NCBI GenBank assembly: GCA_020431405.1
Contig: JAGQIK010000037.1
Location: 1-53,667, forward strand
Direction of reading: 5' to 3'
Length of the DNA stretch: 53,667 nt
Source of the DNA: Myxococcales bacterium
GTDB lineage: Bacteria > Myxococcota_A > Polyangia > GCA-2747355
Both the position numbers and the translations under genes were made by a program. The notes below the pieces were generated by a model that had not been told where the DNA came from, did not search any database, and saw only the letters and a program-made list of their open reading frames with translations. Below, in pieces: positions 1 to 53,667 of the stretch (the first letter of the stretch is position 1; every line of letters starts with the position of its first letter).

Positions 1-39
1 GCCGCCGCCGCCGCCACCGCTGCCGTCGTCCGACATCAT
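1..39 (-). CDS. 5' end of an unidentified gene, cut by the window edge
   Basis: An ATG-ATG pair lies in an ATGA overlap with the cinA stop codon, so the two genes are probably translationally coupled. A GGGGGA purine run sits a few bases upstream. The thirteen visible codons read M-M-S-D-D-G-S followed by a glycine run, a low-complexity N-terminus. Either ATG (39 or 36) could be the start. The function cannot be told from so little sequence. Confidence 0.5.
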   Translation of the reverse strand, partial: MMSDDGSGGGGGG

Positions 40-1367
40 CGTGTCCCCCGCGGCGCCCAGCGCTTGCCGATCACGTCGTCGGCGCCAGGCGCGGTCAGCG
101 CGCGATAGACCAGCCACGCCGCCACGTAGGCCGAGACCTGCTTGACGCGGTCGCGCTCGCCGTAGCGGAAAACGCGATGTACGTGGCGCATCAGCCCGTC
201 GGGGCCAGCGAGCGCGAAGTGCACCGTGCCCACCGGCTTTTCGGCGCTGCCCCCGCCGGGACCCGCGACGCCCGAGATCGCCACCGCGTAGTCACTGCCA
301 AAGCGCTCGCGCGCGCCGCGCGCCATCGCCTCGACGCAGCGCTGGCTCACCGCGCCGTCGCGCTGCAGCACCTCGCTCGGCACGCCCAGCAGCTGCTCCT
401 TGGCGCTGTTGCTGTACGTCACGAGGCTGCCCAGAAACACGTCGCTGCTGCCGGCGGCGTTGGTGATCAGATCGCCCGTGCGCCCGCCCGTGCATGACTC
501 GGCGAACGCCACGGTGGCGCCGTGCTCGCGCAGCGTCGCGACCAACGCGTCGGCAAAGCTGGTCGCCGCGTCGCGCGCGAAGACGTTGCCGGCGAGCCGC
601 TCGGCCATCGCCTCGGCGTAGGCGTCCGCGACCTCACCGGCCGCCCCGCCCTCGCCGCCGCGCACCACGACGCTGGCGTGAATCTCGGGAAACGTGGCGC
701 GGTAATGGATCGTCACGGTGCAGCCGCGCCCGTCGATCCCGTCGCCGAGCCCGCGCAGCATGTGATCGACCTGCGCCTCGGCGAGGCCGAAAACCTTCAC
801 GCGCCGAAGCTCGGGCCGCTGTCCGCCGAGCTCGCTTTCGAGCACCGAGGCGACATGACGGTCGAACATGCGCATCAGCTCGCGCGGCACGCCGGGCATG
901 CAGAACACGCGACAGCCGCCGATCTTCACCGAGAAGCCGGGCGCCGTGCCGATATCGTTGTCGAGCACCAGCGCGCCGTGCGGCAACCACGCCTGCTTGG
1001 CGTTGTTGTCGGTGAAGGGCAGCGAGACCGCGGCGAAGCGGGCCTTGATCGCCTCGAGCTGCGCCTCGTGCAGCTCGAGCTCGACGCCGGCCGCCTGCGC
1101 CACCGCCTGGGCGGTGCGATCGTCCTCGGTGGGTCCGAGCCCGCCGCTGACCATCAGCGCCGAGCAGCGCCCCGCCGCGCTGCGCAGCTGCTCGACGATG
1201 TCGCCGAGCTCGTCGGAGGCGGTGCTAAAACGGCTCGCTGGTAGCCCTAGCTCGCCCAAACGGCCGGCTAGCCAGGCGCTGTTGCTGTCGACGAGCTCGC
1301 CGCGAAGAAGCTCGTCACCAATGGTCAGGACCTCGGTCGTCGCGGCGGTCGACGGGGCGTTGGGCAT
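36..1367 (-). CDS. cinA: CinA-family protein (nicotinamide-nucleotide amidase / molybdopterin-binding domain)
   Basis: A 443-residue protein of usual CinA length. The N-terminal half (about 10-180) is the MoaB/MogA-like COG1058 domain, with [16 protein letters not shown] and [14 protein letters not shown]. The C-terminal half (about 280-430) is the CinA deamidase domain, with [19 protein letters not shown] and [11 protein letters not shown]. CinA enzymes of this architecture deamidate NMN in pyridine-nucleotide salvage and can have ADP-ribose pyrophosphatase activity. The frame stays open further upstream, but the ATG at 1367 starts just before the conserved domain, while the extension would cross the neighbouring gene's promoter region and is unlike the family. 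It overlaps the next minus-strand gene by ATGA. Confidence 0.93.
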
Positions 1368-1533
1368 CGCGCGTAGGCTGCCTAGCGCCGCGCGCAGCGT
1401 CAAGGGATCTGGCCCCCTGAGCCCGTCTTTTCGGGGGTATGGGCTTGTTTTCTGTACGAGGTTGTTTCTGCTATCATCCGAGGCTGTTGAGCGCTTTGAC
1501 GACCACGCTGTAGCTGACGAGCAAGACCACACG

Positions 1534-2406
1534 ATGAGAATTCGGTACGCGGCCAAGACCGACGTGGGTATGAAGCGCACCCACAACGAAGACTACTTCA
1601 GCCTGATGGAGGACGAGCAGCTGTTCATCGTCGCCGACGGCATGGGAGGTCATAGCTCCGGCGAGGTTGCCAGTCGCATGGCAGCCGAGACGCTGAGCGA
1701 GTTCTACCAGCGCACCAAGGACGAGGAGGCGACGTGGCCCTACAAGATGGACCGCAGCCTCAGCTACATCGAGAACCGCCTCGTCTGCGGCATCAAGCTG
1801 GCCAACTACAAGATCTACGAAGCGGCGTCGAAGGACATCCGCTACAAGGGCATGGGCACGACCATCGTCACCACGCTGATCCATGGTGACAAGGTCTACG
1901 TCGCGCACGTTGGCGACAGCCGAATGTACCGGCTGCGCAACGGCTCGCTCGAGCAAGTCACTCGCGACCACTCGCTGCTCGAGGACTACCGCGACGCCAA
2001 GCCCGACATGACCGAAGAGGAAGAGCGCAACTTCCCGCACAAGAACGTCATCACGCGCGCGCTGGGCATGCGCGACTCCGTGCAGGTCGACATCAAGACC
2101 GAGGACGTGCAGGAAGGCGATCTCTATCTGCTCTGCTCCGACGGCCTGTCGGGCATGGTCACCGACGACGAGATGGAAGAGATCCTCAAGAAGAATGAGG
2201 ACCTCGAGCGCGTCGTGGCCGAGCTCGTCGACGGCGCAAACCGCGCCGGCGGCACCGACAACATCACGACGCTGGTCTTGCAGCTGACCAACACGACCAG
2301 CGGCAAGAAGAAGGCTGCCGACGAGAAGGCCCCGGCCGACGCCCCCGAGGACAAGCCCACCGAGCGCGTCGAAGCGACCACCGCCAAAGAAGGCGAAGGC
2401 GAGTAG
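1534..2406 (+). CDS. PP2C-family serine/threonine protein phosphatase
   Basis: A 290-residue cytoplasmic PPM/PP2C phosphatase. Motifs in order: [15 protein letters not shown] (metal-binding region I), [14 protein letters not shown] (metal-binding DGMGG), [21 protein letters not shown](R)[21 protein letters not shown] and [11 protein letters not shown]. All the metal-coordinating aspartates are present. A charged Lys/Glu/Ala tail of about 30 residues follows the catalytic domain. The start is the ATG just before the first PP2C motif; longer readings run through the divergent promoter shared with cinA. It likely dephosphorylates targets of Hanks-type kinases such as the one at 49,097, which is inference. 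The next gene follows 13 bases later. Confidence 0.93.
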
Positions 2407-2419
2407 CCAAGCGCTGCGC

Positions 2420-5269
2420 GTGCGCGCCCCGTTCATCTCCATCTCTTGCCTGAGCTTGGCGGCGTGCACGCTCGGCGCGTGCGTGCCTGCGTCGTCATCG
2501 AGCTCGCGGCGACAAGCCGCGCGCGGACAACCGCCAGCGATCTGTCGAGCCAGCGCTGGCGGCGGCGCGCCTGCCACGCCAGCAACGACGCCAGCCACGA
2601 CGAGCCCGACCTCGCGCCCCGCCGATAACGCGGCGCACGCGGCGACGCTGATCCGCGGCGCGACCGTGTGGACCGGCACCGGCAAGATTCTGGCGAACCA
2701 CGACGTGTTGGTCCTGCGCGGTCGCATCGCGGCGGTGGGTCGCGCGCTGCGGCCGCGCGGTCACATCGACCGCGTCATCGACGCCAAGGGCCGGCATCTG
2801 ACGCCCGGCATGATCGATCCCCACAGCCACCTCGGCGTCTACCCATCGCCGTCGCTCGCCGCGCACAACGACGGCAACGAGATCGTGCGCGCCTCGTCGC
2901 CCGAGGTGCGCGCCCGCGACGGGCTGTGGCCGCAGGACCCGGGCTTTTCGCGCGCGCTGGCGGCCGGCGTCACCACCGCGCAGATCCTGCCCGGCTCGGC
3001 AAACCTCGTCGGCGGCCGCGGCTTCATCGTCAAGCTCGCGCCCGGCCGCACCCCTGGCGAGATGCGCTTTCGCGGCGCGCCCGACACCATCAAGATGGCC
3101 TGCGGCGAAAACCCCAAGCGCATCTACGGCAAGCGCGGCGGCCCCAACACGCGCATGGGCAACGTGGCGCGCCTGCGCCAGCTGCTCGCGCGCGCCCAGC
3201 ACTACCAGCGCTCGACGCGCAGCGCTCGCCGGCAAATCGCGCGCTGGCAGGCGCAGCGGCGCACCTATTGTCGAAGCTTCGGCGCCGCCACGCGCGGTCG
3301 CCCCAAAGCGCCGGGCAAACGCCCCAGCCCACCCAAACGCGACATCGGCCTCGAGACCCTCGCCGGCGTCATCGAAGGCCGCGTCAAGGTGCACTGCCAC
3401 TGCTACCGCGCCGACGACATGGCCAACGTGATGCGCGTGGCACGCGAGTTCGGTTTCAAGGTGCAGGCCTTTCACCACGCCGTCGAGGCCTACAAGATCC
3501 GCGACAAGCTCGCTCGCGCCGGCACTGCCACGGTGACGTGGGTCAACTGGTGGGGCTTCAAGATCGAAGCCTACGACGCGATCCCCGAGAACGCGGCGCT
3601 GGTGCGGAGCGCTGGCGCGCTCGTGTCGCTGCACAGCGACTCGCCGCAGGTGATCCAGCGCTTCAACATCGAAGCTGCGCGCGCCTACTACCACGGTCGC
3701 GCCATGGGGCTTTTGTCGCCGCGCGCGCGCGCCCTCGACGTGGTGACCTCCAACGCGGCGCGCGTGCTCGGCATCGAGCAGCACACCGGCAGCGTGACCG
3801 TCGGCAAGATGGCCGATCTCGTGCTCTGGAGCGGCGACCCGCTGAGCGTCTACAGCCTCGTCGACGAGGTGCTGGTCGACGGACGTAGCGTCTATCGGCG
3901 CGCGCAGGGTCGGCGCGCGAGCGACTTCGAGCTGGCGATGGTGCCACGACCCGTGCCGCTGCCCGCCGCCAAGCCGGGCGCGTCGTTGCCCGCCGCCGAG
4001 CGGCGCTGGCTCGCCGGCTGGCCGCAAAAGACGGCCAAGCCCGAGCGCGGCGCTGGAACGCTCGCCATCGTCGGCGCGCGCGTCTTTCCTCTCACGGGGC
4101 CCGCCATCGACGGCGCGACGGTGGTCGTGCGCGACGGCGTGATCAGCGCCATGGGCAAGGGCGTCACGCCGCCGCCCGGCGCGCGCGTCGTCGATGGGCG
4201 CGGCAAGGTGTTGACGCCGGGCCTCTTCGCGGCGGGCTCGACCATCGGACTAGTGGACATCTGGCTCGAGGACAGCGCGCGTCGCGACAAGCACAAAGGC
4301 GGCAACAAACGGCGCGACCTCGTGCGGGCCGACTTGCGCGCTGTCGACGCGCTCGATCCGGCGAGCAACGTCATCGGCGTGGCACGCCTCGCCGGCTTCA
4401 CCAGCGCCATCGCGCGCCTCAGCGGCGGGCTCGTCAGCGGACAAGCCGTCGCCTTCGACCTCGCCGGCGACGCCGCCAGCGCCCGCGACAGCCAGAGTTC
4501 GGTGGCGATGTACGCGGCCCTCGGCGCCCACGGCGCGGCGGCCGCCGGATCACACGCTGGCGCCCTGGCGCGACTGCGTGCGGCGCTCGATGACGCGCGC
4601 TGGATCAAGCGCAACGGCGCGCGCATCGAGCGCGGCCAGCACCGCGAGCTCGCCGCCAGCGCCAGCGCCTTGCGCGCCCTCGTCGCGGTCACCGATCGCA
4701 AGCAGCCGCTCGTCGTCGCCGTCGACCGCGCCGCCGACATCCTGCGCGCCGTCGAGCTGGCGCAGAAGCAGCGCATCGACCTGGTCCTCAGCGGCGCCGC
4801 CGAGGCCTGGCGCGTGGCCGACAAGATCGCCGCCGCCAAGGTCCCCGTGCTCGTCGAGCTCGACGCCAACCTGCCGCGCAACTTCGCCGCGCTCGCCGCG
4901 CGCTGGGACAACGCCGCGCGCTTGCACCGCGCCGGTGTGATGGTCGGCTTCACCTCCAACGGGCGCGCGCATCACACGCGCAAGCTGCGCCAGCTCGCCG
5001 GCATCGCGGTCGCGCACGGTCTGCCCTACGAAGCGGCGCTCGCAGCGCTCACCGCCGTGCCCGCGCGCGTCTTCGGCCTTGGCCACAAAGGGCTGATCAA
5101 GCCCGGCCAGCGCGCCAACCTCGTGCTTTGGAGCGGCGACCCGCTGGAGACGTCGACCATGGTCGACGCCGTGATCATCGGCGGCCGCAGCTTCGCGCTC
5201 ACCTCGCGCCAGACGCTGCTGCGCGATCGTTACCGCACCCTGCCCGTGCGGCGTGGCGCGCTGCCATGA
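2420..5269 (+). CDS. Exported lipoprotein with two tandem imidazolonepropionase-type amidohydrolase modules
   Basis: A 949-residue protein starting at GTG. It has a lipoprotein signal with lipobox L-G-A-C (Cys21) and a Pro/Ser/Thr-rich linker to about residue 70. Module 1 (about 72-500) keeps the amidohydrolase metal motifs: G-M-I-D-P-H-S-H (His135/His137), a later V-H-C-H, F-H-H, and the H-S-D-S-P aspartate. Module 2 (about 545-949) repeats the fold from V-G-A-R-V-F-P-L onward. At the matching HxH position it reads G-L-F-A-A-G-S-T, so it lacks the metal histidines and looks non-catalytic. Both modules end with the same V-L-W-S-G-D-P-L motif, which suggests internal duplication. The substrate is unknown. 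The HAD gene downstream overlaps it by four bases. Confidence 0.88.
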
Positions 5270-5961
5270 GCGAACGCGCGCAGATCCTGCTGTTCGATCT
5301 CGACGGCACGCTGATCTCTGCTGGCGGCGCCGGTCGCAGCGCGATGCAAGGCGCCATCGACGAGATGTTCGGCCGCGACGATCTGCTCGACTTCGACTTC
5401 AGCGGGCGCACCGACCGCGCCATCGCGCGCGCGGCGCTGCACAAGGCCGGCGTCGACGCAGACGAGATCGAAGCAGCCATCGGGCGCTTCCTCGACCGCT
5501 ACGTCGAGGTGCTCGCCGCCGCGCTCGATCCGCCGCCCGAGCGCTACCGCGTGCTGCCCGGCGTGTTGGCGCTGCTCGACGCGCTCGAGTCGGCAGGCGG
5601 CGCGGGCGTGGCGCTCGGCCTCGGCACCGGCAACATCGAAGCCGGCGCACGCATCAAGCTCTCACCGGCCGGCCTGGCCAACCGCTTCGCCTTCGGCGGC
5701 TTTGGCAGCGACGCCGAAGATCGCGCCGCGCTGCTCGAGATCGGCGCGCGCCGCGGCGCCGCCCGCCTCGGCGTGCCGCGCGAGCGCTGCCGCGTGGTGA
5801 TCATCGGCGACACGCCGCTCGACATCGCCGCTGCCCACGCCATCGGCGCCGAGTGTCTCGCCGTCTCCACCGGCAACTTCGCCGCCGAGACGCTGCGCGA
5901 CGCCGAGCGAGTGGTCGAGACGCTCGACGCGTCGCTCTGGCAGTGGTTGCTGGACCGCTAG
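5266..5961 (+). CDS. HAD-superfamily hydrolase, phosphoglycolate-phosphatase-like
   Basis: A 231-residue HAD phosphatase. Motif I is F-D-L-D-G-T-L-I near residue 11, with the nucleophile and acid aspartates. A helical cap follows, then L-G-T-G-N-I (motif II region) and V-I-I-G-D-T-P-L-D-I (motif IV). Motif II shows T-G-N, as in many phosphoglycolate/nucleotide phosphatases. The ATG lies in an ATGA overlap with the amidohydrolase stop, so translation is probably coupled. The substrate cannot be assigned. The stop codon shares one CTAG tetranucleotide with the convergent gene at 5958. Confidence 0.88.
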   Translation: MSERAQILLFDLDGTLISAGGAGRSAMQGAIDEMFGRDDLLDFDFSGRTDRAIARAALHKAGVDADEIEAAIGRFLDRYVEVLAAALDPPPERYRVLPGVLALLDALESAGGAGVALGLGTGNIEAGARIKLSPAGLANRFAFGGFGSDAEDRAALLEIGARRGAARLGVPRERCRVVIIGDTPLDIAAAHAIGAECLAVSTGNFAAETLRDAERVVETLDASLWQWLLDR

Positions 5962-6401
5962 AGATCATCGTCGGGCGGCATGTAGTCGCTGCGCAGCAGC
6001 GGCGACGAGACGATGTGATCTGCGGAGGCGCGATTGCAGGCCACGGGGATGTTGCAGCGCACGGCGACGGACAGCAGCTCCTGCACTTCGACACTGGGCG
6101 ACTGTCGAGCCAGCGGGTTCCAGAGCAAGATCAGCACATCGATCTCGCCGTCGGCGATCAGCGCGCCGATCTGCTGCGCTTCGCCGCCCTCGAGCACGCT
6201 CACCTCGACGCCCACCGCCCGCAGCGCACGGCCGATGCGCTCGCTGCCGACGAGCTCGTGATCAACGAGCAGCCCCTTGTTCCACAACGCCCACTCGCGA
6301 ATCGCCTTCTCGCGCCCGTCGTGAGCGACGAGCGCGATGCGTTTGGGCGGCTTGTCGGCCTCCTCTTCGATGAGAGGCATCGTGTCACTGCCGAACACCA
6401 T
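5958..6401 (-). CDS. Methylglyoxal-synthase-like protein with altered active site
   Basis: A 147-residue protein that aligns by eye with methylglyoxal synthase (MgsA) along its length: R-I-A-L-V-A-H-D near the N-terminus, Q-Q-I-G-A-L-I-A-D-G-E-I-D-V-L-I, N-I-P-V-A-C-N-R-A-S-A-D and V-S-S-P-L. Several catalytic positions differ from the E. coli enzyme. G-G-D-Q-Q is G-G-E-A-Q-Q, the aspartate of F-W-D-P-L is Asn, the P-H-D-P-D loop lacks its His and Asp, and the T-G-T-T-G phosphate loop is replaced by V-G-S-E-R-I-G. The fold assignment is good, but the reaction is doubtful. It starts nine bases after the histidine kinase stop and has a GGAGACC ribosome site, so the two genes form an operon. Confidence 0.8.
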   Translation of the reverse strand: MVFGSDTMPLIEEEADKPPKRIALVAHDGREKAIREWALWNKGLLVDHELVGSERIGRALRAVGVEVSVLEGGEAQQIGALIADGEIDVLILLWNPLARQSPSVEVQELLSVAVRCNIPVACNRASADHIVSSPLLRSDYMPPDDDL

Positions 6402-6410
6402 CGGGGTCTC

Positions 6411-7832
6411 CTACTCGGGTTCGCCGCCATCGCCGGGCGCGTGGCGAGGCAAGCGGATCATGAACGTGGTCAGCTCGCGCTGGGGCGCCAGCGACAGCTC
6501 GCCGCCAAAGGACTCGACGATGGAGTGCGAGACGGCGAGGCCCAGGCCCGTACCCTTGCCCGGGTCCTTGGTCGTAAAGAACGGATCGAAGACGTGTTCG
6601 CGATGATCGTCGGCGATGGGGTCGCCGTCGTTGGCCACGCCGAGCGAGACGCACTCGTCATCCTGCTCGACCGAGAGCGTCACGCGCTGAGCCCCGGCGT
6701 CGGCGGCGTTGAGCAGCAGGTTGACGATCACCTGCACCAGCCGTGATTCGTTGGCGTCTACCAGCGGCGCCTTGGCGATGCCTTTGTCGACGACTTCGAC
6801 GCGCTTGAATCGCTCCTGGGGTCGCACCAGACGCACCGCCTGGTTGACCACGTCGTCGTAGCGCACCGCGCCGCGCTCGCCCTCCTCCGTCGGCCGCGAG
6901 TAGTCGAGCATCTGGCGCACGATCTCGTGGATGCGCTGCGCCTCGCGCTGCAGCCGCTCGAGAAAGTCGCGCTGCGTGTCGTCGAGCTCGCCGGCGAGCA
7001 GGATGTCGGCGAAGCCGATGATCGACTGCAGCGGGTTGCCCACCTCGTGCGCGACGCCGGCGGCGAGCCGGCCCACCGACGCGAGCTTCTCGGAGCGGAT
7101 CAGCGAGCGTCGCTGCTGCTCGATGTGGTGCAGCTGCTCGCGCAGCGACGAGGTCATCGCGTTGAAGGACAGCGCCAGCGACGCCAGCTCGCGCGGCCCA
7201 TCCTCGTCGAGCTTCACCTCGAGATCGCCGCGTGCCACCTGCGCCGCAGCGCGCTCGAGCGCCGTCAGCGGCCGCGCCACGTAGCGCGTCACGACGAAGG
7301 CAACGAACAGCAGCAGCACCAGCGTGTCGACGGCGACGATGACCCACACCACGGTCGAGCTGCCGACGACCGCCCCGCTGAATCGCAGGCGCACGGCTCC
7401 CACGCGTCGCACCGCACGGATCGGCGCGGCTGCCTCGACGACGCCGCCGCGCAGCACGCCGGAGACGGCTCGGCGCTGGCGGATCGCGCGACGCAAGATG
7501 ATCGTCGAAGGCCGCGTGCCCTTGCTCGGCGAGCGCGCTACGACGCGCCAGGCGACGTCGACCACCTCGAGATAGCGCAGCACGCGCTGCGCGCCGATGT
7601 GGGCCACCGCCCGCTGCACCGCCACGCGATCGAGCGGCCGCTTGCTCATCGCCGGCGCGAGCATCGACGCGAGCGCGCCGACGAGCGCCTCGGCATGCTG
7701 CTTTTGCGCCTCGTAGGTGTCGCGCCCGACGTTCCAGCGGGTGATGACACCCACCGAGACGGTGGCTACCAGCATCATCAGCGACAGTCCGATGACCAGC
7801 TGGCTGCGAAGACTGGCCGGGGCGGGCACCAC
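6411..7832 (-). CDS. Membrane sensor histidine kinase
   Basis: A 473-residue kinase. There is a membrane segment near residues 13-30, a periplasmic region of about 125 residues, and a second membrane segment (V-V-W-V-I-V-A-V-D-T-L-V-L-L-L-F) near 165-185. A HAMP domain (R-P-L-T-A-L-E-R-A) follows, then HisKA with the H-box G-V-A-H-E-V-G-N-P-L. The HATPase carries the N-box V-N-L-L-L-N-A-A-D-A, F-D-P-F-F-T-T-K and G-T-G-L-G-L-A-V. The N-P-L after the phosphorylated His is typical of NtrB/PilS-type kinases that pair with sigma-54 activators, so the orphan regulator at 25,137 is a possible partner (inference). No response regulator is adjacent. The start is GTG; alternatives lie within a few codons. 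Confidence 0.92.
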   Translation of the reverse strand: MVPAPASLRSQLVIGLSLMMLVATVSVGVITRWNVGRDTYEAQKQHAEALVGALASMLAPAMSKRPLDRVAVQRAVAHIGAQRVLRYLEVVDVAWRVVARSPSKGTRPSTIILRRAIRQRRAVSGVLRGGVVEAAAPIRAVRRVGAVRLRFSGAVVGSSTVVWVIVAVDTLVLLLFVAFVVTRYVARPLTALERAAAQVARGDLEVKLDEDGPRELASLALSFNAMTSSLREQLHHIEQQRRSLIRSEKLASVGRLAAGVAHEVGNPLQSIIGFADILLAGELDDTQRDFLERLQREAQRIHEIVRQMLDYSRPTEEGERGAVRYDDVVNQAVRLVRPQERFKRVEVVDKGIAKAPLVDANESRLVQVIVNLLLNAADAGAQRVTLSVEQDDECVSLGVANDGDPIADDHREHVFDPFFTTKDPGKGTGLGLAVSHSIVESFGGELSLAPQRELTTFMIRLPRHAPGDGGEPE

Positions 7833-7926
7833 GGAAGTGTAACAACGGCCAGGAATAATTGCGAAATCACTGCTGGCGAGCGCCCTTGCATTGACCCGGC
7901 CACGAGCCGTGGGCTAGAAGCGCTGG

Positions 7927-8163
7927 GTGAGCGACAAGCGCGAGCAGGCCCCGGACAAAACACCGTCATTCGACGAGATCCTCGCCGAGCTGCGTCAGAT
8001 CGTCGAAACCCTCGAGCGCGGCGAGCTGCCGCTGGAGCGGTCGCTCGGCGAGTTCGAACGCGGCGTCAGCCTCTCGCGTCGCGGACAGCACATCCTCGAC
8101 GAGGCCGAGCAGCGCGTCGAGGTGCTGATGCGCGACGGCACGACGCAACCGCTCGAGCCCTAG
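7927..8163 (+). CDS. xseB: Exodeoxyribonuclease VII small subunit
   Basis: A 78-residue protein with the XseB signature: S-F-D-E-I-L-A-E-L-R-Q-I-V-E-T-L-E-R-G-E-L-P-L near residues 14-35, then S-L-x-E-F-E-R-G and A-E-Q-R-V-E-V-L. It would bind the XseA large subunit, which is not in this window. The xseB-ispA-dxs order is common in proteobacteria and supports the call. The GTG start is at the expected distance from the motif. It opens a plus-strand operon running to 11,962. Confidence 0.92.
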   Translation: MSDKREQAPDKTPSFDEILAELRQIVETLERGELPLERSLGEFERGVSLSRRGQHILDEAEQRVEVLMRDGTTQPLEP

Positions 8164-8212
8164 TACGGACACGCGAAAGCTGCACGACCACCCGGCACCC
8201 TGAAGGTGAGCC

Positions 8213-9118
8213 ATGAGAGACAGTGGACAGGCCGCTGCCCCGAAATCTGACAGCGCGTTCGACCTCGAAGGGTACCTCGCCCGCGTGCGCGCGCGCATCG
8301 ACGCCGCGCTGGGCGAACGCCTGCCGGGCGGCGCCGCGGCAGTCTCCGACCCGCTGCACCTGCACGAGGCGATGCGCCAGGCAGTGCTGGCCGGCGGCAA
8401 GCGCTTGCGACCGTGCCTCACCGTCGCCGCCGCCGAGGCGGTGGGCGGCACCATCGAGCACGCGCTCGGCGCCGCCTGCGCCGTCGAGATGATCCACTCC
8501 TACTCGCTGGTGCACGACGACCTGCCGGCGATGGACGACGACGACCTGCGTCGCGGTCAGCCCACTTGCCACAAACGCTACGGCGAGGCGACCGCGATCC
8601 TGGCCGGCGACGCGCTGCTCACGCTGGCTTTCCAGGTCCTCGCCGACGAAGCGCTGGCGCGCCCAGAGGCGCAGCGCGCCTTCGTGCGTGCGGCGGCTGA
8701 GCTGGCGCGCGCGGCCGGCCGCGCCGGTATGGTTGGCGGCCAAGCGCTCGACATGAGCCTCAAGGACACCGAGCCAACCTTCGAGCTGCTCGAGTCGTGC
8801 CACCTCGGCAAGACGGCCGCGCTCTTTTCGGCCGCCACCGTGCTCGGTGCGCTGGCCGGCGGCGGCGACGACGAGCAGGTCGAGCTGCTGCGGCGTTTCG
8901 GCGTCGACATCGGCCTCGCCTTCCAGCACGCCGACGACCTGCGCGATGCCGAGTTCGTCAGCCACCGCGAGCGCGCGCTCGAGCGCGCCGTCGAGCTGTC
9001 GCGCAGCGCGGCGCGTGCCGCGCAAACCCTCGGCGATGCAGCTGCGCCTCTCGCCGCCCTGGCCGCCCTCGTCGAGCGGCGGGCGACGGAGGTCCTCGAT
9101 CGTGGCGCACCTGCCTAG
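8213..9118 (+). CDS. ispA: Polyprenyl (farnesyl/geranylgeranyl) diphosphate synthase
   Basis: A 301-residue trans-prenyltransferase that condenses IPP with allylic diphosphates. The first Asp-rich motif is in S-L-V-H-D-D-L-P-A-M-D-D-D-D-L-R-R-G. The second is F-Q-H-A-D-D-L-R-D, an unusual form of FQxxDDxxD. G-G-K-R-L-R-P, A-G-D-A-L-L-T-L-A-F and the C-terminal helices match bacterial IspA. Product chain length (C15 or C20) cannot be fixed by eye. The 3' end overlaps dxs by 17 bases, indicating tight coupling. Confidence 0.93.
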   Translation: MRDSGQAAAPKSDSAFDLEGYLARVRARIDAALGERLPGGAAAVSDPLHLHEAMRQAVLAGGKRLRPCLTVAAAEAVGGTIEHALGAACAVEMIHSYSLVHDDLPAMDDDDLRRGQPTCHKRYGEATAILAGDALLTLAFQVLADEALARPEAQRAFVRAAAELARAAGRAGMVGGQALDMSLKDTEPTFELLESCHLGKTAALFSAATVLGALAGGGDDEQVELLRRFGVDIGLAFQHADDLRDAEFVSHRERALERAVELSRSAARAAQTLGDAAAPLAALAALVERRATEVLDRGAPA

Positions 9119-10862
9119 CATCGAGGGCCCTCACGACCTGCGCAGGCTCGACCTGGGCGAGCTCGCCGAGGTCGCGCGCGAGCTGCGCGAGCTGATCCTC
9201 GAGACCATCCTGCGCAACGGTGGCCACCTCGGCGCGGCCATGGGCGCCGTCGAGCTCACCATCGCCGCGCACTATTGCTTCGAGTCACCGCGCGACCGCA
9301 TCGTCTGGGACGTCGGCCATCAGGGACACGCGCACAAGATCCTCACCGGTCGCCGCGATACGTTCGATAGCATCAAGCGCGAAGGTGGCCTCTCGGGCTT
9401 TCTCAAGCGCAGCGAGAGCGAGCACGACATCTTCGGCGCGGGTCACGCCTCGACCTCGATCTCGGCCGCGCTCGGCGTACGCGAAGGCATGCGCCTGGCA
9501 CAGGCCAGCGGAAGCGTCGTAGCGATCATCGGCGATGGCGCGCTCACCGGCGGCATGGCCTTCGAGGCGCTCAACAACGCCGGCGCCCTCGCGCGCGATC
9601 TAATCGTCGTGCTCAACGACAACGGGATGTCGATCAGCCCCAACGTCGGCGCCGTCTCGGAGCCGCGCGCGCTCTTCGAGAGCATGGGCTTTGCCTACCT
9701 CGGCCCTGTCGACGGCCACGACATCGCCGCGCTGGTGCGCGCCTTCGAGCAGGCCAAGACCTTCGACACGCCGGTGGTGGTGCACGCGTTGACACGCAAA
9801 GGCGAAGGTGTCCCCGACGTAGACGCGGATCCGCAGCGCTTTCACGTCGTGCCGCCAGCACGCGCCGCCGCCACCTCCTCAGCAGCCGCCGCCGACACGC
9901 CGCCGAGCGCGCCAACCTACACGCAGATATTTGCCGAAACGCTCTGCGACGCCGCTGCGCGCGACCCGCGCGTCGTCGCGATCACCGCGGCGATGCCCCA
10001 CGGCACGGGCCTCTACAGCTTCCAGCAGCGCTTCCCCGGCCGCTTCTACGACGTCGGTATCGCCGAGCAGCACGCCGTGACCTTCGCCGCGGGCCTCGCG
10101 GTGGAGGGCTTTCGCCCGGTTGTCGCGATCTACTCGACGTTCTTGCAGCGCGCCTTCGACCAGGTGATGCACGACGTCTGCCTGCAGCGGCTGCCCGTGA
10201 CGATCTGCATGGACCGCGCAGGCATCGTCGGCGCCGACGGGCCGACGCACCACGGCGTGTTCGACATCGGCTACCTGCGCATGCTGCCCGAGCTCGCGCT
10301 GCTCGCGCCCAAGGACGAAGACGAGCTGCGCCACATGCTGCTCACCGCCATCGAGTGCGGTCGCCCGGTGGCCTTGCGTTGGCCGCGCGGAAGCGGCGTC
10401 GGCGCGAGGCTCGAAGGCCCTGCGTGTGCGCTGCCGTGGGGCGGCGCCGAGCTTTTGCGCGAGAGCGGCGACGATCTGCTCGTCATCGCGGCCGGACCAC
10501 TGGTCTACGAGGCGCTCGCCGCCTGCGAGGCGCTCGCGACGCGCGGCGTGGGATCGACGGTGATCAACGCGCGCTTCATCAAACCGCTCGACGAGGCGCT
10601 GCTCTGCGAGCACATCGCCCGCGCCAACGTCGTGCTCACGCTCGAGGACAACGCGCTCGCCGGCGGCTTTGGCTCGGCCGTGCTCGAGCTGTGCGAGACG
10701 CGCGGGCTGCGCCCCAAGCTGCGGCGCCTCGGAATCCCCGATCGCTTCGTACCCCACGGCGACGTCGCGAGCCTGCGCCGCCAATGCGGCCTCGATCGCG
10801 CCTCGATCATCGAACGCTACGGCGAGCTTTGCACCTCGGCGCGCGTCGTATCGCTGGCCTAG
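9102..10862 (+). CDS. dxs: 1-deoxy-D-xylulose-5-phosphate synthase
   Basis: A 586-residue thiamine-diphosphate enzyme catalysing the first step of the MEP pathway (pyruvate + glyceraldehyde 3-phosphate). Landmarks: W-D-V-G-H-Q-G-H-A-H-K-I-L-T-G-R, G-H-A-S-T-S-I-S-A, the ThDP/Mg motif G-D-G-A-L-T-G-G-M-A-F-E-A-L-N-N, G-P-V-D-G-H-D, I-A-E-Q-H-A-V-T-F-A-A-G-L and D-R-A-G-I-V-G-A-D-G-P-T-H-H-G. It is shorter than the usual 620-640 residues. The loop between N-V-G-A-V and F-E-S-M-G-F, about 45 residues in E. coli Dxs, is almost absent. The GTG start lies inside the end of ispA; the frame is open further upstream but there it only shadows ispA. Confidence 0.94.
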   Translation: MAHLPSIEGPHDLRRLDLGELAEVARELRELILETILRNGGHLGAAMGAVELTIAAHYCFESPRDRIVWDVGHQGHAHKILTGRRDTFDSIKREGGLSGFLKRSESEHDIFGAGHASTSISAALGVREGMRLAQASGSVVAIIGDGALTGGMAFEALNNAGALARDLIVVLNDNGMSISPNVGAVSEPRALFESMGFAYLGPVDGHDIAALVRAFEQAKTFDTPVVVHALTRKGEGVPDVDADPQRFHVVPPARAAATSSAAAADTPPSAPTYTQIFAETLCDAAARDPRVVAITAAMPHGTGLYSFQQRFPGRFYDVGIAEQHAVTFAAGLAVEGFRPVVAIYSTFLQRAFDQVMHDVCLQRLPVTICMDRAGIVGADGPTHHGVFDIGYLRMLPELALLAPKDEDELRHMLLTAIECGRPVALRWPRGSGVGARLEGPACALPWGGAELLRESGDDLLVIAAGPLVYEALAACEALATRGVGSTVINARFIKPLDEALLCEHIARANVVLTLEDNALAGGFGSAVLELCETRGLRPKLRRLGIPDRFVPHGDVASLRRQCGLDRASIIERYGELCTSARVVSLA

Positions 10863-11962
10863 TGCTAGCACGCGCGCTGCTCGGCGCCGCCGTGCTGCTC
10901 TGCGGCAGCAGCGGCTGCTCGTCACGCAGCCTGCTTTCGCCGCGCGCGATCTTCGACCGCCGGAGCTTCGCCTTCGACGTCGCCACCACGCCCGGCGGCG
11001 ACGTGGTGTGCGCCCTGCTCGAAGGTGGGCGCTACCGGCTGGCGCGTTTCGCGCGCGGCGGCGCCCGCCGCGCCACCATCGACATCGCCGCCGCCGAGGC
11101 CTGGGTCTACGACGTCGCGGTCAGCGCCGACGGCAAGCGTGCAGCGTTGGCGGCGCGCCAGCTGGGCGGCATCAACGAGCGTCCGCGCTCCAAGCTCGTC
11201 GCGTCGGGGCTCGTCGTGCGGGTCGACCTCGAGCGGCGTCGCGTGCTGGCGCGCCATCGCCTCGCCCGCCCCGCACGCGCCGTGCGCTTCGCGCCCGACG
11301 GCGCGCTCTTGGTCGGGCTCGAAGCCGGCCCCGGCGAGCGCGGGCTCTTGTGCCGCATCAGCGCGCGCGGCGAGCAGCGCTGCGTCTCGGCCCACGACGC
11401 GACGGTCAGCGCCCTCGCCACGACGAGCACGCAGCTGATCTCCGGCTCGTGGGATCGCACGGTGCGCCTGTGGCGCTTCGACCTGACGCCGGCGCCGCAG
11501 CGGGCTCGCCTGACGACCGGCGGCATCGTCAACGCCCTCGACGCGCGCGATGATCTGCTCGCCATCGCCACCAGCGACCAGCCACCGCGCCGCAGCCAAG
11601 CGCTTGTCGACGCCGAAAAACGCGGCGACCACCGGCGTGGGCCGCTGCGCGGCGCCGTCGAGCTGTGGCAGCTCGGCAGCCGCACGCGCCGCTACCGCAC
11701 GCCGCTGCACCACGTCGCCGCCAGCGCGGTCGCCCTGCTAGACACGCGTGACGCGCCTCGAACCCTGCCTCTTGTGGCCAGCGGCGGCTGGGATTTCCGC
11801 GTCGTCGTCTCGCGCGGAGCACGGGTGCTGGGTCGGCTCGAAGGCCTCAGTCAGATCGTCACGGGCCTGGCGGCCGCTACACCCCACGGCCTCGCCCTCG
11901 CCGCCTGGAGCGAGAGCGGCTCCAAAACGCCGTCGTGTGCGTTGCTGCGCGTGACACCCTAA
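10862..11962 (+). CDS. Lipoprotein with WD40/beta-propeller-like repeats
   Basis: A 366-residue protein whose GTG overlaps the dxs TAG by one base. It begins with a short hydrophobic signal (L-A-R-A-L-L-G-A-A-V-L-L) and a lipobox-like G-S-S-G-C. The body contains propeller-like blades such as V-Y-D-V-A-V-S-A-D-G-K-R-A-A-L-A, A-V-R-F-A-P-D-G-A-L-L-V-G and L-I-S-G-S-W-D-R-T-V-R-L-W-R-F. The last is a clear WD40 repeat ending in R-L-W. It is probably an outer- or inner-membrane-anchored scaffold; partners are unknown. Position suggests co-transcription with dxs but no functional link is evident. Confidence 0.8.
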   Translation: MLARALLGAAVLLCGSSGCSSRSLLSPRAIFDRRSFAFDVATTPGGDVVCALLEGGRYRLARFARGGARRATIDIAAAEAWVYDVAVSADGKRAALAARQLGGINERPRSKLVASGLVVRVDLERRRVLARHRLARPARAVRFAPDGALLVGLEAGPGERGLLCRISARGEQRCVSAHDATVSALATTSTQLISGSWDRTVRLWRFDLTPAPQRARLTTGGIVNALDARDDLLAIATSDQPPRRSQALVDAEKRGDHRRGPLRGAVELWQLGSRTRRYRTPLHHVAASAVALLDTRDAPRTLPLVASGGWDFRVVVSRGARVLGRLEGLSQIVTGLAAATPHGLALAAWSESGSKTPSCALLRVTP

Positions 11963-12046
11963 AGCTACGGTGATGTCCGTCGTTGTAAGGTAGCGAGATT
12001 GCGCGTCGCACCGAGTTAGACGTACGATTAGAAGAGTCGTGTAGGC

Positions 12047-12970
12047 ATGGGCGATAAGGGCTTCAATAGCGATGAGATAACCGTCATCACCACGATGACG
12101 GCTACGCCGCGCGAAGTGGAAACCGCTCGCTGCGCGCACCTGATCGTGCTGTCGGGGACCAACGTCGGTCAGGTTTATCGCCTCGAGGCCGACGAGGTCA
12201 CCATCGGTCGCGAGGACGGCTCGACGATCCAGCTGATGGACGCGGGCATCTCGCGGCGCCACGCCAGGCTGCGCAAGGACGGCGAAGGCGGCTACCTGCT
12301 CGAGGACGCCGGCAGCCGCAACGGCACCTTCGCCAACAACCGGCGCGTGGAGCGCCGGCACACCCTCGAGGACGGCGACAAGATCCAGGTCGGCGTCATG
12401 ACGATCCTCAAGTTCAGCTACGACGACGAGCTCGAGGCCGACTACGCGCGCAAGATGTACGACGCCGCGCTGCGCGACGGGCTCACCGGCGTCTTCAATC
12501 GGCGCTACTTCGACGACCGGCTCGCCTCGGAGCTGGCCTTCAGCTCGCGCCACAACAAGGCGCTGGCGCTGCTGCTGATCGACCTCGACCACTTCAAGAG
12601 CGTCAACGACACCCACGGCCACCCGGCCGGCGACAAGATCCTGATCGGCTTCGGCAAGCTGCTGCAGTCGATCATCCGCGCCGAAGACGTGCTCGCGCGC
12701 TATGGCGGCGAAGAGTTCGTGATCCTCTGTCGCGACACCGACGTGATGAAGGCCTCGATCCTGGCCGAGCGCATCCGGCACGCCGCGGCGTCACACTACT
12801 ACCACGTCGAAAGCGCGCGCCTGCAGGTCACCGTCAGCATCGGCGTCGTGGCCGTACCCGACCAGGGCATCGACTCGCCCGCCGAGATGGTCGACGCCGC
12901 AGACGGGGCCCTCTACCAAGCCAAGTCGAAGGGCCGCAACTGCGTGATCACGCGGCGGCCGCGCAGCTAG
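12047..12970 (+). CDS. FHA-domain diguanylate cyclase (GGDEF)
   Basis: A 307-residue cytoplasmic protein. The FHA domain (about 25-125) has V-T-I-G-R-E-D, G-I-S-R-R-H-A-R-L and D-A-G-S-R-N-G-T-F-A-N for phosphothreonine binding. The GGDEF domain (about 145-305) has D-x-L-T-G-V-F-N-R-R-Y, D-L-D-H-F-K-S-V-N-D-T-H-G-H and the active-site Y-G-G-E-E-F. An inhibitory I-site R-A-E-D lies exactly five residues before G-G-E-E-F. It is therefore predicted to make c-di-GMP under phospho-protein control and product feedback. A second protein of the same architecture is at 30,316. A weak GG-N10-GC motif is at 11,989-12,002. Confidence 0.92.
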   Translation: MGDKGFNSDEITVITTMTATPREVETARCAHLIVLSGTNVGQVYRLEADEVTIGREDGSTIQLMDAGISRRHARLRKDGEGGYLLEDAGSRNGTFANNRRVERRHTLEDGDKIQVGVMTILKFSYDDELEADYARKMYDAALRDGLTGVFNRRYFDDRLASELAFSSRHNKALALLLIDLDHFKSVNDTHGHPAGDKILIGFGKLLQSIIRAEDVLARYGGEEFVILCRDTDVMKASILAERIRHAAASHYYHVESARLQVTVSIGVVAVPDQGIDSPAEMVDAADGALYQAKSKGRNCVITRRPRS

Positions 12971-12997
12971 CGCCAGCGCGGCTGGTGGCAGCTAGCG
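12963..12997. terminator. Inverted-repeat hairpin between convergent genes
   Basis: The decamer GCAGCTAGCG occurs at 12,963-12,972 and again at 12,988-12,997. Each copy contains a stop codon: TAG of the FHA-GGDEF gene, and TAG of the transglycosylase on the other strand. The two GCTAGC cores are self-complementary, and GCCAGC pairs with GCTGG(T)GGC between them, giving a GC-rich stem without a T-run. A bidirectional terminator role is inferred from position only. Confidence 0.4.
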
Positions 12998-15370
12998 GGC
13001 GCGCGCGGCCGTGCGCCGCCCGCGTTTCTTCTTCGCCCCGAAGGCCCCCATTCGCCCCACGCGCGGCACCTTGAGCGCGAGCCGCGGCAGCTGCGGCCGT
13101 CGGTTATGCAGCACCGCATAAGCGAAGAGGCTCGCCAGAACACGCTTGGTGTAGCGCCGCGTCTGCCGGTAGGGGATGCGCTCGACCAGCTCGTCGAGCG
13201 CGAGACCGCGAAAGCGGCGCAGCCACTTGTTCACCGCCCCGCCGCCGGCGTTGTATCCGGCGATGGCCAGCGGCGAAGTGCGCCCGAAGCGCTTGTATAG
13301 CCAGCCAAGAAAGTACGCGCCGAGCTTGATGTTGGTCGCCGGGTCGTGCAGGGCACGACGATCGACGCGCAGCTTGAAGCGCCGCGCGGCGCGCCGTGCC
13401 GTGGGCAGGATCAGCTGCATCAGCCCCACGGCGTTGGCATACGACTCGACGCTCGGCCGAAAGCCGCTCTCCTCGCGCATGATCGCGCGCACCAGCTCCG
13501 GCGGCAGCCGATTGGCGTTCGCCTCGCGCTCCACGTAGGGGGCGAAGGCGCGCGGGAAGGAGACCTTCCAGCGCCGATAGTTCTCGCCCAGCGGATAGTC
13601 GCGCTGGTAGCGCCGATCGCGGCTGCGCGGCACCTGGTGCGAGCGCGCCCAGTCGCCAGCGCGATCGAAAAGCACGGCGGCGAACCACATGCGCTTGGCC
13701 GACACGCCGCGCGTGCGCAGGCCCGCGCGCGCGAGCTCGCTGGCGGCGATGTTGCCGAAGCCGAGCCGCAGAAGCTCGATTCCGCGCTTGAAGTACGGGC
13801 TCGCGACCAGCTGGCGATCCACCGAGAAGCGCCAGCGGCCAGCCTTGCGCCCCGTCCGCGCCACCAGCTGACGCCACAGCTTGCCGTAGGTGCCGGCATG
13901 GCGCTCGCGCAGCCGGTTGAACGACTGCAGCGCGTAGTAGGACAGCGGGTACTCGCGCGCCGCCTTGGCGTAGAGAGCTCGCGCCTGCTTGCGCTTGCGC
14001 AGCCGATCGAGGATGCGCGCCTTCCAGTAGAGCGCGCGGCCCTCCTCGAAGTAGTAGCGCGGCGGGCCGAGCTTCTGCAGCGTGGTGTCGAGATAGCGCA
14101 GGGCCTCGGCGTAGCGTTTGCCGAGATAGGCTTCGCGCGCTAGCCGCCACAACGCTTCGCGCGCCATATCCCCGCTGGGGTGCTTTTTGGGCAACACGCG
14201 CAGCACCGAGCGGAACAGCGGCAGCTTCTTGGCGTCCTGATAGGCCAGCGCCGCGTAGAGGCGCGCGTCGTCGGCGAAGCTGTGCTTGGGAAACGCCTTC
14301 TCCAGCGCGAGGTACTTCTTCGCCGCCTCGCTGTAGCGTCCCTTCGCCGCGTAGCCGCGCGCCTCCTTGTACAGCGCGCGAACCTGCGTGGCCTGATCCT
14401 TGGCTTTGCGGCACAGCGCCGCCGCGCGCGCGAACAACGGTGCCGCGCGCCAGCGCTTGCGCGCCTTGAAGACGCTGTTGGCGCGCCGGAAGGCCGCGGT
14501 GCAGCGCCGGCGTGCGTCGAGCGTGCGGCTCTGCAGCAGCTTGGCGTACGCGAGCTCGCTGCGGCGATTGCGCATGTTCCAGTAGAGCGCGTGCGCTCGC
14601 AGCCACTGTTCCTTGTCGGTGAGCCGCGCCGCCGCGGCACCGCCCTTGACGCGGCGCGCCAAGAGGCGCAAGCGCTGCTCGGCGCGCGCGGCGAAGCGTG
14701 ACAGCGGCGCACGCACCAGCACGCGCTTGTAGGCCTGCAGCGCGTCCATGCCCTTGGATGGCCCGAGCGCCTCGAAGGCCTCGCCGATGCGGAAGCTCGC
14801 GCGCCCGCGATAGGCGCCGCCTGGCCAGCGCTTGAGATACTCGAGCCACAGCGCCGCGACCTCGCTGTGATGCGACAGCTCGCGCATCGCCTTGGCGCGC
14901 GCCACGATCGCCTGGGCGTGCAGCACCGAGCCATCCGTGATCAGCGCCGCCACGCGGGCCGCGTCGGCGTGCTTGCCCAGCCCGGCTAGCGCACGGGCGC
15001 GATAGAGCCGATGGTAGTCGACCAGCAGCGGGTAGCTCTTCTCGAGGCGGGCGAAGCGCGCCTCGGCGCCAGCGTAGTCCTTCTGGTCGAGCAGCGCCCA
15101 AGCCAGCACGAAGGAGAGCTGGTTGCGGTGCGCGACGCGCCGGCGCCGCAGGTGCTTGCTCAACACCGCCACCACGTCTGCGCTGCGATCGCCGACGAGC
15201 GCGGCCCGCGCCGTGCGCGCCGCCTTGCTGCGCGACAGGTAGCTCGAAAGCGAGCGCACGTCGAATGTGACCTGTGCGCCGCGGCGAGCGCGCGCTACGC
15301 CCTCCCCGCCCGCCACGGCGGCGGCGAGCGGAGCGAACAACAGCAGCGGGGCAAGCGCGAGACGTCTCAC
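12992..15370 (-). CDS. Soluble lytic murein transglycosylase (Slt family) with TPR-like repeats
   Basis: A 792-residue exported protein. A signal peptide (R-R-L-A-L-A-P-L-L-L-F-A-P-L-A-A-A-V-A-G) is followed by about 500 residues of Arg/Ala-rich TPR-like helices (A-L-A-Y-Q-D-A-K, Y-K-E-A-R-G-Y-A-A-K-G-R-Y). The C-terminal SLT domain has I-M-R-E-E-S-G-F with the catalytic Glu, A-N-A-V-G-L-M-Q-L, P-A-T-N-I-K-L-G-A-Y-F-L and A-I-A-G-Y-N-A-G-G-G-A-V. It would cleave peptidoglycan glycan strands. Two GTG codons compete: 15,376 abuts an AAGGT purine run, while 15,370 lies about seven bases from it and is preferred. It follows the pil cluster in the same direction, so a role in opening the wall for the pilus is possible but unproven. 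Confidence 0.9.
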   Translation of the reverse strand: MRRLALAPLLLFAPLAAAVAGGEGVARARRGAQVTFDVRSLSSYLSRSKAARTARAALVGDRSADVVAVLSKHLRRRRVAHRNQLSFVLAWALLDQKDYAGAEARFARLEKSYPLLVDYHRLYRARALAGLGKHADAARVAALITDGSVLHAQAIVARAKAMRELSHHSEVAALWLEYLKRWPGGAYRGRASFRIGEAFEALGPSKGMDALQAYKRVLVRAPLSRFAARAEQRLRLLARRVKGGAAAARLTDKEQWLRAHALYWNMRNRRSELAYAKLLQSRTLDARRRCTAAFRRANSVFKARKRWRAAPLFARAAALCRKAKDQATQVRALYKEARGYAAKGRYSEAAKKYLALEKAFPKHSFADDARLYAALAYQDAKKLPLFRSVLRVLPKKHPSGDMAREALWRLAREAYLGKRYAEALRYLDTTLQKLGPPRYYFEEGRALYWKARILDRLRKRKQARALYAKAAREYPLSYYALQSFNRLRERHAGTYGKLWRQLVARTGRKAGRWRFSVDRQLVASPYFKRGIELLRLGFGNIAASELARAGLRTRGVSAKRMWFAAVLFDRAGDWARSHQVPRSRDRRYQRDYPLGENYRRWKVSFPRAFAPYVEREANANRLPPELVRAIMREESGFRPSVESYANAVGLMQLILPTARRAARRFKLRVDRRALHDPATNIKLGAYFLGWLYKRFGRTSPLAIAGYNAGGGAVNKWLRRFRGLALDELVERIPYRQTRRYTKRVLASLFAYAVLHNRRPQLPRLALKVPRVGRMGAFGAKKKRGRRTAARAR

Positions 15371-15476
15371 GAGCACTACCTTAATACGCGCGCTCGCGGA
15401 GCGTCTGCCTCGGATGTGGGGTCGTATCGGGGAGAGTATCGCGGGAGAGGGGCTTTGCTCGCGCGCGCGGTCCAGG

Positions 15477-15527
15477 AGCGAGTTGCCTAGAGCGAGTTGC
15501 CTAGAGCGAGTTGCCTAGAGCGAGTTG
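15477..15527. repeat. Tandem repeat of a 14-bp unit carrying a stop codon
   Basis: The unit AGCGAGTTGCCTAG occurs three times in a row (15,477-15,490, 15,491-15,504, 15,505-15,518), followed by a nine-base partial copy (15,519-15,527). Read on the minus strand, the last codons of the lipoprotein gene (N-S-L-stop) supply the first unit, so the gene's stop region has been copied downstream. A likely origin is replication slippage. Confidence 0.85.
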
Positions 15528-16282
15528 TCGGTCAGGCAGCGCAGCGAGCCGGAGCCCACGCCGCAGCAGGCGAGCGGCTCGTCCTGCGGCAAGCCGCACG
15601 CATTGGTCGTGTACTTCGGCACGTCGGCCGGATCGACGTTGGCGTCGAGCGGACAGGGCGTGACGTTCTGCACCAGACAGCCATTGCACAGCTCCACCGC
15701 GTAGACGAACTCGGCGCCCTCGATCTCGGAGCTGGTGCCGAGGCGCACGGCGATGGCCTGCACCGTCGCGACGATGATCGGCGAGGCTTGCGCCGGGATC
15801 GTCACGTTCTGCACGAGCGAATCGGGGATGATCTTGACCGCAGTCGCACGCTCGGGCGTGTTCGGCGCCAGCAGCCCCGACGTGGGTACCGAGAAGTTGG
15901 TCACGTTGGCCGGCAGGTTGCCGGTGGCCTCGGCCGGCAGATCGCTGATGTCGAGCTTGACGCGAAACTCGCGCAGCATGAACGAGTTGGTCTCGGGCTG
16001 CGCCGCGTTGGTCGCCTGGCTCGACAAGATCGTCGACCGCACGAGCGGATAGAGCGTGTAGCCACGCCCGAGGCTCACATCGAGCAGACCCGAGGGTCTG
16101 AACAGCGCGTTGGCGCCAGTGCTGACGGTGCACGTGTTGTCCGGCACCTGGTTCTGCACGATGAAGAGCGAGTGGTCGTCGACGCAGCCACTGCTGCTCG
16201 CGACGAGCGCGACCAGGAGCGCCGCCCCAGGAATCAGTCGCCACAACGCCGCGGCGGGACTTGCAGTGCGCCCTCGCGTCAT
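15515..16282 (-). CDS. Cysteine-containing lipoprotein of unknown function, tail of the pil cluster
   Basis: A 255-residue protein with a lipoprotein signal (L-I-P-G-A-A-L-L-V-A-L-V-A, lipobox S-S-S-G-C). An excellent AGGAGG site eight bases upstream fixes the ATG at 16,282. The mature part reads C-V-D-D-H-S-L-F-I-V-Q-N-Q-V-P and contains C-N-G-C, C-P-L and C-C-G-V-G-S-G-S-L-R-C near the C-terminus, consistent with disulfides. I do not recognise a domain. It begins 37 bases after the pilQ stop and probably shares its transcript, so an accessory role at the outer membrane is plausible. A tandem repeat surrounds the stop codon. Confidence 0.82.
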   Translation of the reverse strand: MTRGRTASPAAALWRLIPGAALLVALVASSSGCVDDHSLFIVQNQVPDNTCTVSTGANALFRPSGLLDVSLGRGYTLYPLVRSTILSSQATNAAQPETNSFMLREFRVKLDISDLPAEATGNLPANVTNFSVPTSGLLAPNTPERATAVKIIPDSLVQNVTIPAQASPIIVATVQAIAVRLGTSSEIEGAEFVYAVELCNGCLVQNVTPCPLDANVDPADVPKYTTNACGLPQDEPLACCGVGSGSLRCLTDNSL

Positions 16283-16319
16283 CGCTTCCTCCTGTGTAGT
16301 TCTAGATCGTAGCATAGCG

Positions 16320-19300
16320 TTAGCGCCCGATGCTCTGCGCGCGGTTGATGATGCGCGGCGTGATGAAGACGAGGACTTCTTCGCGGTCGCTGGTGTCGCG
16401 ACGTTTCTTGAACAGCCAGCCGAGGATCGGGATCTCCGCGAACCACGGGACCTTGTTCCAGCTGCGGCCATCGCGTGTCGTATAGATGCCGCCGATCACC
16501 GACGTCTCCCCATCCTTGACCAACATCTCGGTGCGGGCCTCCTTGGTGAGGATCGTGGGGTCGCCGCGAGGACCGGTGTTGACGAAGTCCGGCTCGTTTC
16601 GCGTGACGTTGATCTTCATGATCACGCTGCCATCGGCGGTGACGTGCGGACGGACGGTGAGGTCCAGTCGCGCGTCGCGGAACTGCGTCTGCACGCCGTT
16701 GGCGCTGACCTGCGAGAACGGGATCGTGACGCCCTGAGAGATACGCGCCTGGACGTTGTCGAGGGTCGTGATCTTGGGCGCGGAGACGATGCGGATCGTA
16801 CCGGTGGCCTCTGCCGCGGAGAGCCGCAGGTTGAGGTTGAAGTTGCCCGACAGCGAGCCGAGCGTGAGGCCGAGGGCGGCACCGGAGTTGAGGCCCGTGG
16901 CCGCCGGCATGTTGACGACGAAGTTGGGGTTGGCAGCCGAGCCGAGCAGCAGGCCCGCAGTCGGCGTGTTGCCGTCGGTGGTGCCGCCGCCGATGCCGAT
17001 CTGGTTGGGGAACACCAGGCCGGTAGAGTTGCCGTTGGCCGGCGACGCCGTGAAGGCGGCGCCCCACTGGATGCCGAACTCCTGCGAGAAGTTGCTGCGA
17101 GCCTCGACGATGCGCGCCTCGATCAAGACCTGCGGGGTCTGCGTATCGAGGTTTCGGATCATGCGCTCCATCAGGTTGAGGTTCTGAGCGATGTCGCGCG
17201 CGATGACCATGTTGGTGCGCGCGTCGTAGGTCAGCTTGCCGCGCGGGCTGATCGTGTAGCGCAGCTTGGCCAACACGTCCTGAGCCTGCGCGTAGCTGAG
17301 CGGGATCAAGCGCGTCTCGAGCGGCTGCAGCAACAGCACCTGCTTCTGGCGCGCGAGCTCGGCCTCGCGCTCCTTCTCGAGGTCGGCGCGCGGCGCGACG
17401 CGAAGCAGGTTGCCTTCGCGGACCATGCCCATGCCTTTGGCGCGCAGGATGACGTCGAGCGCCTGGTCCCAGGGCACGTTCTTCATGCGGATCGTCACGC
17501 GGCCCTGCACGGCGTCGCTGGTGACGATGTTGACGTTGCCGACGTCGGAGAGCAGTCGCAGGATGTTGTGGATGTCGGCGTCCTTGAAGTCGAGGTCGAT
17601 GCGGCGACCGCGATAGCGGCGGCGGCGGAAGCGGCGCGCGCGCGTGCGAGCGCCAGCGACCTTGGTGCCGCCGTACTCCACGGTGCGGCTGCGAACATGC
17701 GCCGCGCGCTTGTCCGCCGGCTGCGCGTCGGCGCTGGCGACCTTCTTGGCGAAGCGCCAGATCAACGTGTCGCCCTTGCGGTAGACGCTGTGAGCAGGCG
17801 CGCCGTCGAGCGCCACGCGCACGCGCACCACGCCGTTTTCGTCGGCGGCGTACGAGCTGACGCGCGTGACCGGGCCGTGGAAGGCGCTCGTGTCGAGCGT
17901 GCGTTGCAGGATGCGCGGCAGGCTGGCGCCGCTGAGCAGCAGCTCCGCGCCCTTGCTTCCGCTGAGGATGCGATGCGAGACGGCCCCGTCGAGGCGCACG
18001 ACCACGCGGGCGTCGCGCCGGCCGTCGACGAAGCTGACGTTGCGCACGCGCGCCGTCGCAGCCTTGGCCTCGCGGCGGGCGGGCGGCGTCGCGCTCTGTC
18101 CGGCGGCAAACTTGGCGGTCTGACCGCGGCTGTAGCGCTTGGCCAGACGCGCCAGACGGCGCGCGCGCTGGTCGAGCGCCTCTTTGCGGGCACGCCACGT
18201 CGTCAGCTGCTTGCGCGCGCTGCGCTGGCTGCGACGAAGCGCGTGGCGCGTGCGGTCACGCCGTCGCTTGAGCAGCGCCAGCTTGTGAAGCTCGGCCTTG
18301 CGCGCAGCGCGCGCCGAGGCGAGCGACTTGCGCGTGGCGCGAAGCTCGGCCTGCGCGTGCTCGCGCGCCTTCTCGGCGCGGGCCAGCGCGTCGCGCGTCT
18401 TGGAGAGCTTGGCCCCCGCGCGACGGCGGGCAGCGTCGGCAGCGCGGCGCTTTTTCTCGGCGAGCAGCAGCCCGCGCTCCTCGGCGCGGCGCTTCTTCTC
18501 GGCGACGGCGCGGCGTTGCTCTTCGGCGCGACGGCGGCGCGACGTGCTAGCAAGCGCGCCGCGTGCCGAAGCCAGCTCTCGATGGGTCTTGTCGAGCAGC
18601 GTGCGCGCGGCGAGCTCGGCCGCGCGTGCGCCGGCGAGGCTGCCACGCGTGCGCGAGAGCGCTTGGTCGCTCTGACGCTGCGCCTTCGCCGCGCTGCGCA
18701 GGCGCTTGCCGAGCGCCAGTCGGGCGCTCTCTGCCCGCGCTTGCGCCTGGCGAGCCTCGGCCAGCCGGCGACGCGCGTCAGCGAGCTCGGCCTCGGCGCG
18801 ACGGCGGGCCGTGCCGCGCTTGGCGGCGACCTTCGCGCGCGCGCGTTTGACGGCGACGCGCATGGTGTTGACCGCGAGGCGCGCCTGCGCGGTGATCGTG
18901 CGCTGCTGCTGCAGCTCGTGCTTGACGGTAGCGAGCGCCTGCGTGAGCTGACGCTGCCGCTTGCTGGCCTGTGCCACTTCGGCACGCAGCCGAATGGTCG
19001 TCGCCTTGGCCTGCTGCGCCACACGGCGCTCGCGCTCGACGCGCTCGCGGATGCCGCGCATCTTCTGCGAGAGCGCATGCTCGCGCCGCTTCGAACGGGT
19101 CAGCGCGTTCTGCAGCCGCGCTACGTCCTCGGCCACCGACGCCAGCTTCTGGCGGCGCGAGGCCACCAGCGCCGCAGCGCTCGCCAGCCGGCGCGCCTTG
19201 CGCTGCGCCTCGATCTGCGCCCGCTCGGCCGCCACACGACGCTTTGCCTCTTCGCGCTGACGGCTCAGCGCGCGGCCACGGGCCTTCTCGGCGAGCACAC

Positions 19301-20723
19301 GCTGGTGCTCGGCATGCTTGCGGGCCACCTCGGCTTCGCGCGCCTGCTTCTCGGCGGCCGCGCGGGCACGCACGGCGACGCGACGTGCCTGCTCGGCGCT
19401 GTCGCGCGCCGCTACGGCCTGCGCGCGCGCCTTGACCGCGCGGTCGCGCTCGCTCTTGGCCCGATCACGCTCGGCCTCGGCACGCTTGCGCGCCGCTTCG
19501 GCCGCGCCCAGCCGCGACTGGACGCCGTCGAGGGCCGACGCCGCGCTGCGCTGCGCTCGGGCAGCACGCGCGTGACGCGCACGCGCTTCCACCAGCGCAC
19601 GCGCCAGCTTCTTCAGCCGGCGGCGCGTCGCCTCGTCTACCTTGGGTCGCTTGGCAGCGGCCGCGCGCGCCGCGCGCATCGCCGACTGCATCTTCGCCAG
19701 CTCGACGCTCTGCCGCTGCGCCGCGACACGAGCGTTCTCCAGCCGGCTCTTCATCGTCTGCGCCCGCGCACGCGCCTTGGCTTCGGCGGCGCGCTGATGC
19801 TCGAGCGCCTGCCGCGCCCGCGCCAACGCCTTCGACTGCATCGTCAGCAGCGCGCGCTGCTTTGCGGCCTCGGCCTGGTGCGCTTGCGCCGCGCGCTTGG
19901 CCTGCTCGGCAGCTTTTCGCGCCGCGAACGCAGCCTGGCGCGCCCGCGCCGTCTCGCCGCGCTGCGCCAGCGCCGCCTGCTTCGCCCGCTCGGCCTGCGC
20001 CTTGAGGGCCTCGGCGGCCTTCTTGGCGCGCTCGGCCTCGTCGCGCAGCCGCTTGGCTTCCGTACGCGCCTTCGCCACCTCGTCATGCGCCTTGGCGGCC
20101 GCAGCGAGGGCGCCCTTGGCGGCCTGTCGCTGCGACGCTGCATCCGCGCGAGCGCGCGCCTCGGCAGCCTTCGCGCGAGCCTCGGCCTGCCGCGCCTGCG
20201 ACGCCAGCACGCGCGCCCGCTTGGCCTCCGCGCGCGCCTTGCCCGCGGCCGCCTTGTTCTGGTCCATCGGCCGCGGCTTGTGCGGCGTGACCGTCACCAT
20301 CAGCTTGCTGCCGATGATGCGCGCGTTGTAATGGCATCCACGGCGGAAGTTGATCATCACGCGAGCGATCAGCTTCGAGTTGGTGCGGAACGATGTCGTG
20401 GCGATCTGGCTCACGGCCCACGAGTCGACGTCGCGCAGCTCCGGCACGCCCGAGAATCGCCCGTTGGCGATGTCGAGCGTCAGCCGCGGCGGGCGTTCCA
20501 GCTTGAACACCGAGAACATCGGTCGTGACGAGCCCGTTAGCTCGATGATCGTCTCGTCGCCGCGCTCTTGCACCTTCAGCGTGCTGATGGTGTTGAGCGA
20601 GCGCGCCTGCGCGCTGCTCGCGAGCAGCGCGACCGCTGCGATCATACCGACCCGCGTCAAGCGCTCTCTGCGCTCTCGGCCTCGGCGTCCCTTCGCCACG
20701 CTGGCGAATTGCTCTCGACTCAT
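16320..20723 (-). CDS. pilQ: Type IV pilus secretin PilQ with a giant coiled-coil insertion
   Basis: A 1467-residue protein, far longer than typical PilQ (roughly 700-900). An AAGGAG site eight bases upstream sets the ATG at 20,723. Order: signal peptide (V-G-M-I-A-A-V-A-L-L-A-S-S-A-Q-A); AMIN-like domain (about 38-140); about 715 residues (154-870) of uninterrupted Ala/Arg/Lys/Glu/Gln-rich heptad sequence with almost no Gly, Pro or aromatics; a second AMIN-like domain (about 880-990); a secretin N-domain from D-L-D-F-K-D-A-D-I-H-N-I-L-R-L-L (about 1041); and the secretin beta-barrel with V-L-I-E-A-R-I-V-E, V-T-I-P-F-S-Q-V, V-I-G-G-I-Y-T-T and F-I-T-P-R-I-I. It would form the outer-membrane pilus pore. 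The reading frame is open throughout with no sign of a frameshift. Confidence 0.93.
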   Translation of the reverse strand: MSREQFASVAKGRRGRERRERLTRVGMIAAVALLASSAQARSLNTISTLKVQERGDETIIELTGSSRPMFSVFKLERPPRLTLDIANGRFSGVPELRDVDSWAVSQIATTSFRTNSKLIARVMINFRRGCHYNARIIGSKLMVTVTPHKPRPMDQNKAAAGKARAEAKRARVLASQARQAEARAKAAEARARADAASQRQAAKGALAAAAKAHDEVAKARTEAKRLRDEAERAKKAAEALKAQAERAKQAALAQRGETARARQAAFAARKAAEQAKRAAQAHQAEAAKQRALLTMQSKALARARQALEHQRAAEAKARARAQTMKSRLENARVAAQRQSVELAKMQSAMRAARAAAAKRPKVDEATRRRLKKLARALVEARARHARAARAQRSAASALDGVQSRLGAAEAARKRAEAERDRAKSERDRAVKARAQAVAARDSAEQARRVAVRARAAAEKQAREAEVARKHAEHQRVLAEKARGRALSRQREEAKRRVAAERAQIEAQRKARRLASAAALVASRRQKLASVAEDVARLQNALTRSKRREHALSQKMRGIRERVERERRVAQQAKATTIRLRAEVAQASKRQRQLTQALATVKHELQQQRTITAQARLAVNTMRVAVKRARAKVAAKRGTARRRAEAELADARRRLAEARQAQARAESARLALGKRLRSAAKAQRQSDQALSRTRGSLAGARAAELAARTLLDKTHRELASARGALASTSRRRRAEEQRRAVAEKKRRAEERGLLLAEKKRRAADAARRRAGAKLSKTRDALARAEKAREHAQAELRATRKSLASARAARKAELHKLALLKRRRDRTRHALRRSQRSARKQLTTWRARKEALDQRARRLARLAKRYSRGQTAKFAAGQSATPPARREAKAATARVRNVSFVDGRRDARVVVRLDGAVSHRILSGSKGAELLLSGASLPRILQRTLDTSAFHGPVTRVSSYAADENGVVRVRVALDGAPAHSVYRKGDTLIWRFAKKVASADAQPADKRAAHVRSRTVEYGGTKVAGARTRARRFRRRRYRGRRIDLDFKDADIHNILRLLSDVGNVNIVTSDAVQGRVTIRMKNVPWDQALDVILRAKGMGMVREGNLLRVAPRADLEKEREAELARQKQVLLLQPLETRLIPLSYAQAQDVLAKLRYTISPRGKLTYDARTNMVIARDIAQNLNLMERMIRNLDTQTPQVLIEARIVEARSNFSQEFGIQWGAAFTASPANGNSTGLVFPNQIGIGGGTTDGNTPTAGLLLGSAANPNFVVNMPAATGLNSGAALGLTLGSLSGNFNLNLRLSAAEATGTIRIVSAPKITTLDNVQARISQGVTIPFSQVSANGVQTQFRDARLDLTVRPHVTADGSVIMKINVTRNEPDFVNTGPRGDPTILTKEARTEMLVKDGETSVIGGIYTTRDGRSWNKVPWFAEIPILGWLFKKRRDTSDREEVLVFITPRIINRAQSIGR

Positions 20724-21197
20724 TGCCGAATCTCCTTTGCCCGCGGGTCGTGACCCGCGCGCGAACGAACCCGCACACGCGGTCTCGCTTCGCCCGGGCG
20801 GCAGGCGCACGCCTCCCGAGACGATGGCGACACCATCGTTAGCGCTCGACTGTGAGCGCTCGACTGAGCGCACCGGCGCTCAGCCGCTTGCTTGTCCTTG
20901 CTGCCGACCGTCGCTACGGCTGACGGTCACCACGTGTCGCTCGCCGTCCCCGGCGAGGTATCTAGTCCCGATCCTCGGTGGCGCTCGCGTACGCCGTTCG
21001 AGGCTCGGTTGGCCCGTGACACGCTCGCTACCGTTTGGTCCCGAGCGGCGCGCCCGTGGCGCTCTGCGCTGCCGCGGAAGACGTCTCCGCGGCTTCTATC
21101 TTTGCCGCGGTAGAGCTCCGCGTCCGATCGAATGTGCCGCGCATATTTTCCGACTGAAGCGCGGCCGAAGAAAGTTTTCTTAGATCCTCACACCGTT
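20724..21197 (-). other. 474-base non-coding, stem-loop-rich gap upstream of pilQ
   Basis: No supportable gene lies here. Perfect inverted repeats by position: CGCGGGTC/GACCCGCG (20,742-20,759, just upstream of the pilQ ribosome site); ACGATGG/CCATCGT (20,821-20,839); GACCGTC/GACGGTC (20,906-20,928); CTCGCCG/CGGCGAG with a four-base loop (20,940-20,957); GCCGCGGA/TCCGCGGC with a seven-base loop (21,071-21,093); and AAGAAA/TTTCTT (21,168-21,181) close to the pilP stop. A 12-bp direct repeat AGCGCTCGACTG is at 20,841-20,852 and 20,855-20,866. This looks like a structured leader or processing/attenuation region; its role is inferred. Confidence 0.6.
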
Positions 21198-21761
21198 CTA
21201 ATTGACGCGCTGCTCGCGGACCGCTTTCGAGTGCAGCTCGATCACGCGGTCTGCCGTACGCTGCGTGTCTTCCGACTGCTCCTGGATCTGCACGACAACC
21301 TTGTCGGGCAGGATCTGTTTGACCCTCGCCGCGTTCTTGCTGATGTAGTCGCCGCGCTTGACCGAGATGCCCAGCCCCTTGGGGTCGCGGAACATCGCGC
21401 GCGCGCGCACCCGTCCCGTGACCACGGCGATGAGGCGCAGCTCGTCGAGGCCGTAGCGCGGCAGCAGGATCTTGCGCTGCAGCCGCACCGTGCGGCGGAT
21501 CGGGTTGGCGAACTCGCCGAGGTACGAACGGAACGGATCGCGGTTGGTCTGGATCGATTCGGCGAAGTCCTCGTCGCCCAGCGTCGACTTGCGGCGCTTC
21601 ACGCGCCCTGGCGCTTGCGGCGGTCTACGCGGCGGAGGACGCTTGGCGCCGGGCTTGCGCGGCGCCGCCTTGCCGAAGGGGCTGCTCTTCTTGTCGTCAC
21701 AGCCCTGCACACCAAGCAGCAGCAGGGCCGCCACGCCGAGCACCATCCTCGTAGTCTTCAT
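21198..21761 (-). CDS. pilP: Type IV pilus assembly lipoprotein PilP
   Basis: A 187-residue lipoprotein (M-V-L-G-V-A-A-L-L-L-L-G-V-Q-G-C). A Pro/Arg-rich linker follows, then a C-terminal beta-domain with N-R-D-P-F-R-S-Y-L, Y-G-L-D-E-L-R-L-I-A-V-V and V-K-R-G-D-Y-I-S-K-N-A-A-R-V, typical of PilP. It links the PilM/N/O inner-membrane complex to PilQ in the periplasm. A GGAG site seven bases upstream supports the ATG at 21,761 over a GTG at 21,776 that would overlap pilO. Confidence 0.93.
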   Translation of the reverse strand: MKTTRMVLGVAALLLLGVQGCDDKKSSPFGKAAPRKPGAKRPPPRRPPQAPGRVKRRKSTLGDEDFAESIQTNRDPFRSYLGEFANPIRRTVRLQRKILLPRYGLDELRLIAVVTGRVRARAMFRDPKGLGISVKRGDYISKNAARVKQILPDKVVVQIQEQSEDTQRTADRVIELHSKAVREQRVN

Positions 21762-21772
21762 CGCGTGGCTCC

Positions 21773-22360
21773 TCACACCGGTCGCTTTCCGACGAAGCGG
21801 AAGGTGCTGATCACGAACTGCGCCCGCAGCACGACACCTTGCTCGGTCTGCGCTGGTGACGTCAGGAGCAGGTCCTCGATCTTGACGATGCGTTTGAGGT
21901 CCTTCTCCATGTAGTAGAAGAATTTAGAGAGCTGGTGGAAGCTGCCGGTGATCGTCATTCGCACTGGGATCTGCGCGTAGAACGACTGCCTCACCTCGGG
22001 CCGCTGATCGTAGGTCAGGATGTTGACGCCCGCGGCGGCTGCCTGCGCGTGGATCGACTGCAGGAACGTCGAGATGTTGGCGTCGTCGGGCAGGACCTTG
22101 AGCAGCTCTTTTTGCTCGTCCAGCAGCTTGTTCACTTCTGCACGGAACGCGCGGTATCTCTGTTTTCTGTCGAGATACTTGGTCTTCTCTGCTTCGAGCT
22201 GCTTCACGCGTGTCGACAGTGATTTCGCCTTGTCCGCGAGATCCGAGTAGAACACGAAGTAAAAGACTGCGCCAATAAACGCGCTGATAGCGAGCAAGGC
22301 GATGACCTTGACCCGCGTAGGCGTCCTGACGAATCTTTCCATCACATCGGAGAGCGCCAT
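21773..22360 (-). CDS. pilO: Type IV pilus inner-membrane protein PilO
   Basis: A 195-residue protein with one membrane segment (V-I-A-L-L-A-I-S-A-F-I-G-A-V-F-Y-F-V-F-Y, about 19-38). A coiled coil (about 40-90) and a ferredoxin-like periplasmic domain (L-P-D-D-A-N-I-S-T-F-L, G-S-F-H-Q-L-S-K-F-F-Y) follow. It pairs with PilN in the alignment complex. A GAGGAG site lies seven bases before the ATG. The gene sits between pilN (12-base gap) and pilP. Confidence 0.94.
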   Translation of the reverse strand: MALSDVMERFVRTPTRVKVIALLAISAFIGAVFYFVFYSDLADKAKSLSTRVKQLEAEKTKYLDRKQRYRAFRAEVNKLLDEQKELLKVLPDDANISTFLQSIHAQAAAAGVNILTYDQRPEVRQSFYAQIPVRMTITGSFHQLSKFFYYMEKDLKRIVKIEDLLLTSPAQTEQGVVLRAQFVISTFRFVGKRPV

Positions 22361-22372
22361 CGCTTATCTCCT

Positions 22373-23008
22373 CTAGTACTTGACCGTCGCGGTCATCGAG
22401 AAGCGCACGACCTTGAGGCCGAGCCTTCCATCGACTACCTGGTCGTTGCGCTTGAGCTGGACGTTGTCGAAGTACTTCGAGATGTTGAGCCGCTTGTGGA
22501 ACTCGGCGATGTCGTCGTAGTCCTTGGCCTTGCCGATGATCTCGAGTGAGCGCCGGCGCTCGTTGAACTGCTCGATCCACAGTCGGCGCGGGTTCCAGTT
22601 GCGGTTGATCCGCGAGCTCGGGTTGCGCCGCACCTTCTCGTCGTAGGCCTTCTGGTCGTAGGTCGGCCGGCCGTTGGCGCTCAGGATCGAGCTCATCTCG
22701 CGCATCAACCACACCGGGCCGGTGCGCGCCGAATTGAGCTGGTTGATGATGTTGCGCTGGGCGATCAGCCGCTGGCGCTGCGCCTGCAGCCGGTCATAGT
22801 CGCCCACTTCCTTCTTCAGCGCGTCGATCTCGGTGGTCAGGCCGGCGACGATGCGGTTCTTCTCGGCGACCTCGTCGGACGCCATGTTGTAGAGGAAGAA
22901 CATCGCCACGATCTCGACAGCGAACAGCAGCACGAACAGCAGCAGCTGCCGCTGGCCCATCTGGACCTTCTTGACCTGACGAACCGGCAGTAGGTTGATC
23001 CGGATCAT
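22373..23008 (-). CDS. pilN: Type IV pilus inner-membrane protein PilN
   Basis: A 211-residue protein with the conserved N-terminal tail M-I-R-I-N-L-L-P-V-R that docks into PilM. One membrane segment follows (L-L-L-F-V-L-L-F-A-V-E-I-V-A-M-F-F-L-Y), then a coiled coil and a periplasmic domain ending F-S-M-T-A-T-V-K-Y. The ATG overlaps the pilM stop (ATGA) and has a GGGAG site upstream. Confidence 0.94.
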   Translation of the reverse strand: MIRINLLPVRQVKKVQMGQRQLLLFVLLFAVEIVAMFFLYNMASDEVAEKNRIVAGLTTEIDALKKEVGDYDRLQAQRQRLIAQRNIINQLNSARTGPVWLMREMSSILSANGRPTYDQKAYDEKVRRNPSSRINRNWNPRRLWIEQFNERRRSLEIIGKAKDYDDIAEFHKRLNISKYFDNVQLKRNDQVVDGRLGLKVVRFSMTATVKY

Positions 23009-24051
23009 AGGCTGTCTCCCTCCGCGCGAAGGGCCAGGCCCATGGCGACGGCCGCCATCGGCGCTTGTGCTCGCACGTAGTCCATGTCGAACGTCTCCTC
23101 GTCGACGGCGACGCCGCGGAACGGGTCGAGCATCTCGACGGGGATGCGCGCCCGGTCTTCGATCGCCTTCTTCAGCGCGGGGACGCGCGCGGAGCCGCCG
23201 CTGAGGTAGATGCGGTCGATCTGCCCATCCGCCGTGGTGGCGAGGAAGAAGTCAAACGAGCGCTGGAACTCGCCGGCCATCACCTCGGCCTGCTGCGTGA
23301 GGATGTCGTCGACCTCGCGCGGGATGACCTCGTCGCCGGCGGTGCCGCCGCACTTGTAGGCCTCCGCCTCCTCGTAGCCGACGTTGAGCTGCTTCTGGAT
23401 CTCTTCGGTGAAGGTGTTGCCGCCGATGGTCACATCGCGCGTGAACATGCTCTGGCCGTTCTGCGTGATGTTGAGCGTGCTGATCGACGCGCCGACGTTG
23501 AGCAGCGCCACCGTCTCGGGCGGCGTGCCGTAGTTGACCTCGAAGCAGTTCTGCAGCGTGAAGGCCGCCACATCGACGCAGACCGGATTGAGCGACGCCT
23601 CGCGCGCCGTATCGGCGTAGTCGGCGACGACTTCCTTCTTGGCAGCGACGAGCAGCACCTCCATCTGGTTGGCGCCCATCTGCTGCCCCAGCACCTGATG
23701 GTCGACCTCGACGTCGTCCTTGGCGAAGGGGATGTGGTGCTCGGCCTCCCAGTGGATCTGCTCTTCGAGCTCGTCGGCCGTCATCACCGGGACGCTGATC
23801 TTCTTGATGATCACCGAGTGACCGGCGATGGCCAGCGCCACGTCCTTGTGGCGGATGCGCAGCTGCCCGAACAGCGACCGCGTGGCGTCGGCGATGGCCG
23901 TCGCGTTCATCACCGAGCCGTCGACGATGCTCTGCGTCGGGACGGGCTCGATCCCGAAGTTGACCAGTTGCACGCCACGCTTGGTCTGCTTGACCTGCAC
24001 GACCTTGATGGCGCTGCTGCCAATGTCGAGACCGATACAGTTCTTCGCCAT
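23005..24051 (-). CDS. pilM: Type IV pilus actin-like ATPase PilM
   Basis: A 348-residue cytoplasmic FtsA/actin-fold protein. It has I-G-L-D-I-G-S-S-A-I-K-V-V (phosphate 1), E-E-Q-I-H-W-E-A-E-H-H-I-P-F, A-L-L-N-V-G-A-S-I-S-T-L-N-I (phosphate 2 region) and I-Y-L-S-G-G-S-A-R-V-P-A-L (adenosine motif). It binds the PilN N-terminus to form the cytoplasmic ring. A GGAGG site precedes the ATG. It is the first gene of the pilMNOP run; an upstream gap of about 200 bases separates it from the HTH gene. Confidence 0.95.
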   Translation of the reverse strand: MAKNCIGLDIGSSAIKVVQVKQTKRGVQLVNFGIEPVPTQSIVDGSVMNATAIADATRSLFGQLRIRHKDVALAIAGHSVIIKKISVPVMTADELEEQIHWEAEHHIPFAKDDVEVDHQVLGQQMGANQMEVLLVAAKKEVVADYADTAREASLNPVCVDVAAFTLQNCFEVNYGTPPETVALLNVGASISTLNITQNGQSMFTRDVTIGGNTFTEEIQKQLNVGYEEAEAYKCGGTAGDEVIPREVDDILTQQAEVMAGEFQRSFDFFLATTADGQIDRIYLSGGSARVPALKKAIEDRARIPVEMLDPFRGVAVDEETFDMDYVRAQAPMAAVAMGLALRAEGDSL

Positions 24052-24122
24052 CCACTCACCTCCGCTGCGGCCGCAGCCGCGCCGGTGAAGGCACTTGAGT
24101 CACGTTCCGAACCAGCGATGTC

Positions 24123-24138
24123 AGATCAAAAGTGATCT
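24123..24138. promoter_or_regulatory. Inverted repeat upstream of pilM
   Basis: AGATCA and TGATCT flank a four-base AAAG spacer, a perfect 6+6 dyad about 75 bases upstream of the pilM start. A second dyad, AACGCAGG near 24,140 and CCTGCGTT near 24,206, brackets the same non-coding gap. Either could be a protein-binding site for a regulator such as the adjacent HTH protein; no direct evidence supports this. Confidence 0.35.
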
Positions 24139-24255
24139 TAACGCAGGTGCGGCGCGTGTTCCTGTTTGTGACGTGAATCGACTGCCGCGGGCTGTCTGCA
24201 CGCCTGCGTTACAGCTACAGGCGCAACAACTGCCGCAGTCTCTTGACGGCCGCGT

Positions 24256-24618
24256 CTAGTCTTCTTCGCCGAAGACTGCGACGCGATCGGAAGGCGTTAG
24301 ACCCAGAGCCTCGAGTATCTTGCGCTTCGTATCCATGCGACAGGGCATTCCCTTTTCGACCCTGTCGATGGTCAACGTCGAAAGTCCTGCGCGTCGAGCG
24401 AGCTCGGCCTTGCTCATCATGCGCTCGGTACGCAGCTTGCGAACGTTGTTCTTGCTGACTCGCGGCTTCTTCTTGACCGTGCCCTTCTTCGTCGCCGTCG
24501 CTACCTTCTTGGTAGTCGGTGACGAAGACGCATCAGCACTCGCCGAAGCGGCGTCGGGTGTATTTCGACGCTCGTCCTCGCTTGCGCGCTGCTGTTGCTC
24601 GGTCTTCCGGGTCTCCAT
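24256..24618 (-). CDS. HTH (XRE/Cro-type) regulator upstream of pilM
   Basis: A 120-residue protein. Residues 1-50 are a polar, Ser/Thr/Lys-rich tail. Residues 57-115 form a Cro/CI-type helix-turn-helix (V-R-K-L-R-T-E-R-M-M-S-K-A-E-L-A-R-R-A-G-L-S-T-L-T-I-D-R-V-E-K-G), followed by a short acidic end. It lies directly upstream of pilM on the same strand, so it may control the pilus genes or be co-transcribed with them (inference). It has a well-formed sigma-70 promoter with a dyad over the -35 element. Confidence 0.85.
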   Translation of the reverse strand: METRKTEQQQRASEDERRNTPDAASASADASSSPTTKKVATATKKGTVKKKPRVSKNNVRKLRTERMMSKAELARRAGLSTLTIDRVEKGMPCRMDTKRKILEALGLTPSDRVAVFGEED

Positions 24619-24674
24619 CTCTGTGCCGTTCTTCAGAAGCGCTAGGCCGTAGTGGATGCTTCTAAGATGGCACG

Positions 24675-24704
24675 ATTATGAAATCGCCTCCGTGTGGCTG
24701 TCAA
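24675..24704 (-). promoter_or_regulatory. Sigma-70-type promoter of the HTH gene
   Basis: On the minus strand TTGACA (24,704-24,699) is followed after 18 bases by CATAAT (24,680-24,675), matching the consensus at 11 of 12 positions. Transcription would start near 24,668, about 50 bases before the HTH start codon. This is the strongest sigma-70 match I found in the window. Confidence 0.65.
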
Positions 24705-24711
24705 GAGCCAC
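24694..24711. promoter_or_regulatory. Operator-like dyad over the -35 box
   Basis: GTGGCT and AGCCAC form a perfect dyad with a six-base spacer. The spacer and one arm contain the TTGACA -35 hexamer, so a protein bound here would block the promoter. Autorepression by the HTH protein is the simplest reading (inference). Confidence 0.5.
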
Positions 24712-25136
24712 GTCACCTAAATTAGATATAATTAAGTTAAATTTACATATTAAGTAGCACTCAATTTGATCCCAGCGGGACAGGCATGAAATCGGCCGAA
24801 TGCGCGGTGCGCGGTGCGCCAGCGCCACTCGCGCGGACTCGAAAAAGCCCTAGCGAATCGAGCGCGCACCTCCATCTCAACGGCCATCCTCAGATGGCAC
24901 CAGCAGTGATGAGGCACCATGAGAGTCGATGAGAGGTGATTGTCGGCGATTAGCTCTCCGACGATGTCGCTTTCCGCGCTGCGCTCGATCGGTCATCTGC
25001 GTACAGTTACCTACCTTGGAGCACAAGCTACCAACACCCGCCAGAGGGGGCAAAAAAACGCGCGCAGAAAACAGCGAATGGGTGCTCGAGCGTAGGAGGT
25101 CAGGCGTGACGGCAGCAGAGCGGCGCCTGGCGACGC

Positions 25137-26519
25137 CTACAGGTCCGTGATCTCGTAGGCTTTGATCTTGTAAAGCAGCGCTCGGTGGCTGATCTCGAGC
25201 AGCTTGGCGGCGGCGGTGCGGTTGCCGCCCGTCTGCTCGAGCGCCCGACGGATCAGGCGCTCTTCGATGATGCGGCTGGCCTTCTTGATGCTCAGGGTGT
25301 CGCCGAGCAGGGTGTCAGCGCGGTTGCCGGCCCCTTCGCGAACCTTGGCTGGCAGCGTGTCGACATCGATTTGGTCGCCCTCGGCGAGCACCATCGCGTG
25401 CTCGATGGTGTTCTCCAGCTCGCGCACGTTTCCAGGCCAGCGATAGTCGAGAAGCAGGCGCATGGCGTCCTGGCTGATGCCCTGGATGTTGATGCCTAGG
25501 CGCACGTTGGTCGATTTGATGAAGTGGCTCACCAGCGGCGGGATGTCCTCGGCGCGCTCGCGAAGCGGCGGTAGCGTGATCGGAAGGACGTTGAGCCGAT
25601 AGAACAGGTCCTCGCGAAACCGCCCGGCCGCGACCTCCTCTTCGAGGTTTTTGACGGTGGCAGCGATGACGCGCACGTTGACTTTGCGCCCGACGGTGTC
25701 GCCCACGGGCCGAATCTCTTCTTCCTGCAGGACGCGCAGCAGCTTGACCTGCAGGTTGAGTGGCAGCTCGCCCACCTCGTCGAGAAAGAGCGTGCCCTCG
25801 TGGGCTTCGTCGAAGAGCCCCTTCTTGTCCTGCGTCGCGTCGGTGAACGCACCCTTCTTGTGACCGAACAGCTCCGACTCGAGCAGGTTCTCGGGGATGG
25901 CACCGCAGTTGACAGGCACGAATGACAACAGCGCGCGCGGGCTGTACTTGTGCGCAGCCTGCGCGACGAGCTCTTTACCGGTGCCCGACTCGCCCTGGAT
26001 CAGCAGCGTGGTCTTGTACTCGGCGATCTTGCGCACCGTCTTGAAGATGCGCGCCATGGCGTCGCTGCGCGCCACCATGTTGCCCACCGCGGGCGCCTGC
26101 AGCGTCTGAATCTGCGTGCGCAGCGCCTTGTTCTCTTCCTTGAGCCGCTCGCGCTCTTCGGCCTTGCGCAACAGCAGCGAGACCTCCGCTGGCTTGAACG
26201 GCTTGGCGATGTAGTCGTAGGCGCCGCGTCGCATCGCCTCCAGCGCGGTGTCCACCGAGCCGTAGGCCGACATCATGATCACCACCAGCTCGGGCACCGC
26301 GGCGTGCGCGCGCGACAGCAGCTCGAGGCCATCCACATCGGGCATGCGGATGTCGCTGATCATCACGTCGAAGGTCTTGCTCGAAAGCTCGTCGAGCGCT
26401 TCGTCGGCGGACGCGGCGAGGGTCACGCGCCGCCCCTCTTGGCGAAGCACGGCCCCGAGCATGTGTCGGATGTTCTCTTCGTCGTCGACGACGAGAACGC
26501 GCGAGAGGCGAAGTTCCAT
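25137..26519 (-). CDS. Sigma-54-dependent response regulator (NtrC/PilR family)
   Basis: A 460-residue activator. The receiver (1-120) has the acidic pair D12/D13, phospho-acceptor D56 (I-S-D-I-R-M-P) and Lys106. The AAA+ domain (about 145-375) has Walker A G-E-S-G-T-G-K-E (176-183), Walker B T-L-F-L-D-E-V-G (243-250) and the sensor arginines. The sigma-54-contacting loop reads G-A-F-T-D-A (223-228) rather than the usual G-A-F-T-G-A. A Fis-type HTH ends the protein ([21 protein letters not shown]). It would activate -24/-12 promoters by ATP hydrolysis. It is divergent from the VWA lipoprotein whose promoter at 26,657 fits sigma-54. No cognate kinase is adjacent. Confidence 0.94.
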
Positions 26520-26656
26520 CGAGCAGCCCGGATCCTACGCTGCGGCTCAGTTGGGCGGCAAGTTGCAGCGTTCGACGACAATCACGTTGACTGCACGCGC
26601 AACCGACGTTGGCGACCGCGACGCTGCGCGCACGATGTAACGGCTGCTTAGCGCGC

Positions 26657-26672
26657 TGGCACCGCCCTTGCT
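26657..26672 (+). promoter_or_regulatory. Sigma-54 (-24/-12) promoter of the first VWA lipoprotein gene
   Basis: TGGCAC, five bases (CGCCC), then TTGCT, with the invariant GG and GC ten bases apart. It matches the core sigma-54 consensus TGGCAC-N5-TTGC in full. It points toward the VWA gene starting at 26,805, giving a leader of about 120 bases. It lies about 140 bases from the start of the divergent sigma-54 activator gene. Confidence 0.75.
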
Positions 26673-26804
26673 CATCTCACGCGTAGAACACGACTGGCGC
26701 TCTACGCTCGCTTTACCTGGAACCAGCTCTCGCAGCGCAGGCACCGGTGCATTGAACGCTTGCTGCGGAAGACCGCGCCGCGGCGCGACAGAAAGAGGAA
26801 AACG

Positions 26805-28352
26805 ATGTTTCGCAAGTGCCTCGCCCCAGCGCTGCTGTTGGGCGTGGTCGCGCTGGCGTCTGCCTGCGTGTCACGCCCGCTCGACAAACCCGAGAAAAAG
26901 GACACGCTCGAAGACAAGCTCGTGCTTCCGCAGAACGTCGAAAAAGAGCTCGACCTGCTCTTCGTCATCGACAACTCGGGCTCGATGCAAGAGGAGCAGG
27001 AAAACCTGATCAAGAACTTCCCGCGCCTCATCGAAGCGCTGCGCGCCAAGTCGCTCGGCTCGGACGGAACCGGCAAGCCCTGCAACGAGGGAACGCGCGA
27101 AGGCTGCCGCATCCCCAACGTGCACATCGGTGTCGTCTCCTCCGACCTCGGCGCGGGCAACTACGGCTTTCAATCGTGCGAGCAGCAAGGCGGTGACGCC
27201 GGCAAGCTGCAGCACGCGGCGCGCGTCGCCGGCTGCCAGCCGCCTAGCGATCCGTACATCAGCTACACCGAAGGGCAGACCAACATCCCCAACGCCGGCA
27301 AAGACACCGTGCAAGCGGTCAAAGACGCCTTCAGCTGCATCGCAAAGCTCGGCGTGCAAGGCTGCGGCTTCGAGCAGCAGCTCGAGGCGGCGCGCCGCGC
27401 GCTCGACAACGGCGCCAACCCGGGCTTCCTACGCCCCAACGCGTTTCTCGGCATCGTCTTCATCACCGACGAGGACGACTGCTCGGCGCAGAAGCAAAAC
27501 CTCTTCGACCCGAGCCAGCAGGGTTTGACCGATCTGCTCGGCCCACTGACCTCGTTTCGCTGCTTCGAGTTCGGCGTGCAATGCGATACGCCAGACATCC
27601 GCTCGCCAGGCGCCAAGACCAACTGCGTGCCGTCGCAAGACTGGCTCTACAACGTCAAGGGCTACATCGACTTCTTCAAGAAGCTCAAACCCGAAGGCCG
27701 CGTGGTCGTCGCCGCCATCGCCGGACCGACCGAAAAGGTCGAGGTCGGGCGCGACGGCAACAACCCGACGCTCAAGGCGAGCTGCCAGACCGCAGCCGGC
27801 ATCGCCGTGCCGGGGCTGCGCATCAAGTCCGTCGTCGACGCCTTCGAGGGCGACGGGCAGTACAGCAGCATCTGCGACGCCGACTTTGGTCCCGCGCTCG
27901 AGCGCATCGGCAAGAAGATCCTCGGTCGCCTCGGCGGGCAGTGCATGCCGCGCCCGGTGCTGACGCCCAACGGCGGCGTCGCGTGTAAACAAGGCGACCG
28001 CTTCGGCGCCGGCGCCGGCGGCGTGTGCACGACGAGCTGCCTCGACAAGGTCTCCTGCAACGTCAGCGAGGTGCTCGCCGGCAAGACGACCCCGGTCAAA
28101 AAGTGCCCCGTGGATCTCTGGTACCCCAACGATTGGCGCAAGGATCGCGCCTGTGGCGATGCCTGCCCGTGCTGGCGACTCGTCAAGAAGGACAAGGACG
28201 ACTGCGATCCAGCGATCAGCGGCTCGCCCTACGCGCTCGACATCCTGCGCGTCGGTGAGGCGCCCAAGGGCACCATCGCCGAGGTGCGCTGCCTCGGATC
28301 CGCCAACGACTGGGGCAGCCAGGCGTTGGGCGAGACCCCTCAGTGTCTCTGA
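26805..28352 (+). CDS. VWA-domain lipoprotein (first of a tandem pair)
   Basis: A 515-residue lipoprotein; lipobox A-S-A-C with Cys21, GAGGAA ribosome site. A von Willebrand A domain follows (about 50-330) with the MIDAS motif D-N-S-G-S-M in L-L-F-V-I-D-N-S-G-S-M and the strand G-I-V-F-I-T-D-E-D-D-C-S. Residues 330-515 are a cysteine-rich region (C-T-T-S-C-L-D-K-V-S-C-N, D-A-C-P-C-W-R) unlike any domain I can name. The mature start C-V-S lacks an inner-membrane retention Asp, consistent with outer-membrane sorting. It is closely similar to the 28,557 gene along its whole length. A surface metal-dependent adhesion role, perhaps with the pili, is inference. Confidence 0.9.
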   Translation: MFRKCLAPALLLGVVALASACVSRPLDKPEKKDTLEDKLVLPQNVEKELDLLFVIDNSGSMQEEQENLIKNFPRLIEALRAKSLGSDGTGKPCNEGTREGCRIPNVHIGVVSSDLGAGNYGFQSCEQQGGDAGKLQHAARVAGCQPPSDPYISYTEGQTNIPNAGKDTVQAVKDAFSCIAKLGVQGCGFEQQLEAARRALDNGANPGFLRPNAFLGIVFITDEDDCSAQKQNLFDPSQQGLTDLLGPLTSFRCFEFGVQCDTPDIRSPGAKTNCVPSQDWLYNVKGYIDFFKKLKPEGRVVVAAIAGPTEKVEVGRDGNNPTLKASCQTAAGIAVPGLRIKSVVDAFEGDGQYSSICDADFGPALERIGKKILGRLGGQCMPRPVLTPNGGVACKQGDRFGAGAGGVCTTSCLDKVSCNVSEVLAGKTTPVKKCPVDLWYPNDWRKDRACGDACPCWRLVKKDKDDCDPAISGSPYALDILRVGEAPKGTIAEVRCLGSANDWGSQALGETPQCL

Positions 28353-28357
28353 GGGGT
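28335..28357 (+). terminator. Hairpin at the 3' end of the first VWA gene
   Basis: ACCCCTCAG and CTGAGGGGT (nine-bp arms) flank a TGTCT loop. The TGA stop codon (28,350-28,352) is part of the 3' arm. No long T-run follows, so it could be a weak terminator or an mRNA-stabilising end. Confidence 0.5.
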
Positions 28358-28360
28358 TAG

Positions 28361-28414
28361 GGCCTCCCGCGAGGCCTGGCAACGTCGTTGACAACATCGT
28401 TGACGACGTTGCCA
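28361..28414. repeat. Two further stem-loops between the VWA genes
   Basis: GGCCTC/GAGGCC with a four-base loop (28,361-28,376) is followed at once by a longer dyad, TGGCAACGTCGT (28,377-28,388) and ACGACGTTGCCA (28,403-28,414). With the hairpin at 28,335 they make three stem-loops in 80 bases. They separate the first VWA gene from the promoter of the second. Confidence 0.55.
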
Positions 28415-28465
28415 AGATCCAGCGTCTCACGCCCATTAGATCAGGCACTTAGGAGGTGCTCGGCC

Positions 28466-28480
28466 TGGCCTCTATCTTGC
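28466..28480 (+). promoter_or_regulatory. Sigma-54 (-24/-12) promoter of the second VWA lipoprotein gene
   Basis: TGGCCT, five bases (CTATC), then TTGC, with GG and GC ten bases apart. It lies 77 bases upstream of the ATG at 28,557 and downstream of the stem-loops closing the first VWA gene. Each paralogue therefore seems to have its own sigma-54 promoter. Confidence 0.65.
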
Positions 28481-28556
28481 GACAGTCGTCTGCGACAAGC
28501 GAGTTGCTGTCCTCGGGGCTAGCGGCTTATAGTCCCGCGACCATCAAGGAGACGAC

Positions 28557-30119
28557 ATGTTGCGTAAAGTTCTGCTCTCTGCCTTCGCGGTGAGCCTGCT
28601 CGGACTACTCGGGGCCTGCGTGTCGCGCCCGCTCGACGAGGCGCCGCCCAAGCAATCGGTCGAGCTCCCTCGCTTCTTCCCGCAGAGCGTCGAGAAGGAC
28701 GTCGACCTGCTCTTCGTCATCGACAACTCGGGCTCCATGGGCGAGGAGCAGCAGAACCTCGTGCAGAACTTCCCGCGCCTGATCGAGGCCCTTCGCGCGG
28801 ACTCGCTCGGCGCCGACGGCACCGGCAAGCCCTGCAACGAGGGCACGCGCGAAGGTTGCCGCATCCCGAACGTGCACATCGGCGTCGTCTCGTCCGACCT
28901 CGGCGCTGGCACCTACGGCCTGCCCTCCTGCGAGCGTCAGGGCGGCGACGCCGGACGGCTGCAGAAGGACGCGCGCGTGGCTGGCTGCCAGCCGCCCGCC
29001 GATGCGTACATCAGCTACATCGACGGCCAGACCAACATCCCCAACGCCGGCTCGGACACGGTGCAGGCGGTCAAGGATGCCTTCACCTGCATCGCGCGCC
29101 TCGGCACCGACGGCTGCGGCTTCGAGGCTCAGCTCGAGTCGGCGCGCCGCGCGCTGCAGCCCAACGCCAACCCGGGCTTCCTGCGTGACAACGCCTTCCT
29201 CGCCATCGTGTTCATCACGGACGAGGACGACTGCTCGGCCCAGAAGCAGAACCTCTTCGATCCGAGCCAGCAGGCGCTCAGCGATCCGCTCGGTCCGCTC
29301 ACCTCGTTCCGCTGCTTCGAGTTCGGCGTGCAGTGCGACATCAACGACCGCAACCAGATCGGTCCTCGTCAGGGCTGCGTGCCGGCGCAAGACTGGCTCT
29401 ACAACGTGCAGACCTACGTGCAGTTCTTCAAGTCGCTCAAGAACCCGGGCCGCGTCGTCGTCGCCGCCATCGCCGGTCCCACCGATCGCGTCGAGATCGG
29501 CAAAGACGGCAACAACCCCGTGCTCAAGGCCAGCTGCACCTCTGCCGCCGGCAACGCCGTCCCCGGCATCCGCATCCGCGCGGTGGTCGACGAGTTCCAG
29601 ACCGACGGCCAGTACACCAGCATCTGCGAGGCGAACTTCGGTCCCGCCCTCGAGGCCATCGGCAAGAAGATCCTCGGCAAGCTCGGCGGCCAGTGCCTGC
29701 CGCGCCCCGTGCTGACGCCCAACGGCGGCGTTGCCTGCCAGCAGGGCGACCGCTTCGGCGCCGGCAACGGCGGCGTGTGCGCCACCAGCTGTCTCGACAA
29801 GGTCTCCTGCAACGTGACCGAGATCGTCGGCCAGGGCACCAACAACTCTCAGACGACGAAGATCGAGAAGTGCCCGACCAACCTCTGGTACCCGACCGAC
29901 TGGCGCAAGGAGCGCGACTGCGGCGCGGCCTGCCCGTGCTGGCGCATCGTCAAGAAGGACACCAAGGACTGCGACCCGACCGCCTCCGGCTCGCCCTACG
30001 CGCTCGACGTGCTGCGCAACGGCGAGGCGCCCAAGGGCAGCGTCGCCGAGGTGCGTTGCCTCAGCTCGGCCAACAAGTGGGGCTCGCAGGCGCTCGGCGA
30101 CACGCCGCAGTGCATCTAG
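28557..30119 (+). CDS. VWA-domain lipoprotein (second of a tandem pair)
   Basis: A 520-residue paralogue of the preceding gene, with lipobox L-G-A-C (Cys21) and an AAGGAG site at ideal distance. The VWA MIDAS D-N-S-G-S-M starts at about residue 56. The same later blocks are present: G-T-G-K-P-C-N-E-G-T-R-E-G-C, F-I-T-D-E-D-D-C-S, L-T-P-N-G-G-V-A-C and A-A-C-P-C-W-R-I-V-K-K-D. Cysteines are conserved between the copies while linker residues differ, so both copies appear to be under selection. The last codons and stop are duplicated just downstream. Confidence 0.9.
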   Translation: MLRKVLLSAFAVSLLGLLGACVSRPLDEAPPKQSVELPRFFPQSVEKDVDLLFVIDNSGSMGEEQQNLVQNFPRLIEALRADSLGADGTGKPCNEGTREGCRIPNVHIGVVSSDLGAGTYGLPSCERQGGDAGRLQKDARVAGCQPPADAYISYIDGQTNIPNAGSDTVQAVKDAFTCIARLGTDGCGFEAQLESARRALQPNANPGFLRDNAFLAIVFITDEDDCSAQKQNLFDPSQQALSDPLGPLTSFRCFEFGVQCDINDRNQIGPRQGCVPAQDWLYNVQTYVQFFKSLKNPGRVVVAAIAGPTDRVEIGKDGNNPVLKASCTSAAGNAVPGIRIRAVVDEFQTDGQYTSICEANFGPALEAIGKKILGKLGGQCLPRPVLTPNGGVACQQGDRFGAGNGGVCATSCLDKVSCNVTEIVGQGTNNSQTTKIEKCPTNLWYPTDWRKERDCGAACPCWRIVKKDTKDCDPTASGSPYALDVLRNGEAPKGSVAEVRCLSSANKWGSQALGDTPQCI

Positions 30120-30135
30120 CAGCAGTGCATCTAGC
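30107..30135. repeat. Duplicated stop-codon segment
   Basis: GCAGTGCATCTAGC occurs at 30,107-30,120, where it encodes the final Q-C-I and the stop, and again at 30,122-30,135. Two more CTAGCG occurrences follow by 30,181, plus a TAGACGC/GCGTCTA dyad at 30,163-30,178. Confidence 0.75.
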
Positions 30136-30184
30136 GAGGCTGTTTCTCTAGCGCTCTGGTGTTAGACGCGAGCGTCTAGCGCGA

Positions 30185-30220
30185 AGGCGGCGTCGGGTGA
30201 CCGGCGTCGCCTTTTTCTTT
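30185..30220 (+). terminator. Rho-independent terminator after the VWA pair
   Basis: AGGCGGCGTCGG and CCGGCGTCGCCT form a 12-bp stem with two G-T pairs and a GTGA loop, followed by TTTTCTTT. This is a classic intrinsic terminator and the clearest one in the window. It ends the VWA transcription unit. Confidence 0.85.
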
Positions 30221-30233
30221 GCCCGCTCGAGCG

Positions 30234-30262
30234 TTGACTCCCTGCGCGCACGCGTCGACAAT
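30234..30262 (+). promoter_or_regulatory. Probable sigma-70 promoter of the FHA-GGDEF/polX unit
   Basis: TTGACT and GACAAT are separated by 17 bases, just after the terminator and about 50 bases before the GTG start at 30,316. Nine of twelve positions fit the consensus. Confidence 0.4.
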
Positions 30263-30315
30263 GGGAACCTTCTCGTCAACGTAGCGTATCGCCGCAGGAA
30301 ACCGGACGCCAAAGC

Positions 30316-31194
30316 GTGGCAGCCGACAAGACGCGCATCACCAGCGTCAAGCCGCCGCAGGTCACTGACAAGGCCGCGTGCCTGGTCTGGATCTATCCGC
30401 CCGGCCCCGACATGGGACGTCGCTACACGCTCTCGCGCCGCCGGCAGATCATCGGGCGCGGCAGCGACTGCGACATCGTGCTCGATCTCGACTCCGTCTC
30501 GCGCCAGCACTGCCGCGTCGAAAAGCGCGCCGGCACGACCATCGTCGTCAAAGACCTCGACAGCACCAACGGCACCTACGTCAACGAGATCCAGATCAAG
30601 GAGAAGCCGCTCGACAGCGGCGACCTCGTCGGCGTCGGCAACGCGATCTTCAAGTTCCTCGCCGGCGGCAACGTCGAGAGCTCCTACCACGAAGCCATCT
30701 ATCGCATGACGATCATCGATGGCCTCACCGAGGCGCACAACAAGCGCTACCTCAAAGACTTCCTCGAGCGCGAGCTCGCTCGCTCGGTGCGCTACGGCCG
30801 CCCGCTGTCGCTGGTGATGTTCGACCTCGACCACTTCAAGCGCATCAACGACACCCACGGTCACCTCACCGGCGACCACGTGCTGCGCGAGCTCGCGCGT
30901 CGCCTGCACTCGCGCATCCGCAAAGAGGAGCTGCTCGCGCGCTACGGCGGCGAGGAGTTCGCCGTCGTGCTGCCCGAGGCGGGGCACGGCGGCGCGATCA
31001 AGTTCGCCGAGCAGCTGCGCAAGCTCGTCAAGGCCGAGCCGTTCGAGTTCGAGGGCGACGTCATCCCGGTGACCGTCAGCGTCGGCGTCGCCACCATCGA
31101 GGGCGACAGCATCGATGTCGCCGAGTTCATCCGACGCGCCGACCGCAACCTCTACCGAGCCAAGGAAAGCGGTCGCGACTGCGTGGTGGGATAG
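30316..31194 (+). CDS. FHA-domain diguanylate cyclase (GGDEF), second copy
   Basis: A 292-residue protein with the same layout as the one at 12,047. The FHA domain (I-I-G-R-G-S-D-C-D-I, S-V-S-R-Q-H-C-R-V, D-S-T-N-G-T-Y-V-N) is followed by GGDEF (D-G-L-T-E-A-H-N-K-R-Y, D-L-D-H-F-K-R-I-N-D-T-H-G-H, active site Y-G-G-E-E-F). At the I-site position it reads R-K-E-E instead of RxxD, so product inhibition may be weaker than in the first copy. It starts with GTG. The polX-like gene follows 21 bases later, probably in one operon. Confidence 0.92.
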   Translation: MAADKTRITSVKPPQVTDKAACLVWIYPPGPDMGRRYTLSRRRQIIGRGSDCDIVLDLDSVSRQHCRVEKRAGTTIVVKDLDSTNGTYVNEIQIKEKPLDSGDLVGVGNAIFKFLAGGNVESSYHEAIYRMTIIDGLTEAHNKRYLKDFLERELARSVRYGRPLSLVMFDLDHFKRINDTHGHLTGDHVLRELARRLHSRIRKEELLARYGGEEFAVVLPEAGHGGAIKFAEQLRKLVKAEPFEFEGDVIPVTVSVGVATIEGDSIDVAEFIRRADRNLYRAKESGRDCVVG

Positions 31195-31215
31195 CAGCCG
31201 AGGATCCTTAGGGGC

Positions 31216-32940
31216 ATGTCCGTTACCAATAAAGACGTCGCCGGCATCTTCAGCGAGATGGCCGACCTGACCGAGCTGCAGGACGGCAACGCGTTTCGCA
31301 TCCGCTCGTTTCGTCGCGTCGCGCAGGTGCTCGAGGACCTGCACGAGTCGGTGACCTCGCTCTACGAGTCCGGCGCGCTGAGCGACATCCCCGGCGTGGG
31401 CAAGGGCACCGTGCGCCGCGTCGGGCAGATCATCGAGACCGGCACCTGCGACGACCACCGCGAGCTGCGCGAGAAGATGCCCGCGGGCCTGCTCGACATG
31501 CTGCAGATCTCGGGCATGGGGCCCAAGACCGTCAAGCTCGTCTACGAGCGCCTCGGGGTCTCGAGCGTCGACGAGCTCGAGGCGGCGTGCAAGGCGGGGC
31601 ACCTCGCCGAGCTGCCGCGCATGGGCGAAAAGACGCAGGACCGCATCCTCAAGTCGATCGAGTCGTGGCGCAAGCGCTCCGGGCGCATGCCGCTCGGCGA
31701 GGCCATCCCGGCTGGCAAGCGTTTCCTCGACGCCCTCGGCGCGCTCGGCTGCGTCGAGCGCTGCGACCTCGCGGGCAGCTCGCGCCGGCGCCGCGAGACC
31801 ATCGGCGATCTCGACGTGCTCGTCGCCTCGCGCGAGGTGGCGCCGGTGATGGACGCCTTCGTCGCGCAGCCGCTGGTCGCCGAGGTGCTGCTGCGCGGCG
31901 ACACCAAGTGCAGCGTGCGCCTCGAGTCGGGGCTGCAGGTCGACCTGCGCGTGCTCGAGCCGGAGAGCTATGGCGCCGCCCTGCACTACTTCACCGGCTC
32001 GCAGATGCACAACATCGCCATCCGCGATCGCGGCAAGCGCGCCGGGCTGCGCATCAACGAGTACGGTGTCTACCGCGAGCCCACCGAAGAAGGCCAGGAG
32101 CCCGTGTTGATCGGCGGCGCCAGCGAAGAAGAGGTCTTCGCCGCGGTCAAGCTGCCGTACATCCCGCCCGAGCTGCGCGAAAACCGCGGCGAGATCGAAG
32201 CCGCCGAGAAGGGCACGCTGCCCGAGCTGATCACCGACGCCGACCTGCGCGGCGATCTGCACGTGCACACCGACGCCGCCGAGGGCCAAGACAGCCTCGA
32301 GGCGATGGTCGACGCCGCGATCGAGCTCGGCCGCACCTACCTCGCCATCACCGATCGCATCAGCAGCCCCGAAAAGCTCGCCGAACAACGTACGGCGATC
32401 GCCATGCTGCAGGAGAAGTGCGACGAGATCCGCCTGCTCGCCGGCGTCGAGGTCGTCATCGGCCCCGACGGCGAGCTGTCGCTCGACGAGGCGACACTGC
32501 GCGAGGCCGAGTGGGTCATCGCCTGCGCCCACGACGGCTTCGACCAGAGCGGCGAGAAGATGCTGGCTCGGCTCGAGCGCGCGATGAAGAGCGGGCTCGT
32601 CGACTGCATCGGACACCCCGCCAACCGCATCCTCGGCGGGCGCCCTGGCGCGCCCATCGACCACGACAAGCTCATCGCGCTGGCCAAAGAGACCGGCGTG
32701 TTCATCGAGCTCGACAGCGACCCGCGCCGCCTCGACCTCGACGCAGCGCACTGTCGCCAGGCACGCGAGCACGACGTGATGGTGGCGCTCTGCAGCGACG
32801 CGCGCAGCGCCGCCGAGCTCGCGCGCACCGAGTACGGCATCTACACCGCGCGCCGCGGCTGGCTCGAGGTCGCCAACGTGCTGACAGCTCAGCCCGTCGA
32901 GGTGTTGCTCGAGCGACGCGCGGCGCGTCTATCCGGCTAG
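31216..32940 (+). CDS. polX: DNA polymerase X family protein with PHP domain
   Basis: A 574-residue bacterial PolX. Helix-hairpin-helix segments (I-P-G-V-G-K-G-T-V, I-S-G-M-G-P-K-T-V) lead to the nucleotidyltransferase with G-S-S-R-R-R-R-E-T and the catalytic D-L-D plus a later V-D-L-R-V. The C-terminal PHP domain (about 340-574) starts G-D-L-H-V-H-T. It would fill gaps in base-excision repair. Several PHP metal ligands seem lost: A-I-T-D-R-I (usually T-D-H-S) and C-S-D-A-R-S (usually T-D-A-H-S). The polymerase site is intact while the 3'-5' exonuclease/phosphoesterase site is doubtful. Confidence 0.9.
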   Translation: MSVTNKDVAGIFSEMADLTELQDGNAFRIRSFRRVAQVLEDLHESVTSLYESGALSDIPGVGKGTVRRVGQIIETGTCDDHRELREKMPAGLLDMLQISGMGPKTVKLVYERLGVSSVDELEAACKAGHLAELPRMGEKTQDRILKSIESWRKRSGRMPLGEAIPAGKRFLDALGALGCVERCDLAGSSRRRRETIGDLDVLVASREVAPVMDAFVAQPLVAEVLLRGDTKCSVRLESGLQVDLRVLEPESYGAALHYFTGSQMHNIAIRDRGKRAGLRINEYGVYREPTEEGQEPVLIGGASEEEVFAAVKLPYIPPELRENRGEIEAAEKGTLPELITDADLRGDLHVHTDAAEGQDSLEAMVDAAIELGRTYLAITDRISSPEKLAEQRTAIAMLQEKCDEIRLLAGVEVVIGPDGELSLDEATLREAEWVIACAHDGFDQSGEKMLARLERAMKSGLVDCIGHPANRILGGRPGAPIDHDKLIALAKETGVFIELDSDPRRLDLDAAHCRQAREHDVMVALCSDARSAAELARTEYGIYTARRGWLEVANVLTAQPVEVLLERRAARLSG

Positions 32941-32988
32941 CGCGCAACAGGCCTGTCCAGGCCCAACGCGCGCGCGAAAGGCACCCCC

Positions 32989-34467
32989 ATGACCAAGCAC
33001 GTCCTGTCCATCGACCAGGGCACCACCGGCACCACCGTGATGATCGTCGACGAGGCGATGCGCGTGGTGGCCAAGGTCAACAACGAGTTCCCGCAGATCT
33101 ACCCCGAGCAAGGCTGGGTCGAGCACGACCCGCACGAGATCTGGCGCTCGGTGGAAAAGAGCCTCGCCCAGGCGCTCTCGAGCGCCGGCGTGGCGCCCGA
33201 CAGCATCGCCGGCATCGGCATCACCAACCAGCGCGAGACCACGCTGCTGTGGGAGCGCGACGGCGGGCGCCCCGTCCACAACGCCATCGTCTGGCAGGAT
33301 CGCCGCACGGCCGATGCCTGTCGCGCGCTGCGCGAGCGCGGCCTCGAAGAGACATTTCGCCTGAAGGCCGGCCTGGTGCTGGACCCGTACTTCTCGGGCA
33401 CCAAGCTGGCCTGGCTGCTCGACCATGTCGACGGCGCGCGCGCGCGCGCGGCGCGCGGCGAGCTGTGCTTCGGCACCGTCGATAGCTATCTGATCTGGCG
33501 GCTCAGCGGCGGCGCGGCGCACGTGACAGACGTCAGCAACGCCTCGCGCACCCTGCTCTTCGACCTACACACGCTCGACTGGAGCGACGAGCTGTGCGGC
33601 CACATCGGCGTGCCGCGCGAGATCCTGCCCGGCGTGCGCAGCTCGTCGGAGGTTTACGCCGAGACGCGCGGCGTCGCCGGCCTGCCCGACGGCATCCCCA
33701 TCGCAGGCGCCGCCGGCGACCAGCAGGCCGCGCTCTTCGGCCAGGCCTGCTTCGCGCCGGGCGATGCCAAGTGCACCTACGGCACCGGCGCCTTTTTGCT
33801 GGTCAACACCGGCGACCGCCCGGTGGCCTCCAAGAGCGGCGTGCTGACCACCGTGGCCTGGCGCGTCGGCGACGAGGTCAGCTACGCGCTCGAGGGCAGC
33901 GCCTTCATCGCTGGCGCCGCCGTCCAGTGGCTGCGCGACGGGCTGCAGATCATCGGGTCGGCGCCCGAGATCGGCGAGCTGGCGGCGCAGGTGCCCGACA
34001 GCGGCGGCGTCGTCTTCGTGCCGGCGCTGGTCGGGCTCGGCGCGCCACATTGGCGCGATGACGCGCGTGGCCTCATCAGCGGTATTACACGTGGCACCAC
34101 ACGCGCACATCTCGCACGCGCGACCCTCGAGGGCATCGCCCTGCAGATCGTCGAGCTCGCCGACGCGATGGCGAGTGACGCCGACCACGCGCTGAGCAGC
34201 TTTCGTGTGGATGGCGGCGCCGCGGCCAACGATCTGCTGATGCAGCTGCAGTCCGATCTGCTGCAGATGCAGCTCGTACGCCCCGAGGTGATCGAGACGA
34301 CGGCCCTCGGCTCGGCGTTTCTCGCCGGCCTCGCCACCGGCGTGTGGCCTGATCGCAGCGCGATCAGCGCCACCTGGAAGGCCGAGCGCACGTTCTCGCC
34401 AGCGATGGACGACGCCGCGCGCGCGCAGCTGCTCGAGCGCTGGAAGGCCGCCGTCAAGAAGGCTTGA
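32989..34467 (+). CDS. glpK: Glycerol kinase
   Basis: A 492-residue FGGY-family kinase of normal length that makes sn-glycerol 3-phosphate from glycerol and ATP. Motifs: S-I-D-Q-G-T-T-G-T-T (phosphate 1), G-I-T-N-Q-R-E-T-T, N-A-I-V-W-Q-D-R-R-T, D-Y/S-Y-L-I-W-R-L, A-G-A-A-G-D-Q-Q-A-A-L-F-G-Q and K-C-T-Y-G-T-G-A-F-L-L. The adenosine region is D-G-G-A-A-A-N-D-L-L-M-Q-L-Q-S-D. An AAAGG site precedes the ATG. It follows polX by 48 bases; no other glp gene is nearby. Confidence 0.95.
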   Translation: MTKHVLSIDQGTTGTTVMIVDEAMRVVAKVNNEFPQIYPEQGWVEHDPHEIWRSVEKSLAQALSSAGVAPDSIAGIGITNQRETTLLWERDGGRPVHNAIVWQDRRTADACRALRERGLEETFRLKAGLVLDPYFSGTKLAWLLDHVDGARARAARGELCFGTVDSYLIWRLSGGAAHVTDVSNASRTLLFDLHTLDWSDELCGHIGVPREILPGVRSSSEVYAETRGVAGLPDGIPIAGAAGDQQAALFGQACFAPGDAKCTYGTGAFLLVNTGDRPVASKSGVLTTVAWRVGDEVSYALEGSAFIAGAAVQWLRDGLQIIGSAPEIGELAAQVPDSGGVVFVPALVGLGAPHWRDDARGLISGITRGTTRAHLARATLEGIALQIVELADAMASDADHALSSFRVDGGAAANDLLMQLQSDLLQMQLVRPEVIETTALGSAFLAGLATGVWPDRSAISATWKAERTFSPAMDDAARAQLLERWKAAVKKA

Positions 34468-34777
34468 GATCCGTCGCCTGATGGCACGTACAGCCGCCTG
34501 TGCGCCCCGTCACACGCCCCGCCCCCTGCCACGACATCGCCACAAACTCTCCGTCGCCTCGCCCGCCCAGCTTCGTCAGGTCGCTCGCCGCGTCGCCCAA
34601 AGTGATCTCCATGGCGACGCGAAACCAGGCAACCGAAGCAGCGACTAAGCAGCCGTTGTGTCATCGGTGCCAATCGCCGGTGGTCGATTTCGCCACATTG
34701 GCGCGACCGATCTGCCGTCGCGACTGTAACTCCCGAAGAACAGGCGCGTTAGAAAAAGCGATCGCGCCATAGACCCT

Positions 34778-34792
34778 TGGCATTCGGGTTGC
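34778..34792 (+). promoter_or_regulatory. Sigma-54 (-24/-12) promoter of the sigma factor operon
   Basis: TGGCAT, five bases (TCGGG), then TTGC, with GG and GC ten bases apart; one mismatch to TGGCAC. It points to the sigma factor gene at 34,903 with a predicted leader of about 100 bases. It implies a sigma-54-to-sigma-70-family cascade. Confidence 0.65.
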
Positions 34793-34830
34793 GTTGGTAC
34801 TTGCGCGTCCAAACAGTCCGTCTGCCTCGT

Positions 34831-34856
34831 GGCGAGGACTCCAAGGAGTCGTCGCC
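34831..34856. promoter_or_regulatory. 26-bp near-palindrome in the sigma factor leader
   Basis: GGCGAGGACTCC and GGAGTCGTCGCC flank AA; eleven of twelve pairs match. It lies downstream of the predicted start site and about 45 bases before the start codon. It could be an operator or an mRNA hairpin. Confidence 0.5.
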
Positions 34857-34902
34857 GAGAGGGAACCAAAGACGCGAGCCGTAGTCGAAGAAGGGGATGC
34901 CC

Positions 34903-35535
34903 ATGAAGCGAGCGAGTAGCAAAGAGCTGATCAACTTCGCCGACCTTTCCGACCTCGAGCTTCGTGACGCCGTCCTCGCGCAGTCCGAGGGCGCCTGGCG
35001 CGAGCTGCTGCGCCGGTTCCGCGGTCTCATCTACCGCTGCATCACCAAAGCCCTTTCAAAGTACGAAGCGGTCCTCTCCAGCGAAGATGTCGACGAGATC
35101 TTCAGCGAGGTCTGCTTCAACCTGCTGCGCAACGACATGAAGAAGCTGCGCGTGTACGACCCCGAGCGCGGCAGCAAGCTCGGCAGCTGGATCGGGCTGA
35201 TCTCGATCAACACCGCCTACGATCACCTGCGCGGCATCGCGCGCCAGCCGATCCTCGACCGCATCGAGGGCGCGCCGGAGCGCACCGACGCGGCCCCTGG
35301 CCCGCTCGATCAGCTGCTGCGCAAAGAGCGCTACGACCGCCTCAACGGTCTCGCCGAACGCTTCTCCGCCCGCGATCGCAAGTTCATGGAGCTCTACTAC
35401 GGCCGCGGCATGGCGCCCGTCGAGGTCGCCAAGCACATGGGGATCTCGGTCAAGACCGTGTACTCCAAGAAGAACAAGATCCGTAAGCGGCTCATCGCGC
35501 TGGCCGAAGGGCAGCCGCAGGCGCTGGCGGCGTGA
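34903..35535 (+). CDS. Sigma-70-family (ECF-like) RNA polymerase sigma factor
   Basis: A 210-residue sigma factor. Region 2 (about 25-100) includes L-L-R-R-F-R-G-L-I-Y-R-C-I, D-V-D-E-I-F-S-E-V and G-S-W-I-G-L-I-S-I-N-T-A-Y-D-H-L-R. Region 4 (about 145-200) has R-K-F-M-E-L-Y-Y-G-R-G-M-A-P-V-E-V-A-K-H-M-G-I-S-V-K-T-V-Y, a clear HTH. An AAGGGG site six bases upstream favours the ATG at 34,903 over the one at 34,897. Two small genes follow closely and could include its partner or anti-sigma. It is preceded by a sigma-54-type promoter. Confidence 0.9.
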   Translation: MKRASSKELINFADLSDLELRDAVLAQSEGAWRELLRRFRGLIYRCITKALSKYEAVLSSEDVDEIFSEVCFNLLRNDMKKLRVYDPERGSKLGSWIGLISINTAYDHLRGIARQPILDRIEGAPERTDAAPGPLDQLLRKERYDRLNGLAERFSARDRKFMELYYGRGMAPVEVAKHMGISVKTVYSKKNKIRKRLIALAEGQPQALAA

Positions 35536-35537
35536 CG

Positions 35538-35738
35538 ATGGGCATCCGACTCGTTCCCGATGTAGGGCAGCTGGTCGCGCCGGCACCGCGGCGCAACAAG
35601 CGCCCCACGGTGATCCCACTGAAAACCAGGCGCGAGCGTTGGCGAGAAGAACGCGTCGCCGCGCCCGTAAGACCGAGCACACCCCTTCGTCGACGCGAGA
35701 CCAGCGAGCTGCCCTTGGTGGTGGTGGCTGCTTCGTAG
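35538..35738 (+). CDS. Small basic protein of unknown function in the sigma factor operon
   Basis: A 66-residue open frame starting three bases after the sigma factor stop. A GTG at 35,532 overlapping that stop is an alternative start. It is rich in Arg, Pro and Val (P-R-R-N-K-R-P-T-V, R-R-E-R-W-R-E-E-R-V) with no recognised motif. There is no clear ribosome site, so translation would depend on coupling. The next gene starts 30 bases later with its own strong site. It may not be real. Confidence 0.4.
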   Translation: MGIRLVPDVGQLVAPAPRRNKRPTVIPLKTRRERWREERVAAPVRPSTPLRRRETSELPLVVVAAS

Positions 35739-35768
35739 CCGTCGGAGAGTGTTTGCTGGAGGGAGTAG

Positions 35769-36119
35769 ATGAGATACGCGCCCGCTACCTTCTCCGTCTG
35801 TCCCACCTGCATCCGCTCGTACCCCATCGATCCGCGACTCGCCGACGACGCCAAACGCGGCCACAGCAAGTGTCGTGGCTGTCCGCATTGCAGCGTCGAC
35901 AGCACGGTTGGCAGCGCGTCGCGTGCACGTCGCGACACGGCCCGCGTGCCCACGCTGCACGTCGATCAAACGCAGCGTATCCCCGTGGCGCCGGTCCGCG
36001 AGGAGCAGGCCGCCAGCGCGGCCGCCGCGAAGGTGGGCTTCAACGGGCGCGCCTTCGCCCTCGGCGCGGCGGTCAGCCTCGCGCTGATTGTCCCTGCCGC
36101 ATGGCTGTGGCTTCTGTAA
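35769..36119 (+). CDS. Small zinc-ribbon protein with C-terminal membrane anchor
   Basis: A 116-residue protein with a GGAGGGAG site before the ATG. The N-terminus has a metal-binding cysteine pattern (C-P-T-C near 11-14, then H-S-K-C-R-G-C-P-H-C near 32-41). A Pro/Ala-rich linker leads to one C-terminal membrane helix (A-L-G-A-A-V-S-L-A-L-I-V-P-A-A-W-L-W-L-L). This cytoplasmic-zinc/membrane-tail layout beside a sigma factor gene would suit a membrane-tethered modulator or anti-sigma, but no ZAS HxxxCxxC motif is present. The 3' end overlaps the convergent gene by 47 bases. Confidence 0.75.
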   Translation: MRYAPATFSVCPTCIRSYPIDPRLADDAKRGHSKCRGCPHCSVDSTVGSASRARRDTARVPTLHVDQTQRIPVAPVREEQAASAAAAKVGFNGRAFALGAAVSLALIVPAAWLWLL

Positions 36120-36606
36120 CCACACCCCACGTCACCGACAAGCTGCCGACCTGACATTGCGAGACGGGCGCCAGCCCGGACTCGAGCAGCAGCGCCGCCA
36201 CGTCCTCGCGGTCCATCGCCTCGCTGCCCATGCGCCGCATGGCGGCGAGCACGCCCCCGCCCGCGCTCGGCTCGACGAGGATCAGCCGCGCTCCGACGTG
36301 CAGCAGCCGGCACCACGATCCCACCAGCGCCTCGGGCTGCTCGGCGCGGCAAGCGACGCGCAGCGAGATCAGCGCCGAGAGCGAGGCGGGCGCCAGCGGC
36401 AACGCTGCCGCCAGCGCCGCCACGCGGCCGAAGACGGGCGGCTGCTTGCGACGGCGTCCGAAGCGCTCGCTGATCAGCAGCGCCGAGCGCGCCGCGCTCG
36501 CGACCTGCCGTGCCAGCTTGGCGTCGCCGACGAAGGCCACCGGGCTCGCCTGCGCGTCCGCGCCGGATTCGGCGAGGATCGCCTGGAGTTGCTCGCTGAG
36601 GTTCAC
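36073..36606 (-). CDS. Methyltransferase-like protein (Rossmann fragment), tentative
   Basis: A 177-residue protein starting at GTG. The C-terminal part (W-C-R-L-L-H-V-G-A-R-L-I-L-V-E-P, then L-L-L-E-S-G-L-A-P) resembles the end of class I SAM-dependent methyltransferases. The N-terminal part lacks a clear GxGxG SAM loop (V-A-F-V-G-D-A-K-L-A-R is the nearest), so it may be a degenerate or truncated member. It follows the HEAT-repeat gene by 26 bases on the same strand and overlaps the end of the plus-strand zinc-ribbon gene. Confidence 0.6.
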   Translation of the reverse strand: MNLSEQLQAILAESGADAQASPVAFVGDAKLARQVASAARSALLISERFGRRRKQPPVFGRVAALAAALPLAPASLSALISLRVACRAEQPEALVGSWCRLLHVGARLILVEPSAGGGVLAAMRRMGSEAMDREDVAALLLESGLAPVSQCQVGSLSVTWGVVTEATAMRQGQSARG

Positions 36607-36632
36607 GTGTCGTAGGGCTGGTGGTCAGAGCG

Positions 36633-37427
36633 CTAGTGCGAGCGAAGGTAGCGCATCAGGTTGCGCTTGGCGCTCTGGATCGCCGCGCGCAAGGCGTGAT
36701 CTTTGAGGCTCGACTCGCCGCCGCGCGAGCGCGAGGAAGCCTCCACCGTGGCGCCGCCGCTGCCCATCATCACGATGTTGCCGGCCTTGCCCGACAGCAC
36801 CATGCTGACGCGGCACGTCGTGGAGATCGTGCCGCCACGCCGGTGCTGCGACAGCTGCGTGAGCGCGGACGTCAAACCGTAGATCTTCTGGTGGCGGCGC
36901 GGGCGCCCCTGCCCCATCACGGCGGCGCTCGAGCTGCTGTTGATCTCCTGCTGCCACACGTCGCGCATGCGTTGCGCGAGGCTGCGCGAGCCCATGCGCT
37001 GACGCACCGACATCTTGCCGAGCTTGAGCAAGTAGCGCGCCGAGCGAAGCCGTTTGGCCGGCGCCGCGCGCGCCTCGCGGATGTGCTTGAGCGCCGCACG
37101 CGCGTGTCGTCTCACCTGTGCGCTGCGGTCGTGCATGCTGCGGCGCAGCGCGCCGTTGGCTCGCGCGTCGCCGATCTGGCCCAGGGCGTAGGCGGCCAGC
37201 GAGCGCACCGTCTCGCTCTTGTCGTCGAGGGCCTGCACCAACGCCGGGATCGAACGATCGTCGCGCAAGCGGCCGAGCACGAACACAGCCTGCAGGCGCA
37301 ACTTGAGGTTGCTCGACTTCAACGCGCCGATGATGCGCTGAAGACGGCTCGCCGGAAGTCGTGCGGTCGCCGAGGCGGATACGGCAATGCACGCGGCGAA
37401 GCAAACGACGCGGAGCTGTCGGTGCAT
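36633..37427 (-). CDS. Exported HEAT-repeat protein
   Basis: A 264-residue protein with a signal peptide (V-V-C-F-A-A-C-I-A-V-S-A-S-A-T-A). HEAT/PBS-lyase-type repeats follow at about 30-120 (L-R-L-Q-A-V-F-V-L-G-R-L-R-D-D-R-S-I-P-A-L-V-Q-A-L, V-R-S-L-A-A-Y-A-L-G-Q-I-G-D-A). The C-terminal 130 residues are basic with no known domain but include G-G-T-I-S-T-T-C-R-V-S-M-V-L-S-G-K. It is likely a periplasmic protein-interaction scaffold; partners are unknown. It is divergent from the gene at 37,570. Confidence 0.8.
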   Translation of the reverse strand: MHRQLRVVCFAACIAVSASATARLPASRLQRIIGALKSSNLKLRLQAVFVLGRLRDDRSIPALVQALDDKSETVRSLAAYALGQIGDARANGALRRSMHDRSAQVRRHARAALKHIREARAAPAKRLRSARYLLKLGKMSVRQRMGSRSLAQRMRDVWQQEINSSSSAAVMGQGRPRRHQKIYGLTSALTQLSQHRRGGTISTTCRVSMVLSGKAGNIVMMGSGGATVEASSRSRGGESSLKDHALRAAIQSAKRNLMRYLRSH

Positions 37428-37569
37428 GGGACTCTATTCGAAGTATCAGCTCAGCGGCGCCAGCGTCAACGCGCTTGCGCGGCCTAGCAGCTCGGAGATA
37501 CCGTAGGTTGATGTCAGATAGGCTTGCTAACCGTCTCTGCGAGTCGGGTGGTGCAGCGATCAGCGGCGG

Positions 37570-38517
37570 GTGCCGGTGAGCTCCGTCCAGCCCGCGGTGT
37601 CGCCAAAGGGGCGCGCTCAGGCCGTTTCAGCGCTGATGCTCGCCGTGGGCCTCGCGCTGCTGTCGCTGGTGCTGATGATCAGCGTCACCATCTTCGCCTT
37701 CTCTCCCGGCGAGTTGCCGCCACCCGGCCCGCCGCCCAAGCCAACCAGGAAACAAGCCGCCAGCTACCGCTACCTGCCGACGTTCTTTCGCTCGCTCGTC
37801 GAAGACGACGTCAAGAAGGTCAAGATCAAGAGCTTCAAGCTCAACGAGCTTCGCGTCGTGCGCAGCTACACCAAAGAGCTCTCCGAAGAGACACCGCTGG
37901 CGCTGGGCAAGAGCTTCGAGACACCGACGATCAAGCTCACGCTCAAGCGCAAGAAGCTGTGGGTCGGCGGCGAGGGGCGGCGTTTCCGCGCGCAGCACGT
38001 GGTGCTGCGCATCGAAAACCGCACCGACGAGCCCATCGCCTACCGCGTACGCACCACGATCAGCAGCAAGGGACGCAAGTCCCCCACGCGCAAGGGCGGC
38101 CCCTGCAGCACCAAGGCCGTGCTGCCGCACAACGCCATCGCCCTCGACCCTCACGGCAGCGTCGAGCGCACCGAGTGCCTTCAGCGCTCGCACGACAAGT
38201 TCAAGGTGATCTCGGTGGAGGTGCTGAGCGTCGGCCGGCTGGGTTATCACTACGTCTCGCGCCTCGAGCCGCGCGCGCTGCGCCTCGACCCGCGGACCTC
38301 GGAGGGCCACGACCCGGGCAAGCTCAAGGCCTGCCGAATCCTGCCCTGGGACGCCATCGACCGCGCCCTCACCGAGTCCGACGGGCACTGGTACGACGTG
38401 GCCGACTTCTACGCGCGCCACAACTGCGACGAGTACTCGTTCTTCTCGACCTATCGCATGCCCAAAAAGCCGCTGCAGAAGCTGCCGCTGCAGCCGCCCT
38501 CGTCGTCCAAGAGCTGA
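37570..38517 (+). CDS. Single-pass membrane protein of unknown function
   Basis: A 315-residue protein with one N-terminal membrane segment (about 20-45: L-M-L-A-V-G-L-A-L-L-S-L-V-L-M-I-S-V-T-I-F). A Pro-rich linker follows, then a mixed alpha/beta periplasmic domain containing four cysteines (G-P-C-S-T, T-E-C-L-Q, K-A-C-R-I, H-N-C-D-E). I recognise no family. The first GTG (37,570) is used; a second GTG two codons later is equally possible. It stands alone between the HEAT gene and the oxidoreductase. Confidence 0.75.
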   Translation: MPVSSVQPAVSPKGRAQAVSALMLAVGLALLSLVLMISVTIFAFSPGELPPPGPPPKPTRKQAASYRYLPTFFRSLVEDDVKKVKIKSFKLNELRVVRSYTKELSEETPLALGKSFETPTIKLTLKRKKLWVGGEGRRFRAQHVVLRIENRTDEPIAYRVRTTISSKGRKSPTRKGGPCSTKAVLPHNAIALDPHGSVERTECLQRSHDKFKVISVEVLSVGRLGYHYVSRLEPRALRLDPRTSEGHDPGKLKACRILPWDAIDRALTESDGHWYDVADFYARHNCDEYSFFSTYRMPKKPLQKLPLQPPSSSKS

Positions 38518-38551
38518 TTCGCTGGCCGCGGAGCGGTCGTCCGCGGCGACC

Positions 38552-39562
38552 TCACGCCTCGGCGTTGATCTCGAGCACGATCTTGCCGACGTTTTCGTTG
38601 CGGCGCATCGCGGCGTGCGCCTCGTTGGCGTCGGCGATGGGCAGCACGCGGTCGATCACCGGACGGACGGTGCCGGCGATGACGTGCGGCCAGACGCGCT
38701 CGGCGAGCTGGCGCGTGATCTCGGCCTTCTCCGCGACCGAGCGGCTGCGCAGCACCGAGCCGATCACCCGCTGACAGTTGATCAGCAGGCGCTGGATCGG
38801 GATCTCGCTCTTGGCGCCGCCGAGCAGGCCGATGATCACCAGCCGCCCGCCGCGCGCCAGCGCCTGCAGGTTGCGCGCGAAGTAGTCGGCGCCCACGCAG
38901 CAGAGGATCGCGTCGACGCCGCGCCCCTCGCTCGCGGCGCGCACGCGCTCGACGAAGTCCTCCTCGCGGCGATCGATGGCGAGCTCGGCGCCGAGCTCGC
39001 GCAAGCGCTCGAGCTTGGAGCCGCTGGCCGTGGCGTACACCGGACAGCCCAGCGCGCGGCAGATCTGGATCGCCGCGGTGCCCACCCCCGACGCGCCAGC
39101 GTGCACCAGCGCGCGCTCTCCGGGCTGCAGGGCCGCTTCCATGAAGAGGTTGAGGTAGGCCGTGTAGAGCGCCTCGGGCAGCGCAGCGGCGTCGCTGTAG
39201 GGCATCTCGTCGGGCACGCGCAGCATCACGTCGGCGTTGCAGACGACGTATTCGCCGTAGCCGCCGCCCTCCACCAGCGCGGCGACGCGATCACCGGGGG
39301 CCCACGACGTCACGCCCTCGCCCACCGCCACCACGCGGCCGGCGACCTCGAGCCCGAGGATCTGCGAGGCACCCGCAGGCACCGGATAGGCGCCGATACG
39401 CTGCAGCAGGTCCGCGCGGTTGATCGCCGTCGCGCCGGCGCGAACGAGCACCTGCGCGGCGCCGGGCGCGGGCGTGGGCTGGCCCTCCTGCCAGGCGAGG
39501 GTCTTGGCGTCGTCATCGCCGACGACGATGGCCTTCATGGTGTCAGGGATGGAATTGGACAT
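38552..39562 (-). CDS. NAD(P)H quinone oxidoreductase (zinc-independent MDR, PIG3-like)
   Basis: A 336-residue medium-chain dehydrogenase/reductase. The N-terminal GroES-like part has T-A-I-N-R-A-D-L-L-Q-R-I-G-A-Y-P-V-P and G-L-E-V-A-G-R-V-V-A-V-G. The Rossmann nucleotide-binding motif is V-H-A-G-A-S-G-V-G-T-A-A-I-Q. The catalytic zinc cysteine of alcohol dehydrogenases is absent, as in quinone oxidoreductases. I-N-R-A-D-L-L-Q and the C-terminal R-R-N-E-N-V-G-K-I-V-L fit the PIG3 group. It would reduce quinones using NADPH in the cytoplasm. Confidence 0.92.
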   Translation of the reverse strand: MSNSIPDTMKAIVVGDDDAKTLAWQEGQPTPAPGAAQVLVRAGATAINRADLLQRIGAYPVPAGASQILGLEVAGRVVAVGEGVTSWAPGDRVAALVEGGGYGEYVVCNADVMLRVPDEMPYSDAAALPEALYTAYLNLFMEAALQPGERALVHAGASGVGTAAIQICRALGCPVYATASGSKLERLRELGAELAIDRREEDFVERVRAASEGRGVDAILCCVGADYFARNLQALARGGRLVIIGLLGGAKSEIPIQRLLINCQRVIGSVLRSRSVAEKAEITRQLAERVWPHVIAGTVRPVIDRVLPIADANEAHAAMRRNENVGKIVLEINAEA

Positions 39563-39609
39563 GGCGCGCAGCGTATCGCGCCATGTCCGCGCACACTAGG
39601 CGCCGCTGG

Positions 39610-41115
39610 CTAGTAGTAGCAGCTGCCGTCGTTGGGCTGACACTGGAAGCTGGTGCCGCTCTTGGTCTGGTACGGCATACAGGCCGTGCCCGCCGGGCAG
39701 GGCTGCGAGGCCGAGCAGGCCTGACCGCAGTAGGTCTCGCCGCTCTTGTAGTTGATGATGCAGCGCGCGCCCGGGCCCATGCACTCCGACTTCTGCGGGT
39801 TGCAGTAGTCGCAGACGTTGCCCTTGCTCGGCGCGCAGACCTGGCCGCTCTTGCCTTCGGGCACGAAGCAGTCGGGCGTCTCGCAGCAGTCGGGGTTGAA
39901 GAAGAAGTGGTAGCAGGCGCACTGCGTGTTGGGTCGCCGTCCGTCGGGCAGCTCCTGACAGTCGATGTGCAGCTTGCCGTTGATGAACTTGGTCGGCCAC
40001 GCGCCGCTGGGCAGACACGTCACCTGACCCCAACCACAGAACTGCAGGCCGTCGCACCAGCGCTTCTTACCGGGCACGCAGGTCTCGCCAGGCTTCGGCG
40101 TGAGGCTCGGCGGCGTGGGCGGCAGCGGCACCTTGACGCACTTGGTGCCGTTGAACTCGGTGCCCTTGGCGCACGACCAGAAGCCACCGCCGGGCGGGAA
40201 GTCCTCTTCGGGGGTGTCGGGCTTCTCGCAGCGGTACTGATCCTTGCCGTTGTCGCTGCCGGTCTTGACGCAGTTCCAGCCAGCGCCGCCGGGAGGAGGC
40301 GATCCGGGAGGCGTCTCGCCGGTGCAGACCCACTTCTTGAGCACTAGCAGGAACGTCTTCTGATGACACTTCCAGTCGCCGCCGCCACCGGGCGGCAGAC
40401 CGCCGGGCTTCTCGCAGGTGGTCGTGCCGTCCTTTTCCACGCAGTTCCAGCCGCCGCCGGGACCGCCGGGCGGCGTGGTACCGGGCGGCGTGGTGCCGGG
40501 CGGGTTGGTGCCGGGCGGCGTGGTGCCGGGCGGCGTGGTGCCAGGCGGCGTGGTGCCGGGCGGCGTGGTGCCGGGCGGCGTCGTCGGCGTGCAGACGATC
40601 TTGGCGTTCTCCTTTTCGACGACGCACTTCCAGTGCGCGCCGCCGCCGGGCTTGTTGCTCGGATTGGGCGGGTACTTGCTCGTGCAGTGCCACAGCATCT
40701 CGGCCTGGCTGTAGCGACAGTCGAAGTCGCCGCCGCCGTCGGGCTTGTCGCCGGGCGTGCCGGGCTTGCTGCAGACGTAGCCGCTCGACTTCCACGTGCA
40801 GTCCCAGCCCTTGCCGCCGGGCAGCGGCTGCTCGCTCTCGCACTTCTGCGCGTTCTTGGAGCAGTCCCACAGGCCGGGGCAGGTGCAGATGACGCCCTTG
40901 TCGGGATCACCCGAGCACTTGAGCTTCTCTGCCGGACAGCAGCTCGCCTGATCGGTGCACGGCGCGTACTCGCCGCCGGGCGCCGTCGGCGTCAGTCCGT
41001 TGCCGAGGTTGGCTACGTTGCCGGTGCAGCTGATGACGAGGGCGGTCAGCAAGACCGCGCCTGAGAGGCCCGTAGCCAAAGATGCGGGCCGCCACCCCGT
41101 GCGATTGCGCTCCAT
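39610..41115 (-). CDS. Cysteine-rich lipoprotein with W-x-C repeat array and TTPPG linker
   Basis: A 501-residue lipoprotein; lipobox V-I-S-C, AGGAG site nine bases before the ATG at 41,115. The central region holds about seven short modules of the form aromatic-x-C, 8-16 residues, C, each set off by Gly/Pro: G-W-D-C, D-F-D-C, H-W-K-C, G-W-N-C, D-W-K-C, G-W-N-C and F-W-S-C. Between modules 3 and 4 lies a run of eight T-(T/N)-P-P-G units. The last 170 residues are rich in Cys pairs (C-C-E-T-P-D-C, C-D-Y-C, C-M-G-P-G-A-R-C). It is a secreted, disulfide-rich surface protein of unknown role. A sigma-54-type promoter lies at 41,159. Confidence 0.85.
   Translation of the reverse strand: MERNRTGWRPASLATGLSGAVLLTALVISCTGNVANLGNGLTPTAPGGEYAPCTDQASCCPAEKLKCSGDPDKGVICTCPGLWDCSKNAQKCESEQPLPGGKGWDCTWKSSGYVCSKPGTPGDKPDGGGDFDCRYSQAEMLWHCTSKYPPNPSNKPGGGAHWKCVVEKENAKIVCTPTTPPGTTPPGTTPPGTTPPGTTPPGTNPPGTTPPGTTPPGGPGGGWNCVEKDGTTTCEKPGGLPPGGGGDWKCHQKTFLLVLKKWVCTGETPPGSPPPGGAGWNCVKTGSDNGKDQYRCEKPDTPEEDFPPGGGFWSCAKGTEFNGTKCVKVPLPPTPPSLTPKPGETCVPGKKRWCDGLQFCGWGQVTCLPSGAWPTKFINGKLHIDCQELPDGRRPNTQCACYHFFFNPDCCETPDCFVPEGKSGQVCAPSKGNVCDYCNPQKSECMGPGARCIINYKSGETYCGQACSASQPCPAGTACMPYQTKSGTSFQCQPNDGSCYY
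40466..40585. repeat. Eight tandem 15-bp units encoding T-T-P-P-G
   Basis: Eight copies of a 15-bp unit (plus-strand form CCGGGCGGCGTGGTG) run without gaps from 40,466 to 40,585. Single-base variants occur in the third (GTT), sixth (CCAGG) and eighth units. Being a multiple of three, copy-number change would lengthen or shorten the Pro-rich linker without breaking the frame. Confidence 0.9.
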
Positions 41116-41158
41116 TGAGATGCTCTCCTGCGGGTCCGGCGGCCGCGCAGATATACAG

Positions 41159-41174
41159 AGCAAAAGCAGTGCCG
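41159..41174 (-). promoter_or_regulatory. Sigma-54 (-24/-12) promoter of the Cys-rich lipoprotein gene
   Basis: Read on the minus strand: CGGCAC, five bases (TGCTT), then TTGCT, with GG and GC ten bases apart. Only the first consensus T differs. Transcription would begin near 41,148, about 33 bases before the start codon at 41,115. Confidence 0.6.
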
Positions 41175-41297
41175 CTGATCTCAGGGGTCAAGCCGTTGAA
41201 ATCCCGCGTAGCGTTCTCGCAACTGACCGAAAGCGTGGTGGGACTGCAACAAACAACGGGGGCGACAACCCCCGTAAGCCTGTGCGATCAATCTCGC

Positions 41298-41924
41298 GTG
41301 ACGATCCCCGCATCAGATGTGTTGCGCGGCGTGCTCTTCGATCTCGACGGCGTGCTGATCGATTCGAGCCGCGCGTGGCATCGCGTGATCAACCGTGGCC
41401 GCGAGCGGCTCGGCTACGCGCCGCCGATCAGCTGGCAGGCGTTCATCGCGACCTTCGGCCAGAGCGTGGAGCGCGATCGCGACGACTTCTTCGCGCGTCA
41501 CAGCGTCGAGCAGGTCGACGCCCTCTTCGACGAGCTGATGTGCGACGAGCTCGACGCCATCGCGCTCGACCCTCTAGCCCACACCGTGCTCGACGCGCTC
41601 GCCGAGCGCGGGCTGGCGCGGGCGGTGGTGACCAACACACCGCTAGCGCTGGCGCGGCGCGTGCTCGCGGCCACCGATATCGCACCGCGGGTGCAGGCGC
41701 TGTGCGCTGCCGGCGAGGCGGCGAGCAAGCCGGCGCCCGATCTGGTGCTGCTGTGCCTCGAGCGGCTGGGGCTGTCGGCCAGCGAGGTCGTCTACGTCGG
41801 CGACTCGGCGTCGGACCGCGGCGCCACACGCGCGGCCGGCGTCGCGATGCTCGGCCTGCGCACCGATGGCGACGCGCGCATCGAGTCGCTGCAGGATCTG
41901 CTCGAGCTCGTCAAGTCGGCTTAG
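41298..41924 (+). CDS. HAD-superfamily phosphatase (Gph-like)
   Basis: A 208-residue HAD hydrolase. Motif I is L-F-D-L-D-G-V-L-I-D-S; motif II V-V-T-N-T-P; motif III S-K-P-A-P-D; motif IV V-Y-V-G-D-S-A-S-D-R-G-A. This set resembles phosphoglycolate or sugar-phosphate phosphatases. The GTG at 41,298 places motif I about 11 residues in, as expected; the frame is open upstream but there it runs through the divergent promoter region. Confidence 0.88.
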   Translation: MTIPASDVLRGVLFDLDGVLIDSSRAWHRVINRGRERLGYAPPISWQAFIATFGQSVERDRDDFFARHSVEQVDALFDELMCDELDAIALDPLAHTVLDALAERGLARAVVTNTPLALARRVLAATDIAPRVQALCAAGEAASKPAPDLVLLCLERLGLSASEVVYVGDSASDRGATRAAGVAMLGLRTDGDARIESLQDLLELVKSA

Positions 41925-41935
41925 CTGACGCAGCA

Positions 41936-41949
41936 GGTTCAGTTGAACC
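41936..41949. terminator. Short dyad between convergent genes
   Basis: GGTTCA and TGAACC flank GT, about 12 bases after the HAD stop. There is no T-run. It could help end transcription but the case is weak. Confidence 0.3.
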
Positions 41950-42088
41950 CGAAGGCGCCGACGCGCCTGAGCTCGCGCGGATTATGGTTGATTGCGTTTC
42001 GCATGGCGCGGCGTGTGATCGCCGCGCTCGCACGTGTCAATGCTAGTCCTGAATCAAGCGCGTTCTGTACGAGCGCGCTCGTTCCGAG

Positions 42089-44299
42089 CTACTCGTGCGA
42101 CTGTCCGAAGAAGGACTGGTTCATGCGATGGCTGGCGCTGTAGAGGCGCAGCAGCTGGCGCTGGTAGGCGTGGTACTGGATGGTCGCCTGCTTCTGCCGG
42201 GTGTACTGCTCGCGCCGGCAGGAGAGCTTCTTGGTCTCCCAGGGGTCGTTCGCCAGATCGAAGACCCAGCAGCGCCGGAACTTGAACGACAGCTGCAGCT
42301 TCACGCCCGGGTGGCTGATCGTCGAGAGCGTGTTCTCGTTGCCGAACAGGATCGTGTAGCGACGGCGCAGCTTGTCCTGGAAGATCGACTCGCCCTGAAA
42401 CAGCTGTGGGTTGTAGTCGAGGCCCATGGCGTCGAGCAGCGTGGGCAGGATGTCGGGGTGCTGCGTGCGGCGCTTGACGCGGCGAGGCTTGAACAGCTTG
42501 GGCTGAAAGAAGATCGCCGGTGTCTGGAAGTTCTCGTTGTAGCTCGCGCGCGAGTGCGTGCGGTTGCGGAAGTGCTGGCCGAAAGCCTCGCCGTGGTCGC
42601 CGACGAGCACGACGATAGTGCGGCCAAGGCGCCCCTGGTTGTCGAGCTCGGAGAAGATGCGCTCGATCTGTCGGTCGAGGAAGCGCAGGTTGTTGACGTA
42701 TCGGTTGAGCCCGCGCAGCGGCGGCACCAGGCGGTACTCCTCGCCGTAGTCGGGGTATGGCCAGTGCGGCACGAAGCTGTAGTAGACCGCGGCGAAGGGC
42801 TCCTTGGCGCGCGAGAGGCGCTTGAGGAAGAAGTTGACGGTCGCCAGCTCGTCGCGGCTCGGCGCCTTGCTCTCGCCACGGTAGCGCGGGACGTTGTTGG
42901 GCAGCTCGCCGTAGCCATGCGCCTCTTTGAGGCCGGCGTGCTTGAGCCAGAAGCGCGGGAAGAACCAGCCCAGCGGCCCCGGCGTGACGAGGAAACGCTC
43001 GTACTTTTCGGGCAGCAGCGAAAACAGCGACGGCAGCCAGATGCGCTTGGTCGAGAACATCTTGATCTCGGGCATCGGGTAGAGCCCCGAGAAGATCGAG
43101 AAGATCGAGCGCGCGCTCGAGTTGGAGGGCGAGTAGTGGTTGTCGAGAAACAGCGCGCGGTCAACGATGCTCTTGACGAACGGCATCGGGATCGGCCGGC
43201 CACGCGGATCGCCGACCACGGCCTTGCCCTTGACGCGCTCCTTCCAGTGCAGCGGGCGCGTGAACATGTAGCGCGTGCCGGTGCTCTCCATCACGACGAA
43301 GACGACGTTCCACGGCACCTTGGTCTTGGGCAGCTTGGGTTTGCTGACCGTGACGTTGCGCGTGTAGAGCGGGTGGATGAAGGCCACCGAGCGCGCCTGC
43401 GCGTCGTGGTCGGCGGGGCCGCTGCGCGGGCCGATGACCGTGCGCGTGCTGGCCAGCTTGGGCGGCTTGACCTTGACCGCGGGCAAAAACACCGGCGTGC
43501 GGTCGCGCAGCACGTCGCGCACGACGAAATAGAACGGCGCGCGGCTGATCTCGGGGCCGAGCGGATCGCCGTAGGCGGCGAAGCCGAACGAAAACAGCAG
43601 CACCAGCGTGGCCACGCTCATCATGGCGATGCCGCGCACGCGCGCGGTGCTGCGCGGCAGCAGCCAGAACAGCCATAGAAAGATCGCCGGCGCGAGCAGG
43701 AAGACCCAGTCGGAAAAGCCGATCAACGAGAACGTGTTGCCCATGCCGGGCTGCAGCGTCTCGACCAGCACCTCGTAGGTCAGCCCGCTGTTCATGCTGA
43801 AGAGCACGCCGTAGTGCCCGAGGGTGATCATCGCCGACGACGCCAGCACGAGGTTGAGCGCCACAACCAGCACGGCGCCGACGGCGATGCGCAGCACGCG
43901 CTTGGGCAGCCGCCGCACGCCACGGGCGCAGGCGTAGACCAGCGCGGTCATGCACACGGCGAGGGCGAGGTCCTGCGTGATGTTGGCGAGCAGCCGCATG
44001 GCCAGCGCCCCGCCAGGCCGCAGGCCGAACAGCGGCGTGGGCGAGGCGTGGATGGCGTAGATCAGCCGCACCCAGTAGCTGGCGCCGAGCGTCATGAGCG
44101 CGGCGAAGGTGCCGAGGGCGATAGGCTCGTTGGCCAGCCGCTCGAGCAGCCACGCCACGGCACGACGCACACGCGCGAGCACACCGCTGCCGGGCTTCGC
44201 CGAGGCCACCTTCGCGCCCGCGTCGGGGGTGGCGGCGCTGGGGGCCGGCAAGCTCTCGGCGTCGGCGGTGGGGATCAGGTCGCTGGAGTTGTCGGCCAT
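42089..44299 (-). CDS. Membrane-anchored sulfatase-fold protein (LtaS/phosphoethanolamine-transferase-like)
   Basis: A 736-residue protein. The N-terminal 50 residues are polar, then about five membrane segments lie between residues 55 and 250 (for example D-W-V-F-L-L-A-P-A-I-F-L-W-L-F-W-L-L). An extracytoplasmic alkaline-phosphatase-superfamily domain (about 330-690) follows. It has N-V-V-F-V-V-M-E-S-T-G-T with the metal Glu and Thr/Ser nucleophile, S-P-S-N-S-S-A-R-S-I-F-S-I-F-S-G, and V-L-V-G-D-H-G-E-A-F-G-Q-H with metal Asp/His. It probably transfers or hydrolyses a phospho- or sulfo-ester at the cell surface. Donor and acceptor are unknown. An ATG ten codons upstream (44,329) is possible; neither has a strong ribosome site. 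Confidence 0.87.
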   Translation of the reverse strand: MADNSSDLIPTADAESLPAPSAATPDAGAKVASAKPGSGVLARVRRAVAWLLERLANEPIALGTFAALMTLGASYWVRLIYAIHASPTPLFGLRPGGALAMRLLANITQDLALAVCMTALVYACARGVRRLPKRVLRIAVGAVLVVALNLVLASSAMITLGHYGVLFSMNSGLTYEVLVETLQPGMGNTFSLIGFSDWVFLLAPAIFLWLFWLLPRSTARVRGIAMMSVATLVLLFSFGFAAYGDPLGPEISRAPFYFVVRDVLRDRTPVFLPAVKVKPPKLASTRTVIGPRSGPADHDAQARSVAFIHPLYTRNVTVSKPKLPKTKVPWNVVFVVMESTGTRYMFTRPLHWKERVKGKAVVGDPRGRPIPMPFVKSIVDRALFLDNHYSPSNSSARSIFSIFSGLYPMPEIKMFSTKRIWLPSLFSLLPEKYERFLVTPGPLGWFFPRFWLKHAGLKEAHGYGELPNNVPRYRGESKAPSRDELATVNFFLKRLSRAKEPFAAVYYSFVPHWPYPDYGEEYRLVPPLRGLNRYVNNLRFLDRQIERIFSELDNQGRLGRTIVVLVGDHGEAFGQHFRNRTHSRASYNENFQTPAIFFQPKLFKPRRVKRRTQHPDILPTLLDAMGLDYNPQLFQGESIFQDKLRRRYTILFGNENTLSTISHPGVKLQLSFKFRRCWVFDLANDPWETKKLSCRREQYTRQKQATIQYHAYQRQLLRLYSASHRMNQSFFGQSHE

Positions 44300-44404
44300 G
44301 GTCGTGTCGAAAGGAGAAATTATGCACACGAGAAGGGCGCAGGTGCCAGGCCGCGCGAACCTGCTAGGCTGCCCGCGGGTTTTCGCGCACCGTGGAGGAA
44401 GATC

Positions 44405-45145
44405 GTGTCACGAGTACCCGAGATCGACGTTCCGGCCGCACGCCAGCGCCACGGCGCCGGCGACGCGCTGTTCGTCGACATCCGCGACGAGCACTCCTAC
44501 AGCATCTCGCACATCCCCGGCGCCATCCGGCTCGACGCGACGAGCGCCGAGACGTTCATCGCCGAGCAGGACAAGCGCAAGCCGATCATCGTGTACTGCT
44601 ATCACGGCATCTCGAGCATCAGCGGCAGCGCCTACCTGATGCAGCAGGGCTTCAAAGACGTGGTCAGCCTGCGCGGCGGCTACGAGGCCTGGGAGACTGC
44701 AGGCGCGGTGACTTCGGCCGACGCGCCGTCGGCCGCGCGCGCGCTGGTCGACCACATCGCGTCGCTGCGCGTGGGCGACGACAGCGGGCTCGCGCGCGCG
44801 CGCGACTGCTACCACCCCGACGTGGTCTTTCAAGATCCCATGCAGCGCATCGTCGGCCGCGAGGCGTTCCTCGAGATGAACCGCCGCGCGCTGCACGCGG
44901 CCAGCGAGTACCGCATCGACTTCGACGACGTGCTCGAGAGCCCGACCCTGCTCTTCGCCAGCTGGCGCATGGTCTACAAGCCCAAGCGCGGTCCGCGGCT
45001 GACCATCGTCGGCGCGAGCCGCCTCGTGCTGCGCGACGGCCTGGTCTGCGACCACCGCGACTACTGGGACCTGCTGTCGAGCTTCGCCTCGAGCACGCCG
45101 GTGCTCGCGCGCGCGCACGGCTGGCTGATGAAGAAGCTCAGCTAG
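44405..45145 (+). CDS. Rhodanese (GlpE-like) fused to an NTF2/SnoaL-like domain
   Basis: A 246-residue protein starting at GTG after a GGAGGAAG site. Residues 1-105 are a single-domain rhodanese: F-V-D-I-R-D, H-I-P-G-A-I-R-L and the active-site loop V-Y-C-Y-H-G-I-S-S with the persulfide Cys, as in GlpE thiosulfate sulfurtransferase. Residues 110-246 look like an NTF2/SnoaL fold (R-D-C-Y-H-P-D-V-V-F-Q-D-P, G-R-E-A-F-L-E-M, D-Y-W-D). It is a cytoplasmic sulfur-transfer protein with a ligand-binding partner domain; the fusion is unusual. It is divergent from the sulfatase-fold gene. Confidence 0.88.
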   Translation: MSRVPEIDVPAARQRHGAGDALFVDIRDEHSYSISHIPGAIRLDATSAETFIAEQDKRKPIIVYCYHGISSISGSAYLMQQGFKDVVSLRGGYEAWETAGAVTSADAPSAARALVDHIASLRVGDDSGLARARDCYHPDVVFQDPMQRIVGREAFLEMNRRALHAASEYRIDFDDVLESPTLLFASWRMVYKPKRGPRLTIVGASRLVLRDGLVCDHRDYWDLLSSFASSTPVLARAHGWLMKKLS

Positions 45146-45167
45146 GCGCGGCTACGTTGACCTCGAG

Positions 45168-46529
45168 CTAGTAGACCTTGACCTCGAGGTCGTCGATGTA
45201 CCAGCCGGCGTAGTTGGCGACAGTGCTGGCCACGAGGTGAAAGCTCAGGTCGACGCGCTTTCCAATGTAAGCCGTCAGGCTGACGAAGCGCTTGACCCAG
45301 CCGGTGGGCTTTTCGTAGCTGGTGTCGCAGAACTGGCGCAGCAGCTTGCTGCTGCCGGCGCGAACCTCGGCGAAGTCGAACGGCGTGAACACGTCGCGCC
45401 ACTCGTAGAAGGTCAGGTACGCGCTCGTCTTGCCGGCGGGGATCTCGAACGACAGCGCGAGCACGCTGTCGTCGGTGGTGTCGCCGTTTTCGCAGGTGCT
45501 GCTGCTGCTCGTGCCCTTGTTGTTGCCGAGCGGCGAGTAGCAGCCGTCGAGCACGGTGCCCCACACGCGCTCGCCCGAGTGCGCAGCCGGCGGCGCGGTC
45601 GCCCCCGCGGAGCAACCGTCGGTGTTGGTGAAGCTCGGCCGCCCCCACTCCCAGTCGCGATCGCCCGACAGGCCGCCGTTGTCCTTTTCGAAGTCGAGCA
45701 GGAACGGCGCGATCAGAAGCCCGCTGGCGCTCTTATTGAGGCCGCCGGTGGGGCCGCTCGGCGGCGTGCTCGGCGTCGCCGTCGTGATCAGCAGCTGCAG
45801 CTCCTTGACCACCGGCTCGTGCTCGCGGTCGTCGGCGACGAGGCGCAGCACGTGCAGCGGCTGCTTCTTCTGGGTCGCCGAAGGGCACCAGTGAAAGCGC
45901 GCGGCGACGGCGGCGGAGGCCGTCGCGCGGCTGCTGTCGGCGGAAGGCAGCGACGGCTGCGTGGCGAGCTGCGTCAGGGTCGAGCCGACGATCGCTGGCG
46001 ACTGGGTCAGCGAGACGTCGGGGCTGTCGTCGTCGTCGACGGCGATCTCGATGTCGACGCAGGGCCCCTCGGCGAGGTCGATCGCGACGCTGTCGCCGAG
46101 CGGCTGCCGGAAGCGCGGCCGCGAGACAGCCATCGGATCGGCGAAGACGCTGATGGTCACCACGCGTCGGTTGACGTGGGCGCCGTCGCTGACGACGAAG
46201 GCGACCTGGTGCTCGCCCTCGTCGCCGGGCTGCGGCGTCCAAACGAACGCGGCGCCGTTGCCCGCGCCCGCCACCACGCGCGCGCTGGCGAAGCGCGCCG
46301 CCTCCTGCGTCTCGAAGCCGTAGGTCAGCCGGTCGCCTTCGGGGTCGTAGCTGTCGAGCTCGATCTCGAGCGGCGTGCCGACGTAGGCGACGTGGTTGTC
46401 GACCGGGCTCAGCTGCGGCGGCAGGTTCAGACCGCAGCCGCCCGCGAGCGCGAGCGCGAGCGCGACCGCGAGCGCGGGTACGGGTGCGGACGCCGCGGCG
46501 CGGGAGAGGTGTCGTTGCAGTCGAGCCAT
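45168..46529 (-). CDS. Lipoprotein with cadherin-like and MAM/jelly-roll-like domains
   Basis: A 453-residue lipoprotein (A-L-A-V-A-L-A-L-A-L-A-G-G-C). Residues 35-125 resemble a cadherin/Ig-like fold with D-S-Y-D-P-E-G-D-R-L-T-Y and Q-V-A-F-V-V-S-D-G-A-H. A second acidic segment D-D-D-D-S-P-D-V near 155 may bind calcium. The C-terminal 170 residues (D-F-E-K-D-N-G-G-L, W-G-R-P-S, W-Y-I-D-D-L-E-V-K-V) look like the MAM-type beta-sandwich found on secreted proteases. It is likely surface-exposed and binding rather than enzymatic. The longer upstream frame is not used because it lacks the signal peptide at its start. Confidence 0.82.
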   Translation of the reverse strand: MARLQRHLSRAAASAPVPALAVALALALAGGCGLNLPPQLSPVDNHVAYVGTPLEIELDSYDPEGDRLTYGFETQEAARFASARVVAGAGNGAAFVWTPQPGDEGEHQVAFVVSDGAHVNRRVVTISVFADPMAVSRPRFRQPLGDSVAIDLAEGPCVDIEIAVDDDDSPDVSLTQSPAIVGSTLTQLATQPSLPSADSSRATASAAVAARFHWCPSATQKKQPLHVLRLVADDREHEPVVKELQLLITTATPSTPPSGPTGGLNKSASGLLIAPFLLDFEKDNGGLSGDRDWEWGRPSFTNTDGCSAGATAPPAAHSGERVWGTVLDGCYSPLGNNKGTSSSSTCENGDTTDDSVLALSFEIPAGKTSAYLTFYEWRDVFTPFDFAEVRAGSSKLLRQFCDTSYEKPTGWVKRFVSLTAYIGKRVDLSFHLVASTVANYAGWYIDDLEVKVY

Positions 46530-46542
46530 CGGCTCTGCTCTA

Positions 46543-46558
46543 AGCAGCGGCTGTGCCA
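46543..46558 (-). promoter_or_regulatory. Possible sigma-54 promoter of the cadherin/MAM lipoprotein
   Basis: Minus strand: TGGCAC, five bases (AGCCG), then CTGCT, with GG and GC ten bases apart; the -12 element is CTGC rather than TTGC. The predicted start site is only about three bases before the ATG, so the transcript would be nearly leaderless. Treat as weak. Confidence 0.3.
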
Positions 46559-46692
46559 GCGATCCTCGCTCGTGATGTCGCGGACTTGCGTGCGCGCTCG
46601 CGGTGCCTTGCCCATCGCCGTGTGCAGGGCCGGGGCCCCCGTCGCCCACGGTGGGTTGCGATCGCCAGCCGGCCGTCGCTACTGTCGGGCCC

Positions 46693-47928
46693 ATGGCGAA
46701 GACGATCCGCGAGATGTCCGAGCGCGCCTGGCGCGGCGAGGTCAACCACGAAGAGATCCACCCGCGCGTGGGCGGCCTCGGCCTCGAGGAGGTCGCCGAG
46801 GATCTGGCCTTCATCCACAGCTTCGGCAACAGCGTGGCGCTGCGCACGGCCGAAGGGCTGGTGGTGGTCGACACGGGATCGCCGTTTCACATGGTCACGC
46901 TGCTCGACGCGCTGCGCGGCTGGTCCGACGCGCCGATCCACACCGTGATCCTGACCCACGGCCACGTCGATCACGTGATGGGGCTCGGCCTCTTCGAGCA
47001 GGACGCCAAGCGCCGCGGCCACGCAGGCTTTCGCGTGGTAGCGCACGAGAACCTGCCGGCGCGCCTCGACCGCTACAAGCTGACCGCCGGCTACAACGGC
47101 GTGATCAACGCGCGCCAGTTCGGCCTCGACACGCCGCTGTTTCCCACCGAGTTTCGCTACCCCGATCGCGTCTATCGCGACGAGCTCGTGCTCGAGATCG
47201 GAGGCGCGCGCGTCGAGCTTCGTCACGCGCGCGGCGAAACGGACGACGCCACCTGGGTCTGGCTGCCGGCGCAGCGCGCGCTCGCCAGCGGCGACTTCGT
47301 CATCTGGGCCACGCCCAACTGCGGCAACCCGCAGAAGGCGCAGCGCTACCCGCGCGAGTGGGCGCAGACACTGCGCGCCATGCACGCGCTCGCGCCGGAG
47401 CTGATCCTGCCCGGCCACGGCATGCCGATCTGGGGCGCGGAGCGCTGCGCGCACGTGCTCGCCGACGGCGCCGCGCTGCTCGAGAGCATCGTCGAGCAGA
47501 CGCTGGCGCTGATGAACCAGGGCGCGACGCTCGATCGCGTGCTCGCCGAGGTCGTCGCGCCCGCCGACCTGCTCGGCAAGGCCTACCTCGGACCGATCTA
47601 CGACGAGCCCGAGTTCATCGTGCGCAACCTGTGGCGCCTCTACGGCGGCTGGTACGACGGCAACCCGGCGCGGCTCAAGCCGGCGCGCGACGACGAGGTG
47701 GCGCGCGAGCTCGCCGAGGCGGCGGGCGGCGCCGAGGCGCTGATGGCGCGCGCCGAGGCGCGTGCCGAAGAGGGGGCGCTGCCGCTGGCCTGTCACCTCG
47801 CCGAGCTGGCCGGCCGCGCCGACGCGTCGCTGCGCAACCGCCGCGCCGCGATCTATCGCCAGCGCGCGACGGTCGAGACGAGCTTGATGGCGCGCAGCAT
47901 CTTCACCCAGGCAGCCGAGCGAGACTGA
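46693..47928 (+). CDS. Metallo-beta-lactamase-fold hydrolase with alkylsulfatase-like C-terminus
   Basis: A 411-residue protein. The MBL domain (about 30-270) has V-V-V-D-T-G-S, the metal motif T-H-G-H-V-D-H, a later R-H-A-R-G-E-T-D-D-A and L-P-G-H-G. The C-terminal part (L-G-K-A-Y-L-G-P-I-Y-D, W-R-L-Y-G-G-W-Y-D-G-N-P-A-R-L) matches the dimerisation region of SdsA/BDS1-type alkyl sulfatases. The true substrate is unknown. It starts an operon with the crotonase-like and zinc-ribbon genes, four bases apart from the former. Confidence 0.88.
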   Translation: MAKTIREMSERAWRGEVNHEEIHPRVGGLGLEEVAEDLAFIHSFGNSVALRTAEGLVVVDTGSPFHMVTLLDALRGWSDAPIHTVILTHGHVDHVMGLGLFEQDAKRRGHAGFRVVAHENLPARLDRYKLTAGYNGVINARQFGLDTPLFPTEFRYPDRVYRDELVLEIGGARVELRHARGETDDATWVWLPAQRALASGDFVIWATPNCGNPQKAQRYPREWAQTLRAMHALAPELILPGHGMPIWGAERCAHVLADGAALLESIVEQTLALMNQGATLDRVLAEVVAPADLLGKAYLGPIYDEPEFIVRNLWRLYGGWYDGNPARLKPARDDEVARELAEAAGGAEALMARAEARAEEGALPLACHLAELAGRADASLRNRRAAIYRQRATVETSLMARSIFTQAAERD

Positions 47929-47932
47929 TCCG

Positions 47933-48715
47933 ATGAACTACGAGCAGATCGCACTGAGCCACGACGGACCGATCAGCGAGCTCGTGCTCTCGCGACCCGA
48001 AGTGCGCAACGCCATGAGCGAGCGCATGGGACGCGAGATCGCCGACGCCGTGGACAAGCTTGGCGAGCGACGCGAGACGCGGGTGCTGCTGGTGCGCGGC
48101 GCGGGCAAGGCCTTCGCCGCCGGCGGCGACTTCAAGTACATCGAGCAGCGCGCGGCCGACGCGCCAGAGCGCAATCGACAGCTGATGATGCGGTTCTATC
48201 GGCTGTTTCTCGCCATTCGCGAGCTCGGCGTGCCGTCCATCGCGGTGATCAACGGCGCCGCCGTCGGCGCGGGCCTCTGCTTCGCCGCCGCCTGCGACAT
48301 CCGCCTCGCCGCGCGCGGCGCCAAGCTCGGCGCCAACTTCGTGCGCATCGGCCTGCATCCGGGTATGGCGGCGACCTATCTGCTGCCGCGCATCGTCGGG
48401 CCGGCCAAGGCCAGCGAGCTGCTGCTCACCGGCAAGATGATCGACGCCGACGAAGCGGCGCGCATCGGGCTCGTCAACGCCGTGCACGAGCCCGATCAGC
48501 TCGACGGCGCGGCGCGCGAGATGGCGCAGCAGATCGCCAGCGCCTCGCCGCTGGCAGTGGCGCGCACCAAGCACACGCTGCTCGGCACGCTGGAGCGCTC
48601 GTTGAGTGCGACGCTCGAGCGCGAAGCCTACGCGCAGTCGCTCGACTACAATGGCGAGGATCTGGCCGAGGGCATCCGCGCCTTCAACGAAAAGCGCGAA
48701 CCGCGGTTTAGCTGA
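47933..48715 (+). CDS. Crotonase (enoyl-CoA hydratase/isomerase) family protein
   Basis: A 260-residue crotonase-fold protein of usual length. It has R-P-E-V-R-N-A-M, the oxyanion A-F-A-A-G-G-D-F and G-A-A-V-G-A-G-L-C-F-A-A-A-C-D-I-R, and L-P-R-I-V-G-P-A-K-A. Aligned by eye with rat enoyl-CoA hydratase, the two catalytic glutamates appear to be Cys (in G-A-G-L-C-F) and a non-acidic residue (in G-A-N-F-V-R-I-G). A simple hydratase reaction is therefore doubtful. The gene sits between the MBL hydrolase and a zinc-ribbon protein and may act on the same unknown substrate. Confidence 0.88.
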   Translation: MNYEQIALSHDGPISELVLSRPEVRNAMSERMGREIADAVDKLGERRETRVLLVRGAGKAFAAGGDFKYIEQRAADAPERNRQLMMRFYRLFLAIRELGVPSIAVINGAAVGAGLCFAAACDIRLAARGAKLGANFVRIGLHPGMAATYLLPRIVGPAKASELLLTGKMIDADEAARIGLVNAVHEPDQLDGAAREMAQQIASASPLAVARTKHTLLGTLERSLSATLEREAYAQSLDYNGEDLAEGIRAFNEKREPRFS

Positions 48716-48734
48716 CCTACGCAAGGAGAAGATC

Positions 48735-49091
48735 GTGAACTGTCCCAAGTGCCGCGAGGAGGCGATGCAAGCCGAGACGTTCGAGGGCGTCGAGATCGAG
48801 CGCTGCCCGGTGTGCAAGGGCATCTTCTTCGACAAGGGCGAGCTCGAGGCGCTCGCAAAGGCCGAGGCCGGCACCGGCGACACGTTCGCGTTCTCGCCCA
48901 TCTCCGACGCGATGGACACCGTCAAGGCGCATTGTGCGCGCTGCGATCGCGACATGAAGGCCGAGGTCGATGACAGCTCGGGCGTACGCATCGACAGCTG
49001 CGACCAGTGCGGCGGGGCGTTTCTCGACCAGGGCGAGCTCGCCACGCTGCAGCTGACGCGCGGCTCCGGCGGCGACCTCGAGCTTGGCTAG
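48735..49091 (+). CDS. Double zinc-ribbon (TFIIB-type) protein
   Basis: A 118-residue protein starting at GTG after an AAGGAG site. Two similar zinc ribbons are present: C-P-K-C with C-P-V-C-K-G-I-F-F-D-K-G-E-L, then C-A-R-C with C-D-Q-C-G-G-A-F-L-D-Q-G-E-L. This pattern matches zf-TFIIB (DUF-type) proteins of unknown function. It lies 19 bases after the crotonase gene in the same operon and ends five bases before the convergent kinase gene. Confidence 0.85.
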   Translation: MNCPKCREEAMQAETFEGVEIERCPVCKGIFFDKGELEALAKAEAGTGDTFAFSPISDAMDTVKAHCARCDRDMKAEVDDSSGVRIDSCDQCGGAFLDQGELATLQLTRGSGGDLELG

Positions 49092-49096
49092 CGCCG

Positions 49097-51460
<2,364 letters not shown>

Positions 51461-51718
51461 AGAGTTGAGTCGCAGAAAATCCCGAGGGATTTGGCGACGT
51501 AACTCTATCATTGCTTTGGGGGGCCCTGGAAGGGCGAGCCGGGAAGAGTGAGGCAAGAAGGATGAGGCGGGGATGGGGCGGCCTGCGCGACCGGCTCCGG
51601 GCTGCACCGGATTAAGTGTCCGATTCCAGTTGAACGTGGAGTCCTGGCTGGAGCCGGCGCCTTGGCTCAGTTCCCGCGCCTCGAAACGATTCGGTTACTA
51701 GCAGCGGCGCTGCGGGCG

Positions 51719-52747
51719 TCAAGCGCTCGCGCGCGGCTGGCGCGCGATAAGTGACGCGTAGAGCGCCGTGCCCTCCGCGTCCGCGGTGTCACGCACCAGC
51801 TGGCCGCACAACGTCGCGCTGAGCACCGTGCTCAGCTCGAGACCGAGCAGGCGCTCTTCGACCTGCGTCTCGAAGCGCTGCTCCGGCAGCGACGTCAGCG
51901 CCTCGAGCACACGCGCGTCGGCGCGCTCGCGACGTGCCTGAAGCGCGCCGCGCAGCTCGCTCCGACGTGTCGCCTCGAGAGGCTGCGCCGGCTGCCGCGC
52001 ACACTCCGACGCCATCGCCGGCGGGCCGTAGCAGAAGCACGCCAGCGCCGGCCAGATGTCGGCGAAGTAGCGCGCGCTGGGGCACAGCTCGACGCCGAGC
52101 AGCGAGGGCGGCGCCGTGCCGTCGTCATACAGCACGACGGCGCCGGTCTGCGCCGGCAGCACCTCGAAGCGGCTCGCCTGCTGCGTCAGCACGGCACGCC
52201 GTCCGGCGATGAGCTGCTCGAGATGGCCACGATCACGAAGGCCGTAGTCACGGTTGAGCGCCGCGATGTCGTTCCACAGCTTGCTGTAGCTCTCGACGCC
52301 GCGCAGCTCGAGCGCGCGCGCGCGCAGCTCCGCGGGCAGCACGAAGAACCACTGATCGCGTCCCTCGAGGTAGCCGCCCTGCGCGGCCTGCACGCAGCAA
52401 GCGTCACGAAACATCAGCGTCTGGCCGTCGGCGAGCAGCGCCGAGCGGCACAGCGCGTGGTTCTGCGCGCGGTCCTGAATCCAGCCGATATGAAGCGGCA
52501 CGATCGCGACGCCGCCGCCATCGTTGCGCAGCTCGACGTTGCCGTAGCCCTCGACGCGCATCAGCTTGATGCCTTCGCGTGGCGAGCTGACGCGCGCGCC
52601 GTGGTCGGGACCGAACAGCGGCAGCACGGCCAGCGCGCCGACGCGCTGGGGCACGCCGACGTTGATCCGCGCAGCAGGCGCCGCGCCGAGCAGCGGGGCG
52701 AGCGCGCCCGTGCGCGTGGTGGTATTGGTCAGAGTTGTCATCGTCAT
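51719..52747 (-). CDS. ARPP-1-like domain protein
   Basis: A 342-residue protein. The N-terminal part (R-I-N-V-G-V-P-Q-R-V-G-A-L-A-V-L-P-L-F-G-P, G-N-V-E-L-R-N, P-L-H-I-G-W-I-Q-D-R-A-Q-N-H-A-L-C-R-S) resembles the ARPP-1 domain, described near ADP-ribosylglycohydrolase and rhodanese-phosphatase genes. It then reads Y-L-E-G-R-D-Q-W-F-F-V-L-P and C-F-C-Y-G-P-P. Function is unknown; a cytoplasmic role with the adjacent VWA protein is inferred from gene order. Two ATGs (52,747 and 52,741) are possible; the GGAAGT run fits the second slightly better. Confidence 0.7.
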   Translation of the reverse strand: MTMTTLTNTTTRTGALAPLLGAAPAARINVGVPQRVGALAVLPLFGPDHGARVSSPREGIKLMRVEGYGNVELRNDGGGVAIVPLHIGWIQDRAQNHALCRSALLADGQTLMFRDACCVQAAQGGYLEGRDQWFFVLPAELRARALELRGVESYSKLWNDIAALNRDYGLRDRGHLEQLIAGRRAVLTQQASRFEVLPAQTGAVVLYDDGTAPPSLLGVELCPSARYFADIWPALACFCYGPPAMASECARQPAQPLEATRRSELRGALQARRERADARVLEALTSLPEQRFETQVEERLLGLELSTVLSATLCGQLVRDTADAEGTALYASLIARQPRASA

Positions 52748-52752
52748 ACTTC

Positions 52753-52786
52753 CGTTCGTTCGTTCTCTCTCTCTCTCTCTCTCTCT
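52753..52786. repeat. Compound microsatellite between VWA and ARPP-1-like genes
   Basis: Three copies of CGTT (52,753-52,764) adjoin eleven copies of CT (52,765-52,786) on the plus strand. On the transcribed minus strand this is a (GA)11 tract followed by GAAC repeats, filling the whole space from the VWA stop codon to a few bases before the next ATG, including its ribosome-binding region. Confidence 0.9.
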
Positions 52787-53667
52787 CAGCAGGCGCGCAG
52801 CGACTGCAGGCGACGCTCGAAGAGCATCGCCAACGCGTCGCGCGCGCCGACGCCCGCGACGCCGCTCAGCGTGCGGGCCAGCAGCGCCCACAGCTCGTCC
52901 TGGTGCCACAGGCGCATCTCCTGCGCGGGCGAGGCCAGCTCGGCGCGGGCCAGCGCGGCGAGTGGACGGCGCAGGCCAATGTCGTCGTGCGGCGTGAAGG
53001 TCACGGTCACCACGACCACCGGTGTCTGCACGCCCACCGCCGGCAGCGTCGCGCACAGCGCGGCGAGATCGCCGGCTGCGCGGTTCTCGTAGCCATCGGT
53101 GAGCACGACCACCGCGTCGGGCCGCTGCTCGAGCGCGCCGAGCACGCCTTCAGCGAGATCGGTTCCGCCCAGCGGAAACAGCACACCGCCGCGCTCCGAG
53201 CCGCCCACGCGCGTGATCGTCGCCTGACGCGCCACGCGCGAAAGCACCAGCGCTGCGGCCATGCTCTGCGCGATGCAGCAGAAGCGTCGCTCGCCGTAGC
53301 CCTCGGTGGAGGCCGACGCGTCGACGACCAGCGCGAGGTGTCCCGCGAAGCGCGAAAGCTGCGCGACCGCCGCCGAGACGTGACCCGACAGCTCGCGCCA
53401 CAGCGCCGACGTCATGCCGCCGCGCAGCACGTGATGCAGCGTCTGCGCGATGGCGCCGCGGTCGGCGGCGGTCACGCGCTGTGGGGCTACTACCTCGGGC
53501 GAGAGCCGCGCCGCGCACTCGAGATGCGCGCTGTGCAGGCGCTGGCGCGCCGCGCTGCGTGCAGCGAGGTCGGCGCTTGCCGTCGCCTCGCCGTAGAGCG
53601 CGACGAGCACGCGGGCGGCTCGCTCGAGAGACGTGCGCGCAGCGAGCCCCTCGGCCGAGCCGACGAC
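52786..53667 (-). CDS. VWA-domain protein, 5' end beyond the window
   Basis: The reading frame is open to the window edge, so the start is not seen; 293 codons are visible. A VWA domain has the MIDAS motif V-V-D-A-S-A-S-T, then V-V-V-L-T-D-G-Y-E-N and V-V-V-V-T-V-T-F. There is no sign of a signal peptide in the visible part. It is similar in style to cytoplasmic TerY/VWA proteins that work with a partner encoded next door, here the ARPP-1-like gene. The stop codon touches the microsatellite. Confidence 0.8.
   Translation of the reverse strand, partial: VVGSAEGLAARTSLERAARVLVALYGEATASADLAARSAARQRLHSAHLECAARLSPEVVAPQRVTAADRGAIAQTLHHVLRGGMTSALWRELSGHVSAAVAQLSRFAGHLALVVDASASTEGYGERRFCCIAQSMAAALVLSRVARQATITRVGGSERGGVLFPLGGTDLAEGVLGALEQRPDAVVVLTDGYENRAAGDLAALCATLPAVGVQTPVVVVTVTFTPHDDIGLRRPLAALARAELASPAQEMRLWHQDELWALLARTLSGVAGVGARDALAMLFERRLQSLRAC

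Follow-up and report, generated by a model that had tools for sequence, protein, structure and literature searches.

How the pilus machine stays in the envelope while it is pulling is a recurring question, and it is raised here by a pilQ gene whose product carries a very long segment between two AMIN domains. The gene lies in a 53,667-nucleotide stretch of DNA (the window), which is one contig (C68) of the 11.2-Mb draft genome, in 733 contigs, of a Myxococcales bacterium whose relatives among named records belong to Myxococcota. The gene is read as a single uninterrupted frame of 1,467 residues, and its product matches the curated NCBIfam PilQ model TIGR02515 with 432 bits against a cut-off of 284, so that the PilQ secretin of the earlier note is correct in both coordinates and frame (Table 1). 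Pfam gives two AMIN domains, N0/STN, Secretin_N and Secretin, and the domain order is signal peptide, AMIN1, coil, AMIN2, N0, N1 and secretin; by the curated model as well as by the domain order, the protein is a PilQ type IV pilus secretin. Moreover, pilQ is the final gene of a normal pilMNOPQ operon on the minus strand, and pilM to pilP adjoin pilQ in the relatives too. The signal-peptide-like N-terminal segment would place the coil in the periplasm.

Table 1 Features of the pilQ locus and of the secretin-free paralogs (numbers alone are window positions; those after an L number are positions in another locus)
Feature	Location	Strand	Evidence
pilQ, 1,467-aa type IV pilus secretin	16320..20723	-	ORF and TIGR02515
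Signal-peptide-like N-terminus (Sec-type), residues 1-41	20601..20723	-	sequence by eye
AMIN domain 1, residues 44-146	20286..20594	-	profile E 6e-42; Pfam AMIN at 20379-20576
Heptad coiled-coil segment, residues 150-868	18120..20276	-	composition, periodicity, shuffles
Four predicted long helices	18240..20246	-	AlphaFold model
AMIN domain 2, residues 892-985	17769..18050	-	Pfam and profile
N0 domain, residues 1044-1109	17397..17594	-	PF21305
N1 / Secretin_N domain, residues 1137-1198	17130..17315	-	PF03958
Secretin pore domain, residues 1303-1459	16347..16817	-	PF00263 E 2e-45
pilP	21198..21776	-	PF04351
pilO	21773..22360	-	PF04350
pilN	22373..23008	-	PF05137
pilM	23005..24051	-	PF11104
Paralog start at contig edge (own genome, contig C272)	L061 3-1229	-	
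Secretin-free paralog	L180 5468-9025	+	
Secretin-free paralog	L181 5168-8944	-	

Several other frames lie around or across pilQ. A gene for a lytic transglycosylase with TPRs (12992-15376, minus strand) is located just downstream, and in genomes G003 and G002 a lytic transglycosylase gene is also near pilQ, in the opposite orientation. Directly 3' of pilQ there is a lipoprotein-like gene with no Pfam match (at about 15515-16310, minus strand). Antisense to almost all of pilQ runs an open frame of 1,472 aa (16110-20528, plus strand), which probably arises as a shadow ORF of the GC-rich gene that it opposes.

The segment between the AMIN domains is a genuine heptad coiled coil. It consists of 28.7% Ala, 20.0% Arg, 7.9% Lys, 7.9% Leu, 7.8% Glu and 7.4% Gln, the periodicity of its hydrophobic residues is 3.5 (z 6.5 versus shuffles), and their autocorrelation peaks at 7, 14, 21 and 28. 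Codon-position shuffles predict 92 prolines and 78 glycines, while three and 15 are observed, respectively, and numbers so far below expectation exclude chance. Low complexity driven by GC, which is 76% in this coil, was also considered; it is ruled out by the same shuffles and by the presence of coils in genes of 26–41% GC. Thus, composition, periodicity and the profile-located AMIN domains agree with the Ala/Arg/Lys/Glu/Gln heptads that the earlier note had seen, and the structure prediction that it proposed as a check returns long helices. Its description of the coil as continuous is not fully accurate: the heptad phase shifts several times and AlphaFold predicts four helices (residues 160–357, 364–474, 490–634 and 638–828, i.e. 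198, 111, 145 and 191 residues). The model, which was obtained from 14 divergent aligned sequences and has a pTM of 0.34, shows a pLDDT of mostly 75–91 in the second helix pair. Model residues 471–722 (511–762 of the protein) align with a fragment of an Smc coiled coil (251 residues, 2.1 Å), which weakly supports a hairpin in the second half of the coil. In addition, modelled AMIN1 matches the AMIN domain of AmiC (Z 14.3) and modelled AMIN2 matches the B2 domain of Neisseria PilQ (Z 13.3), and a PDB sequence search with the coil gave no match at E 1e-5.

To see how the segment is distributed, PilQ proteins were taken from genomes of the same class and from others in the phylum together with 80 named contigs, and AMIN1 and AMIN2 were located in them by profiles. 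Long PilQ frames occur in most class-mates and elsewhere in the phylum; since stop-to-stop frames include some upstream sequence, linker lengths and not frame lengths are to be compared. Among the PilQs measured, 48 distinct proteins have the layout AMIN-coil-AMIN-N0-N1-secretin, and AMIN domains flank the coil in 48 of 48, the coil region itself having been located by means of them. The coils have 238 to 2,031 residues (median 684), their proline content is low in all 48 (median 0.65%), and the heptad period peaks at 3.44–3.62 in 45. GC content is 26–75% in the coil-bearing genes checked, and the net charge of the coil in the relatives varies from −40 to +183. Coils of 1,330–2,031 residues are carried by L142–L148 (genomes G301, G262, G421, G245, G304, G374 and G266), and all five measured members of one clade keep coils of 1,478–2,031 residues. 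Even the longest PilQ, that of G301 with a stop-to-stop frame of 2,830 aa, has kept AMIN, N0, N1 and secretin. The layout, its conservation and the rapid change in coil length are therefore established along with the coiled coil. To our knowledge, these coils would rank among the longest periplasmic coiled coils, and a literature search for a PilQ coiled coil found no relevant report. Fifteen other PilQs have a long linker at the coil position that lacks heptads; 13 of these linkers, from Geobacteraceae, Myxococcus-type and other lineages, contain 4–14% proline, and the other two (G006 and L065) are Ala-rich with 2.0–3.6% proline. Related PilQs of the same class, which presumably work, have linkers of only 16–50 residues.

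In a tree of 124 secretin domains, for which support is SH-aLRT only and the root was not inferred, the Myxococcota rows group into a single clade (support 99), and an 80-row clade within it (support 93) contains nearly all coil bearers; the coil-bearing pair L138 and L101 lies outside the latter. The insert, whose possible restriction to a lineage the earlier note had brought up, is thus indeed lineage-specific. Short PilQs are found in nested groups, namely the Polyangiales-type (18), G024/G016/G032, L084/G342 and G283, and the presence and absence of the coil takes a minimum of six changes on the tree. In the simplest reading of this pattern, the coil was probably ancestral to the large clade of Polyangia plus Bradymonadia-type bacteria, with several later losses. 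A split of the coil into a separate gene beside a normal-length pilQ, which the earlier note had considered as well, was not detected at 17 of the 19 short-PilQ loci, and each of the other two has an ORF with a helix-like run of 80–94 residues. The dN/dS values are 0.28–0.79 for the coil, 0.11–0.38 for AMIN1 and 0.09–0.27 from AMIN2 to the end, with some pairs saturated; the coil drifts faster than the flanking domains, yet it is under purifying selection. Its sequence, charge and length change fast while heptads and helicity are kept, and in-frame internal repeats are present in the coils of G304 (206 residues), G262 (199), G374 (94), G266 (25) and G027 (21/42). Two record titles disagree with the sequences they carry: the pilQ of L138 has a GC content of 30%, although the record is titled Anaeromyxobacter dehalogenans, a species of high GC, and the title is probably wrong, and L105, titled Oligoflexales, has a PilQ inside the Myxococcota clade and is probably a mislabelled bin.

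PilQ of Myxococcus xanthus (three AMIN domains) and of Pseudomonas aeruginosa (two) share AMIN, N0/N1, secretin and the pilMNOPQ operon with the window protein, but their AMIN linkers are flexible and without a long coiled coil; the Myxococcus-named relative L100 has a proline-rich stretch of 174 residues instead. AMIN domains target PilQ to the wall at the septum and the pole (PMC10653833, PMC5285504). Those of M. xanthus are required for polar recruitment (PMC10653833), and in P. aeruginosa they bind peptidoglycan and PilQ depends on them for its polar localisation; the authors propose anchoring by AMIN against twitching forces (PMC5285504). Neisseria PilQ, too, is unusual at the position of the window coil, where small basic repeats between the B1 and B2 beta domains form a basic segment of low complexity that affects pilus formation (PMC3441751). 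These repeats are short and do not form a heptad coil of hundreds of residues, and their place suggests that the linker is one spot where PilQ varies. A comparable plan is known from SlpA/OmpM/Omp-alpha of deep-branching bacteria, in which a wall-binding domain is joined to an outer-membrane barrel by a coiled-coil stalk of 28–45 nm (PMC9388160). Coil-bearing PilQ likewise consists of a predicted wall-binding domain, a coiled coil and an outer-membrane part; however, SlpA/OmpM have SLH and a porin-like trimer, whereas Pfam gives AMIN and Secretin for the window protein and no SLH domain or porin-like trimeric barrel. It would thus work like such a connector without being a member, by analogy and not by homology.

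A rod between two wall-binding AMIN domains would most simply be an anchor arm. We assume, with a probability of about 0.5 for the reading as a whole, that the window protein is a working PilQ whose inter-AMIN linker has expanded to a long coiled coil, and that this coil may serve as a peptidoglycan-anchoring arm spreading the pulling load in the way of the SlpA/OmpM connectors. AMIN2, N0, N1 and secretin would build the usual ring and dock to PilP, while in each subunit the coil would form an arm that holds AMIN1 away from the ring. The pilus base could then grip the wall at numerous sites around the pore, and the arms would direct the machine to suitable wall and distribute the load of retracting pili. 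As a straight rod of 0.15 nm per residue, the coil would be about 107 nm long here and 35–302 nm over 238–2,031 residues; at about 107 nm, or about 300 nm in the longest relatives, an extended arm exceeds the usual periplasm and has to run parallel to the wall or be folded up as hairpins. For coil-bearing PilQ, wall binding by the AMIN domains (after P. aeruginosa, PMC5285504), the geometry of the arm and its spreading of load are all inferred. The very long periplasmic coil with AMIN domains at both ends in the earlier note is upheld, being intact and widespread, and the peptidoglycan contact that it suggested would hold by analogy with P. aeruginosa. The persistence of heptads, proline avoidance and purifying selection despite sequence drift counts for an anchor arm, as does the lack of a significant correlation between coil length and the lengths of PilN, PilO and PilP (Spearman 0.01, 0.22 and −0.09, all p > 0.12). 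The same lack of correlation speaks against a membrane-spacing role, and a part that varies from 238 to 2,031 residues cannot fix a distance, so that the bridging of membranes or setting of gate spacing in the earlier note is not upheld. That a basic coil might generally serve as a strip for binding wall or DNA was also rejected; net charge is not conserved, and thus the coil itself is probably not the wall-binding surface. The short-linker PilQs of the same class count against the anchor arm, and the fold-back of at least the second half in the AlphaFold model would make the arm shorter. A wider picture is rather doubtful, in which a branch-wide crown of wall-gripping arms of up to about 300 nm holds the pilus base over a large polar area, with an AMIN-coil-beta-domain paralog as a separate wall staple. 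Since the PilQ coils of the phylum grade naturally from next to none up to 2,000 residues, anchoring becomes testable.

Smc arms are antiparallel coiled coils, and the resemblance of residues ~511–762 to one, together with the four modelled helices, could instead indicate a compact collar, in which antiparallel hairpins of 20–30 nm, a size that would fit the periplasm, pack round the periplasmic vestibule of the secretin and stiffen the ring without any long reach. AlphaFold is prone to folding back single long coils, however, and the model comes from few and divergent sequences and has a low pTM; moreover, coils of 1,300–2,031 residues would require many hairpins, and no loop position common to the families was found. 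We thus consider the collar unlikely. Somewhat less probable still is a loose spacer, i.e. a linker that tolerates repeat expansion and keeps only its helicity, against proteolysis or clashes, while its length has no specific function. The rapid change in length and sequence, the in-frame repeats of 21–25, 94 and about 200 residues in several lineages, the dN/dS of up to 0.79 and the repeated loss of the coil are all in its favour, but the heptad period in 45 of 48 and the low proline in 48 of 48 hold across 26–75% GC, and the clade in which five of five members keep 1,478–2,031 residues would bear a high cost for something useless.

Coiled coils readily pair, and arms of adjacent secretins might therefore pair and cluster the pilus machines at the pole, with the secretin-free AMIN-coil paralog of the same genome as a possible cross-linker; arms within one ring are closer to each other than to those of another ring, and we regard such pairing as improbable. 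That two genes were fused by a frameshift or a chimera, in assembly or translation, is hardly conceivable. The assembly is a draft of 733 contigs, as most of the compared genomes are drafts, and nothing else was found in favour of an artefact. The absence of a frameshift stated in the earlier note is confirmed by the one open frame and by the recurrence of the layout across dozens of independent genomes, one of which, G247, is a single contig (5,045,683 bp), and the C-terminal half of PilQ lacks a separate signal peptide. Comparison thus refutes the artefact, and the anchor arm is retained as the preferred reading.

A secretin-free paralog is present in three genomes of the same order as the window genome. 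The complete proteins, in G001 and G003 (stop-to-stop frames of 1,259 and 1,186 aa), begin with a signal peptide and an AMIN domain, followed by a long Arg/Ala coil and, at the C-terminus, a beta-rich domain; the gene in L181 adjoins genes for a diguanylate cyclase and a glycosyltransferase. The beta-rich domain may represent a degenerate AMIN (hhalign probability 25%, AlphaFold pLDDT 61), and there is no AMIN among the Foldseek matches listed. The existence of the paralog suggests that a wall-binding rod can stand alone, which supports a use of its own. The window genome also encodes, on contig C364 (L060 2913-3446, plus strand), a stand-alone 177-aa protein, of which no close counterpart was seen among 18 relatives. 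It has a signal peptide and PilQ-like N0 and N1 domains without a secretin domain, and its N0/N1 part is 44% identical to that of the window PilQ.
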